In this document: positions 1 to 35,756 of the stretch, in pieces
Position numbering within the stretch: the first letter of the stretch is position 1
Layout: every line of letters begins with the position of its first letter
From: Actinomycetota bacterium
GTDB lineage: Bacteria > Actinomycetota > Acidimicrobiia > Acidimicrobiales > CADCSY01
Reading direction: 5' to 3'
Assembly (NCBI GenBank): GCA_019348495.1
Contig: JAHWJI010000014.1
Location: 1 to 35,756 of the forward strand
Length of the DNA: 35,756 nt
Notes under the pieces: generated by a model
What the model was told of the DNA's origin: nothing
The model's input: the letters and a program-made list of their open reading frames with translations, nothing else
Database searches by the model: none
Position numbers and translations under genes: made by a program

Positions 1-230
1 ACCTCGGGGAACCGGCGCCGGATCTCGAGCGCGGCCTGCAGGCCTTCGGTGGTGTGGGTGGGGGGCATGCGGATGTCGGTCACCACCACATCGGGCCGGT
101 GGCCGACCACGCAGGCGGCCAGCTCCTCGGCGTCGTCGAGCTGGGCCACCACCTCGAACCCGGCGTCTTCCAGGAGCCGGGCGATCCCGGTCCGCACCAG
201 CGGGGCGTCGTCGGCCAGGATCACCCGCAC
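1..230 (-). CDS. NarL/LuxR-type response regulator, N-terminal part (cut by window edge)
   Basis: The first 76 or so residues of a receiver domain read from a GTG at 230 down to the window edge. The start MRVILADDAPLVRTGIARLL has the acidic pair of a receiver domain, and VVVTDIRMPP carries the likely phospho-acceptor Asp. The spacing and wording match NarL-family regulators, whose C-terminal LuxR-type helix-turn-helix would lie outside the window. The start overlaps the stop of the upstream histidine kinase by 10 bases, so the two are translationally coupled and are presumably cognate partners. The DNA-binding half is not visible, so the output domain is inferred from family habit. Confidence 0.85.
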   Translation of the reverse strand, partial: MRVILADDAPLVRTGIARLLEDAGFEVVAQLDDAEELAACVVGHRPDVVVTDIRMPPTHTTEGLQAALEIRRRFPE

Positions 231-1943
231 GGGACCTCCGCCGTCACCCGGGTGCCGCCTCCTGGAGGACTGTCGACCTCCAGCGTCCCGTCGAGGGCCG
301 CCACCCGGTCGCCCAGGCTTTCGAGGCCCGAGCCGGCGTGCCCGCACGCACCGCCCACGCCGTCGTCGGCCACCTCGACCCGCAGCCGGCCATCACGGCG
401 GGTGACGGTGACGGTGACCGAGGTGGCCCGGGCGTACTTGGCCACGTTGGCCAGCGACTCCGAGATCACGAAGTAGGCGGCCACCTCCACCGCCGGGGGG
501 AGGCGACCCTCGGCCTCGACCTCGGCCCGCACCGACACGGGTACCGGCGCCCGCTCGGCCAGCGACTCCACCGCTCCCCGCAACCCCACCTCGCTGAGGA
601 TGGCGGGATGGATGCCCCGGGCCAGCTCCCGCAGCTCCCGCAGGGCCAGGGCCAGCTCCTCGGAGGCCTCGGCCAGGAGTGTGTCGACGCCGTCACCGCC
701 ACCGGGCTCGGGGGGCAGGCGCTGGCGGCCATGGCCAGCGCCAGCGACAGGCCCACCAGGCGCTGTTGGGCGCCGTCGTGGAGGTTGCGCTCCACCCGCC
801 GCCGCTCGGCGTCGCCGGCCTCCACGATGCGTGCCCGCGAGGCCCGTACCTCCTCGAGGCGGGCCAGCACCTCGGCGTGGAGGCGCTCGTTCTCCATGGC
901 CATGCCCACGGCGGCGGCAGCCGCCTCGACCAGCGCCGGCTCCTCGCCCAGGATGGCGTCGTGGACCAGGGCCCCCACCCGCTCGCCCCCGCGCTCTATG
1001 ACGGTCACCGAGCGGCGGCTGCCACCGGCGGGGAGCTCCAGAGGGCGCCCCTCGGAGTCCACGTAGCCGGCCCTGTCGGCCAGCCAGTAGGGCCACCTCG
1101 ACGCTGGGGTCACGCAGGGCCCGGGCCAGCGCCGGTCGCAGTTGGCCTCGGGGCCCGGTGTCGCCCAGCTCGACCACCAGGCCGCCCACGCCGGCCCGGT
1201 CGAGGTAACTGCGCAGGACGCTGGCCAGGAACACCAGGGGAACGGCCACCAGGAGCCCGAGCTGCACCACCCCCCAGCGGGAGTCGAAGCTGAACAGACC
1301 CAGCTGCTCGAGGATCGACACGCCCGACAGACCGCCACCAGGCAGGCACCGGGCACGATCGGGCCAGGGTCCGACGGCCCGCGGAGCCCGCCCCCCGCCA
1401 GTGGCCGACCAGGGTGGCCACGAAGGCGGCGATGACCGGCAGGGTGAGGACCAAGATGGCGATCTCGACCGCCCGGCCCACCCCCCGCTCGGCGCTCAGC
1501 TGGACCAGGTTCGGCGGGTAGCCCGGATCGGGTCGGTCGACGGTGACGAAGGCCACAGCGGCGGCGTAGGCCGCCACCACAACAGCCCGCTCGGAGGGCG
1601 ACGTGAGGCGCCCACTCGGGTAGGCCACCGCCAGGTGGGCCAGCAGGCCGGCGGTGAGGCTACCCACGAACAGCCCGGCGGTGAACACCACGGCGTTGGT
1701 GCTCCCGGTCAGCACCCCGGCCCACAGCCAGGCCAACCCGGCGTAGGCGATCAGTCGGGCGATGACGCTGCCCGGCCGCTTGGTCCAGGCGACCAGCCCG
1801 GCGGCCACGAACAGCACCCCGATGCCGACGGCGACGACCCGCTCGAGCAGATCCTCGTAGTCGTCGGCCACGGCGTCGACCACCACCACGGCCACCGGCA
1901 CCAGGGTGAGGACGATCCACCAGACCGGGAGCCGTCGCCTCAC
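221..1943 (-). pseudogene. Membrane sensor histidine kinase (HisKA_3 type), disrupted by four 1-base indels
   Basis: Read across frames this is one kinase of about 574 residues. The N-terminal half has several hydrophobic membrane segments. A GAF-like linker follows, then a dimerisation box RNLHDGAQQRLVGL with the phospho-accepting His, then a HATPase domain with N-box ESLANVAKYA and G1 box DDGVGGA. It starts at GTG 1943, overlapping the receiver gene stop by 4 bases, and ends at 221, overlapping the next regulator. The frame breaks near 1361-1363 (base missing), 1331 (missing), 1090-1092 (extra) and 719-724 (missing). Restoring these gives exactly 575 codons. The breaks sit in or beside G/C runs, so sequencing error is at least as likely as real decay. 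Confidence 0.85.
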
Positions 1944-2311
1944 CGGTCCTCACCCAACAGACCACTCAGGGCCGGACCCGAAAGGTCGGCCTTGGCCACG
2001 AACCCCCGGGCCGGGCTGTCGGCGATGCGGGTGCCGTAGTCGGTCGCCGACCGGCTGGACGTCAGCACGATGCCCGTCTCGCGGTGGTCCCGGCTGACCA
2101 ACCTGGCCACCTCGAACCCGTCGATGTCCGGGAGCTGGATGTCGAGGACGACCAGCCGGGGCCGCAGGGTGGCGATGGTCGCCAGGGCGCTCCTGCCGTC
2201 GGCGGCCTCGCCCACCACCTGGTACCCCTCCGACTCCAGCAGGCGTCGGGCCATGCGCCGGAAGCCGTCGTGGTCGTCGACGATCACCACGGTGGTCTCG
2301 GTCTCGGCCAT
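1940..2311 (-). CDS. Stand-alone receiver domain protein (response regulator)
   Basis: About 123 residues, consisting of a single CheY-like receiver: TVVIVDDHDGF gives the acidic pocket, LVVLDIQLPDIDGFEV the phospho-acceptor Asp, LTSS the conserved Thr/Ser and FVAKADL the Lys. No output domain follows. The stop overlaps the GTG start of the histidine kinase by 4 bases, so it heads a receiver-kinase-regulator operon. It could be a phosphate sink, or a second target competing with the downstream regulator. The start is uncertain: ATG 2311 gives the usual receiver length and ATG 2320 is also in frame. An inverted repeat GACCA-GCA-TGGTC lies over the start region. Confidence 0.8.
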   Translation of the reverse strand: MAETETTVVIVDDHDGFRRMARRLLESEGYQVVGEAADGRSALATIATLRPRLVVLDIQLPDIDGFEVARLVSRDHRETGIVLTSSRSATDYGTRIADSPARGFVAKADLSGPALSGLLGEDR

Positions 2312-2438
2312 GACCAGCATGGTCGCGCCCTGGGTCGGCATCGACCACAGGGCAGCCCCTGATCGCCGTGGTCGCACGGATGGTGCAGGGTTGGCCCGAG
2401 CCGGGCGAGGGCCTGAGCCTCTGCCATGCGGCGTGGGC

Positions 2439-3584
2439 CTAGGCCAACGCCTCCACCACGTGGTCGATGCACGCGCACAGCGTGGCCAGGTCGTCGGGTT
2501 CGACGGCGGGGAACATCCCGATGCGGACCTGGTTGCGGCCCAGCTTGCGGTAGGCCTCGGTGTCGACGATGCCGTTGGCCCGCAGCACCCGGGAGAGGGT
2601 GGCGGCGTCGACGGCCCCGGCGTCGAGGTCGATGGTGGCGACCACCGGGCTGCGCTGGGCGGGGTCGGCCACGAAGGGCGTGGCGTAGGAGCTGGCCTCG
2701 GCCCATCCGTAGACGATGCCGGCCGATCGGTGGCAGCGTTGGGCCGACCACTCGAGGCCCCCCTGACCGTTGAGCCACCGGAGCTGTTCGTCGAGAAGGA
2801 ACATCGTGGCCAGCGCCGGGGTGTTGTAGGTCTGGTCCAGGCGGCTGTTGTCGAGGGCGATGCCCAGGTCGAGCGACGGGGGGCACCACCGACCTGAGGC
2901 TCGCAGCCGGCCGATGCGCTCCAACGCCGCGGGCGAGCAGGCGGCCAGCCACAGTCCGCCGTCGCCGGCCAGGACCTTCTGGGGGGCGAAGTAGTAGACG
3001 TCGACCTCGGTGGCGTCGAACTCGATGGCGCCAGCGCCAGAGGTGGCGTCCACGGCCACCAGGGCCTCGTCGGGGCCCACGCCCGCCGGCCGGGTCAGGG
3101 GCATGGCCACGCCGGTGGAGGTCTCGTTGTGGGTGAGGGCGTACAGGTCGATCCCGGCCTCGGGCCGGGCCTGGGGATGGGTGCCGGGGGGCGACTCGAT
3201 GACGGTGGGCGCCTCCAGGTGGGGGGCGCCGACCACGCCGGCGGCGAACTTGGAGGAGAACTCACCGAAGGCCAGGTGCTGGCTGCGGGCCTCGATGAGG
3301 CCGAAGGTGGCGACGTCCCAGAACACCGTGGTCCCTCCGTTGCCCAGGACCACCTCGTAGCCGTCGGGGAGGCGGAGCAGCTCGTGCACGCCCCGGCGCA
3401 CCGAGGCCACCACGGCCTTGACCGGTGCCTGGCGGTGGCTCGTGCCCAGCCACGAACGGCTCACCGCGGCGAGGGCCTCGACCGCCTCGGGACGCACCTT
3501 GGACGGTCCCGACCCGAAACGACCGTCGGCCGGCAGCAGGTCGGCGGGGATGCGGATGTCGGGCAGTTCAGTGGTCGTCACCAT
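2439..3584 (-). CDS. serC: Phosphoserine aminotransferase
   Basis: A 381-residue PLP enzyme of the actinobacterial SerC type, converting 3-phosphohydroxypyruvate and glutamate to phosphoserine (second step of serine synthesis). Visible signatures are [14 protein letters not shown] near residues 22-36, SHRQAPVK near 49-56, the substrate region THNETSTGV near 151-159, and the PLP lysine in [12 protein letters not shown] (K203). I chose ATG 3584 because the family begins just there; the open frame continues upstream only as antisense of the neighbouring aminotransferase. It is divergent from that aminotransferase with 6-15 bases between start codons, and serA lies beyond it, so the pathway genes are clustered though not co-transcribed. 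Confidence 0.93.
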
Positions 3585-3599
3585 GCCACTATGGCGGAC

Positions 3600-4793
3600 A
3601 TGTCTCGCATCTCCGAACGGGTGGGCGCCATCACCCCCTCCGCCACCCTGGCCGTCGACGCCAGGGCCAAGGCCCTCAAGGCGGCGGGGGAGGACGTCAT
3701 CGTCTTCGCCGCCGGCGAACCCGACTTCCCCAGCCCCGCCCACGTCGTGGAAGCCGCTGCCGCCGCCTGTCGCGACGCCCGCAACCACCGCTACACCCCT
3801 GCTGCCGGTCTGCCCGAGCTGCGGGCCGCCGTCGCCGCCAAGACCAGGCGCGACTCGGGCCTGGAGGTGGAGGCGTCCCAGGTGGTGGTCACCAACGGGG
3901 GCAAGCACGCCATCTACACCGCCTTCGCCACCCTGCTCGACCCCGGCGACGAGGTGCTGTTGCCCTCGCCGTACTGGACCACCTATCCCGAGCCCGTCGC
4001 CCTGTTCGGCGCCAAGGCGGTGGTGATCCCCACCGATGCCGCCAGCGGGTTCAAGGTGAGCGTCGACCAGCTCGAGGCGGCCACCACCGAGCGCACCAAG
4101 GTGCTGGTGTTCGTGTCCCCCTCCAACCCCAGCGGGGCGGTGTACTCCCCCGAGCAGGTGGCGGCCATCGGCCGCTGGGCCGTCGAGCGGGGCATCTGGG
4201 TGCTGACCGACGAGATCTACGAGCATCTCACCTACGACGACCACCGGTCCTCCTCCATGCCCGTGCTGGTGCCCGAGCTGGCCGACCGTTGCGTGGTGGT
4301 CAACGGGGTGGCCAAGACCTACGCCATGACCGGCTGGCGGGTGGGGTGGATGATCAGCCCCCCCGACGTGAGCGCCGCCGCCGCCGGCCTGCAGTCGCAC
4401 GCCACCTCCAACGTGGCCAACGTCTCGCAACGGGCCGCCCTGGCCGCGGTCTCGGGGAGCCTCGACGACGTGGTCCACATGCGCGAGGCCTTCGATCGCC
4501 GCCGCCGGCGCATGTTCGAGCTGCTCAGCGCCCTACCCGGGGTGACGTGCCTGCGGCCCGAGGGGGCGTTCTACGCCTTTCCCTCCTTCGAGGGGGTGCT
4601 GGGTCGGGAGCTGGCCGGGCGACGGGTGGACTCCACCCTGGTGCTGGCCGAGGTGTTCCTGGAGCAGGCCAAGGTGGCCGTCGTGCCCGGGGAGGCCTTC
4701 GCCAGCCCCGGCTATGCCCGCCTGTCCTTCGCCCTCGGCGACGACGACCTCGAGGAGGGCATGGGCCGTCTGGCCAAGCTCCTGGCCGGATAG
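3600..4793 (+). CDS. Pyridoxal-phosphate aminotransferase, aspartate aminotransferase type (class I)
   Basis: A 397-residue fold-type I aminotransferase. [14 protein letters not shown] near residues 36-49 and [12 protein letters not shown] near 64-75 are typical of the bacterial AspB/AspC-like subgroup. [11 protein letters not shown] contacts [15 protein letters not shown] holds the ring-stacking residues, and [16 protein letters not shown] contains the Schiff-base lysine (K239). The likely role is the aspartate-oxaloacetate exchange feeding the aspartate-family genes found later in the window, but related proteins also use other acceptors, so the substrate is not certain. ATG 3600 ([10 protein letters not shown]) fits the family start; ATG 3591 is an in-frame alternative. 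The start is almost back to back with divergent serC. Confidence 0.88.
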
Positions 4794-4845
4794 CCGGAGG
4801 CCGCCCAGTTCGCCGGAGCGCCAGCCGAGGCGCCACCATGGGGCC

Positions 4846-6408
4846 ATGGCACGAGTCCTGGTGACCGAGAAGCTGGCCGAGGCCGGACCGCAACGGCTGG
4901 CCAAGGCCGGCCACGAGGTCGACGAGCGCCTCGGGCTGTCCCCCGAGCAGCTCTTGGAGGCGATCCCGGGAGCGGCGGCGCTGATCGTGCGCTCGGCCAC
5001 CGACGTGACCGCCGAGGTCCTCGCGGCCGGGGTCGACCTCGTGGTGGTGGGCCGGGCCGGCATCGGGCTCGACAACGTCGACGTGGCCGCCGCCACCCGG
5101 CGGGGCGTGATGGTCGTCAACGCCCCCCAGTCGAACGTCCTCTCCGCCGCCGAGCACGCCCTGGCCCTACTTCTGGCCCAGGCCCGCAACATCCCCCAGG
5201 CCAGCACCGCGCTCAAGGCGGGGAAGTGGGAGCGCTCCCGCTGGGAGGGCGTGGAGCTCCACGGCAAGGCCCTCGGGGTGATCGGCCTCGGCCGCATCGG
5301 GACCCTGGTGGCCCAGCGGGCCGCCGCTTTCGGGATGAGGCTGGTGGCGCACGACCCCTACGTCTCCGAGGAGCGGGCCCGACAGCTGGGCATCGAGCTG
5401 GTGGGCCTCGACGACCTCGTGGCCCAGGCCGACTTCGTCACCGTCCACGTGGCCCGCACGCCCGAGACCATGGGTCTGTTGGACAAGGAGCTGCTGTCCA
5501 AGGCCAAGCCCGGCCTGCGGGTGATCAACACCGCACGGGGCGGCATCGTCGACGAGGACGCCCTGGCCTGGGCCCTGGACGAGGGCATCGTCGCCGGCGC
5601 CGCTCTCGACGTGTTCTCCACCGAGCCCATCACCGCCTCACCCCTGTTCGCCATCGACTCGGTGGTGGTCACCCCCCACCTGGGCGCCAGCACCACCGAG
5701 GCCCAGGACAAGGCCGGCGTCACCATCGCCGAGCAGGTCACCCTGGCTCTGGCAGGAGAGTTCGTGCCTTTCGCCGTCAACGTGAGCGCCAGCGAGGCGT
5801 CGGAGACGGTGCGGCCGTTCCTGCCCCTGGCCGAGCGCCTGGGCACGTTGTTCTCCCGGCTCAACGAGGGCGTGCCCCAGATCCTGGAGGTCACCTACCA
5901 GGGCCAGTTGGCCGACTACGACACCCGCATACTCACCCTGTCGGTCCTCAAGGGCGTCTTCGGCGGGGTGGTGCACGAACCCGTGTCCTACGTCAACGCG
6001 CCCCAGCTGGCCGAGGAGCGAGGGGTCCAGGTGCGCGAGACGACCACCTCGTCGGTGCAGGACTACGTCAACCTCATCACCCTGCGGGGTGGCGAACACG
6101 CCATCGGCGGGACGCTGGCCGGGCTGCGGGGCGAGCCCCGCATCGTCATGCTCGACGACCACACGGTGGAGGTACCGCCCGCCGACCACATGCTGGTGCT
6201 GCGCAACGACGACCGCCCGGGCATGATCGGGATGGTCACCACGGCGTTGGGCGACGCCGGCATCAACATCTCCGACATCCACGTGGGCCGCTCTCCCGAG
6301 GGGTCGGCCGCCCTCATGGTGCTGGCTACCGACCAGCCGGCGCCGCCCGAGCTGGTCACCCGGCTGCGGGGGTCGCCGGGCATCTTCTCGGTCCACGCCC
6401 TGGGGTGA
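4846..6408 (+). CDS. serA: D-3-phosphoglycerate dehydrogenase
   Basis: A 520-residue long-form SerA, catalysing NAD-dependent oxidation of 3-phosphoglycerate, the committed step of serine synthesis. The Rossmann motif GLGRIG is at 147-152. Catalytic residues appear in INTARGGIVDE (R231), DVFSTEP (E260) and TPHLGAS (H278). An allosteric substrate-binding domain spans roughly 310-440, and a C-terminal ACT domain (about 450-520, LRNDDRPGMIGMV) suggests serine feedback control. ATG 4846 gives the standard N-terminus MARVLVTEKL. It lies 52 bases after the aminotransferase stop. A CACCAT six bases before the ATG could be a weak leaderless -10 box. The gene looks intact. Confidence 0.95.
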   Translation: MARVLVTEKLAEAGPQRLAKAGHEVDERLGLSPEQLLEAIPGAAALIVRSATDVTAEVLAAGVDLVVVGRAGIGLDNVDVAAATRRGVMVVNAPQSNVLSAAEHALALLLAQARNIPQASTALKAGKWERSRWEGVELHGKALGVIGLGRIGTLVAQRAAAFGMRLVAHDPYVSEERARQLGIELVGLDDLVAQADFVTVHVARTPETMGLLDKELLSKAKPGLRVINTARGGIVDEDALAWALDEGIVAGAALDVFSTEPITASPLFAIDSVVVTPHLGASTTEAQDKAGVTIAEQVTLALAGEFVPFAVNVSASEASETVRPFLPLAERLGTLFSRLNEGVPQILEVTYQGQLADYDTRILTLSVLKGVFGGVVHEPVSYVNAPQLAEERGVQVRETTTSSVQDYVNLITLRGGEHAIGGTLAGLRGEPRIVMLDDHTVEVPPADHMLVLRNDDRPGMIGMVTTALGDAGINISDIHVGRSPEGSAALMVLATDQPAPPELVTRLRGSPGIFSVHALG

Positions 6409-6449
6409 CGCCGGCTCCAGCGCGGGCAGCCGGCGGCCGATAGCGAAGG

Positions 6450-7256
6450 ATGAGCGTCCGCCAGGCAGTCGCTGCCTCGCTCAGCCTGGTACTGATTGTC
6501 ACCGGATGCACTTCCGGCGTGCCCGTGCGCAGCACCGGCGTCGACTCGACCTCGACGACGGTGACCGCTCCCGCCGGCGAGGAAGGTGTGCCGACGACCG
6601 ACCCTCCTCGATCGACGGCAGGGCTGCCGGTGGGGGACGACACCAGGGTCGAGTCGGTCGTGGACGGCGACACCATCGTCATCACCGGCGGGACCCGGGT
6701 TCGCCTCATCGGCATCGACACCCCCGAGACCAAGGACCCCCGCAAGCCCGTGCAGTGCTTCGGATTGGAGGCCGCCGCCTACACGGCGTCGCTGCTGGCG
6801 GTGGGGACGGCCGTGCGCCTCGTGTACGACGTCGAGCGCCTCGATCGCTACGGCCGCACCCTGGCCTACGTCTATCGACTGTCCGACGGCATCTTCGTCA
6901 ACGCCGCCCTGGTGGCCGACGGCTACGCCCAGGTGGCCACCTTCCCGCCCAACGTGGCCCACACCGAGGAGCTCACACAGCTGGCCGGAATGGCCCGGGA
7001 GGAGGGCCGGGGCCTGTGGTCGGCCTGTGGCGGCGAAGCGGGTGCACCGGAACCACCGTCCGCCGGCACCGCCCCTCCGCCGGTAGCCCGAGGCGGCTCA
7101 GGTTCGTGCGATCCGTCCTACCCCGATGCCTGCATCCCTTCGGCGCCGCCCGACCTCGACTGCGGCGACATCGCCGAACGGCGCTTCCGGGTGCTGCCCC
7201 CGGATCCTCACGGCTTCGACGGCCGGGACGGTGACGGGTTGGGTTGCGAGAGCTGA
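6450..7256 (+). CDS. Secreted lipoprotein nuclease: staphylococcal-nuclease-like domain plus Excalibur motif
   Basis: A 268-residue exported protein. The N-terminus has a signal peptide ending in lipobox IVTGC, so lipid anchoring at the outer face of the membrane is predicted. A Ser/Thr/Pro-rich linker runs to about residue 65. The nuclease domain follows: VVDGDTIVI, RVRLIGIDTPE (ligand and catalytic-type residues) and RLDRYGRTLAYVY, the usual TNase order. The end, DPHGFDGRDGDGLGCES, is a calcium-binding Excalibur motif. The protein probably degrades extracellular DNA or RNA, though many family members are untested. The ATG is close to a TAGCGA box but spacing is poor, so its promoter is unclear. 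It converges on the ferredoxin gene. Confidence 0.88.
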   Translation: MSVRQAVAASLSLVLIVTGCTSGVPVRSTGVDSTSTTVTAPAGEEGVPTTDPPRSTAGLPVGDDTRVESVVDGDTIVITGGTRVRLIGIDTPETKDPRKPVQCFGLEAAAYTASLLAVGTAVRLVYDVERLDRYGRTLAYVYRLSDGIFVNAALVADGYAQVATFPPNVAHTEELTQLAGMAREEGRGLWSACGGEAGAPEPPSAGTAPPPVARGGSGSCDPSYPDACIPSAPPDLDCGDIAERRFRVLPPDPHGFDGRDGDGLGCES

Positions 7257-7271
7257 GGACGAGGCGGGCGG

Positions 7272-7463
7272 TCAGCCCTCGATGGTGATGGCCGCGGTGG
7301 GGCACATGTCGGCCGCCTCCTCCACCGCCGACCGTAGCTCCTCGCCTGGTTCCTCCTGGAGCACGTAGAGGAACCCGTCGTCGCGGAGCTCGAAGACCTC
7401 TGGCGCCGCCCGTGTGCACGATCCACTCTCGATGCACCGGTCGTAGTCGACGATGACCTTCAT
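7272..7463 (-). CDS. Small ferredoxin (single cluster, probably [3Fe-4S])
   Basis: A 63-residue ferredoxin. Ligands are in DRCIESGSC near residues 9-17 and in DMCPTAAI near 53-60. Only three cluster cysteines are evident (C10, C16 and the C of MCP); the position between the first two, normally Cys in [4Fe-4S] forms, is not Cys. That pattern is typical of actinobacterial [3Fe-4S] ferredoxins that pass electrons to cytochrome P450s, but no P450 or reductase lies nearby. A good ribosome site (GGAGG) sits 7 bases before the ATG. It follows the sunset-domain gene by 24 bases on the same strand and is probably co-transcribed with it. Confidence 0.88.
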   Translation of the reverse strand: MKVIVDYDRCIESGSCTRAAPEVFELRDDGFLYVLQEEPGEELRSAVEEAADMCPTAAITIEG

Positions 7464-7487
7464 GGCTGGACCTCCGGAAGCTCGGGG

Positions 7488-7949
7488 TTAGCGCTTGGCC
7501 TGGCGCAGGCCATCGGCCTCGGCGCCGGCCGCGTCGGCGTAGCAACGGTCGGCCTTGGTGCGCTCGTAGTTGGCCATGCCCGGCAGGTGGAACACGCCAC
7601 TACCCAACTTGGCCTTGACCGGGTGGGATGGGGCGCACTCTCCGAGGTCGTCGGGCTCGATCCAGTCACCCCCCGCCTGGGGCGCCGAGGCAACCACCTC
7701 CTCGCCGACGATGGCCCCACCTTGTGTCGCCTCACCCTCGGCGTCCTGGCCGAGCTCGGCCGGATCGGGCCCGCTCGGCGCCAGGTCGGGCGCCGTGGCT
7801 GCGGGCACGTCGATCGGCGGCCACGGCTCGGTGCTCGAAGACCAGTCGGTTGCGGCGGATCGGCGGCGCTCGAGCACCTTGGACACTGCGGCCCCCACTC
7901 CGGCCACCACGCAGAGCTTGAGGGCGAAGCGGAACAGACGGCGGATCAT
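7488..7949 (-). CDS. Membrane-anchored sunset-domain protein
   Basis: A 153-residue protein. An N-terminal hydrophobic helix (about residues 5-25) is followed by a low-complexity Pro/Ala/Asp-rich stretch to about 100. A compact C-terminal domain then has HPVKAKLGSGVFHLPGM, YERTKADRCY and AEADGLRQAKR. That wording matches the small domain called 'sunset' in actinobacterial proteins, whose function is not established. The Cys pair (ECAPSHP and DRCYAD) could bind metal or form a disulfide. The ATG lies exactly six bases downstream of TAACCT, so a leaderless transcript is likely. Ferredoxin follows in the same direction; leuA is divergent. Confidence 0.75.
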   Translation of the reverse strand: MIRRLFRFALKLCVVAGVGAAVSKVLERRRSAATDWSSSTEPWPPIDVPAATAPDLAPSGPDPAELGQDAEGEATQGGAIVGEEVVASAPQAGGDWIEPDDLGECAPSHPVKAKLGSGVFHLPGMANYERTKADRCYADAAGAEADGLRQAKR

Positions 7950-7955
7950 CGACCG

Positions 7956-7961
7956 AGGTTA
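7956..7961 (-). promoter_or_regulatory. -10 box TAACCT, leaderless promoter for the sunset-domain gene
   Basis: On the minus strand TAACCT is followed by CGGTCG and then the ATG at 7949. The 6-base spacing places the transcription start at the A of the start codon. The identical arrangement (TAACCT-N6-ATG) precedes the radical SAM gene at 30218. Confidence 0.6.
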
Positions 7962-7994
7962 TCCCTCCGGTGGTCGACACAAGCGCCCGCCAGG

Positions 7995-8023
7995 TTGACG
8001 AAGTACGCCGTTCCTGGTTCTCT
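7995..8023 (+). promoter_or_regulatory. Possible leuA promoter
   Basis: TTGACG at 7995-8000 is one base from the -35 consensus. With a 17-base spacer the -10 would be TTCTCT at 8018-8023, a poor match. Initiation near 8030 would leave almost no untranslated leader before the short leader ORF. Confidence 0.3.
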
Positions 8024-8031
8024 TGAAGGAG

Positions 8032-8073
8032 ATGTTGCGCCAGCTCCGCTCCTGCGTCCTCCTGCTTACCTGA
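8032..8073 (+). CDS. Leucine-rich leader peptide of leuA
   Basis: A 13-codon ORF, MLRQLRSCVLLLT, in front of leuA. Five of 13 residues are Leu, including three consecutive codons (CTC CTG CTT at 8059-8067) just before the stop. It is followed at once by one hairpin and then a terminator hairpin with a T-tract, all upstream of the leuA ribosome site. This is the architecture of ribosome-mediated attenuation: leucine shortage stalls the ribosome at the Leu run. AAGGAG touches the ATG, too close to act as a normal ribosome site, so the peptide may be translated from a nearly leaderless RNA. Known leu leaders in other bacteria support the reading; expression here is inferred. Confidence 0.65.
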   Translation: MLRQLRSCVLLLT

Positions 8074-8098
8074 GGCGGGCACCTCCACGGTGCTCGCC
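8074..8098 (+). promoter_or_regulatory. Pre-terminator hairpin of the leuA attenuator
   Basis: GGCGGGCACC (8074-8083) pairs with GGTGCTCGCC (8089-8098) over ten positions with one G-U pair, leaving a 5-base loop. It begins one base after the leader stop codon, where a ribosome at the stop would cover it. CCTCC-type segments occur three times in the leader (near 8058, 8081 and 8103), giving the 3' arm of the terminator several possible partners. The exact antiterminator pairing is not resolved here. Confidence 0.5.
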
Positions 8099-8101
8099 AC
8101 G

Positions 8102-8136
8102 ACCTCCTGTGCCAGTCGGCCAGGAGGTTTTCTTTT
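8102..8136 (+). terminator. leuA attenuator: intrinsic terminator
   Basis: ACCTCCTG (8102-8109) and CAGGAGGT (8121-8128) form a perfect 8-base stem with an 11-base loop, followed by TTTTCTTTT. It is the clearest Rho-independent terminator in the window. It sits between the Leu leader ORF and the leuA ribosome site (AAAGGGA about 6 bases before ATG 8170), so it most likely ends leuA transcription early when leucine is plentiful. Confidence 0.75.
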
Positions 8137-8169
8137 CCCCCTGCACCCCTCCTTTCGAAAGGGACCGAC

Positions 8170-9717
8170 ATGGCCGATCGGGTCACGATCTTCGACACCA
8201 CCCTTCGCGACGGCGAGCAGTCGCCGGGCATCTCGCTCGACGCGGCCGAGAAGCTGGAGATCGCCGAGCAGCTGGCTCGACTTGGTGTCGACGTGCTCGA
8301 GGCCGGGTTCCCGGTGGCCAGCCGGGGGGACTTCGAGGCGGTGCAGGCCATCGCCCGCTCTATCGAGGGCCCCGTGATCTGCGGGCTGTCCCGCACCCAC
8401 CTGGCCGACGTCGACCGGTGCTGGGATGCCGTACGCGAAGCCGAGCGGGCCCGCATCCACGTGTTCATCTCCACCAGCCCCAGCCACATGCAGCACATGC
8501 TCAAGATGGACGAGGCCCAGGTGTTGGCCGAGACCAGAGCGGGGGTGGGCCGGGCCCGGGAGCACACCGACGACGTCGAGTTCAGCCCCCAGGACGCCAC
8601 CCGCACGCCACTGGACTTCATGCTCGAAGTGCTCCGGGCCGCGGTCGAGTCGGGGGCCACCACCTTGAACATCCCCGACACCGTCGGCTACGGCATCCCC
8701 TGGGACTTCGGTGCGCTCATCCAGTACGTGCGCCGTGAGGTCGAGGGCGACTACGTCACCTCCACCCACTGCCACAACGACCTGGGCCTGGCCACGGCCA
8801 ACTCGCTGGCCGGCATCCAGGCCGGCGCCCGCCAGGTCGAGGTGTGCGTCAACGGCCTGGGGGAACGAGCCGGCAACGCCGCCCTCGAGGAGGTGGTCAT
8901 GGCGCTGCGCATCCGGGCCGACCAGTTCCCCGGCGTCGAGATCGGGATCAACACCGAGGAGCTGGCCCGCACCAGCCGCCTCGTCGCCAGACTCACCGGT
9001 TATCCGGTCCAGTACAACAAGGCGGTGGTCGGCCGCAACGCCTTCGCCCACGAGTCCGGCATCCACCAGCACGGCGTACTGGCCAACAGCGCCACGTACG
9101 AGATCATCGACGCCGCCGCAGTGGGCCAGACCGGGCGCCAGATCGTGCTGGGCAAGCACTCGGGCCGCCATGCCTTCGCCGAGACCCTGGACCGCATGGG
9201 GCTGCGGATCCAAGGCGATGCCCTCAACGCCGCCTTCCAGCGCTTCAAGGAGCTGGCCGACCGCAAGGTCTCCCTCACCGACGCCGACCTCGAGGCCATC
9301 GTGGCCGAGGAGCTCGGTGGCCACGTCGACAACGGGTTCGAGCTGGAGTCGCTCGACGTTCGAGGGGGGACGGTGGGCACCCCCATGGCCTCGGTCGTAC
9401 TGGTCCACGAGGGTGACAAGCTCGAGGCCAGCGCCGAGGGCGACGGCATGATCGACGCCGCCTGCAAGGCCATCAAGGCGGCGACGGGGATCGACGGTGC
9501 CCTCACCGACTTCAACGTCTCGTCGGTCACCGAGGGGGTGGACGCCCTGGGCGACGTCATCGTCCAGTTCGATGCCGGGGGCATCAAGGTCTCGGGACGG
9601 GGCCTTTCCACCGACGTGGTGGAGGCATCGGCGCGCGCCTTTCTCAGCGCCGTCAACAAGGTCGTGCGAGTGCGCCGGCGCCAGGAGCAGGTCCGCCAAC
9701 CCGAGGTGACGCCGTGA
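8170..9717 (+). CDS. leuA: 2-isopropylmalate synthase
   Basis: A 515-residue LeuA, condensing acetyl-CoA with 2-ketoisovalerate in the first committed step of leucine synthesis. DTTLRDGEQSPG (residues 9-20) holds the catalytic Arg/Asp. STHCHNDLGLATANS (about 198-212) supplies the metal-binding His residues (H200, H202). VNGLGERAGNAALEEV is the second HMGL signature. FAHESGIHQHG follows, and the C-terminal leucine-sensing LeuA dimer domain runs from about 385 to 505. The last two differentiate it from homocitrate or citramalate synthase only partly, but the leader attenuator with Leu codons strongly favours leuA. A methyltransferase gene overlaps its stop by 4 bases. Confidence 0.94.
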   Translation: MADRVTIFDTTLRDGEQSPGISLDAAEKLEIAEQLARLGVDVLEAGFPVASRGDFEAVQAIARSIEGPVICGLSRTHLADVDRCWDAVREAERARIHVFISTSPSHMQHMLKMDEAQVLAETRAGVGRAREHTDDVEFSPQDATRTPLDFMLEVLRAAVESGATTLNIPDTVGYGIPWDFGALIQYVRREVEGDYVTSTHCHNDLGLATANSLAGIQAGARQVEVCVNGLGERAGNAALEEVVMALRIRADQFPGVEIGINTEELARTSRLVARLTGYPVQYNKAVVGRNAFAHESGIHQHGVLANSATYEIIDAAAVGQTGRQIVLGKHSGRHAFAETLDRMGLRIQGDALNAAFQRFKELADRKVSLTDADLEAIVAEELGGHVDNGFELESLDVRGGTVGTPMASVVLVHEGDKLEASAEGDGMIDAACKAIKAATGIDGALTDFNVSSVTEGVDALGDVIVQFDAGGIKVSGRGLSTDVVEASARAFLSAVNKVVRVRRRQEQVRQPEVTP

Positions 9718-10361
9718 CCGCCTCCAACCTGTGGCCCGACGCCCGCCACGCCCAGGCCTACCTGGACAAGCGAGCGTCGATCCCCCAGCACGAGGCCGGG
9801 ATGCAGGCGCTCCTCGAGTGGGTGCCGACCACCGCCCGTCGGGTCCTCGACCTCGGCACGGGCGACGGCCTCGTGCTGGCCGAGGTGCTCGACCGTTGCC
9901 CGTCCGCCAGTGGGGTCGCCGTCGACTTCTCCGAGCTCATGCTCGATGCCGCCCGAGCTCGCTTCGCCGGGGATGGTCGAGTCGAGGTGGTCACTCACGA
10001 CCTGGCCGAACCCCTGCCTGAGCTCGGGGGCTTCGACCTGGTGGCCTCCGCCTTCGCCATCCACCATCTCGACCACGAGCGTAAGCGGGCGCTCTACGGC
10101 GAGGTGGCCGACCGGCTGACGCCCGGCGGCGTGTTCCTCAACCTCGAGCACGTGGCCTCGCCCACGGACGCCCTCCATGCCGGGTTTCTCGCCGTGCTGG
10201 GCATCGATCCTGTCGACGATGACCCCTCCAACCAGCTCCTCGGGGTGGAGACCCAGCTGCGCTGGCTGCGAGAGCTCGGCTTTGGTGACGTCGACTGCCA
10301 CTGGAAGTGGCGGGAGCTGGCCCTGCTGGCGGGCGTACGGGTTGGAGGCCCCGAGGGCTGA
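9714..10361 (+). CDS. Class I SAM-dependent methyltransferase
   Basis: A 215-residue methyltransferase. Motif I is RVLDLGTGDGLVLAEV near residues 43-58, followed by GVAVDFSELMLDAAR, VEVVTHDLAEPLP, and FDLVASAFAIHHLDHERK (post-motif strand). VFLNLEHVASPT lies further on. These place it with UbiE/Methyltransf_25-like enzymes on small molecules, but no substrate can be assigned. The GTG start overlaps the leuA stop (GTGA), so it is translated from the leuA transcript and subject to its attenuation, which is odd for an unrelated enzyme. No frame defects are visible. Downstream is a convergent gene. Confidence 0.85.
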   Translation: MTASNLWPDARHAQAYLDKRASIPQHEAGMQALLEWVPTTARRVLDLGTGDGLVLAEVLDRCPSASGVAVDFSELMLDAARARFAGDGRVEVVTHDLAEPLPELGGFDLVASAFAIHHLDHERKRALYGEVADRLTPGGVFLNLEHVASPTDALHAGFLAVLGIDPVDDDPSNQLLGVETQLRWLRELGFGDVDCHWKWRELALLAGVRVGGPEG

Positions 10362-10434
10362 CCAGGATCTCGTGCCCGTCCGCCCCGGCATTCTCCGGAG
10401 AGACGAAGCTCGAGCGGCGAACCTGGTCGACGGG

Positions 10435-11322
10435 TCAAAGGGCGGCGAAGGGCCCACCCGGGCGGTCGACCGTCCAGACGTGGAGCATCGGCGGGGTGAC
10501 CTCGTTGCGGGCGCCCGGCGGGCAGCTTCCGTCGGGTCCGAGGGTGTCGACGATCATGGCCGTGGTGGTCGAGAAGCACAGATCGTCGTGGCCGTGCCAG
10601 TGGGCCGCCAAGCCGCCGACGTCGGGGAGGGGGCTGTCCAGCGACGGCAGGATGTACATGGCACCCTCCAGCACCGGTCCCTCCGCAGTGCTGCGGTAGA
10701 CGAGCGACTCCGGTGCCGCCGGGTCGAGGACCGTGGGGTCGGCCAGGTGGGTGACGTTCACGTAGTGGACCAGGCGTGAGGTCGGCGGCTGGACCGGTCG
10801 GTACCCGGCTGCTTCGGCGATGCCCACGTTCTCGTAGCCGGCAGTCCCCAGGGCGAGCTTGGTGGCTGTCACCAGGGCGTCGGCCTCTGTCTGCTCCCGG
10901 GCGGTCACCGCGGCGACATCGGTGGCATCGGATCGGTGGTGGTCGTTGGTGGCGATGTCGCCGACGCGAGGCGCGACGGCAACGGGCGACGGGGGCGGCC
11001 GGGTCATGGCCCAGCTGGCCACCGCCAGCGAAGCCGACACCGGCACTGCCACCACTGCGAGGGTGGCCCGGCGGTGGCGGGTCGACGACCATCGCTCGGT
11101 CGACACTCGCAAGCTGGCGTCAACGGCGCCGACGACCCCGACCGCGACCAGGCCGACGCCACCGAGGAGAGCGACGTGAGCGGGATTGGCCAGGGTGAAG
11201 ACGCCTTCGTGGCGAGCGAGCTGGGGATCGCCGGCGTGGGCCACCGCATCCGAGGACAGCCCGGCGAGCAGGGTGATGACGCCGGCTACGCCGATGGCGA
11301 GGAAGGTGTTGAGGCGTCGCAT
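10435..11322 (-). CDS. Uncharacterised membrane protein with His-rich C-terminal domain
   Basis: A 295-residue protein. The first 115 residues contain three predicted membrane segments (about 5-25, 48-68 and 85-105). The rest is a soluble domain that should sit outside the membrane. Its C-terminal half has RLVHYVNVTHLADP, ESLVYRSTAEGPVLEGAMYILP, AAHWHGHDDLCFS and PPMLHVWTVDRPGGPFA. Similar His-rich phrases occur in unnamed actinobacterial proteins. The WHGHDDLC cluster plus MLHVW would suit a metal site, but I know of no established function. ATG 11322 begins a good signal-anchor sequence. It lies 54 bases after the preceding minus-strand gene and may share its transcript. Confidence 0.7.
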   Translation of the reverse strand: MRRLNTFLAIGVAGVITLLAGLSSDAVAHAGDPQLARHEGVFTLANPAHVALLGGVGLVAVGVVGAVDASLRVSTERWSSTRHRRATLAVVAVPVSASLAVASWAMTRPPPSPVAVAPRVGDIATNDHHRSDATDVAAVTAREQTEADALVTATKLALGTAGYENVGIAEAAGYRPVQPPTSRLVHYVNVTHLADPTVLDPAAPESLVYRSTAEGPVLEGAMYILPSLDSPLPDVGGLAAHWHGHDDLCFSTTTAMIVDTLGPDGSCPPGARNEVTPPMLHVWTVDRPGGPFAAL

Positions 11323-11376
11323 GGCAGTGGCGCCATCTTCGCATCCTCGGCGCCCAGGCCGACGTCGGGATCGGCC

Positions 11377-12072
11377 CTAGCCCTCGGTGGGGACCGTCGC
11401 CCCCGACCCCGCCTCGACGGGGAGGTCGTCGGACCCACCGGGAGGCGCCACCACCTCGGCCAGGCGGCCGGACGGGTCGTGCAGCCGCGGCCGCACCCGG
11501 ACCATGGAGGGGCGCCGGGGTGGTTCGCTGAAGCCGAACCGGGCCGGCTCGTGGAAGCGGCGGACGCCGCCGAGGTCCCGGTCCTCCAGACGGGCTTGGG
11601 CTGCGACCACCCGGCGGTACTCGTCGGCGCGGTACCACTCCTGCACGCCGGTGGGGCTGACGCCCCACGTCCGCACGCCGAGCAGCCCTCGGGCGACCAG
11701 CCGCTCCAGCGGGCGGACCTGGGCCCGGCTCCGTAACCGAGACAGAGGGATCCGCCATGGCCGGCCTCCTCGCATGGTGACCCGCAGTCCGCCGGCGGTG
11801 ACCACCAGCAGGGCATCGTCCATGCGGCACCTCAGGGGCACGACCTCCACGGTGTCGAAGTGGTACACCGCAGTGATGAGCTCCGCCGCCTCCCGGCGGT
11901 CGACCAACAGCACCCGTCCACCGTCGGGACGGGCCCACATGACGTCGTCCAGGGGCCCGATCGGCGACTCCTCCCAGTGGCCCACCACGAAGCGGTGTCC
12001 CGAGGAGAAGCCGGCGCTGGCGATGGTGCCGCGCAACTCGCAACTGAAGCCGGGTGCCCGGCGCCTCGTCAC
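11377..12072 (-). CDS. Conserved hypothetical protein, coupled to DUF2071 gene
   Basis: A 231-residue soluble protein with no motif I can name. The sequence has a recognisable layout: GHRFVVGHWEESPIGPLDDVMW near residues 26-47, RVLLVDRREAAELITAVYHFD near 53-73, then a basic region RPLERLVARGLLGVRTWG and YRADEYRRVVAAQARLEDRDLGG. The tail is disordered and Pro/Gly-rich. It contains no membrane segment or signal peptide. The GTG start at 12072 overlaps the stop of the DUF2071 gene by 4 bases, so the two are coupled and may act together. I chose this start for that reason; the frame is open further upstream only as antisense-type sequence within DUF2071. Confidence 0.7.
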   Translation of the reverse strand: MTRRRAPGFSCELRGTIASAGFSSGHRFVVGHWEESPIGPLDDVMWARPDGGRVLLVDRREAAELITAVYHFDTVEVVPLRCRMDDALLVVTAGGLRVTMRGGRPWRIPLSRLRSRAQVRPLERLVARGLLGVRTWGVSPTGVQEWYRADEYRRVVAAQARLEDRDLGGVRRFHEPARFGFSEPPRRPSMVRVRPRLHDPSGRLAEVVAPPGGSDDLPVEAGSGATVPTEG

Positions 12073-12809
12073 CGGTCGGGCACGGCTCGGCGTCGCACCG
12101 GGCGCACGGGGCCGAGGCGGGCGTCGACGCCCGGGGAGTAGCCGACCAGGGGGGGGCCCGACGGGACGGGAAGTCCGGCGGCGGCGAACAGGTCCTCCTC
12201 CAGCGCCACCACCTCCGCCCGCTGCAGGCGCCAGGGCTGGTGCTCGACGGGCACGGTCGCCAGCGCACCGGCGAGGACGGTGTATGCCCGCCACCGTCCG
12301 GTGAGGAAGTGGTCGCGCTGGGAGACCTCGGCGGCGGGCAGCGGTGGGCCGGGACGGATGACGATGCGGTGCCCCGCCGGGCGACAGGGCCGGCGCCGGC
12401 GGGCGGTGTAGGTGATGGTCTCCCCCGGCTCCACGCCCATGGCCGACCATTGGTAGGGGACACCGGTACCCACCCACGCCGTCACCACCGTGAGGGCGCT
12501 GTCGGCGTCGAGCGAGAAGAACCAGAGGCCGTCGACGCCTCCCGGGCCGCGCACGTAGGTGCGTAGGTTCGTCTCGGGGTACCGGGAGAGCGAGGGCAGG
12601 GCCGGGAAGGGAGGGAGGCGGAAGCCCTCCACCAGGAACGGGGTGAGGCCCAACCAGGCCTGGCCCTCCCACAGGTCCGGCTCCAACCCGGCGGGAAGCC
12701 GGGCCGCCACCACGTCAGGGGGGAAGGCCCAGTGCAGGAAGCTGACGTGGCGCCATGACTGGGCCACCGCCGGCCAGCGCACTCGCTGCTCGGGCCGTGC
12801 TCCGGCCAT
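12069..12809 (-). CDS. DUF2071/YqjF-family protein
   Basis: A 246-residue member of the DUF2071 (YqjF) family. Family signatures are WRHVSFLHWAFPPDVVAARLP near residues 19-39, WEGQAWLGLTPFLVEGFRLP, YPETNLRTYV near 77-86 and GLWFFSLDADSALTV. C-terminal phrases include FLTGRWRAYTV and HQPWRLQRAEV. The fold resembles acetoacetate decarboxylase-like proteins, but the activity is unknown. Length is normal for the family. It is followed by a 4-base-coupled unknown gene. Upstream, TAACGT about 26 bases before the ATG could be a -10 box with a short untranslated leader. Confidence 0.82.
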   Translation of the reverse strand: MAGARPEQRVRWPAVAQSWRHVSFLHWAFPPDVVAARLPAGLEPDLWEGQAWLGLTPFLVEGFRLPPFPALPSLSRYPETNLRTYVRGPGGVDGLWFFSLDADSALTVVTAWVGTGVPYQWSAMGVEPGETITYTARRRRPCRPAGHRIVIRPGPPLPAAEVSQRDHFLTGRWRAYTVLAGALATVPVEHQPWRLQRAEVVALEEDLFAAAGLPVPSGPPLVGYSPGVDARLGPVRPVRRRAVPDR

Positions 12810-12875
12810 CAGAGGCTGTCGCGCGTGGCCACGGGCCCACGTTACCGACCCAGCCGGCGCCCGTCGGCGCCACCT

Positions 12876-13115
12876 TCACCGCCCCTCGTGGCGTTCAGGC
12901 CGGTGCCGGGGCGGGCCCGGCGGCTCCCAGCGGGCCACCTCGATGGCAGTGCGGAGGGTGGCTTGCAGCTCGTCGCCGTCGTCGATCGCGCCGACGCGGC
13001 GGAGCGTGTCCTTCAACAGCGCCTCGATCAGCCCCAGCTTGTAGGCGTTGAGCTCGGCGCTACCGAGGACCGAGCGCTGCATGAGTCCCTCGAGGTACAA
13101 CGTCGGCAGTGTCAC
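12876..13115 (-). CDS. Small hypothetical protein (79 aa)
   Basis: A 79-residue ORF starting at GTG 13115, nine bases after the stop of the PAP2 gene, with a good ribosome site (AGGGGG, 5 bases before the GTG). The first 60 residues look like an amphipathic helical protein (TLYLEGLMQRSVLGSAELNAYK, split here as LYLEGLMQRS and AELNAYKLGLIEALL). The last 15 residues are Pro/Arg/His-rich. No family recognised. The ribosome site and operon position support it as a real gene, but it could be spurious in such GC-rich DNA. Confidence 0.5.
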   Translation of the reverse strand: MTLPTLYLEGLMQRSVLGSAELNAYKLGLIEALLKDTLRRVGAIDDGDELQATLRTAIEVARWEPPGPPRHRPERHEGR

Positions 13116-13124
13116 GGCGACCCC

Positions 13125-13697
13125 CTAGGCGTCGTCGTCGTCGTTGTCGGCTGGAGGGCCGGGGGGCCAGAGCTTCCAGGCGACCACCACCACCACGAAG
13201 GCCAGGACGCCGCCGGCGAACACGTCGCTCGGGTAATGGCCCCGGCTGCGGATCAGTGACCAGTGCGCGGCCGTGGTGGCGGGGGCGAGCACGGCGAACA
13301 GCGCCGGAATCTCCTGCGACGCCGCCAGCGTGAAGGCGAGATCGGTCGCCGCGTGGCCCGATGGGAAGGACGACGTGACCGGTCCCGTTCGGTTGTCCCC
13401 GGCACCGGGAGGACGACGCCTGGACACCATCGGCTTGATGGCCAAGTTGGCCAGGATCGCCGTGGTGCAGTAACAGACGCTTCCCCGCAGGGCTGCCCGC
13501 CGGCCCCTGGCCCCGCCGCCCAACGCCAGGGCTCCGGCCACGCCGGCCCACACCGGAGGTTGCTGCACGACGTCGCCCACCCTGCCGAACCACGTCGAGC
13601 CCTGATGTGCCTCTTTGGGCAGCAGGGAGACGAGGGCGTCTTCAACCCACTGCCAGCGGCGCAGGCGGAGCCTGCGAGATCCACGACCGGCTTGCAT
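13125..13697 (-). CDS. PAP2-family membrane phosphatase (catalytic Arg apparently displaced)
   Basis: About 190 residues from ATG 13697; the frame is open to GTG 13787, giving up to 220. PAP2 motifs in order: K88-x6-R95-P96 in IKPMVSRRRPP, PSGH at 112-115, and HYPSD with the nucleophile-activating His154 and Asp158. In the third motif the family normally has Ser-Arg six and seven residues before this His. Here the Arg position is Leu (SLIRSRGHYPSD), with Arg only at -4 and -2. Hydrophobic segments lie around 50-65, 75-90, 120-145 and 157-175. The Asp-rich tail ends DNDDDDA. It probably removes phosphate from lipid pyrophosphates, if active. Confidence 0.8.
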   Translation of the reverse strand: MQAGRGSRRLRLRRWQWVEDALVSLLPKEAHQGSTWFGRVGDVVQQPPVWAGVAGALALGGGARGRRAALRGSVCYCTTAILANLAIKPMVSRRRPPGAGDNRTGPVTSSFPSGHAATDLAFTLAASQEIPALFAVLAPATTAAHWSLIRSRGHYPSDVFAGGVLAFVVVVVAWKLWPPGPPADNDDDDA

Positions 13698-13820
13698 GAC
13701 GGGATCATCCCAAAGTCCGCCACCCCGGGCCAGCGACCCGCCCCCAAGCGTCTCGCAGGCACGACGTTCGGGGCTGGCCGACGTCACCGGCCACGAGCTC
13801 GAGACTCCCTTCGGTGCCCG

Positions 13821-13826
13821 TAGCCT
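13821..13826 (+). promoter_or_regulatory. -10 box TAGCCT, leaderless promoter for the ABC-F gene
   Basis: TAGCCT, then six bases (GCGTGG), then the GTG start at 13833. No ribosome site is present, consistent with a leaderless transcript. Confidence 0.55.
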
Positions 13827-13832
13827 GCGTGG

Positions 13833-15635
13833 GTGATCCTGGTCGACCTGGAGCGGGCGGCAGCGCGACGCCCCGACCGGCCGCTGTTCGAGGACCTCTC
13901 GCTCACGGTGCGCACCGGCGACCGCCTCGGCGTCGTTGGCCGCAACGGGACGGGCAAGTCGACGCTGTTGCGGGCCCTGGCCGGAGTGGACGGCCCGGAG
14001 GAAGGGACGGCCCGACGGGGCCGCGACGTTCGGGTGGCGTTCTTGCCCCAGCGGCCCGCCTTGGCGCCGGGTGACGTCCGTTCGTCAGTGGGCCAGCATT
14101 GGGAGGCCGCCGCCATCCTGGAGCGCCTGGGGATGGGGGGGCTGGCCGGCGCCGACGTGGCCACGCTGTCGGGCGGCCAGGCCAAACGAGTGGCCCTGGC
14201 CCGGGTCCTGGTCGACGAGGTCGACCTCTTGGTGCTGGACGAACCCACCAACCACCTCGACCTCGACGCCATCGCCTGGTTGGAGGACCGCCTGGCCCGG
14301 TTCCGGGGAGGGCTGGTCGTGGTCACCCACGACCGCCACGTCCTGGATCGGGTCACCACCCGCATCCTGGAGCTCGACCGGGGTCGGGGCCACCTGCACG
14401 ACGGGGGCTATGCCAGCTACCTGGAGGCCGCCGCCGAGCGGGTCGAGCGTGAGGCCGCGGCCGAGTCGGTGCGGCGGAACCTGGCCCGGTCCGAGCTGGC
14501 TTGGCTGCGGCGAGGTGCGCCGGCTCGCACCCGCAAGCCCAAGAGCCGCATCGCCGCCGCCACCGCCACGGTGGAGGGCCGCAGCCCGTCCCCCGACCGA
14601 CCCGGGGACCTGGATCTGGCCGGAGGCGGACAGTGGGGCGCGACCCCCCGGCTGGGCGACAAGGTCGTCGGGCTCCACGGCGTCGGCCATCACTTCGGTA
14701 CCCGACCGCCGCTGTTCGAAGGCCTCGAGGTGGACCTGGGCCCGGGCGAGCGCCTCGGGCTGGTGGGGCCCAACGGGTCCGGCAAGTCCACCCTGCTCGA
14801 CATAATGGCCGGCCGCCTCATCCCCTCCGCCGGGCGGGTGGAGACAGGCCCTACGGTGCGCCTCGGCTACTACGACCAGACCGGCAGGGATCTCGACCCG
14901 GCGCAGCGGGTGCGGGACGCGGTGGCCGGCCCCGGGGGCCAACCGAACTGGGCCCAGGTCCGCCTCATGGAGTGCTTCTGGTTCGACACCGACGCCCAGT
15001 GGGCGCCGATCGGGACCTTGTCGGGGGGCGAGCATCGGCGACTCCAGTTGCTGTTGGTGTTGGCCGGACTGCCCAACGTGTTGTTGCTGGACGAGCCCAG
15101 CAACGACTTGGACCTCGATACCCTCCGAGCCCTGGAGGACCACCTCGACGCCTGGCCGGGCACCGTGGTCGTCGTCAGCCACGACCGGGCCTTCCTCGAG
15201 CGCACGGTGGAGGACGTCCTGGTGCTGGACGGCCGGGGCCGGGCGGCCCTCGCCCCCGGCGGCTACGCCGGCTACGTCGCTGCCCGGTCGCCCGCCCGTC
15301 CCCGAAGCACCGTGGTGTCCACCGGGGGGAGGCCACCGGCGCCGTCCGCCGGCACCGCCGGGGGACGGGACGCGCCCTTCGCCGGGAGCCCGGTCAGCGT
15401 GGCCGCCCAGAGCAAGCTGCGTTCGCCCAGCACCGTGCGCCGGCTCTTGGGGCGGGCCGACCAGGAGATGGCCGAGGCGGCGGCGGAGCGGGACCGATTG
15501 GTCGCCGAGCTCGGCTCCGACATCGCCGACCACGCCTCGCTCACGCAGATCTCCCGCTCGCTGGCCGGCGCCGAGGCGCGACTGGCCCAGGCCGAGGAGC
15601 GCTGGCTCGCCCTGGCCGAGGAGCTGGGTGGGTAG
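13833..15635 (+). CDS. ABC-F family ATPase (Uup/EttA-like)
   Basis: A 600-residue soluble protein with two ABC domains and no membrane segments, the hallmark of ABC-F translation factors. The first Walker A is GRNGTGKST (36-44), followed by signature TLSGGQAKR and Walker B VLDEPTNHLDLD. The second Walker A is GPNGSGKST, with signature TLSGGEHRR and Walker B LLLDEPSNDLDLD. The inter-domain linker is Arg/Lys-rich (APARTRKPKSR). The C-terminal 70 residues form a charged coiled coil (RRLLGRADQEMAEAAAERDR), as in Uup. Its likely role is on the ribosome exit site; an antibiotic-resistance role is possible but nothing here indicates it. It starts at GTG 13833 behind a leaderless promoter and converges on the SDR gene. 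Confidence 0.9.
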   Translation: MILVDLERAAARRPDRPLFEDLSLTVRTGDRLGVVGRNGTGKSTLLRALAGVDGPEEGTARRGRDVRVAFLPQRPALAPGDVRSSVGQHWEAAAILERLGMGGLAGADVATLSGGQAKRVALARVLVDEVDLLVLDEPTNHLDLDAIAWLEDRLARFRGGLVVVTHDRHVLDRVTTRILELDRGRGHLHDGGYASYLEAAAERVEREAAAESVRRNLARSELAWLRRGAPARTRKPKSRIAAATATVEGRSPSPDRPGDLDLAGGGQWGATPRLGDKVVGLHGVGHHFGTRPPLFEGLEVDLGPGERLGLVGPNGSGKSTLLDIMAGRLIPSAGRVETGPTVRLGYYDQTGRDLDPAQRVRDAVAGPGGQPNWAQVRLMECFWFDTDAQWAPIGTLSGGEHRRLQLLLVLAGLPNVLLLDEPSNDLDLDTLRALEDHLDAWPGTVVVVSHDRAFLERTVEDVLVLDGRGRAALAPGGYAGYVAARSPARPRSTVVSTGGRPPAPSAGTAGGRDAPFAGSPVSVAAQSKLRSPSTVRRLLGRADQEMAEAAAERDRLVAELGSDIADHASLTQISRSLAGAEARLAQAEERWLALAEELGG

Positions 15636-15653
15636 GGGCCGACGCTCGGGGCT

Positions 15654-16679
15654 TCAGCGGGTGATGACCCAGCGGTGCTCCCGGTACCAGTCGATGGTCG
15701 TCTGGATCGCCGGCTCCAAGTCGCTGTGGGCAAAGCGAAAACCGGTGCCGAGCAGTGCGTCGACGCGCAGCCGGTTGTTGCGGTTCTCCTTGGCCATGAA
15801 GCGGAAGCGCTGCTCTGTGAGAAAGATGTGGGGCGCCATCCCGTGTTCGAGCATCTGGGCGTGGATCGCCGCCCGGTCCTCGTAGGCCAGGCCGCAGTCA
15901 GCCTGATCGTCCAGCTCGACTTCCATACCGAAGGCCCCGGCCAGGATGCGGGCCACGTCGTGACTGGACGGGTACTGCTCGGCCACGACGTTGTAGGCGT
16001 GTCCCACCGCCTCCTCGTGCTCGGCCAGGTGCAGGCTGGCTCCCACCAGGTCGTCGATGTGCACCAGCCGTTGCTCGACGGGCCGGGCGGCGACGGCCAG
16101 CGTGGCCAGACCGGCCCACGCCTCTATTGCGGTGTCCAGCACCGCACTGCCCAACAGCTTGACGTTGCCGGGGCCGAACGTCGACACCGGGCGCAGCACC
16201 ACCACCGCCATGCCGGCCTCGGCCTTGGCCCACATCTCCTGCTCGGCCTCCCACTTGGCCTTGCCGTAGCCCCGGCTGGGGTGGGGCTGCACATCCTCGG
16301 GCACCGGCACCGGCAGCTGGACCTCCTCGCCGTACACCGAGGTGGAGCTCATGTGCACGACCCGTGCCAACGTCGCCGGCGCCGCCGCCAGAAGGTTGCG
16401 GGTGGCCACCACGTTGCCGCGGTGCATCTCCTCGTCCGTGGAGGTCGAGCTGGACGCCCCGGCCAGATGGAACAGGTGGGTGACCCCCTCGTACAGCGCG
16501 TCCAGCCCCTCGGGCCGGGCCAGGTCCACCGAGCGATAGTCCACCTCCTGGGGGAACCAGTCCGGGCGGGGGCGGCGTCCGCAGGCCCGGACGGACCAGC
16601 CGTCGGCCAGCAGCGCAGGCAGGAGGTGGGATGCGACGAAGCCGGTCGCTCCGGTCAGCAGGGCCTGTTTGTGGGGCAC
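15654..16679 (-). CDS. NAD-dependent epimerase/dehydratase (extended SDR)
   Basis: A 341-residue extended short-chain dehydrogenase. The cofactor loop is TGATGFVASHLL (residues 9-20), followed by LFHLAGASSS and the active-site set SSTSVYG plus YGKAK (Y138, K142). The C-terminal half binds substrate (RLVHIDDLVGASLHLAEHEEA, typical of nucleotide-sugar or steroid-like epimerases). The substrate cannot be assigned; the nearest named classes are NDP-sugar epimerases and 3-beta-hydroxysteroid-type dehydrogenases. The GTG 16679 start gives the usual N-terminus; TACTGT about 14 bases upstream could be the -10 box. It converges on the ABC-F gene and is divergent from the damaged ankyrin gene. Confidence 0.87.
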   Translation of the reverse strand: MPHKQALLTGATGFVASHLLPALLADGWSVRACGRRPRPDWFPQEVDYRSVDLARPEGLDALYEGVTHLFHLAGASSSTSTDEEMHRGNVVATRNLLAAAPATLARVVHMSSTSVYGEEVQLPVPVPEDVQPHPSRGYGKAKWEAEQEMWAKAEAGMAVVVLRPVSTFGPGNVKLLGSAVLDTAIEAWAGLATLAVAARPVEQRLVHIDDLVGASLHLAEHEEAVGHAYNVVAEQYPSSHDVARILAGAFGMEVELDDQADCGLAYEDRAAIHAQMLEHGMAPHIFLTEQRFRFMAKENRNNRLRVDALLGTGFRFAHSDLEPAIQTTIDWYREHRWVITR

Positions 16680-16776
16680 CGCCCCACGTTCTCACAGTAC
16701 AGCGCCTCTGATCGAGACGAGGGAGGTCCGCAAGGACCCGCACTGGGCGATGGCTGCTCCCCCCCTCGGGTCCTCG

Positions 16777-16782
16777 TAGGAT
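16777..16782 (+). promoter_or_regulatory. -10 box TAGGAT, leaderless promoter for the ankyrin gene
   Basis: TAGGAT is followed by CCCACG and the GTG at 16789. The spacing is the same as for intact genes in the window, so the promoter survives although the reading frame is broken. Confidence 0.5.
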
Positions 16783-16788
16783 CCCACG

Positions 16789-17191
16789 GTGGCCGAAGAG
16801 CTCGACGAGGAGACGCTCGCGCTGGCGCACCGGGTGTTCGACCTGCCCGCTCGGGAGGGCGTGACGCCCTGGCCGGGCGGTCGAGGCCGGCGTGCCAGCC
16901 AACCTCACCAACGACAAGGGTGACACCCTGTTGATCCTGGCCGCCTACCACGATCAACCGGAGACGGTGCGCATGCTCCTCGATCCTGGCGTGGACACCG
17001 CCCGAGTGAACGATCGAGGGCAGACCGCCGCTCGCCGCCGCGGTGTTCCGGCAGTCCTCTGAGGAGGTGAGGTCGCTCCTGGCCGGTGGGGCCGATCCGG
17101 ACCTGGTTCGCCCTCGGCGCGCGAGGTTGCCCGCTTCTTCGAGCTCCCCGAGATGCTCGCCCTCTTCCAGGATCCCGCCGTCCTCACCTGA
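16789..17191 (+). pseudogene. Ankyrin-repeat protein, disrupted by four 1-base indels
   Basis: Joining frames gives a 134-residue ankyrin-type protein: an N-terminal helix (VAEELDEETLALAHRVFDL), then repeat-like units EAGVPANLTNDKGDTLLILA, ETVRMLLDPGVDTARVNDRG and EEVRSLLAGGADPDL. The end is EVARFFELPEMLALF. The frame breaks near 16860-16862 (base missing), 16874-16880 (missing), 17026-17029 (extra) and 17110-17114 (missing). Repairing these gives exactly 135 codons ending at TGA 17189-17191. The family in actinobacteria is a small cytoplasmic protein with 2-4 repeats and no known partner. It could be a recent pseudogene or a sequencing artefact; the indel pattern is the same as in the histidine kinase at 221-1943. 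Confidence 0.8.
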
Positions 17192-17197
17192 GGTGGT

Positions 17198-18070
17198 TCA
17201 GAAGGGCCAGAGCGGGGTGATCACCGTCACGAGGGAACCGGTCACCGCCACCGCCGCCACGGCCGCTGCCGCCGCCGTCCCCAGGGCCCGCTGACCCGGC
17301 TCGGGGCCTTCGGTGGCGAGCAACGCCGCGCCGGCGACGGCGCCGGCGACCAGGCCGCCGAGGTGACCTCCGATGGAGATGCCGGGGATGATGAAGGTCA
17401 GCAACAGGTTCATGACCAACAGGCCACCGATGCCGGACTGCATGGGATCGATGCCCTGTCGACGCATGCCCAGGAAGGCAGCGCCCATCAGCCCGAACAC
17501 GGCGCCCGAGGCCCCGGCGGTGAGGGCGTCGGGATCGAGCAGGAGAGCGCCGAAGGAGCCACCGAGCAGGGCGGCGGCGTAGAGGAGAAAGAAGCGGAGA
17601 CGGCCCAGGGAGGGCTCGAGCATGGAGCCCAGCTGGTAGAGGATCAACATGTTGAACCCGATGTGGATCAAGCCGAAGTGCAGGAAACCGGCCGTGACCA
17701 GGCGCCACCACTCACCATCGGCGACATCGGGCCCGTTGACCGCCAGTCGATCGATCAGATCACCCCCTCCACCACCAAGGAGGGCGCCGCCGGCCAGGGT
17801 GGGCACGAAGATGGCCACGTTGAGGGCGATGAGAGCGAGGGTGACCACCGGCTTGGCCACGATCGTGCGCAACGGCTGCACCGATGGCGCAGCCTTGACG
17901 CACGCCGGGCACTGGAAGCCCACCGGCGCGGTGATCATGCAGTCGGGGCAGATGGGTTGCTCGCAGCGCCGGCAGCGCACACCGCTCTCCCGGCCGGGGT
18001 GGCGATAGCAGTCCCACAGGACCCGCGGTACGTCACCGGAGGGAATCGGATCGGACCCGGGCGCCGCCAT
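17198..18070 (-). CDS. Rhomboid-family intramembrane serine protease with B-box-type zinc finger
   Basis: A 290-residue membrane protein. A cytoplasmic zinc-binding N-terminus (about 20-57) has paired cysteines in WDCYRHP, GVRCRRCEQPICPDC and FQCPAC. Six or more membrane helices follow. Rhomboid signatures are WWRLVTAGFLH, HIGFNM (H136, N140), the nucleophile in AGASGAVFG (S188) and the catalytic His in IGGHLGG (H236). All catalytic residues are present. The B-box-like finger before the rhomboid core is common in actinobacteria. It probably cleaves membrane-anchored substrates, none of which can be named. TACGCT nine bases before the ATG gives it its own promoter although it follows the thr operon on the same strand. 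Confidence 0.92.
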   Translation of the reverse strand: MAAPGSDPIPSGDVPRVLWDCYRHPGRESGVRCRRCEQPICPDCMITAPVGFQCPACVKAAPSVQPLRTIVAKPVVTLALIALNVAIFVPTLAGGALLGGGGGDLIDRLAVNGPDVADGEWWRLVTAGFLHFGLIHIGFNMLILYQLGSMLEPSLGRLRFFLLYAAALLGGSFGALLLDPDALTAGASGAVFGLMGAAFLGMRRQGIDPMQSGIGGLLVMNLLLTFIIPGISIGGHLGGLVAGAVAGAALLATEGPEPGQRALGTAAAAAVAAVAVTGSLVTVITPLWPF

Positions 18071-18079
18071 GTGTGGCCA

Positions 18080-18085
18080 AGCGTA
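18080..18085 (-). promoter_or_regulatory. -10 box TACGCT for the rhomboid gene
   Basis: On the minus strand TACGCT precedes the ATG at 18070 by nine bases, with no ribosome site between. This fits a leaderless or nearly leaderless start. Confidence 0.45.
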
Positions 18086-18096
18086 CCGTCGCTGGG

Positions 18097-18115
18097 GACG
18101 CCTGCTCGGGGCGTC
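18097..18115 (-). terminator. Possible terminator hairpin after the lysine/threonine operon
   Basis: GACGCC and GGCGTC form a 6-base stem with a 7-base loop, 16 bases past the stop of the apgM-like gene and upstream of the rhomboid promoter. There is no T-tract, so the call is weak. Confidence 0.3.
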
Positions 18116-18130
18116 GTCGGCGTCGGTCCG

Positions 18131-19279
18131 TCAGCGACGGCTCGTCAGGCGGCCCATGAGCTCGTGGCCGGCCACCACCGGCAGCCCGGCGGTGGCCGCC
18201 TCGCTGTAGATGCCCCCGGGGCCGTCGACCTCGCCGTCGACCAGCAACCACGGCACCGGATCGGGGGTGTGCGTGCGCAGGGCCACGGGAGTGGCGTGGT
18301 CGGGGAGCAGGAGCAGGCGCCAGGGCCCCAGGTCGTCGAGACCCTCGACGAGCGGACCGAGGACCCGCCGGTCCCAGTGCTCCAGGGCGGTCACCTTCTC
18401 GCCCAGGTCACCGGCGTGACCGGCCTCGTCGGTGGCCTCGATGTGAATGACGAACAGGTCGGCGCCGGAGGCCAGGGTGTCGAGGCAGGCGTCTCGCTTG
18501 CCCTCGTAATCGGTGTCGTACCACCCCGTGGCCCCTGCGACCTCGACCACCTCGATGCCGGCCAGCTTCCCCAGGCCCCGGATGAGGTCGACGGCGGTGG
18601 TGAGTCCGGCGGTCAGCCCGTGACGCTCGTGGAACGAGGGCAGGACCGGGGCCCGGCCCTGGCCCCACAGCCACACCTGGTTGGCCTTGGTGTCGAAGCC
18701 GGACACGACCCGACGGGAGGCGTCCATGAGCGCCTGGAGCTTCGGCGCCGCCGGGCCGGTGGGCCACACCGCGGACCGTCCCGACAGGTCGTGGGGTGGG
18801 ACGCACTCGGCCTCGAGCCAGTCGGACGGCGCCACCAGGAGATGGCGGTACTGCACGCCGGCGTGAAAGCGGACACCGTCGCCGCCCAGCTCGTCGTCGA
18901 GGGCGGTGATGATCTCTGTCGCGTCCTCGGTGTCGGGATGGCCACCGGCGAAGTCGACCATGGTGGTGTCGTCGCCCACGGTGACCAGGTTGCAGCGATA
19001 GGCCACTTCCTCGGCCGCCAGCGCCACCCCCCGCCCGGCGGCCTCGATCGGGGCCCGCCCGGTGTGGTGGAGGGCGGGGTCGTAGCCGAGGATGCTCATG
19101 TTGCCCACGTCGCTGCCCGGCGCCATCCCTGGCGGGATGACGGCGGCCCGCCCCAGCTCACCCCGGGCAGCCAAGGCACCCAGCACCGGCATCGAGGCCG
19201 CCTCCAACGGGGTGCGTCCGTCCAACTCGCCGAGGGGTTCGTCGGCGCACCCGTCGGGCACGCACACCACGTACTTCAT
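18131..19279 (-). CDS. ApgM-like phosphoglycerate mutase family protein, probable homoserine kinase
   Basis: A 382-residue member of the alkaline-phosphatase superfamily, archaeal-type cofactor-independent phosphoglycerate mutase branch. Metal and phospho-Ser motifs are VPDGCADEP (about 7-15), GSDVGNMSILGYDP, HIEATDEAGHAGD and LPDHATPV. Within this branch one subgroup (described as 'proposed homoserine kinase') is found beside threonine genes in organisms lacking ThrB. Here the gene starts inside the thrC stop (ATGA overlap) in an operon with hom, and no GHMP-type thrB is present in the window. I infer that it phosphorylates homoserine. A glycolytic mutase role cannot be excluded from sequence alone. 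Start ATG 19279 is firm because of the overlap. Confidence 0.85.
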   Translation of the reverse strand: MKYVVCVPDGCADEPLGELDGRTPLEAASMPVLGALAARGELGRAAVIPPGMAPGSDVGNMSILGYDPALHHTGRAPIEAAGRGVALAAEEVAYRCNLVTVGDDTTMVDFAGGHPDTEDATEIITALDDELGGDGVRFHAGVQYRHLLVAPSDWLEAECVPPHDLSGRSAVWPTGPAAPKLQALMDASRRVVSGFDTKANQVWLWGQGRAPVLPSFHERHGLTAGLTTAVDLIRGLGKLAGIEVVEVAGATGWYDTDYEGKRDACLDTLASGADLFVIHIEATDEAGHAGDLGEKVTALEHWDRRVLGPLVEGLDDLGPWRLLLLPDHATPVALRTHTPDPVPWLLVDGEVDGPGGIYSEAATAGLPVVAGHELMGRLTSRR

Positions 19280-20673
19280 CCGGCTCGGGAGTTGGCCACG
19301 ACGTAGTCGCGCACCGCGGCAAGGTCACAGGGCAGGGTGGCGCAGTGCTCGGGAAGGTCGAACAGCTCGACGAGGTGCGCAGGTAGGTCGGGGCGCACGC
19401 CGGTGGCGGCCTCGACGGTGTCGGGGAACTTGGCCGGATGCGCCGTGGCCAGGGCCACCAGGGGGACGGCCGGGTCCCGCCGGCACGCCCGCCCGGCCAC
19501 CAGGCCCACCGCAGTGTGGGGGTCGACGATGTGGCCGGAGGCGGCGTAGAGCTCGCCCATGACCCGGGCCACGGTGGCGTCGTCGACCCGCGTCGTGTCG
19601 AACACCTCACCTACCGGCGCCAGGCGCTCGGGCTCTATCTCCATGCGCCCCCCGTGGGTGAAGCGGGCCATGAGGTCGGCCACGGCGGCGGCGTCGCGAT
19701 CGAGAAGCTCGAAGAGCAGCCGTTCCAGGTTGCTCGACACCTGGATGTCCATGGCCGGGCTGGTGGTGGGGTGCACCTCCTGGAGCTCCATGATCCCGGT
19801 GGCGAGGAACCGGCTGGCGATGTCGTTGCGATTGGTGGCCACGATCATCTGGGTGATGGGCACGCCCATGCGCCGGGCGGTCCAGCCGGCGAAGGCGTTG
19901 CCGAAGTTGCCCGTGGGCACGGACACGGCGAGGGGTCGGCTGGGAGCGCCCAGCGCCACGGCCGCGGTGGCGTAGTAGACGACCTGGGGCAGGACCCGGG
20001 CCCAGTTGATGGAGTTGACGGCCGAGAGACCGAGGCGCGCACCCAGCTCGGGGTCGGCGAACAAGGTCTTCACCAGGTGCTGGCAGTCGTCGAAGGTGCC
20101 CTCGACGGCCAGGTTGTGGACGTTGTCCGACGCCACCGTGGTCATCTGCCGGCGCTGGACCTCGGAGATGCGCCCGGCGGGGTGAAGGATGAACACGTCG
20201 AGGGTGTCGAGGTCGCGGCAGGCTTCGATGGCGGCGGGGCCGGTGTCGCCCGAGGTGGCGCCCAGGATGGTCAGGCGCTCGCTGCGGCGGGTCAGCTCGG
20301 CGTCGAAGAGCCGGCCCAGCACCTGCAGGGCGACGTCTTTGAACGACAGCGTGGGGCCGTGGAACAGCTCGAGCACCCACTCGTTGTCACCCACCTGGCG
20401 GAGCGGGACGACGGCCGGGTGGCGAAAGCGGGCGTAGGCCTCGGCGGCGATGCCCGCCACCAGGTCCTCGTCGACGCCGCCACCGAGGTAGGGGGCCATG
20501 ATGGCGGTGGCCACCTCGGCGTAGGGGCGTCCGGCGAAGCCGGTCAGGGTGGCGGGCGAGAGCTCGGGCCAGGTCTCCGGCAGGTACAGGCCACCGTCGC
20601 GGGCCAGGCCCGCGAGCAGGACCTCGTCGAAGCCGAGGACGGGGGCGTCACCGCGGGTGCTGACGTACTTCAC
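19276..20673 (-). CDS. thrC: Threonine synthase (long form)
   Basis: A 465-residue PLP enzyme converting O-phosphohomoserine to threonine. The N-terminal MKYVSTRGDAP with DGGLYLPE is the mark of the long, proteobacterial/yeast-like class rather than the short class common in actinobacteria. The PLP lysine is in HGPTLSFKDVALQ (K112). GATSGDTGPAAIEA binds phosphate. SVPTGNFGNAFAGW and VATNRND follow. GTG 20673 overlaps the hom stop (GTGA), and its own stop overlaps the next start, so the three threonine-pathway genes are tightly coupled. The class of enzyme suggests a different ancestry from the usual actinobacterial thrC, but codon use looks like its neighbours. Confidence 0.94.
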   Translation of the reverse strand: MKYVSTRGDAPVLGFDEVLLAGLARDGGLYLPETWPELSPATLTGFAGRPYAEVATAIMAPYLGGGVDEDLVAGIAAEAYARFRHPAVVPLRQVGDNEWVLELFHGPTLSFKDVALQVLGRLFDAELTRRSERLTILGATSGDTGPAAIEACRDLDTLDVFILHPAGRISEVQRRQMTTVASDNVHNLAVEGTFDDCQHLVKTLFADPELGARLGLSAVNSINWARVLPQVVYYATAAVALGAPSRPLAVSVPTGNFGNAFAGWTARRMGVPITQMIVATNRNDIASRFLATGIMELQEVHPTTSPAMDIQVSSNLERLLFELLDRDAAAVADLMARFTHGGRMEIEPERLAPVGEVFDTTRVDDATVARVMGELYAASGHIVDPHTAVGLVAGRACRRDPAVPLVALATAHPAKFPDTVEAATGVRPDLPAHLVELFDLPEHCATLPCDLAAVRDYVVANSRAG

Positions 20674-21962
20674 GCCGCCACCACCCGCAGCACGCTGGTC
20701 ACCCGGTCGACGGCGTCGAGGCCGCGCAGGTCAGCGAGCGTGGCTTGTATGTCGGACTCGGCGGCGTCGTGGGTGATGAAGATGAGGCGGGCCTCGTCGC
20801 CCAGGCCCTCCTGTTCCATGGAACGGATCGACACCTGGTGCTCGGCGAACACCCCCGACACGGCGTGGAGCACGCCGGGGCGATCGAGCACCTCGATGTG
20901 GAGGTAGTACTCCGAGCGGGCCTCGTCGACGGGGCGGATCCGAGCCCGGGGCAGGACCCCGATGCTGGCGCTGGTGCCCCGACGCAGGTTGCCGGCGGCG
21001 TCGATCACGTCGCCCAGCACGGCGCTGGCGGTGGGCCGCCCACCCGCCCCCCGGCCGTAGAGCATGAGCTCGCCCACGGCGTCGCCCTCGATGAACACGG
21101 CGTTGAAGCTGCCCCGCACGCTGGCCAGCGGATGGCTGGACGCGACCATGGTGGGATGCACCCGCACGGCGATGCGCCCGTCGTCGCCCTGCTCGGCCAC
21201 GGCCAGGAGCTTGACCTCGTAGCCCAGGCGGTGGGCGAAGGCGATGTCGGCCGGCGTGACGCCGGAGATCCCTTCGTGGGAGACGTCGCCGGCCACCACC
21301 GAGGCGCCAAAGGCGATGGTGGCGAGGATGGCGGCCTTGGCCCCGGCGTCGTAGCCCTCGACGTCGGCGGTGGGGTCGCGCTCGGCGTAGCCCAGGCTCT
21401 GGGCCTCGGCCAGGGCGTCGGCGTAGGTTGCCCCCTCCTCGCTCATGCGCGTGAGGATGTAGTTGGTGGTGCCGTTGACGATGCCGGTGACCCGGCGGAT
21501 GCGGGTGCCGGCGAGCGACTCTCGCAGCGGGCGGATGACGGGGATGGCGCCGGCCACCGCCGCCTCGAACAACAGGTCGACCCCGGCGCTCTCCGCCGCG
21601 GCGAAGAGCTCGGCGCCGACGTTGGCCACCAGCTCCTTGTTGGCGGTGACGACCGGCTTGGCCGACTTGAGGGCGTCGAGCACCAGGCTGCGCGCCGGCT
21701 CGATGCCGCCGACGAGCTCGACCACCACGTCGATCTCTGGGTCGTGGACGACGCCGTCGGCGTCATGGGTCAGCGATCCGGGGGCCAGCTCGACGGGGCG
21801 GTCCCTGGCCAGGTTGCGCACGGCGACGCGGGCCACCTCCAGGCGTAGCCCGGTGCGGGCTTCGATGGTCTGGGCCTGCTCGCGGACCAGGTCCACCAGG
21901 GCGGCGCCCACGTTGCCGCAGCCCAACAGCCCCAGTCGCACCACTGACGTCGCTGCGTGCAC
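20670..21962 (-). CDS. hom: Homoserine dehydrogenase
   Basis: About 430 residues, reducing aspartate semialdehyde to homoserine. The N-terminal nucleotide motif GLLGCGNVGAALVDL lies at residues 11-25. The catalytic/substrate region GIVNGTTNYILTRM, AEAQSLGYAERDPTADVEGYDAGAKA holds the conserved Glu/Asp/Lys residues. The C-terminal ACT domain (LDRPGVLHAVSGVFAEHQVS) predicts threonine feedback. No aspartokinase is fused to it. The start is uncertain: GTG 21962 gives the usual N-terminus, with GTG 22004, 21971 and 21944 in frame. It follows lysA by about 60 bases and overlaps thrC by 4. Confidence 0.93.
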   Translation of the reverse strand: MHAATSVVRLGLLGCGNVGAALVDLVREQAQTIEARTGLRLEVARVAVRNLARDRPVELAPGSLTHDADGVVHDPEIDVVVELVGGIEPARSLVLDALKSAKPVVTANKELVANVGAELFAAAESAGVDLLFEAAVAGAIPVIRPLRESLAGTRIRRVTGIVNGTTNYILTRMSEEGATYADALAEAQSLGYAERDPTADVEGYDAGAKAAILATIAFGASVVAGDVSHEGISGVTPADIAFAHRLGYEVKLLAVAEQGDDGRIAVRVHPTMVASSHPLASVRGSFNAVFIEGDAVGELMLYGRGAGGRPTASAVLGDVIDAAGNLRRGTSASIGVLPRARIRPVDEARSEYYLHIEVLDRPGVLHAVSGVFAEHQVSIRSMEQEGLGDEARLIFITHDAAESDIQATLADLRGLDAVDRVTSVLRVVAA

Positions 21963-22022
21963 CGGGGCCACGCTACCGCCGGGGCGCCGCCAGGGCGCCG
22001 GCACAAGCAGCGCAGCGAGCGG

Positions 22023-23291
22023 TCAGGCGTCGAGGCGGAGCAGGTCGTCGAGGGTCTCGCGGCGTACCACGAGGCGGGCCCGGCCGTCGGCCACGAAGAC
22101 CACCGCTGGGCGGGGGACCTTGTTGTAGGTCGACGCCATGGAGTGCCCGTAGGCGCCGGTGACGGGGGTGGCCAGGATGTCACCCACCTGCAGGTCGGTG
22201 GGGACCCGGGCTTGGTGGACGATCACGTCACCCGACTCGCAGTGCTTGCCCACCACCCGGACCGAGCGGGGCCGCTCGGCTGCCACAGCACGGGGGAGGA
22301 AGGCCTCGTAGCCGCTGCCGTAGAGCACGGGTCGGGGGTTGTCGCTCATGCCCCCGTCGACCGAGACGTAGGTGCGGATGCCGGCCACCTCCTTGATGGT
22401 GCCCACGGTGTAGAGGGTCAGGGCGGCGTCGGCGGCGATGGCCCGACCCGGCTCCACCGCCACACGGGAGCTGATGCCCGCCTCGGCGCAGGCCTTGGCC
22501 AGCACCGCGGCCCACTCGCTGATGGTGGGTGCGTCCTCACCCTCGACGTAGGCCACGCCGAGGCCCCCGCCGAGGACGAGCTCGGGCAGGCCCAGGGGTA
22601 CCACGAAGTCGGCCAGCACCTCGACCGCCTGGGCGAAGGAGCTCAGCAGGAAGACGTTGCTGCCGATGTGGGCGTGGACGCCCACCAGGTCCATGGCCGG
22701 CGACGCCTGGGCCCGGGCCACGGCGTCGGCGGCGGCGCCCGAGGCCAGGCCGAAGCCGAACTTGGAGTCGGCTTGGCCGGTCATGACGTAGACGTGGGTG
22801 TGGGCCTCCACGCCCGGGGTGATCCGCACCAGCACCCGGGGCGCCGGTGCGCCGGCGGCGACCAGGGCCTCGATGCGATCGAGCTCGTCGAGGCTGTCGA
22901 CGACGATGCGCCCGACACCGACCGACAGGGCCCGGGCCAGCTCGCCCTCCGACTTGTTGTTGCCGTGCAGCACCAGACGTGCGGCGGGCACGCCGGCGGC
23001 CAGGGCCACGTGCAACTCCCCGCCGCTGGCCACGTCGATGCCCATGCCCTCCTCGTGGACCAGGGCGGCCATGGCCCGGCACAGGAAGGCCTTGGCCGCG
23101 TAGGTGGCGCCGTCGCCGAAGGCGGCCACCGCCTCTCGGGCCCGGGACCGGAGGTGGGCCTCGTCGTAGACGAACAGGGGAGTGCCGTGCTCGGCGGCCA
23201 GGCCCACCACATCGCAGCCCCCCACCCGCAGCCGGTCGTCGGCACCCACCTCGGCGGTGAGGGGCAGCAGCCCCGGACGCAGTGGGGTCAT
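22023..23291 (-). CDS. lysA: Diaminopimelate decarboxylase
   Basis: A 422-residue fold-type III PLP enzyme making lysine from meso-diaminopimelate. The PLP lysine is in ATYAAKAFLC (K67). GIDVASGGEL, HGNNKSEGEL, HAHIGSN and LVLGGGLGVAY are the usual phosphate- and substrate-binding loops. KHCESGD contains the catalytic Cys from the partner subunit. VSVDGGMSDNPRPVLYG confirms lysA rather than ornithine or arginine decarboxylase. The ATG at 23291 overlaps the receiver gene stop by 4 bases. In actinobacteria lysA usually follows argS; here argS is absent and a receiver gene takes its place. Confidence 0.95.
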   Translation of the reverse strand: MTPLRPGLLPLTAEVGADDRLRVGGCDVVGLAAEHGTPLFVYDEAHLRSRAREAVAAFGDGATYAAKAFLCRAMAALVHEEGMGIDVASGGELHVALAAGVPAARLVLHGNNKSEGELARALSVGVGRIVVDSLDELDRIEALVAAGAPAPRVLVRITPGVEAHTHVYVMTGQADSKFGFGLASGAAADAVARAQASPAMDLVGVHAHIGSNVFLLSSFAQAVEVLADFVVPLGLPELVLGGGLGVAYVEGEDAPTISEWAAVLAKACAEAGISSRVAVEPGRAIAADAALTLYTVGTIKEVAGIRTYVSVDGGMSDNPRPVLYGSGYEAFLPRAVAAERPRSVRVVGKHCESGDVIVHQARVPTDLQVGDILATPVTGAYGHSMASTYNKVPRPAVVFVADGRARLVVRRETLDDLLRLDA

Positions 23292-23665
23292 GGTCGGGCC
23301 AGCAGCAGGTGCACCTGGTCGATGAGCTCGATCGGATCGAAGGGCTTGGTGACGTAGGCATCGGCGCCGGCGTGCATGCCCTCGGCCACGTCGTCCTCCT
23401 GGGCCCGGGCCGAGAGCAGGATCACCGGGATGGCATCGGTGTCGACGCCCGCGCTCAGCGCGGCCACCATCTCGATGCCGTTCATGTGGGGCATCATCAC
23501 GTCGCAGATGACCACGTCGGGCTGGGAGTCCTGGGCTGCCTGCAGGCCCTCGACGCCGTCAGGGGCGGTGAGAACGGCGAAGCCCTCCATCTCGAAGTTC
23601 ACCTGGAGCAACTTGAGGATCACGGGGTCGTCATCGACCACGAGCACCCGGATGGCCTCTCGCAC
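23288..23665 (-). CDS. Stand-alone receiver domain protein heading the lysA-hom-thrC operon
   Basis: A 125-residue single receiver domain: VLVVDDDPVILKLLQ (acidic pocket), VVICDVMMPHMNGIEM (phospho-acceptor Asp), PVILLSARAQ (Thr/Ser position) and AYVTKPFDPIELI (Lys). No output domain or DNA-binding region is present. It starts at GTG 23665 behind a leaderless promoter, and its stop overlaps the lysA start by 4 bases, so it is part of an amino-acid biosynthesis operon. No histidine kinase is nearby. It may act by protein-protein contact; any link with lysine or threonine synthesis is inference from position only. Confidence 0.88.
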   Translation of the reverse strand: MREAIRVLVVDDDPVILKLLQVNFEMEGFAVLTAPDGVEGLQAAQDSQPDVVICDVMMPHMNGIEMVAALSAGVDTDAIPVILLSARAQEDDVAEGMHAGADAYVTKPFDPIELIDQVHLLLARP

Positions 23666-23671
23666 GTAGCG

Positions 23672-23677
23672 ATGCTA
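23672..23677 (-). promoter_or_regulatory. -10 box TAGCAT, leaderless promoter of the receiver-lysA-hom-thrC operon
   Basis: On the minus strand TAGCAT is followed by CGCTAC and then GTG 23665. The box is part of a short palindrome, GTAGC-ATC-GCTAC, which may be chance or an operator. No leader peptide or attenuator is possible with a leaderless start. Confidence 0.55.
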
Positions 23678-23722
23678 CCGGTGGCCCCTCGCTGCTCCCG
23701 CCCCGCCGGGCCCGCCGGCGGA

Positions 23723-23728
23723 TAGGAT
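23723..23728 (+). promoter_or_regulatory. -10 box TAGGAT for tRNA-Arg
   Basis: TAGGAT lies nine bases before the mature 5' end of the tRNA, a normal spacing for a tRNA promoter. Confidence 0.45.
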
Positions 23729-23737
23729 CAGCAGGCC

Positions 23738-23809
23738 GCCCCCGTAGCTCAGGGGATAGAGCACCGCCCTCCGGAGGCGGGTGCGTAGGTTCGAATCCTA
23801 CCGGGGGCG
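23738..23809 (+). tRNA. tRNA-Arg (anticodon CCG)
   Basis: A full cloverleaf. The acceptor arm is GCCCCCG/CGGGGGC (23738-23744 and 23802-23808). The D arm closes with GCTC/GAGC. The anticodon stem CCGCC/GGCGG encloses CTCCGGA with anticodon CCG at 23771-23773, reading CGG codons. The T arm is GTAGG-TTCGAAT-CCTAC. Base 73 is G and CCA is not encoded. No integrase or attachment-site duplicate lies nearby. Confidence 0.95.
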
Positions 23810-23828
23810 CCCGCCAGCCAGCTGCCAC

Positions 23829-23856
23829 TTGCAGAGCCCGCCCGCGGCCCTACCAT
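23829..23856 (+). promoter_or_regulatory. Leaderless promoter for the RsbW-like gene
   Basis: TACCAT (23851-23856) is followed by six bases and the GTG at 23863. TTGCAG at 23829-23834, 16 bases upstream, is a possible -35 box. Confidence 0.55.
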
Positions 23857-23862
23857 GGCCCG

Positions 23863-24765
23863 GTGGAGCGCAGCACCACCCTGGAGGCCGATCCGGTCAG
23901 CGTCAGCGCCGCCCGGCGCTTCGTCGTCGAGGCCCTCGTGGCATCAGGTCGTCCCGGCGACGCCGACACCGTCGAGCTGCTCGTGTCCGAGCTCGTCACC
24001 AACGCCGTGCTGCACGCCCGGTCACGCACCGAGCTGGTGGTACAGGTGGAGGGCGAGACGTTGCGGGTGGAGGTCCGCGACACCAGCTGCAACTTGCCCA
24101 CGGTGCGTACCCACGGCCGGGAGTCCGAGACGGGGCGCGGCCTCGAGCTCGTCGAGCTGCTGTCCGACCGCTGGGGTGCGGAGCTCGACGAGGGGCCTGA
24201 GGCGGGCGGAGACGGCAAGTCGGTCTGGTTCGAGCTGGCGCTGGACGAGCCCATCTCCGCCTTTCCCCCCTCCGACGACGAGCCGGGTGCCGGCCCCGGG
24301 GTGGCGCCGGGCCGACACGGTTCCCCGTGCAGGATCTGCCTCGAGGGGGTCCCCTTGGCGCTGCTCCGGGCGTCCCGGGAGCACCAGGACGGCCTCACCC
24401 GGGAGTTCGTGCTCATGACCCTCGAGGATGCCGACGTCAGCGCCGTGCCCGCCCGGCTGGTGGAGCTCAGCGAGGACATGGCTGGTCGCTTCGCCGACGA
24501 GACCGCCTTCCTGGACGCCCAGGTCGACGAGGCCGAACAGCGGGGGGACGCCAGTGTCGACCTCTCGATGGAGTTGCCGCCGGAGGCGTCCGACGTCATC
24601 GCCGAGGTCGTCCTCCTGCTGGAGGAGGCCGACCGCTACTGCGCCGACGGGGCGCTGCTCACCCTGGCCGCATCCGAAGAGGTACGGGCCTTCCGGCACT
24701 GGTGGTCGACCGAGATCACCGCCCAGCTCAGAGGCGGGGCCCCCAGGCGGTGGCCGGATCGGTAG
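23863..24765 (+). CDS. RsbW-like HATPase with an unknown C-terminal domain
   Basis: A 300-residue protein in two parts. Residues 1-130 form an anti-sigma-factor-type GHKL ATPase: SAARRFVVEAL, the N-box LLVSELVTNAVLHA (about 40-53), a degenerate G1 box RDTSCNLP and the G2 region GRGLELVELLSDRWG. Residues 131-160 are a Pro/Gly-rich linker. Residues 160-300 are a mostly helical domain starting PCRICLEGVPLALLRASREHQ. It has no motif I recognise; its middle contains AGRFADETAFLDAQVDEAEQRGD (split by acidic residues). Typical RsbW-like ATPases in actinobacteria are about 140 residues, so this is a fusion. The likely role is phosphorylation or sequestration of a partner. No sigma factor or anti-anti-sigma gene is adjacent. 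Confidence 0.8.
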   Translation: MERSTTLEADPVSVSAARRFVVEALVASGRPGDADTVELLVSELVTNAVLHARSRTELVVQVEGETLRVEVRDTSCNLPTVRTHGRESETGRGLELVELLSDRWGAELDEGPEAGGDGKSVWFELALDEPISAFPPSDDEPGAGPGVAPGRHGSPCRICLEGVPLALLRASREHQDGLTREFVLMTLEDADVSAVPARLVELSEDMAGRFADETAFLDAQVDEAEQRGDASVDLSMELPPEASDVIAEVVLLLEEADRYCADGALLTLAASEEVRAFRHWWSTEITAQLRGGAPRRWPDR

Positions 24766-24767
24766 CT

Positions 24768-24838
24768 TCCGAGCTCCTGGCAGTGGAAACGGGGTGGTTG
24801 CCGCAACGGTTCCGCGGCCAGGACGCCAGGAGCTCGGA
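24768..24838. terminator. Long inverted repeat between convergent genes (probable two-way terminator)
   Basis: TCCGAGCTCCTGGC (24768-24781) and GCCAGGAGCTCGGA (24825-24838) are perfectly complementary over 14 bases, separated by 43 bases that hold a smaller GTTGC/GCAAC hairpin. It fills the whole gap between the RsbW-like gene and the FNT gene, which end 3 bases either side. There is no T-tract, as often in GC-rich actinobacteria, so a hairpin terminator or RNA 3'-end protector is the best guess. Confidence 0.55.
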
Positions 24839-24840
24839 CC

Positions 24841-25782
24841 CTACGACGGCGATGCTTCTGGCGGCGTGGACGGGGAGGGCTCGCGTGGCTCGTCCACGGG
24901 GCGGCGTTGCTCGTCGCGCATGGCGGTGCGACCGATCTGGACCAGGCGCAGGACGGTGACCAGAGCCAGGCCCCCGATCATGTTGCCCAGGGCCGCCCAC
25001 AAGGCCATGCCCAGCCAGTCGGCGTAGCCGAAAGGCGCCCCGGCATGCAGGGCGGCGAACATCTCCAGGGAGACCACGATGGCGTGGTTGAGCCGTCCGC
25101 TGGCCAGCACAAAGGCGATGGAGACCGCCGCCACCAACTTCCCGGGCACCGAATCGGTGCCTCGCTCCATCCACGTCATCAGGGTGATGGCTGCGCCCCC
25201 GATGATGGCCGAAGCCAGGGAGGTGGCGCTGATGCCCAGCTCGGGGTAGTGGCTGCCGACCTCCACCGCCGTCTCGTGCAGGTCGGGGAGCCCGACGGCC
25301 ATCAGTCCGGTGAAGGCCCATCCGGCCAGCAGGTTGGTCGCCGCCGTGCCGCCCCAGAGCCGCAGCGTCGCCCCTACCGTCGACTTGTGGGCCACCACCG
25401 CGACCACGGGGACGAGAAAGTTCTCGGTGAACAGCTCGCTGCGCCCGAGCGTCAGGGCGATGAAGCCGATGCTGAAGGCCAGGGCGGCGAGCAGCTCGTT
25501 GCCGGTGCCCTCACGCACGATGAGCAGGGCCATGACCCCCACGCCCACGTCGATGCCGCCCACCGCACCGGTGGAGAGCAGCGCGGGCCAGCTCCGGCCC
25601 AGCCGTCGCTCGGCTTCGTCCACGGTGCTCTGGAACCTGTCCCGCAGCTCCTCGTCGACCGGGCGCCGTCGCCGGCCCAGCTCACGCCGCTGGTCGGCGT
25701 CAGGCCGCCGGGGCTTGTCCTGCCCCGGCGGCACCTCGGTTGCGTCGGACGACGACGTCGTCCTCGAGGTGTCGTTGCTCAT
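24841..25782 (-). CDS. Formate/nitrite transporter (FNT) family channel
   Basis: A 313-residue membrane protein of the FNT family (FocA/NirC/YfdC-like). Residues 1-62 are a charged, disordered cytoplasmic stretch ending in a helix (VDEAERRLGRSWPALL). Six hydrophobic segments follow, with family phrases GGIDVGVGVMALL, LGRSELFTENFLVPV, LWGGTAATNLLAGW and ALWAALGNMIGGL. The long polar ends resemble the YfdC branch rather than classical FocA. The substrate, probably a small monovalent anion, is not determined by sequence; no formate or nitrite metabolism gene is adjacent. ATG 25782 is preceded by a strong ribosome site (GGGGAAAGGGG region). Confidence 0.85.
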   Translation of the reverse strand: MSNDTSRTTSSSDATEVPPGQDKPRRPDADQRRELGRRRRPVDEELRDRFQSTVDEAERRLGRSWPALLSTGAVGGIDVGVGVMALLIVREGTGNELLAALAFSIGFIALTLGRSELFTENFLVPVVAVVAHKSTVGATLRLWGGTAATNLLAGWAFTGLMAVGLPDLHETAVEVGSHYPELGISATSLASAIIGGAAITLMTWMERGTDSVPGKLVAAVSIAFVLASGRLNHAIVVSLEMFAALHAGAPFGYADWLGMALWAALGNMIGGLALVTVLRLVQIGRTAMRDEQRRPVDEPREPSPSTPPEASPS

Positions 25783-25838
25783 CGGTCGCCCCTTTCCCCG
25801 GACGTCGGCCCACGAGCGTGGGCGATCCGGCGAGGCGC

Positions 25839-25844
25839 AGGATA
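25839..25844 (-). promoter_or_regulatory. -10 box TATCCT for the FNT gene, with a structured 5' leader
   Basis: On the minus strand TATCCT would start an RNA of about 50 bases before the ATG. That leader holds a 7-base hairpin (GCCCACG/CGTGGGC, 25808-25823) and a purine-rich ribosome site. The hairpin may alternatively end the upstream phn transcript. Confidence 0.4.
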
Positions 25845-25902
25845 ACGGGAGGTGGCACCGCCCCAGGGTGTCCCGAGCCGCGACGGGATGGCGTCAACAG
25901 GG

Positions 25903-26712
25903 TCAGGGCGATGATGGCGATGGTGAAGGCCCAGCCACCGAGAGGTTGGTTGCCGGTGGCCTGCCGCTGTCGAGGGGGTCGTAGACGGTGGCCCGGTCCT
26001 CGGGGGCGAACTCGGCGGAAGGGACGTCGAGGACCATCTGGCCGGAGCGCAGCCCGATCACCCGGTGGGCGAACCCGGCCACCAGCTCGACCTGGTGCAG
26101 GCTGCACACCACGGCGATGTCGTGTTCGGTGGCGACCGCCCGCAGGGTGGCGAGCACGCCGGTCGCCGATGCCGGATCGAGGCTGGCCACGGGTTCGTCG
26201 GCCAGGACGAGGCGGCTGCTCTGGGCCAGGGCCCGGGCGATGGCCACCCGCTGTTGCTGGCCGCCGGACAGGGTGTCGGCCCGGGCATCGGCCCGGTCGG
26301 CCAAGCCCACCCGGTCGAGGCACTCCCGGGCCCGCGCCCGCTCCTCGGCGCCGGGCCGTCGGGCCAGCACCCGCCAGGTGGGGAGATGGGCCAGGCGCCC
26401 CACCAGCACGTTGTCGATGGCGCTGAGCCGGCGTACCAGGTTGTAGTGCTGGAAGATCAGGCCGATCTCCCGTCGGGCCTGACGCAGCTCGTTGCCGCCC
26501 AGCCTGACCAGGTCACGCCCTGCCACCTCGACGTGGCCTTCTTCGGGCCGCAACAAAGCGGTGGTGGCCCGGAACAGCGTCGTCTTGCCTGCGCCGCTCG
26601 GTCCGATGACCGCCACCACCTCGCCGGGCATCACGTCGAAGGACACCCCGCGCAACACGGGCGCTCCGCCGTAGCGGTGCCCGAGTCCCTGGACCGACAG
26701 GACGGGCGCCAT
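25903..26712 (-). CDS. phnC: PhnC-type ABC transporter ATP-binding protein
   Basis: About 269 residues, the ATPase of a phosphonate/phosphite-type importer. Walker A is GPSGAGKTT (near 37-45), Q-loop IFQHYNLVRRLSAIDNVL (the phrase typical of PhnC), signature LSGGQQQRVAIARAL, Walker B LVLADEPVASLDP and the switch His in CSLHQVELV. ATG 26712 has a good ribosome site (AGGTGG, 8 bases upstream); GTG 26724 is an alternative that abuts the phnE stop. The last 20 residues are a Ser/Pro tail without family similarity. It is the last gene of the radical SAM-phnD-phnE-phnC unit. Confidence 0.9.
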   Translation of the reverse strand: MAPVLSVQGLGHRYGGAPVLRGVSFDVMPGEVVAVIGPSGAGKTTLFRATTALLRPEEGHVEVAGRDLVRLGGNELRQARREIGLIFQHYNLVRRLSAIDNVLVGRLAHLPTWRVLARRPGAEERARARECLDRVGLADRADARADTLSGGQQQRVAIARALAQSSRLVLADEPVASLDPASATGVLATLRAVATEHDIAVVCSLHQVELVAGFAHRVIGLRSGQMVLDVPSAEFAPEDRATVYDPLDSGRPPATNLSVAGPSPSPSSP

Positions 26713-26724
26713 CCCGGTCGCCAC

Positions 26725-27594
26725 CTACGCCAGCCGGGCCCGGAGGCGGGCCGAGAGCTGGTCCACGGCGGCCACCATGGCCACGATGATCAAGATGATG
26801 GTGAACAGGCGGGGGAAGTTCAACAGGTCGATGGCGTTCTTGAGCTGTTGACCGATGCCCCCGGCTCCTACCACGCCGAGGACGATGGAGGCCCGGATGT
26901 TGAACTCCAGCATGTAGAGCCCCACCGAGACCAGTCCGGGGAGGACATCGGGCAGGAGGGCCCAGCGCACCACCTTGAGTCGACTCGCCCCGGTCAGCTC
27001 GGCTGCCTCGAGAGGTCCCGCAGGCATCCCCTCGATGGTCTCGGCGAAGAGCTTGCCCATGCTGCCAAAGGTGTGGAAGGCGATGCCCAGCGTGCCGGCG
27101 AAGGGGCCCAGGCCCACGGCGGCGACGAAGAGCAGGGCGAAGACGAACGAGTCGATGCCCCGACAAGCGTTGAGCACCCAGCGAGCCGGTATGCGCAGAA
27201 AGCGGGTCGGCGTGAGGTTGCGGGCCGCGGGCACGCACGCCAGTAGGGCGGCGGCGGCGGCGATGGTGGTGCCCACCACGGCGATGGCCACCGTCTCGGC
27301 GGCGCGCCGGAGGAGCAGGTCGAACCCGTCGAACGACGGGGGCCAGGCCCGGGTGGCCCACCCCACCATCTTGGGCAGCCCCTCGGCCAGTGCCCCGGGG
27401 TCGACCTCGGCCAGGCGCACGCACAGGACGAAGCCGGCCACCAGGACCAGGGCGAGGCTGGCTCGGCGGATCCGGGGCAGCGTCCCGGGGACTGGGGGCG
27501 CGCTCCGAGGAGGCTGGCCGGTGGCCACGTCCTCGACGTTGGGGTACGAGTCGCTGACTCCGTCCTGGCCGCGTTGGGCCGCGGTGTCGGTCAA
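26725..27594 (-). CDS. phnE: PhnE-type ABC transporter permease
   Basis: A 289-residue membrane subunit. The N-terminal 40 residues are polar. Hydrophobic helices follow (ALVLVAGFVLCVRLAEV, VAIAVVGTTIAAAAALLACV, FVFALLFVAAVGLGPFAG and two near the C-terminus). The EAA coupling loop is EAAELTGASRLKVVRWALLPDVLPG, with SIVLGVVGAGGIGQQL after it, as in PhnE. Only one permease gene is seen, so a homodimer is likely. The start at TTG 27594 is the only one close to the phnD stop (10 bases); GTG codons further in would shorten the polar N-terminus. Confidence 0.9.
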   Translation of the reverse strand: MTDTAAQRGQDGVSDSYPNVEDVATGQPPRSAPPVPGTLPRIRRASLALVLVAGFVLCVRLAEVDPGALAEGLPKMVGWATRAWPPSFDGFDLLLRRAAETVAIAVVGTTIAAAAALLACVPAARNLTPTRFLRIPARWVLNACRGIDSFVFALLFVAAVGLGPFAGTLGIAFHTFGSMGKLFAETIEGMPAGPLEAAELTGASRLKVVRWALLPDVLPGLVSVGLYMLEFNIRASIVLGVVGAGGIGQQLKNAIDLLNFPRLFTIILIIVAMVAAVDQLSARLRARLA

Positions 27595-27604
27595 GGGAGC
27601 CCGC

Positions 27605-28507
27605 TCAACTGAGTTGACCGAGGTCTTCCGCCGCCTCCCGGATGATCCGGTAGCTCTCGTTGTCGGCGGGCACGAAGCCGGTGTAGTGCTCGGCCATGAA
27701 CGCCTCGGCCTGCTCGGGGGTGATGGCCACGAGGATGTCCTGGATGCGCTGGGCCAGCTCGGGGTCGAGCCCCTCCCGTACGGCGATGGCGTCGTTGGGA
27801 AGGGGCTCGGACTCCCACACCACCTTGGTGGCGTCGGGGCCGATGGCCCCGGCCTCGATCATGGCCGTGCGGTTGCGGTCGTAGTCGGTGGCCAGCTCCA
27901 CCTGGCCGTTGGCCACTGCCGTCTCGTTGGCCGGATGCGCCGCTCCCTCGGAGTACTGGAAGTAGGTCTTGGGGTCGATGCCCTGCTCGGCGAGAAAGTG
28001 GGTGGGGATGAGCCAGCCCGAGGTGGAGGCCACCTCGGTGAAGGAGATCGACATCCCCCGGGCATCGGTGGGCCAGTCGGTGACCGGCGAGTCGGGAGCG
28101 GCCACCACGATCGAGTGGTAGGTGGGCTCTCCGTCGTACTTCACCGTGGCGATGGCCTGGGCACCGGAGTCGTTGTTGGCCAGCACGTAGCCGTAGGGGC
28201 CCATCCAGGCCAGGTCGACCTGGCCGTTGGCCAGGGCCACGGCGATGCCGGCGAAGTCGGTGGTGACGTCCAGCTCGTACTCGGCACCCAGCTGCTCGGC
28301 CAGGTAGGCGAAGAAGGGCTCGAAGGCGGCCTTGGTGTCATCGGCCGTGGGTTGGTAGGGCCCGATCCCGAAGCGGAGTGTCTCGGGGACGTCGGCCCCG
28401 TCACTCGGTCCGGTACCAGAGGCGACGTCGGTGCCGTCGCCGCAGGCGGCCAGGGTGACCAGGGCCAGGACGGCAAGGCTGGCGAGAACGGGACGGAGGC
28501 GTGGCAT
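27605..28507 (-). CDS. phnD: PhnD-type substrate-binding lipoprotein
   Basis: A 300-residue binding protein for a phosphonate/phosphite-class importer. It has a signal peptide with lipobox TLAAC (Cys22). Family phrases are RFGIGPYQPTADD, AWMGPYGYVLAN, TYHSIVVA, ISFTEVASTSGWLIP (STSG phosphate-type loop) and GAAHPANETAVANGQVE with the conserved His. The ligand cannot be chosen between phosphonates, phosphite, phosphate or a phosphorylated metabolite; TDYDRN occupies the segment that varies between ligand classes. ATG 28507 has a ribosome site (AAAGAG, 5 bases upstream). It follows the radical SAM fusion by 34 bases. Confidence 0.9.
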   Translation of the reverse strand: MPRLRPVLASLAVLALVTLAACGDGTDVASGTGPSDGADVPETLRFGIGPYQPTADDTKAAFEPFFAYLAEQLGAEYELDVTTDFAGIAVALANGQVDLAWMGPYGYVLANNDSGAQAIATVKYDGEPTYHSIVVAAPDSPVTDWPTDARGMSISFTEVASTSGWLIPTHFLAEQGIDPKTYFQYSEGAAHPANETAVANGQVELATDYDRNRTAMIEAGAIGPDATKVVWESEPLPNDAIAVREGLDPELAQRIQDILVAITPEQAEAFMAEHYTGFVPADNESYRIIREAAEDLGQLS

Positions 28508-28541
28508 CAACGCTCTTTCTCTCGAGTGGCGGGAGGGTCGT

Positions 28542-30218
28542 TCACACGGCGCAGTTGTAGATGTGAGGCAGGGTGCCGTCGCTCTGGCGCAGCGTGAGGA
28601 AGCGCTCGACGGCCAGGCGCTTGGCCTCGGCCAGGGGGACCTCGCCGGCGGCCAGCAACATGTCGGGGCTGGTCTCGACGTCGGCGCCGGCGGGATGCCA
28701 GTGCACGCCGTCCACGCTGACCGACAGCTCGGGCACGGTGTTGGTTTCGTCGACGTGGATGCCGGTGTCGGAGAAGCCCCGCTTGATGAGGGGGCGCACG
28801 GCGAAGTCCCGCCCGGTGATGCCCATGGTGGCCAACAGAACGCCCAACTCGGCCACCTCGTGGGCGTTCTCGGGTGTCTCGGTCAGGCCCACTCGCATGG
28901 GCAGGCCCAGCTCGCAGCCCAGGGCCAGGCCCTCCATGGCCCGGGCCCACGAGCCCTGGCCCCGGTTGCGGTCATGGGTCTCGGCCCGGGCACCGTCGAT
29001 CGAGGTCTGCAGCACCAGGTGGTCGCGCCCGGCCAGCCGGCGCAGCTCGGCCAGCTGGCGGCCCTTGAACAGCATGGCGTTGGTGAGCACCACGGTGTCG
29101 AGGCGGTCGCTGGCGTAGAGGATCATCTCGACGATGTCGGGCTCGAGGAAGGGCTCGCCTCCGGTCAGGTAGACCTCGGTAAAGCCCTCGACCACCGCCT
29201 CGTCGATCAGATCCCGGAAACGGGGCAGCGGCATGGAGCGGCGCCTGGCGGTGGGCGAGGAGGCCACCGAGCAGTAGACGCAGCGCAGGTTGCAGTGGAA
29301 GTTGGTGTAGATCCACAGCCGGGGTGGGAACAGCGGCGTGGCGAACAGCGGCACCACGGGCAGGCCGTCGTCGACCACCTCGGGGGCATCGGCCCAGCCC
29401 ACGCCCTCGGCCGCGAACCCGCCGGGCACGGCGCTGCGGTAGAGCTGGTAGCGACCCCGGGACCGCTCCAGGGGCGGCACCACCTCCAGGCAGGTGGTCC
29501 ACCAGCCCGTCTCCACCGTCTCCACGAAGGGCTCGGGCAGCCCGGCCGCCCGCATGGAGGCGGCATGGGCCTGCCAGTCGTAGGCCAGGGCGACCAGCTC
29601 GGCCTCGGCGTGGCCGTCGTCGATGTCGATCACCGCGTACCAGACCTCACGCCGGCCGTCGTTGGCCGGACGCCCCAGCGCACCCACGTTGACCACCAGG
29701 CGCTCGCCCACCCGCTTGATCCAGGGCAGCCCGGTGTGGGTGCAGCACAACACGTCGGCGCCGCTGGTCTTGACACGGAGCTCGACCTCGTGGTCGTCGA
29801 GCGACTCCCAGAAGAAGTCGTTGAGCACCAGGGGAGAGCCGTGGACGAAGTGCACGTCGAGGTCCTCGATGGTCTCCCGGTGCTCGATGTCGAGAGTGCG
29901 CATCCACGCCGCGTACTCGGCGCTGGTGTGGGCCTTGGTGAAGTCGTAGATGAGCTGGGCGAACTCGTTGTCGCGGGGATCGAGGTAGCCGCAGCCGCAG
30001 TCGTCGTCACCCCGGCCGATGGCCACGTCGTAGTTGCCGGCGATGCACTCCACGCCGTTGTCGACCAGGAGGGGCCACACCGCGTCGGGCTCGGCGCCGA
30101 AGCCGCCCAGGTCACCAAGGCAGAACAACCGGTCGCACCCCCGGCGGCGGGCGTCGTCGAGGAACGCCCGCAGGGCGTAGGGATTGGAGTAGACGCCGCC
30201 GCAGACCGCCAGTCGCAT
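28542..30218 (-). CDS. Metallophosphatase-like/radical SAM fusion protein
   Basis: A 558-residue fusion. Residues 1-215 follow the calcineurin-like phosphoesterase order: CGGVYSNPYAL (6-16), CLGDLGGFG (33-41), AGNYDVA (60-66), VHGSPL (125-130), CTHTGLP (159-165) and VNVGALGRP (177-184). Canonical ligands Asp-x-His in motif I are Gly and Tyr here, and GNHD is GNYD, so the fold is kept but the metal site is altered. Residues 300-558 are a radical SAM domain with CNLRCVYC (C309, C313, C316), LTGGEP (352-357) and LQTSIDG. No SPASM cysteines follow, but the protein ends in CAV. Neighbours phnD-phnE-phnC suggest work on an imported phosphorus-containing compound. That is inference. Confidence 0.85.
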   Translation of the reverse strand: MRLAVCGGVYSNPYALRAFLDDARRRGCDRLFCLGDLGGFGAEPDAVWPLLVDNGVECIAGNYDVAIGRGDDDCGCGYLDPRDNEFAQLIYDFTKAHTSAEYAAWMRTLDIEHRETIEDLDVHFVHGSPLVLNDFFWESLDDHEVELRVKTSGADVLCCTHTGLPWIKRVGERLVVNVGALGRPANDGRREVWYAVIDIDDGHAEAELVALAYDWQAHAASMRAAGLPEPFVETVETGWWTTCLEVVPPLERSRGRYQLYRSAVPGGFAAEGVGWADAPEVVDDGLPVVPLFATPLFPPRLWIYTNFHCNLRCVYCSVASSPTARRRSMPLPRFRDLIDEAVVEGFTEVYLTGGEPFLEPDIVEMILYASDRLDTVVLTNAMLFKGRQLAELRRLAGRDHLVLQTSIDGARAETHDRNRGQGSWARAMEGLALGCELGLPMRVGLTETPENAHEVAELGVLLATMGITGRDFAVRPLIKRGFSDTGIHVDETNTVPELSVSVDGVHWHPAGADVETSPDMLLAAGEVPLAEAKRLAVERFLTLRQSDGTLPHIYNCAV

Positions 30219-30224
30219 CGGGAC

Positions 30225-30230
30225 AGGTTA
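30225..30230 (-). promoter_or_regulatory. -10 box TAACCT, leaderless promoter of the radical SAM-phnDEC unit
   Basis: On the minus strand TAACCT is followed by GTCCCG and the ATG at 30218, identical in layout to the sunset-domain gene promoter. No -35 box is clear. Confidence 0.6.
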
Positions 30231-30763
30231 CAACCGGAGTTTGACCATCACTCCCTCCGGGCGTCGCCCCGGGTGACCAGCGCGGTAACGTCGGGCCTGG
30301 TGGACGGGCGGGAGCGCTGGCGCCGAGGATCCGGAGAGAAGTAAAGTTTCGGCGGCCTCATGTGCCCGAGGCCCACGTCCGCTAGGACCGCACGCCGGTG
30401 GCTCGCCCCGGGGGCGTCTTCGGGTCTCACCAGATCACCGAGCCGCTGACGCAATCGACGTCGCCGTGTTCCTGGTGATGTGCCACACCGAGCCCCACCC
30501 GCGATAGGTGTGGACTGGTCCAGGCCGGCTGAGCGTGTACCGCCGCCCTCGATGGCCGAGGCCATCACGGCGCCTGCCGGCACCGCCGGTCGCTGCTGCT
30601 GGTGGGGCCAACGAGCACGGCTGACGCCCCTTGAAAGCATGGTGTCGGTGAGCACCACGGTGTCGAGGCGGTCGCTGGCGTAGAGGATCGTGTCGACGAT
30701 GTCGGCATGCTCGTGAGAGCGCAGGAGCCACGGCGACGGACCGCCTCGGTAGCCTCGCTCCCC
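30231..30763. other. 533-base intergenic region without a credible gene
   Basis: No frame here shows convincing coding character. It contains the duplicated fragment of the radical SAM gene (30624-30711). It also has a local AT-richer patch (AAGTAAAGTTT near 30341-30351) and the promoter of the acyl-CoA dehydrogenase-like gene at its right end. A minus-strand frame is open through the region but only continues antisense of that dehydrogenase. Confidence 0.55.
30624..30711 (-). repeat. Duplicated fragment of the radical SAM gene
   Basis: This stretch matches 29061-29144 inside the radical SAM domain, in the same orientation. Bases 30645-30687 are identical to 29082-29124 (43 of 43), and the flanks match more loosely on both sides. 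On the minus strand it reads ADIVDTILYASDRLDTVVLT, against DIVEMILYASDRLDTVVLT in the gene. Beyond the repeat the similarity fades. It is either the remnant of a second copy, or a short recombination product. Confidence 0.8.
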
Positions 30764-31906
30764 GTGACCGAGGCCACCGCCCGCCGGTCCCAACCTGGCG
30801 GGCTCGACGATCACCCGTGCGTGCGGGCCGCCCTCCGTCTGGCCGCCGGGGTGTTGGCGCCCCAGGCCGAGCAGGTCGATGTCGAGGGGGTCCCCGCCAG
30901 CCACGTCGAGGCCCTGGCCGGCGCCGGCCTCCTCGGCCTCTACGGTCCGGCGGACGCCGGCGGCAGCGATGTCCCGGCACCGGTGGCCCGGCGGGTCACC
31001 GAGGTGCTCTCGGGCGCCGACGGGGCCACCTGGTTCGTGTGGACCCAGCACGCCACTCCGGTGCGGGCGCTGACCCGCTCGGGCAACGCCGAACTGCGCC
31101 GGCGGTGGTTGCCCCGGCTGTGCCGGGATGTCCTGGGCGGGATCGCCATGGCTCACCTGCGCCGTTCGGCGGGGCCCACGGTGCGGGCCTGCGCCGGGGC
31201 CGACGGCGGTTGGCGTCTCGACGGGACGGCGTCGTGGGTGACGAGTTGGGGCTTGGCCGAGGTGCTCCTGGTGGGGGCGGTGACCGACGACGACCGGGCG
31301 GTGTCGGTCCTGGTGGCGGCCCACGAGCAGCCCGGTCTGGTCGCGTCGCAGCCCCTGGCCCTGGCCGCCATGGGAGCAACGTCGACCGTACGACTGGAGC
31401 TCGACGGCCTGGTGGTGCCGGCGGGCGACGTCGTCGACGTCGAGCCCCTCGACCGGTGGCGCCGGGCCGACGCCGACAAGACGGCCAACGTCACCCCGGC
31501 GGTGTTCGGGCTCATCGACTCGGTGGTGGCCAAGCTCGAGGCGGCGGCCGATCGGCGGGGGGAGCCGGCCGCCCTGGCCTTGGCCCGGGCCCTGGCCGAG
31601 GAGACCGGCGCAGTGCGCGCCGCGGCGTACCGTCTGCTCGACGAGGTCCCGGCCCGGGAGGCCATCGAGGAACGACTTGCCCTTCGTGGCCACGCCCTGG
31701 AGCTGGGGGTACGGGCGGCCACCGCCCTGGTGGTGACCAGCGGGGGAGCGGGGATGTCGCGCTCGTCGCCGGCCCAACGACTCGCCCGCGAGGCCCTGTT
31801 CCACCTCGTCCAGGCCCAGACGCCACCGGTGCGACGGGCGACCCTGGCCCGTCTCGCGGAGGTCGGCGGGCGCCGCTGGGCACCGGGTCAACCTCGGTCG
31901 CAGTAG
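30764..31906 (+). CDS. Acyl-CoA dehydrogenase-like protein
   Basis: About 380 residues with the acyl-CoA dehydrogenase fold. N-terminal helices (VEALAGAGLLGLYGPADAGGSD) lead to a middle beta domain (GWRLDGTASWVTSWGLAEVLLVGAV, the FAD-contact region). The C-terminal helices are divergent and end FHLVQAQTPPVRRATLARL. I cannot see the usual catalytic Glu environment or the C-terminal RxxG pattern clearly, so the enzyme may act on an unusual substrate, or not as a dehydrogenase. GTG 30764 was chosen because TAGCCT lies 8 bases before it (30750-30755); an earlier in-frame ATG at 30707 falls inside the duplicated radical SAM fragment. Confidence 0.75.
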   Translation: MTEATARRSQPGGLDDHPCVRAALRLAAGVLAPQAEQVDVEGVPASHVEALAGAGLLGLYGPADAGGSDVPAPVARRVTEVLSGADGATWFVWTQHATPVRALTRSGNAELRRRWLPRLCRDVLGGIAMAHLRRSAGPTVRACAGADGGWRLDGTASWVTSWGLAEVLLVGAVTDDDRAVSVLVAAHEQPGLVASQPLALAAMGATSTVRLELDGLVVPAGDVVDVEPLDRWRRADADKTANVTPAVFGLIDSVVAKLEAAADRRGEPAALALARALAEETGAVRAAAYRLLDEVPAREAIEERLALRGHALELGVRAATALVVTSGGAGMSRSSPAQRLAREALFHLVQAQTPPVRRATLARLAEVGGRRWAPGQPRSQ

Positions 31907-31944
31907 CGTCATGGGGAAACGACGATCGAAAGGCACGTCTTCTC

Positions 31945-32241
31945 ATGATCAAGCTCACCGCCAGCCGAGCCAGCGGCAAGGTGAAGGCCAGCTTCGTGCT
32001 GCCCCTCACCGAGACCCCGGAGGCGGTCTCCGTGCTCGGCGACTTCAACCAATGGAGCCCGTCGGCCGATCCCCTGAAGAAGCGGGCCAACGGCACCCGT
32101 AGCGCCACCGTCGAGCTCCAGCCCGGTCAGAGCTACTCCTTCAAGTACCTGAGCGAGGGTGGGACCTGGTTCACCGAGCCCGAGGCCCACGGCCACCAGG
32201 TCAACGAGTACGGCGAGACCAACTCGGTCATCCAGACCTGA
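31945..32241 (+). CDS. Small stand-alone CBM48-like (glycogen-binding/isoamylase N-terminal type) protein
   Basis: A 98-residue protein that is essentially one E-set/CBM48 domain. It has VKASFVLPLTETPEAVSVLGDFNQW, with the hallmark GDFNQW (about 32-37), then SATVELQPGQSYSFKYLSEGG, FTEPEAH and NEYGETNSVI. Such domains normally sit beside glycan-active catalytic domains or in AMPK-type regulators; here there is no catalytic part. It probably binds alpha-glucan or a protein partner. AAAGG lies 11 bases before ATG 31945. TAGCGT, overlapping the stop of the previous gene, could be its -10 box. DUF501 and ppx follow within 10 bases. Confidence 0.82.
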   Translation: MIKLTASRASGKVKASFVLPLTETPEAVSVLGDFNQWSPSADPLKKRANGTRSATVELQPGQSYSFKYLSEGGTWFTEPEAHGHQVNEYGETNSVIQT

Positions 32242-32250
32242 GGCGGTGGC

Positions 32251-32742
32251 GTGACCGGCGCCGGTCACCGGGGTGAGGACCCCCTGGGGGACGACCTCCA
32301 GGCTGTCACCCACCTGCTCGGCCGTGCTCCCCGGGCGCCGTTCGAGGTGGTGGTGCGCTCGCGGGGTGGCGAGCCCGTGGTCATCCGCAACGCCCCCCTC
32401 CTCGCCGACGGCACGCCCATGCCCACGCGGTACTGGTTGGTCGGAACGCCCGAGCGCCAGGCGGTCGGCCGGCTGGAGTCGTGCGGAGGTGTGCGGGCGG
32501 CCGAGCAGGCCGTCGGGCCCGCCGCCTTGGGTGAGGCCCATGGGCGCTACGCCGCCGAGCGCGACGCTGCGCTACCGGAGGGCTACCTGGGACCCCGTCC
32601 TTCCGGCGGGGTGGGGGGCACCCGCAGAGGGGTGAAGTGCCTGCACGCCCACTACGCCTGGTACCTGGCGGGGGGTGACGATCCCGTGGGCCGGTGGGTG
32701 GCGTCCATGCTCGCCGACGTCGTGCCGGCACGCCCGACATGA
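32251..32742 (+). CDS. DUF501-family protein
   Basis: A 163-residue member of DUF501, an actinobacterial family usually found between ftsB/eno and ppx. Features are LGRAPRAPFEVVVR near residues 23-36, PTRYWLVG near 58-65, the helical region and the signature GVKCLHAHYAWYLAGGDDPVG near 127-147. The Cys-His-His set there may bind metal, but function is not established. GTG 32251 follows the CBM48-like gene by 9 bases. Its stop overlaps the ppx start (ATGA), a coupling widely kept in this lineage. Confidence 0.88.
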   Translation: MTGAGHRGEDPLGDDLQAVTHLLGRAPRAPFEVVVRSRGGEPVVIRNAPLLADGTPMPTRYWLVGTPERQAVGRLESCGGVRAAEQAVGPAALGEAHGRYAAERDAALPEGYLGPRPSGGVGGTRRGVKCLHAHYAWYLAGGDDPVGRWVASMLADVVPARPT

Positions 32743-33671
32743 CGGTTCCGCCTGTCGCCGCCATCGACTGCGGGACCAACTCCACGCGACTGCTCGTGGG
32801 CCGAGACGGCGGCGCACGCCGGCTGCAGACCCTCGAGCGCCGGGCGGTCATCACCCGCCTGGGTGCCGGCGTCGACGCCACCGGCGTGCTCGACGCTGCC
32901 GCCGTGGACCGCACGCTGCAGGTCCTCGGGGAGTACCGCAGGATCGTCGACGACCACGGGGTCGAGCGGGTCCGCCTGTCGGCGACCTCGGCCGCCCGGG
33001 ACGCGGCCAACCGAGAGGAGCTGTTCTCGGGTGTGGAAGGTGTGCTCGGGATGGCGCCCGAGCTGCTCTCGGGTGACGAAGAGGCCAGGTTGTCGTTCCT
33101 CGGCGCCACCGCCGAGCTCGACCCGGGATCGGGCCCGTTCCTGGTGGTCGACATTGGCGGCGGCTCCACGGAGTTCGCCGTGGGTGACGCCAGGGACGGC
33201 CCCGAGGGGGTCATCTCGGTCGACGTGGGCTGCGTGCGCCTGACCGAGCAGTACCTGCACCGCGATCCCCCTGCGCCCGAGGAGCTGAGCGCGGCCATCT
33301 CCGTGGTCGAGGCCCACCTCGACGACGTGGTGCGGGAGCTGCCGACGTCCCGGGGGGCGGCGCTGATGGTCGGCCTGGCCGGGACCGTCACCACCGTGGC
33401 CGCCGTGGAGTTGGGCGTGGCCTACGACCGCGACCGGATCCACCACTTCCGCTTGAGCCGGGCGGCGGCCGAGGACGTGTTCCGCACACTCGCCACCGAG
33501 GCTCGTCGCGACCGGATCCACAACCCGGGGCTGGAGGAGGCTCGAGCCGGCGTGATCGTGGGTGGGTGTTGTGCCCTCGTCGCCATCATGCGCTACTTCG
33601 ACGTCGGCGAGCTCCTGGTGTCGGAGGCCGACATCCTCGACGGGATGGCGCGCAGCCTGTTGTTCAGCTGA
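32739..33671 (+). CDS. ppx: Ppx/GppA phosphatase (exopolyphosphatase)
   Basis: A 310-residue short-form Ppx/GppA protein of the ASKHA fold, which removes phosphate from polyphosphate or pppGpp. The phosphate-1 loop is AAIDCGTNSTRLLV (residues 7-20), followed by RLSATSAARDAANR, the catalytic Glu region LLSGDEEARLSF and phosphate-2 VVDIGGGSTEFAV. GLAGTVTTVAAVELG lies in the second lobe. The short form lacks the HD-type C-terminal domain of enterobacterial enzymes, as is normal in actinobacteria. It begins inside the DUF501 stop codon. Confidence 0.92.
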   Translation: MTVPPVAAIDCGTNSTRLLVGRDGGARRLQTLERRAVITRLGAGVDATGVLDAAAVDRTLQVLGEYRRIVDDHGVERVRLSATSAARDAANREELFSGVEGVLGMAPELLSGDEEARLSFLGATAELDPGSGPFLVVDIGGGSTEFAVGDARDGPEGVISVDVGCVRLTEQYLHRDPPAPEELSAAISVVEAHLDDVVRELPTSRGAALMVGLAGTVTTVAAVELGVAYDRDRIHHFRLSRAAAEDVFRTLATEARRDRIHNPGLEEARAGVIVGGCCALVAIMRYFDVGELLVSEADILDGMARSLLFS

Positions 33672-33755
33672 TCACCGCTCGAGGTTCGCCGACCGGAGGT
33701 GACGGCTCCGGCTGCCATGCGCTAGACACGTGGGCAGTCCCCCGAGGAGGTCCCC

Positions 33756-34271
33756 ATGACCCGTCCGTCGCGCGCCGTCGTCGCCGTGCTCACCGCTGCG
33801 TTGCTGAGCCTGGCCGCTCCATCGTTCGCCGCTGCCCCAGCCGGTGCCCACCCTCGCTCCCAGGCCGATATCTCGGCCACGGCCAGGCGATCGTCCCCGC
33901 CGCGCCCGGCCACGGCGGCGAGGTCGATCCTGAAGCTCATCAACCACGAGCGGGCTGCCGCCGGCCTTGACGAGCTGACCGTCGATCCGGCCCTGGCCGA
34001 GATCGCGGCGACGTGGTCGAGGAGGATGGCGAGGTCGAATCGCCTGGCCCACAACCCGTCCCTGCGTGCCCAGGTGTCCGAGGCGGCACCCGGTTGGCGG
34101 CGCCTGGGCGAGAACGTCGGCTTCGGTTCCGACGTCACCACGCTCCATCGGGCCTTCATGGCCTCGGCCGGCCACCGCGGCAACGTCCTCGGCAACTTCG
34201 ACCGGATCGGGATCGGCGTCGTGGTGGCCAACGGCCGCACCTGGGTGACGGTCGACTTCGTCCGGTCCTAG
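33756..34271 (+). CDS. Secreted CAP-domain (SCP-like) protein
   Basis: A 171-residue exported protein: a signal peptide (AVVAVLTAALLSLAAPSFA), a short basic linker, then a CAP domain from about residue 55. Domain signatures are LINHERAAAGLDELTVDPALAEIA, LAHNPSL, RLGENVGFG, AFMASAGHRGNVLGN and IGIGVVVANGRTWVTVDF. The His/Glu residues of the CAP cavity are present. Function of bacterial CAP proteins is mostly unknown. A strong ribosome site (GAGGAGG) lies 5 bases before ATG 33756. A hairpin at 34350-34373 follows. Confidence 0.9.
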   Translation: MTRPSRAVVAVLTAALLSLAAPSFAAAPAGAHPRSQADISATARRSSPPRPATAARSILKLINHERAAAGLDELTVDPALAEIAATWSRRMARSNRLAHNPSLRAQVSEAAPGWRRLGENVGFGSDVTTLHRAFMASAGHRGNVLGNFDRIGIGVVVANGRTWVTVDFVRS

Positions 34272-34349
34272 AGGCTGCGCCGACAGGCGCTGGCGTGGCC
34301 CAAGGGGTGCGCCGGCGAGCCGCCAGGAGCGGGGGGCCGGGTCCTGCGC

Positions 34350-34373
34350 GACTCGGCGGCAAGCCGCCGAGTC
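34350..34373 (+). terminator. Hairpin terminator after the CAP gene
   Basis: GACTCGGCGGC and GCCGCCGAGTC form a perfect 11-base stem around AA. It stands between the CAP gene and the promoter of the GNAT gene. No T-tract follows, as is usual in very GC-rich genomes. Confidence 0.6.
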
Positions 34374-34404
34374 CGATGGGAGGCAACCGGTAGGGGCATG
34401 CTCC

Positions 34405-34410
34405 TAGTAT
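34405..34410 (+). promoter_or_regulatory. -10 box TAGTAT for the GNAT gene
   Basis: TAGTAT is followed after eight bases by GTG 34419, giving a leaderless or one- to two-base-leader transcript. Confidence 0.55.
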
Positions 34411-34418
34411 CAGGGGTC

Positions 34419-35048
34419 GTGTCCACGGCGACCCACGAGGAGCCGGCAGTCCTGTGGGGAGCGCGCGTGCACCTGCGTTGCCTCACTCCTGACGATTTCA
34501 GCGACTGGCAGGCGGTGCGCCTCCGTAGTCACGCCTGGCTCACCCCGTGGGAGCCGAGTCGGCCAGCGGGCTCACCGGACATCATCCGCAACCGCTCTGC
34601 CTTCGCCACCCGGTGTCGCGCCCGCGAGCGGGAGCGCCAGATGGGCACCGGCTACGGCTTCGGGATCTTCGCCGGGCGCCGGCTCTGTGGCGAGATCAAT
34701 CTCAACGGCGTGCAGCGGGGCCCGTTCCAGAGCGCCTATGTGGGCTACTGGATCGACCAGGACTGTGCCGGCAACGGCTATGTCCCCGAGGCCTTGGTGG
34801 TGCTGGCCCGGTTCGCCTTCGAAGACCTCGTCCTGCACCGCCTCCAGGTGGCCATCGTCCCCCGGAACCGACCCAGCCGCCGGGTGGTGGAGAAGCTGGG
34901 GTTGCGCTGCGAGGGCACCGCCGAGCGCTACCTCGAGATCAACGGGGTGTGGGAGGACCACCTCCGCTTCGCCATCACCGCCGAGGAGTGGACGCAGCGT
35001 CGAGACGAGCTGTTGGAGCGGTGGGTGATCGGCCCCGGTCGTCTCTAG
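34419..35048 (+). CDS. GNAT acetyltransferase, RimJ/RimL type
   Basis: A 209-residue N-acetyltransferase. VHLRCLTPDDFSDW begins the RimJ-type N-terminus. FGIFAGRRLCGEINLNGV forms the central strands, VGYWIDQDCAGNGYVPEAL is the acetyl-CoA-binding region, and VAIVPRNRPSRRVVEKLGLRCEG the C-terminal family motif. Such enzymes modify ribosomal proteins, other N-termini or small amines; the target is unknown here. I chose GTG 34419 because of the promoter box; an upstream in-frame ATG at 34398 would start inside that promoter. Its stop TAG is the first half of the msrB promoter box. Confidence 0.88.
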   Translation: MSTATHEEPAVLWGARVHLRCLTPDDFSDWQAVRLRSHAWLTPWEPSRPAGSPDIIRNRSAFATRCRARERERQMGTGYGFGIFAGRRLCGEINLNGVQRGPFQSAYVGYWIDQDCAGNGYVPEALVVLARFAFEDLVLHRLQVAIVPRNRPSRRVVEKLGLRCEGTAERYLEINGVWEDHLRFAITAEEWTQRRDELLERWVIGPGRL

Positions 35049-35051
35049 CCT
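35046..35051 (+). promoter_or_regulatory. -10 box TAGCCT, leaderless promoter of msrB
   Basis: TAGCCT, then GGGCCC, then ATG 35058. The first three bases of the box are the GNAT stop codon. Confidence 0.55.
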
Positions 35052-35057
35052 GGGCCC

Positions 35058-35495
35058 ATGGCCAACGACACGGAACGATCCTCGGAGTCGCTCGACGAGC
35101 ATGTCCCCAGCACCGACGAGGAGTGGCGCCGGCGCCTGACGCCCGAGCAGTACGCCGTGGCCCGCCAGGGTGGCACCGAGCGGGCCTTCACCGGTGCCTA
35201 CTGGGACACCAAGCAGCCCGGGATCTATCGCTGTGTCGGCTGTGGCGCCGAGCTGTTCCGCTCCGACGAGAAGTACGACTCGGGAACGGGGTGGCCGAGC
35301 TTCTGGACGACGATCCACGACGACCGGGTCACCAAGGTGGTCGACCGCCATCTGGGGATGTCCCGCACCGAGGTGCGTTGTGCCCGCTGCGGCTCCCATC
35401 TGGGCCACGTGTTCGACGACGGGCCCCGCCCCACCGGCGAGCGCTATTGCATCAACTCCGCAGTCCTCGACCTCACCCCCGGCGAGTCCGGGTAG
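35058..35495 (+). CDS. msrB: Peptide-methionine (R)-S-oxide reductase
   Basis: A 145-residue MsrB, reducing the R form of methionine sulfoxide in proteins. Two zinc-binding CxxC pairs are at C59/C62 and C108/C111. The catalytic Cys is in [13 protein letters not shown] (C131). SGTGWPSFW and [10 protein letters not shown] are family signatures. All expected residues are present and the length is normal. The N-terminal 20 residues are acidic and probably disordered. It has its own leaderless promoter and sits upstream of tRNA-Leu. Confidence 0.95.
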
Positions 35496-35553
35496 CGACA
35501 GCCTCGACCCGAGCCATGACGTCGGGCACCCGAGGACGGCCAGGGGACCCATC

Positions 35554-35559
35554 TATCCT
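35554..35559 (+). promoter_or_regulatory. -10 box TATCCT for tRNA-Leu
   Basis: TATCCT lies six bases before the mature 5' end of the tRNA, with no other gene between it and msrB. Confidence 0.45.
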
Positions 35560-35565
35560 GGGTCC

Positions 35566-35649
35566 GCCGGCGTGGTGGAACGGTCAGACACGGTCCCCTT
35601 AAAAGGGACTGCCCTACGGGGCGTACGGGTTCGACTCCCGTCGCCGGCA
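35566..35649 (+). tRNA. tRNA-Leu (anticodon TAA)
   Basis: Class II tRNA of 84 bases with a long variable arm (TGCCCTACGGGGCG region). The acceptor arm is GCCGGCG/CGCCGGC (35566-35572 and 35642-35648), the anticodon loop CTTAAAA carries TAA, the T arm is ACGGG-TTCGACT-CCCGT and the discriminator is A, as required for leucine. CCA is not encoded. The last 107 bases of the window, after this tRNA, show nothing further. Confidence 0.95.
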
Positions 35650-35756
35650 CCTCCCGCCGCCGCCGGACCACCAGGGCCGCGGTCAGGCCACAGCCACGGT
35701 GGTGCCGGGCCGGGCGCTCCGCCGTGGCGCCCGGCTCGGCGGCGCCCCGTGTACCC

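Follow-up and report, generated by a model that had tools for sequence, protein, structure and literature searches.

A predicted leucine attenuator upstream of leuA in Acidimicrobiia, and related two-hairpin modules before other branched-chain amino acid genes

The window, by which we mean the whole 35,756-nucleotide stretch of DNA analyzed here, carries a compact module upstream of leuA that we consider, with good confidence, to be a ribosome-mediated transcription attenuator governing that gene in response to charged leucyl-tRNA. Very probably, leuA is switched on solely when leucine is scarce. The first-pass annotation had read this region as a ribosome-mediated leucine attenuator, and the conservation of its Leu codons and stems among relatives supports that reading. 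Translation of the short leader open reading frame (ORF), sensing through its codons, and formation of both hairpins are well supported by this comparison. The direction of the response, in which a stalled ribosome turns the gene on, we infer from the biology of leuA and from experiments on Mycobacterium tuberculosis ilvB1 (PMC13236596).

All of the parts that had been annotated before leuA, namely a 13-codon ORF, a 10-pair hairpin, and a perfect 8-base terminator stem with a T-tract, are present at positions 8032 to 8136 of the forward strand. The leader ORF (8032..8073), encoding MLRQLRSCVLLLT in 13 codons, ends with the stop codon TGA (8071-8073). Its Leu control codons, CTC CTG CTT, lie at 8059..8067, and the third of them is rare here. 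The annotated position of this run, just before the stop, needs one correction: a Thr codon (ACC, 8068-8070) intervenes. Hairpin 1 (8074..8098), whose first base directly follows the stop codon, is GGCGGGCACC-TCCAC-GGTGCTCGCC, with 10 pairs including one G-U. It is followed by an intrinsic terminator stem-loop (8102..8128; 8 bp plus 3 bp, one bulge), in which the arms ACCTCCTG and CAGGAGGT (8102-8109 and 8121-8128) form 8 perfect pairs and a GCC/GGC inner stem sits over the one-base bulge. The T-tract, TTTTCTTTT (8128..8136), and a Shine-Dalgarno-like GAAAGGG (8157..8163), which belongs to leuA and falls outside the module, were read directly from the letters of the forward strand; the tract is T-rich in most relatives as well. 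The regulated gene, leuA (8170..9717, forward strand), begins 33 nt beyond the T-tract and encodes a 2-isopropylmalate synthase of the bacterial type (NCBIfam TIGR00973; score, 642.5 bits; cut-off, 598.7). Farther upstream is serA (4846-6405, forward strand), and between serA and leuA are a nuclease-like gene (6450-7253, forward strand) and an ORF without assignment on the reverse strand (7488-7949).

The segment from 8074 to 8137 folds with an energy of -42.1 kcal/mol (z = -7.5), and none of 200 shuffled sequences was as low. A simple scan of 7700-8500 returned no terminator, its pattern taking only loops of 3 to 8 nt, and no sigma-70-like site at 9/12. No Rfam 15 family reached its gathering score at 8032-8136, the best weak match being RF02837 (17.8 bits versus 49.5). 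A covariance model that included the window sequence gave a single match in the 2.2-Mb source genome (E value, 3.3e-17), where no second copy of the module was found, for example before cimA.

For comparison, 107 oriented loci were reduced to 93 nonredundant leuA upstream regions, four LeuA paralogues (L002 and L109-L111) having been excluded beforehand. The relatives are mostly labeled Acidimicrobiales, Acidimicrobiia, Actinomycetes, Actinobacteria, or Actinomycetota, which places the window in an uncultured member of that group; they are not independent, so the counts overstate the number of independent events. The module was present by pattern in 88 of the 93 regions. A cultured relative, Ferrithrix thermotolerans, has its module at L072. 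Leader codons -4 to -2 read Leu-Leu-Leu in 85 of these 88 modules and the final residue is Thr in 63, with the remaining peptide variable. Hairpin 1 starts 0, 1, or 2 nt past the stop codon in every one of the 88 and ends 1 to 6 nt from the terminator. Two of the five regions that failed the pattern (L065 and L073) are truncated where their contigs end, and a third (L105, genome G042) holds a variant module that the covariance model scored. The module is absent from two complete regions, in which serA (L007) or ilvC (L081) lies directly upstream of leuA; its absence where leuA sits right behind a biosynthetic gene is expected if the module brings its own promoter.

RNAalifold returned exactly two stems from the alignment of the 88 modules (A1). 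In these stems 96.6% of cells pair, and slid versions come nowhere near this value. Compensatory changes on both sides were found in 17 of the 20 stem pairs, comprising 9/9 consensus pairs of hairpin 1 and 8/11 of the terminator. Double-change cells numbered 125 in the native alignment versus 23 in shuffles, with 0 of 500 shuffles as high, and when arms were permuted among relatives, 0 of 1,000 permutations paired with an energy as low as the native arms for either stem. When every pair of columns was scanned, a z of at least 4.5 was reached by 11 of the 20 stem pairs; nonstem pairs also reached 4.5, most of them not base-pair-like, and the best mostly canonical one in that scan (columns 18-46, z = 4.4) had no neighboring support. 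The module thus combines a short ORF carrying codons for the amino acid product of the downstream gene with a predicted intrinsic terminator between that ORF and the gene, the latter indicated by compensatory stem changes and a T-tract.

The leader ORF is probably leaderless or nearly so, as had been suggested, because a -35-like motif stands within a narrow range of distances before the leader start in most relatives. In the window this motif is TTGACG (7995..8000, forward strand), 37 nt upstream of the start codon, with a weak -10 sequence, TTCTCT, at about 8018-8023. When TTGA[CA] was sought 25 to 45 nt upstream of the leader start, it was present in 63 of the 88 relatives, always at 34 to 41 nt and in 37 of the 63 at 38 to 39 nt, compared with 21 of 652 background windows. 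With a 17-nt spacer, a transcript starts about 35 to 36 nt after the first -35 base, and the untranslated leader predicted from this spacing is 0 to 3 nt in most of the 63. AAGGAG abuts the window ATG, at 8026-8031, just as the annotation had it; this sequence is unusual among relatives and is too near the ATG for normal action.

The same design precedes other branched-chain genes. Of 198 genomes sampled within the class, 100 contained a match to a covariance model built from A1 (R1); in a phylum-wide sample of 296, which included genomes of the same order and class, the number was 32. A second model, R2, built from R1 hits (65 rows, one a spurious antisense match), matched in 83 of 396 phylum genomes and 77 of 119 class genomes. 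We classified 168 of the covariance hits, leaving out L123, L131, L140, and L184-L189, and called gene types with tblastn from a small set of references. From that set, NCBIfam was used to check examples of both leuA types, leuB, ilvB, leuS, the aminotransferase, and cimA (two references together with the cimA of the source genome); the leuS fragment scored 529.7 bits, slightly short of the required 548.4, and no cut-off was passed by the aminotransferase. The downstream genes were ilvB (71), bacterial-type leuA (31), leuA_yeast-type leuA (27), leuB (14), cimA (13), leuS (8), and an aminotransferase (1), with none in 3 cases.

A leader ORF was found in 162 of the 168 modules; the other 6 had none by the rule used. 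At least two Leu residues occur among the last six in 31/31 bacterial-type leuA, 27/27 leuA_yeast-type, and 7/8 leuS leaders (65/66 together) and in 0/13 cimA and 0/14 leuB leaders. At least two Ile residues occur at these positions in 13/13 cimA and 11/14 leuB leaders and in 0/66 leuA and leuS leaders (cimA versus leuA/leuS, Fisher test, 4e-15). The ilvB leaders mix Leu, Val, and Ile. Citramalate synthase, the cimA product, feeds isoleucine synthesis, so the codon match follows the product rather than the gene family: the paralogues cimA and leuA have different leaders. Nor are the Ile/Val leaders a product of the search, since most of the leaders used to train the models carried Leu. One RNA design with exchanged codons thus appears to guard leuA, leuS, ilvB, cimA, and leuB.

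The enrichment is confined to one frame, at least three Leu, Val, or Ile codons of six occurring in 154 of 162 leader frames and in 2 and 2 of the other two frames. This pattern bears on whether the window might simply hold a constitutive terminator of an upstream transcript and a chance ORF, with the leuA promoter lying downstream. The weak -10 sequence and the empty promoter scan would suit such an arrangement, but codon identity that tracks the downstream product over five gene types, and a gap of just 33 nt between the T-tract and the leuA ATG, make it scarcely credible.

Codon choice at the control positions is unusual too. CTT occupies the third Leu position in 71 of 85 leaders, where the leuA of each locus would predict 8.2 (SD, 2.5). 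Before leuA, leuS, ilvB, cimA, and leuB, control codons with a final A or T are overrepresented, those of ilvB ending so in 147 of 301 cases versus 394 of 5,260 in gene bodies; GTA is common among the ilvB leaders. Rare control codons fit slow decoding at the sensing positions, or may instead reflect a constraint on the RNA itself. In modules with two codons after the run, where the stop is shifted, the spacing from control codons to hairpin stayed at 5 to 6 nt in 6/6, a weak check in that four of the six share one leader and family, the automatic hairpin start is noisy, and stray values go down to -10.

The first-pass annotation had called the element a full attenuator and had proposed competing partners for the 3' terminator arm. 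CCTCC does occur three times in the window (8058-8062, 8082-8086, and 8103-8107), but pairing of these copies with that arm shows neither covariation nor an excess of native over permuted energy, and they are not conserved competitors. Specifically, the Leu-codon run and the 3' arm (AGGAGG) had 78.9% of cells paired and 1 of 7 double-change pairs, with 451 of 500 shuffles at least equal to the native, and paired no better than permuted arms in either the 88 modules or a wider set of 138. This also bears on a translational switch or protein-binding element like the LEU element, as proposed for other actinobacterial leuA genes. The gene is the same, and its short leader likewise contains a Leu-codon run, which speaks for that interpretation (PMC1262725). 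The known element, however, pairs its Leu codons with the leuA Shine-Dalgarno sequence, whereas in the window AGGAGG forms one arm of the terminator, with a T-tract after it, the Leu-run pairing lacks covariation, and the leuA Shine-Dalgarno sequence is outside the module. We therefore regard a LEU-element-like switch as very improbable; by the description of Seliverstov (2005), the window module has no pairing between Leu run and Shine-Dalgarno sequence and does have a terminator.

Under a classical four-segment scheme, a stalled ribosome would let hairpin 1 pair through its 3' arm with the 5' arm of the terminator (a 2:3 antiterminator). Truncated transcripts gave some indication of such pairing: when the ribosome stood at the pre-stop codon or the stop codon, about 0.24 of the terminator 5' arm paired with the hairpin 1 region; this, however, arises with the ribosome past the Leu codons, which is the wrong direction. 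The duplex energy was no better than that of permuted arms (-5.37 versus -5.40, fraction as low 0.58), and the best-register helix had no excess of double-change pairs. The 5' arm of hairpin 1 likewise gave no excess over permuted with either terminator arm, and hairpin 1 or the stop codon overlapped the terminator 5' arm by more than 0.3 in 1 of 88 modules in truncated transcripts. The wider set, in which arms were exchanged only among modules of one gene type, repeated the two-stem result; there the hairpin 1 3' arm paired more weakly with the terminator 5' arm than permuted arms did (1,000 of 1,000 permutations pair at least as well as the native); this set comprises the 138 of 162 modules that fold into exactly two hairpins, a selection that biases against cross pairing. 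Covariation, permutation, and truncated-transcript folding of the 88 modules and the wider set thus yielded no coevolving antiterminator, and the mutually exclusive structure sharing terminator bases that defines trp-type attenuators was not found. The four-segment scheme is unlikely here, and in its classical sense the word full does not apply.

We propose instead that the module works through hairpin 1. The transcript, leaderless or nearly so, would begin close to the leader AUG, with a ribosome following immediately behind RNA polymerase and translating the 13 leader codons. When leucine is plentiful, this ribosome would pass the Leu codons, reach the stop codon, and cover the 5' arm of hairpin 1, and the terminator would end transcription ahead of leuA. 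A stalled ribosome would have its leading edge at the base of hairpin 1, which would stay folded against it, 1 to 6 nt from the terminator; the terminator would then fail, and leuA would be transcribed. If the leading edge is taken as 16 nt past the first P-site base, the toeprint value, a modeled ribosome whose A site holds the first Leu codon (Leu1) extends right up to hairpin 1, and a ribosome at the stop codon covers the 5' arm. Over 88 modeled modules, hairpin 1 retained a mean of 9.5 pairs with the ribosome at Leu1 and 2.1 with it at the stop. Ribosomes reach up to 12 nt past the stop codon, according to PMC4833913.

Terminator probability averaged 0.96 to 0.99 at every modeled ribosome position over the 88 modules, with single modules down to about 0 in three of six states. 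Because the terminator forms at all positions, equilibrium folding alone predicts no switch, and in these models hairpin 1 appears to be the sole element able to carry the signal of the ribosome. Hairpin 1 and the terminator share no bases and fold independently (joint energy minus the sum averages -0.28 kcal/mol), so the signal cannot pass by base sharing. We infer that folded hairpin 1 and the ribosome behind it hinder the terminator by close packing: together they would fill all of the space up to the terminator, whose stem must close down to the RNA-DNA hybrid, and a ribosome at the stop codon would open hairpin 1 and lift the hindrance. The weak point of this model is that hairpin 1 also folds in the ribosome-free state, so that readthrough without translation is predicted unless the ribosome is part of the block. 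Hairpin 1 might instead be an RNA polymerase pause hairpin that only synchronizes polymerase and leader ribosome, the link to the terminator being kinetic rather than steric. Pause hairpins have such a role in trp leaders, and hairpin 1 is very stable (mean, -18.2 kcal/mol) and upstream of the decision point. Pausing does not, however, account for how a stalled ribosome would halt a terminator that folds in every modeled state or for the placement of hairpin 1 at 0 to 2 nt past the stop in 88/88 modules, and we consider it a possible but doubtful alternative. Returning to close packing, we offer as a tentative proposal, short of even confidence, that Actinobacteriota have one interchangeable two-hairpin attenuator chassis for branched-chain amino acid genes, in which a hairpin set exactly at the leading edge of the stalled ribosome reads its position and blocks the adjacent terminator sterically, with no antiterminator that shares bases.

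Most of what is known of amino acid attenuation concerns Proteobacteria and a small number of Actinomycetia, and an antiterminator forms its core. The Escherichia coli trp, leu, and his leaders have control codons, a terminator, and ribosome-polymerase coupling as in the window module; unlike it, they have a mutually exclusive 2:3 antiterminator and a Shine-Dalgarno-led leader. Leaderless polycysteine attenuators were reportedly described by Canestrari in 2020. The remaining systems are compared as the cited papers describe them. M. tuberculosis ilvB1 (PMC13236596) similarly has a branched-chain upstream ORF, a hairpin maskable by a ribosome at the stop, and a Rho-independent terminator. Stalling is proposed there, with reporter support, to turn the gene on and to free the hairpin after the codons, and changing LVVI to AAAA gave a low, unresponsive reporter. 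Gene, class, and control codons differ, and the hairpin and terminator of ilvB1 are described as mutually exclusive, whereas those of the window module share no bases. Leaderless branched-chain leaders with terminators have been published for Streptomyces leuS and ilvB and for Corynebacterium ilvB (PMC8079986, PMC11857589, and PMC10272879). Among these, leuL2 of Streptomyces lividans combines a leaderless, Leu-rich leader with a hairpin and U stretch but precedes a different gene, leuS, and extends four residues beyond the Leu run (MRAVRLLLSEPR) (PMC8079986). Corynebacterium ilvBNC (the ilvB-II motif, PMC10272879; a three-hairpin model, PMC11857589) shares the U-tract terminator and branched-chain codons, and in Corynebacterium glutamicum the leader starts 1 nt from the transcript start; its antiterminator overlaps the terminator, whereas no overlap was found in the window module. 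The LEU element, or leuL1, of Actinomycetia regulates leuA through a Leu-run leader that is leaderless in S. lividans, but it has no terminator, and its proposed structure comprises a pseudoknot and a base stem involving the leuA Shine-Dalgarno sequence (PMC1262725 and PMC8079986). Against our reading, Leu-codon mutations in the Streptomyces coelicolor leuA leader, as recounted in PMC1262725, gave no classical attenuation; leaders of that kind are reported to lack a terminator.

In the open-licence literature we found no report of a leader-peptide attenuator in Acidimicrobiia and, judging by title and opening of the abstract, none of leader-peptide attenuation of citramalate synthase. The kind of element is known. 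As far as our searches of that literature show, what is new is that a terminator-bearing module stands before leuA in Acidimicrobiia, that cimA and leuB have modules of this type, that one chassis serves several genes through swapped codons, and that no antiterminator shares bases with the terminator. A compact, probably leaderless module without detectable antiterminator is retained across a class whose members are largely uncultured, and its codon-swapped reuse before leuA, leuS, ilvB, cimA, and leuB makes targets and amino acid specificity readable from sequence. How a nonoverlapping hairpin stops a terminator is a mechanistic question that small reporters could address.

Seven leuA_yeast-type loci came from the phylum, and six upstream regions (L292-L297) were read. 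A leader rich in Leu-Leu-Leu was found automatically in 4/6 and by eye in the other two, no T-tract terminator was seen by eye in the six, and these loci look like the LEU type. One of the genomes, G298, has two-hairpin covariance matches before ilvB, leuS, and cimA. Ile-run leaders with the two-hairpin module precede cimA at L276, L225, L270, and ten more loci, and Val/Ile leaders precede leuB at L172, L174, L175, and eleven more. At L172, L174, and L175, a LeuA-like match with roughly 32% identity starts some 2 kb beyond the module and is probably cimA; this arrangement suggests an isoleucine-directed leuB-cimA operon. L191 and L238 have covariance matches with no recognized branched-chain gene in the stretch fetched. 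At L177, a module-like match precedes a class-V-like aminotransferase and has a leader, LTRRSNK, without a branched-chain run; it is possibly another specificity or a chance match.

Follow-up and report, generated by a model that had tools for sequence, protein, structure and literature searches.

A metallophosphoesterase/radical SAM fusion and an HtxB-like ABC importer form an Acidimicrobiales operon that probably handles arsenic

Several described systems resemble parts of the locus studied here. The arsenosugar pathway comprises the radical SAM enzyme ArsS (TIGR04167), ArsM, an MTA-phosphorylase-like enzyme (MTAP), and TIGR04282 and TIGR04283, transferases that NCBI names "arsenosugar" largely on the basis of gene association. 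Clusters of the fusion family likewise place a radical SAM gene beside TIGR04283 and a same-clade MTAP, with ArsM close by in several loci; however, the radical SAM part of the fusion is not ArsS by sequence and has a phosphoesterase domain attached, and within the window (the whole stretch of 35,756 nucleotides analyzed) the fusion adjoins an ABC importer, without MTAP or TIGR04283. The formation of C-As bonds by a radical SAM enzyme has been described (PMC12159101). The arsinothricin cluster arsQML also encodes an ArsM methyltransferase along with a radical SAM protein and forms a C-As bond, a reaction that is putative for the fusion; compared by description, ArsL differs from the fusion in N-terminal length, and no MTAP or TIGR04282/TIGR04283 set is described for arsQML. 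The ars operons with uncharacterized metallophosphoesterases (MrMe1/MrMe2, Mucilaginibacter; PMC10652896) have a phosphoesterase gene amid arsenic resistance genes, whereas the fused domain, again compared by description, is without three of the metal ligands.

The hypophosphite and phosphite importers HtxBCDE and PtxABC resemble that of the window, whose binding protein is about 47% identical to HtxB, but the enzyme adjoining the window importer is neither HtxA nor PtxD. In Mycobacterium tuberculosis, Rv1679-Rv1680-Rv1681 encode an acyl-CoA-dehydrogenase-like, a substrate-binding-like, and a radical SAM protein. Rv1681 represents the nearest NCBIfam radical SAM family, and in both cases a PhnD-like protein and an acyl-CoA-dehydrogenase-like flavoprotein are adjacent; the homologous Rv1681-type loci examined differ in that they encode no phosphoesterase domain and their binding-like protein has no adjoining transporter genes. 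Literature searches returned no description of the fusion or of its cluster, which agrees with the preliminary description of this DNA, where no named pathway with this gene set was recognized.

The operon and its importer

The features of the locus are collected in Table 1. The gaps within the four-gene unit are 31 or 34, 10, and 0 or 12 nt, according to which start codons are used, as the preliminary description had reported for four same-strand genes (34, 10, and about 12). Judged from this layout, fusion-phnD-phnE-phnC is a real operon, a transcription-unit-like array. The putative leaderless promoter rests entirely on a TAACCT hexamer a few bases 5' of the fusion ATG, and a sigma-70 promoter scan gave no match. 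Also as described earlier, the surroundings of the window operon showed no gene for a C-P lyase, a phosphonatase, or a methyltransferase. The counterpart operon in a genome of the same genus (G654) does carry an ArsM-family methyltransferase gene, directly after phnC. The divergent acyl-CoA-dehydrogenase-like gene, which is preceded by a copy of a fusion segment, is retained next to the fusion in two relatives (L003 and L004) and is a candidate further member of the unit.

Table 1. Features of the fusion-importer locus, in window coordinates.
Feature	Position	Strand	Basis
Fusion protein, 558 aa: metallophosphoesterase-fold domain and radical SAM domain	28542..30218	-	Pfam
Metallophosphoesterase-fold domain, residues 1-201	29616..30218	-	Pfam Metallophos_2
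DCGC motif, D73-C74-G75-C76	29991..30002	-	Invariant columns
Radical SAM core, residues 308-457	28848..29297	-	Pfam, NCBIfam
CX3CX2C [4Fe-4S] motif, CNLRCVYC, residues 309-316	29271..29294	-	Sequence
PhnD-like lipoprotein-type substrate-binding protein, HtxB-like pocket	27605..28507 (alternative start 28510)	-	Profile scores, structure match, pocket residues
PhnE-like permease	26725..27594	-	TIGR01097 above cut-off
PhnC-like ATPase	25903..26724 (GTG start) or 26712 (ATG start)	-	TIGR02315 above cut-off
Divergent acyl-CoA-dehydrogenase-like flavoprotein	30707..31906	+	SfnB 51 bits, Rv1679/FadE16 38 bits
87-bp copy, 92% identical to fusion segment 29054-29140	30620..30705	-	Sequence comparison

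The assignment of the last three genes of the operon to a PhnD-PhnE-PhnC-class importer was confirmed by profile scores. The PhnD-like protein matches PF12974 with 215 bits and the binding-protein subfamily TIGR01098 with 177 bits (cut-off 112), the permease matches TIGR01097 with 259 bits (cut-off 217), and the ATPase matches TIGR02315 with 279 bits (cut-off 266). By its PhnE and PhnC equivalog scores and the TIGR01098 score, the importer is of the phosphonate/phosphite type; the PhnD-like protein stays below the cut-off of the PhnD equivalog TIGR03431 (181 vs. 261 bits). Its nearest solved structure is HtxB (E 6.6e-81), and it groups with phosphite and hypophosphite binders of known pocket residues. 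Y97, T129, S130, R178, and D206 of HtxB are retained, whereas W52, N128, F158, and M176 of the hypophosphite-binding pocket are replaced by F, S, H, and Y. The "HtxB-like" group of PMC6629693 is defined by S128, H158, Y/F176, and a tryptophan cap, and its S/H/Y set is predicted to bind phosphite. The window protein matches this group at S128, H158, and Y/F176, but its cap residue is phenylalanine, as in L003 and L004; L011 and L074 have tryptophan.

The two halves of the fusion protein

Both domains recognized earlier in the 558-residue fusion score above their Pfam cut-offs (Metallophos_2, 47.3 bits, cut-off 27; Radical_SAM, 70.3 bits, cut-off 29.5, which places the latter in the superfamily). 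In an AlphaFold model (pLDDT 81.3, pTM 0.50), residues 1-242 match structures 3qfm, 3rqz, and 1nnw, and residues from about 281 to 556 match SkfB, SuiB, and BlsE. The Z scores of 23-25 for the phosphoesterase-fold domain against 1nnw, 2gju, 3qfm, and 3rqz identify a calcineurin-like fold. The structure and sequence matches locate both domains, and neither indicates a substrate.

In an alignment of 31 fusions, D36, N62, H126, and H161 are invariant. Compared with canonical relatives, whose dinuclear metal ligand set is D-x-H, G-D, G-N, H, and G-H-x-H, the fusions lack three ligands: G8 and Y10 stand in place of D and H in the first motif, and G163 in place of the second H in the last, and all three substitutes are likewise invariant. 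The DCGC motif is invariant among the fusions, and its CGC part recurs in stand-alone homologues from ars loci. In the radical SAM half, C309, C313, and C316 are invariant in the fusion alignment. The best of all NCBIfam models is NF049973 (the Rv1681 family), with 261.5 bits, under its cut-off of 380, and the selenium-related model TIGR04553 gives 108 bits, below its cut-off of 250. Membership in ArsS itself was ruled out by the TIGR04167 score, 46.5 bits for the fusion vs. a cut-off of 300.

Arsenic genes around the fusion family

The link of the fusion to arsenic is well supported by its relatives. A TIGR04283-type gene lies near the fusion in 36 of 42 full-length loci, a second radical SAM gene in 28, a TIGR04282-type gene in 24, and an MTAP gene in 20. 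In genuine ArsS clusters the gene order is TIGR04283-ArsS-MTAP. The MTAPs of these clusters and of the fusion clusters group in a single clade (support 100/97), separate from housekeeping MTAPs. The base of this clade is occupied by a single partial, very long-branched row (L139). Within 2 kb of the genes for stand-alone DCGC-type metallophosphoesterases, ArsC/ACR3/ArsR/ArsM/ArsO-family genes were present in 11/11 loci, vs. 0/30 control loci; ACR3 at such loci scores 445 and 459 bits (cut-off 282.8), and ArsM in G427 scores 306 bits (cut-off 263). Sec codons in these proteins were considered and discarded; on inspection, the in-frame stops were located outside the DCGC motif.

Arsenic genes also occur at the fusion loci themselves. 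The fifth gene of the sister operon in G654 scores 341 bits with NF040538 (cut-off 500) and 190 bits with NF008823 (cut-off 263), and G661 has an ArsM-family gene at a contig end, in a position consistent with the G654 order. In Streptomyces, fusion clusters are accompanied by ArsM-like genes, at distances of about 0.3-5 kb, or by a full ars operon, and the L015 locus contains ACR3, ArsR, two ArsC-like genes, and one ArsO-like gene. In G138, a TIGR04169 "arsenosugar-associated" gene (131.8 bits, cut-off 120) immediately follows phnC. A separate radical SAM protein of G138, close to a weak ArsM-family match, looked unrelated. A sugar operon (FGGY kinase, class II aldolase, isomerase-like) lies upstream in L003, L004, and L011 and is absent from the window; it was considered as a 5-deoxypentose route, and the three genomes are close relatives.

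The window itself has no ars gene beside the operon. Searches of its genome found no ArsM at 1e-20, no TIGR04283 match over the cut-off, no second radical SAM protein, and no ArsS (top score 48 bits, cut-off 300); the arrangement of TIGR04283 and an MTAP-like gene beside a radical SAM gene is seen in the family and not in this genome. The methyltransferase c9 was rejected as ArsM, its best model being DVU_1556 (51 bits).

Proposed function and competing explanations

The ars neighborhoods, the shared MTAP clade, and the ArsM gene of the sister operon favor arsenic over phosphorus. The phosphorus-based reading entertained in the preliminary description is therefore not upheld: the neighbors of the fusion, the relatives of its N-terminal domain, and the fifth gene of the sister operon all indicate arsenic. 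We consider it probable that the four-gene unit handles arsenic, with the fusion in an ArsS-like role and the HtxB-like importer supplying a small oxyanion. Counting against this reading are the absence of ars genes beside the window operon, the negative results for ArsM, TIGR04283, a second radical SAM protein, and ArsS in its genome, the sequence distance between the fusion and ArsS, the grouping of the binding protein with phosphite and hypophosphite binders, and the association-based naming of TIGR04282 and TIGR04283. The radical SAM half would most likely take the slot of ArsS, as in arsenosugar-type pathways, and create a C-As bond by coupling the 5'-deoxyadenosyl radical from SAM with an arsenical that is trivalent and probably methylated. 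Other actinobacteria have larger clusters, in which the dedicated MTA-phosphorylase-like enzyme may then remove adenine, and the TIGR04282/TIGR04283 enzymes may pass on the sugar; in the window lineage, these steps may fall to a nucleoside phosphorylase of another kind and a flavoprotein, encoded on another contig of the window genome. The N-terminal domain appears to derive from the family found in ars loci, and, with three metal ligands lost and DCGC kept, it probably binds the arsenical or is a one-metal hydrolase. Gene content, conservation, the arsenic neighborhoods, the MTAP clade, and the pocket residues are direct observations; the chemistry of C-As bond formation, the identity of the transported ion, and what the phosphoesterase domain does are inferred. 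The ion could be methylarsonate or dimethylarsinate. A more specific version, which we regard as unlikely, is that the importer scavenges methylated arsenic and feeds the fused enzyme, allowing the cell to make arsenosugar-type compounds without an ArsM of its own; dimethylarsinate, with two oxygens and two methyls, would be the larger counterpart of hypophosphite, and methylarsonate that of phosphite, and either might be taken up by an enlarged HtxB-like pocket.

Enzyme and importer were expected to belong together, and within one clade this holds. In the window, G654, G655, and G661, the genes run fusion-phnD-E-C, and so they do in G138, which belongs to another family and whose fusion gene has its radical SAM core deleted; these five genomes are of one order. 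As a general rule, the expected co-occurrence fails: among the 42 other full-length fusion loci, PhnD is present in 3 and the importer absent from 39. Fusion homologues thus usually lack a phn-type transporter nearby, the outcome that the preliminary description had named as refuting its proposal. The pairing is young, and its occurrence in five genomes of one order and absence from most other loci make a general phosphorus pathway unlikely; on the PhnD count and the recurrent arsenic genes, such a pathway was rejected for the fusion family. The importer also occurs without the fusion in G656. This genome and the many fusion loci lacking an importer would fit a fusion and an importer that are independent and have come under one promoter by chance, an explanation that we judge very improbable given the conserved order, which G138 keeps even with the deletion, and given that Rv1681-type radical SAM proteins again adjoin PhnD-like proteins in Rv1680/Rv1681 pairs.

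The closeness to HtxB, the predicted phosphite-binding pocket, and the PhnE and PhnC scores are what one would expect if the importer took up phosphite or a small phosphonate, the radical SAM half made or broke a C-P bond, and the phosphoesterase domain acted on a phosphoester intermediate. This is distinctly unlikely, as related clusters carry arsenic genes and no phosphonate genes, most fusion loci have no importer, and no C-P lyase (phnGHIJ-type), phosphonatase, or PhnW/X-type gene was seen next to the operon or at those loci of relatives that were examined. An arsenic unit could instead use its importer to scavenge phosphite or another phosphorus source, offsetting competition by arsenate, as the pst and phn systems of arsenic islands may do. 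Phn-type (phn1) and pst1 operons do occur in such islands (PMC3834237), the pocket is compatible with phosphite, and a pst phosphate-uptake operon separates the ArsM-like gene of G654 from a formate/nitrite-type transporter gene; nevertheless, enzyme and importer are tightly packed in a single unit, next to which no known phosphite-using enzyme is encoded, and we regard this explanation as unlikely. Finally, the fusion might resemble ArsL and transfer the 3-amino-3-carboxypropyl group of SAM, not the deoxyadenosyl group, to arsenite. ArsL, likewise a radical SAM protein, has about 190 residues ahead of its motif (PMC8552651), and the best model for the ArsM-like protein of G654, although below its cut-off (341 vs. 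500 bits), is the arsinothricin ArsM. However, the fusion clusters share MTAP, TIGR04282, and TIGR04283 with ArsS clusters, which fits an adenosyl product, and the 25 top-scoring NCBIfam models for the fusion include none for ArsL, in a library that may not contain one; an ArsL-like reaction is thus quite improbable.

The proposed arsenic function offers a testable role for an unnamed, widespread actinobacterial cluster and for the metallophosphoesterases of arsenic operons, and it makes the HtxB-like importer a candidate organoarsenical importer. It also bears on the uncharacterized M. tuberculosis pair Rv1680/Rv1681. More broadly, it suggests that C-As chemistry is perhaps commoner among soil actinobacteria than is apparent from the cases of bisenarsan and arsinothricin.

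Operon organization and distribution

Gene positions and domain scores bear out the array proposed in the preliminary description, with four minus-strand genes and the fusion of a phosphoesterase-fold and a radical SAM domain in first place. The gaps, previously given as 34, 10 and about 12 nt, measure 31 or 34, 10, and 0 or 12 nt; the alternatives reflect different start codons. A consensus scan found no sigma-70-like promoter for the operon; that a leaderless promoter precedes the fusion gene is a guess. The genome assembly comprises 2.2 Mb in 161 contigs and is 98% complete.

Features of the operon, its surroundings and compared loci
Feature	Position	Description
Fusion	28542-30218 (-)	558 residues; Metallophos_2 1-201, Radical_SAM 308-457; first gene of operon
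Importer	25903-28510 (-)	genes 2-4: PhnD-type binding protein, PhnE, PhnC, by profile scores
Formate/nitrite-transporter family gene	24841-25782	same strand as phnC, 120 nt after it
Repeat	29054-29140 and 30620-30705	87 bp from the radical SAM part of the fusion gene, and a 92% identical copy immediately ahead of the acyl-CoA-dehydrogenase-like gene
Acyl-CoA-dehydrogenase-like gene	30707-31906	divergent
Natural fusion variant (G138)	L074:1830-3038	phosphoesterase and C-terminal parts retained, importer still downstream
phnDEC without fusion (G656, same genus)	L149:5531-11362	HtxB-like; adjoins TIGR04282-type gene and DsrE/TusA/methionine-synthase-like pair
Second radical SAM protein	L015:4103-5749 and relatives	~470 aa, CNLKCTPC
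Arsenic genes, Streptomyces sp. SM10 (L015)	downstream of cluster	ACR3 (445 bits, cut-off 282.8), ArsR-type regulator, two ArsC-like genes, one ArsO-like gene
Radical SAM and transporter genes, two further genomes of the class	L079:4195-9966; L080:2133-9482	PhnE-PhnE-PhnC-like, about 2.5 kb from Rv1681-like radical SAM genes

The order fusion-phnD-phnE-phnC is conserved in the window and in three genomes of the same genus or family, G654 (locus L003), G655 (L011) and G661 (L004). In G138, from another family of the same order, the gene order is kept and the fusion's radical SAM core is missing by in-frame deletion. The expectation that fusion and phnDEC-like genes would repeatedly co-occur in distant genomes did not hold: when a further 42 full-length fusion loci, among them ones from Streptomyces, Catenulispora and Thermoleophilia, were mapped, 3 had PhnD, and a fusion without the importer is common outside the window's lineage. 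The importer is rare, with a match at 1e-55 in one of 396 genomes sampled from the phylum, the window's own, and in 6 of 59 genomes of relatives.

Neighbours of the fusion and of ArsS

The usual order in Streptomyces is DedA, methyltransferase, FAD oxidoreductase, second radical SAM, MTA-phosphorylase-like (MTAP), TIGR04282, TIGR04283, fusion and FAD protein. Both transferases, which NCBI names arsenosugar biosynthesis enzymes, exceed their NCBIfam cut-offs (180 over 134 bits for TIGR04282 and 234.5 over 182 for TIGR04283). Among the 42 full-length fusion loci, searched by tblastn with family representatives rather than by full annotation, a TIGR04283-type gene occurs in 36, a second radical SAM gene in 28, a TIGR04282-type gene in 24, an FAD protein gene in 21 and an MTAP gene in 20; these counts are lower bounds because many loci are short contigs (several genomes are fragmented), and the Streptomyces entries are mutually non-independent. 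The second radical SAM protein matched no NCBIfam model at 1e-5, and its Pfam Radical_SAM match is weak.

Of 396 genomes of the phylum, 8 encode genuine ArsS, the radical SAM enzyme of the arsenosugar pathway (TIGR04167 above cut-off); at six of their loci ArsS has TIGR04283-type and MTAP genes as neighbours. One ArsS gene (L100, genome G626) has a single in-frame TGA, as expected of a selenocysteine-containing ArsS. A maximum-likelihood tree puts the MTAPs of fusion and ArsS clusters on one branch (100/97) and leaves the housekeeping MTAPs outside; the row L139, a partial and very long-branched sequence at the base of that branch, was left uninterpreted. Going by the common neighbours and the shared MTAP branch, the fusion occupies the place of ArsS in these clusters, although its sequence is not that of an ArsS.

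Arsenic genes also lie close to the fusion. ArsM-family genes that score about 196-198 bits (cut-off 263) accompany the cluster in four Streptomyces genomes, at distances of about 0.3-5 kb. G654 belongs to the window's genus; here phnC is directly followed by an ArsM-family gene, and next come a pst phosphate-uptake operon, the FAD protein and a nucleoside phosphorylase. In that genome the ArsM-like gene and the pst operon separate phnC from the formate/nitrite-transporter family gene. In G661 an ArsM-like gene, 76% identical to that of G654, stands at the end of a contig, where it fits the G654 order, and in G138 phnC is followed by the gene for a TIGR04169 protein, named arsenosugar-associated. 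A search of the window's genome gave no match for ArsM at 1e-20; its FAD protein and nucleoside phosphorylase genes lie together on another contig. Previous work reported phn-type operons in arsenic islands, without function (PMC3834237).

The two halves of the fusion

In 31 fusions the metal-2 ligands D36, N62, H126 and H161 are invariant. So are G8, Y10 and G163, which stand in place of the remaining three canonical metal ligands, and the motif D73-C74-G75-C76. Stand-alone relatives (about 29-37% identity) with the canonical ligands and a CGC motif occur at 11 loci. At all 11 an ArsC-, ACR3-, ArsR-, ArsM- or ArsO-type gene lies no more than 2 kb away, compared with none of 30 other loci of similar size, which represent less close radical SAM or phosphoesterase matches. 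ACR3 and ArsR were confirmed above cut-off, as were ArsM in genome G427 and the ArsM-type genes of loci L174 and L179; the ArsC-like proteins match arsenate reductase models best, below cut-off. Metallophosphoesterases in ars operons were reported previously, without function (PMC10652896).

In the model of the fusion (pLDDT 81, pTM 0.50) the two domains are separate, and the stretch that connects them (241-288) is poorly predicted; residues 551-558, including invariant C556, are modelled without confidence. The first domain matches the asymmetric Ap4A hydrolase SapH and related phosphoesterases, and the second SkfB, SuiB, BlsE, DesII and viperin-like proteins. As far as the model goes, these matches locate the folds and carry no information on substrate.

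Ligand, reaction and rival explanations

The solved structure closest to the binding protein is HtxB of Pseudomonas stutzeri (E 6.6e-81; 47% identity). At the ligand-site residues taken from PMC6629693 and PMC5700983, the oxygen-binding Y97, T129 and S130 of HtxB are kept in the binding protein, as is the R178-D206 salt bridge. In place of N128, F158 and M176 it has S, H and Y, a set predicted to widen the pocket and admit phosphite (PMC6629693). The residue at the tryptophan cap varies: the window, L003 and L004 have phenylalanine there, L011 and L074 tryptophan. Given the kept residues and the S/H/Y set, the ligand should therefore be a small oxyanion.

The arsenic assignment of the unit rests on several mutually independent lines; what reaction the radical SAM half carries out, which ligand the importer takes and what the first domain does we infer. 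In the working model that we consider most likely, by analogy with ArsS, the radical SAM half would form a C-As bond from a trivalent arsenical. Arsenic adenosylation by a radical SAM enzyme has its precedent in ArsS (PMC12159101). The phosphoesterase half, presumably a former ars-operon hydrolase, would now act on the arsenical by binding or processing it, with the importer delivering an oxyanion. The likeliest of the three remaining rivals keeps the arsenic unit and makes its importer one for phosphite, as the pocket would allow. True phosphorus chemistry, among the readings raised in the preliminary description, ranks second; the importer's kinship with HtxB is consistent with it, and the arsenic genes beside the stand-alone relatives argue for arsenic. 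Least likely of the three is an ArsL-like reaction of the fusion, which would share the arsenic setting; the neighbours held in common with ArsS favour C-As bond formation on the ArsS pattern.

Rv1681-type radical SAM genes stand in a block with acyl-CoA-dehydrogenase and substrate-binding-like genes at five loci (L041, L042, L075, L076 and L077), the same arrangement as Rv1679-1681 of M. tuberculosis, and the window has the same three gene kinds. L077, L078 and L081 have a TIGR04282-type gene no more than about 2 kb from the radical SAM gene, which hints at a possible related chemistry for Rv1680/Rv1681.
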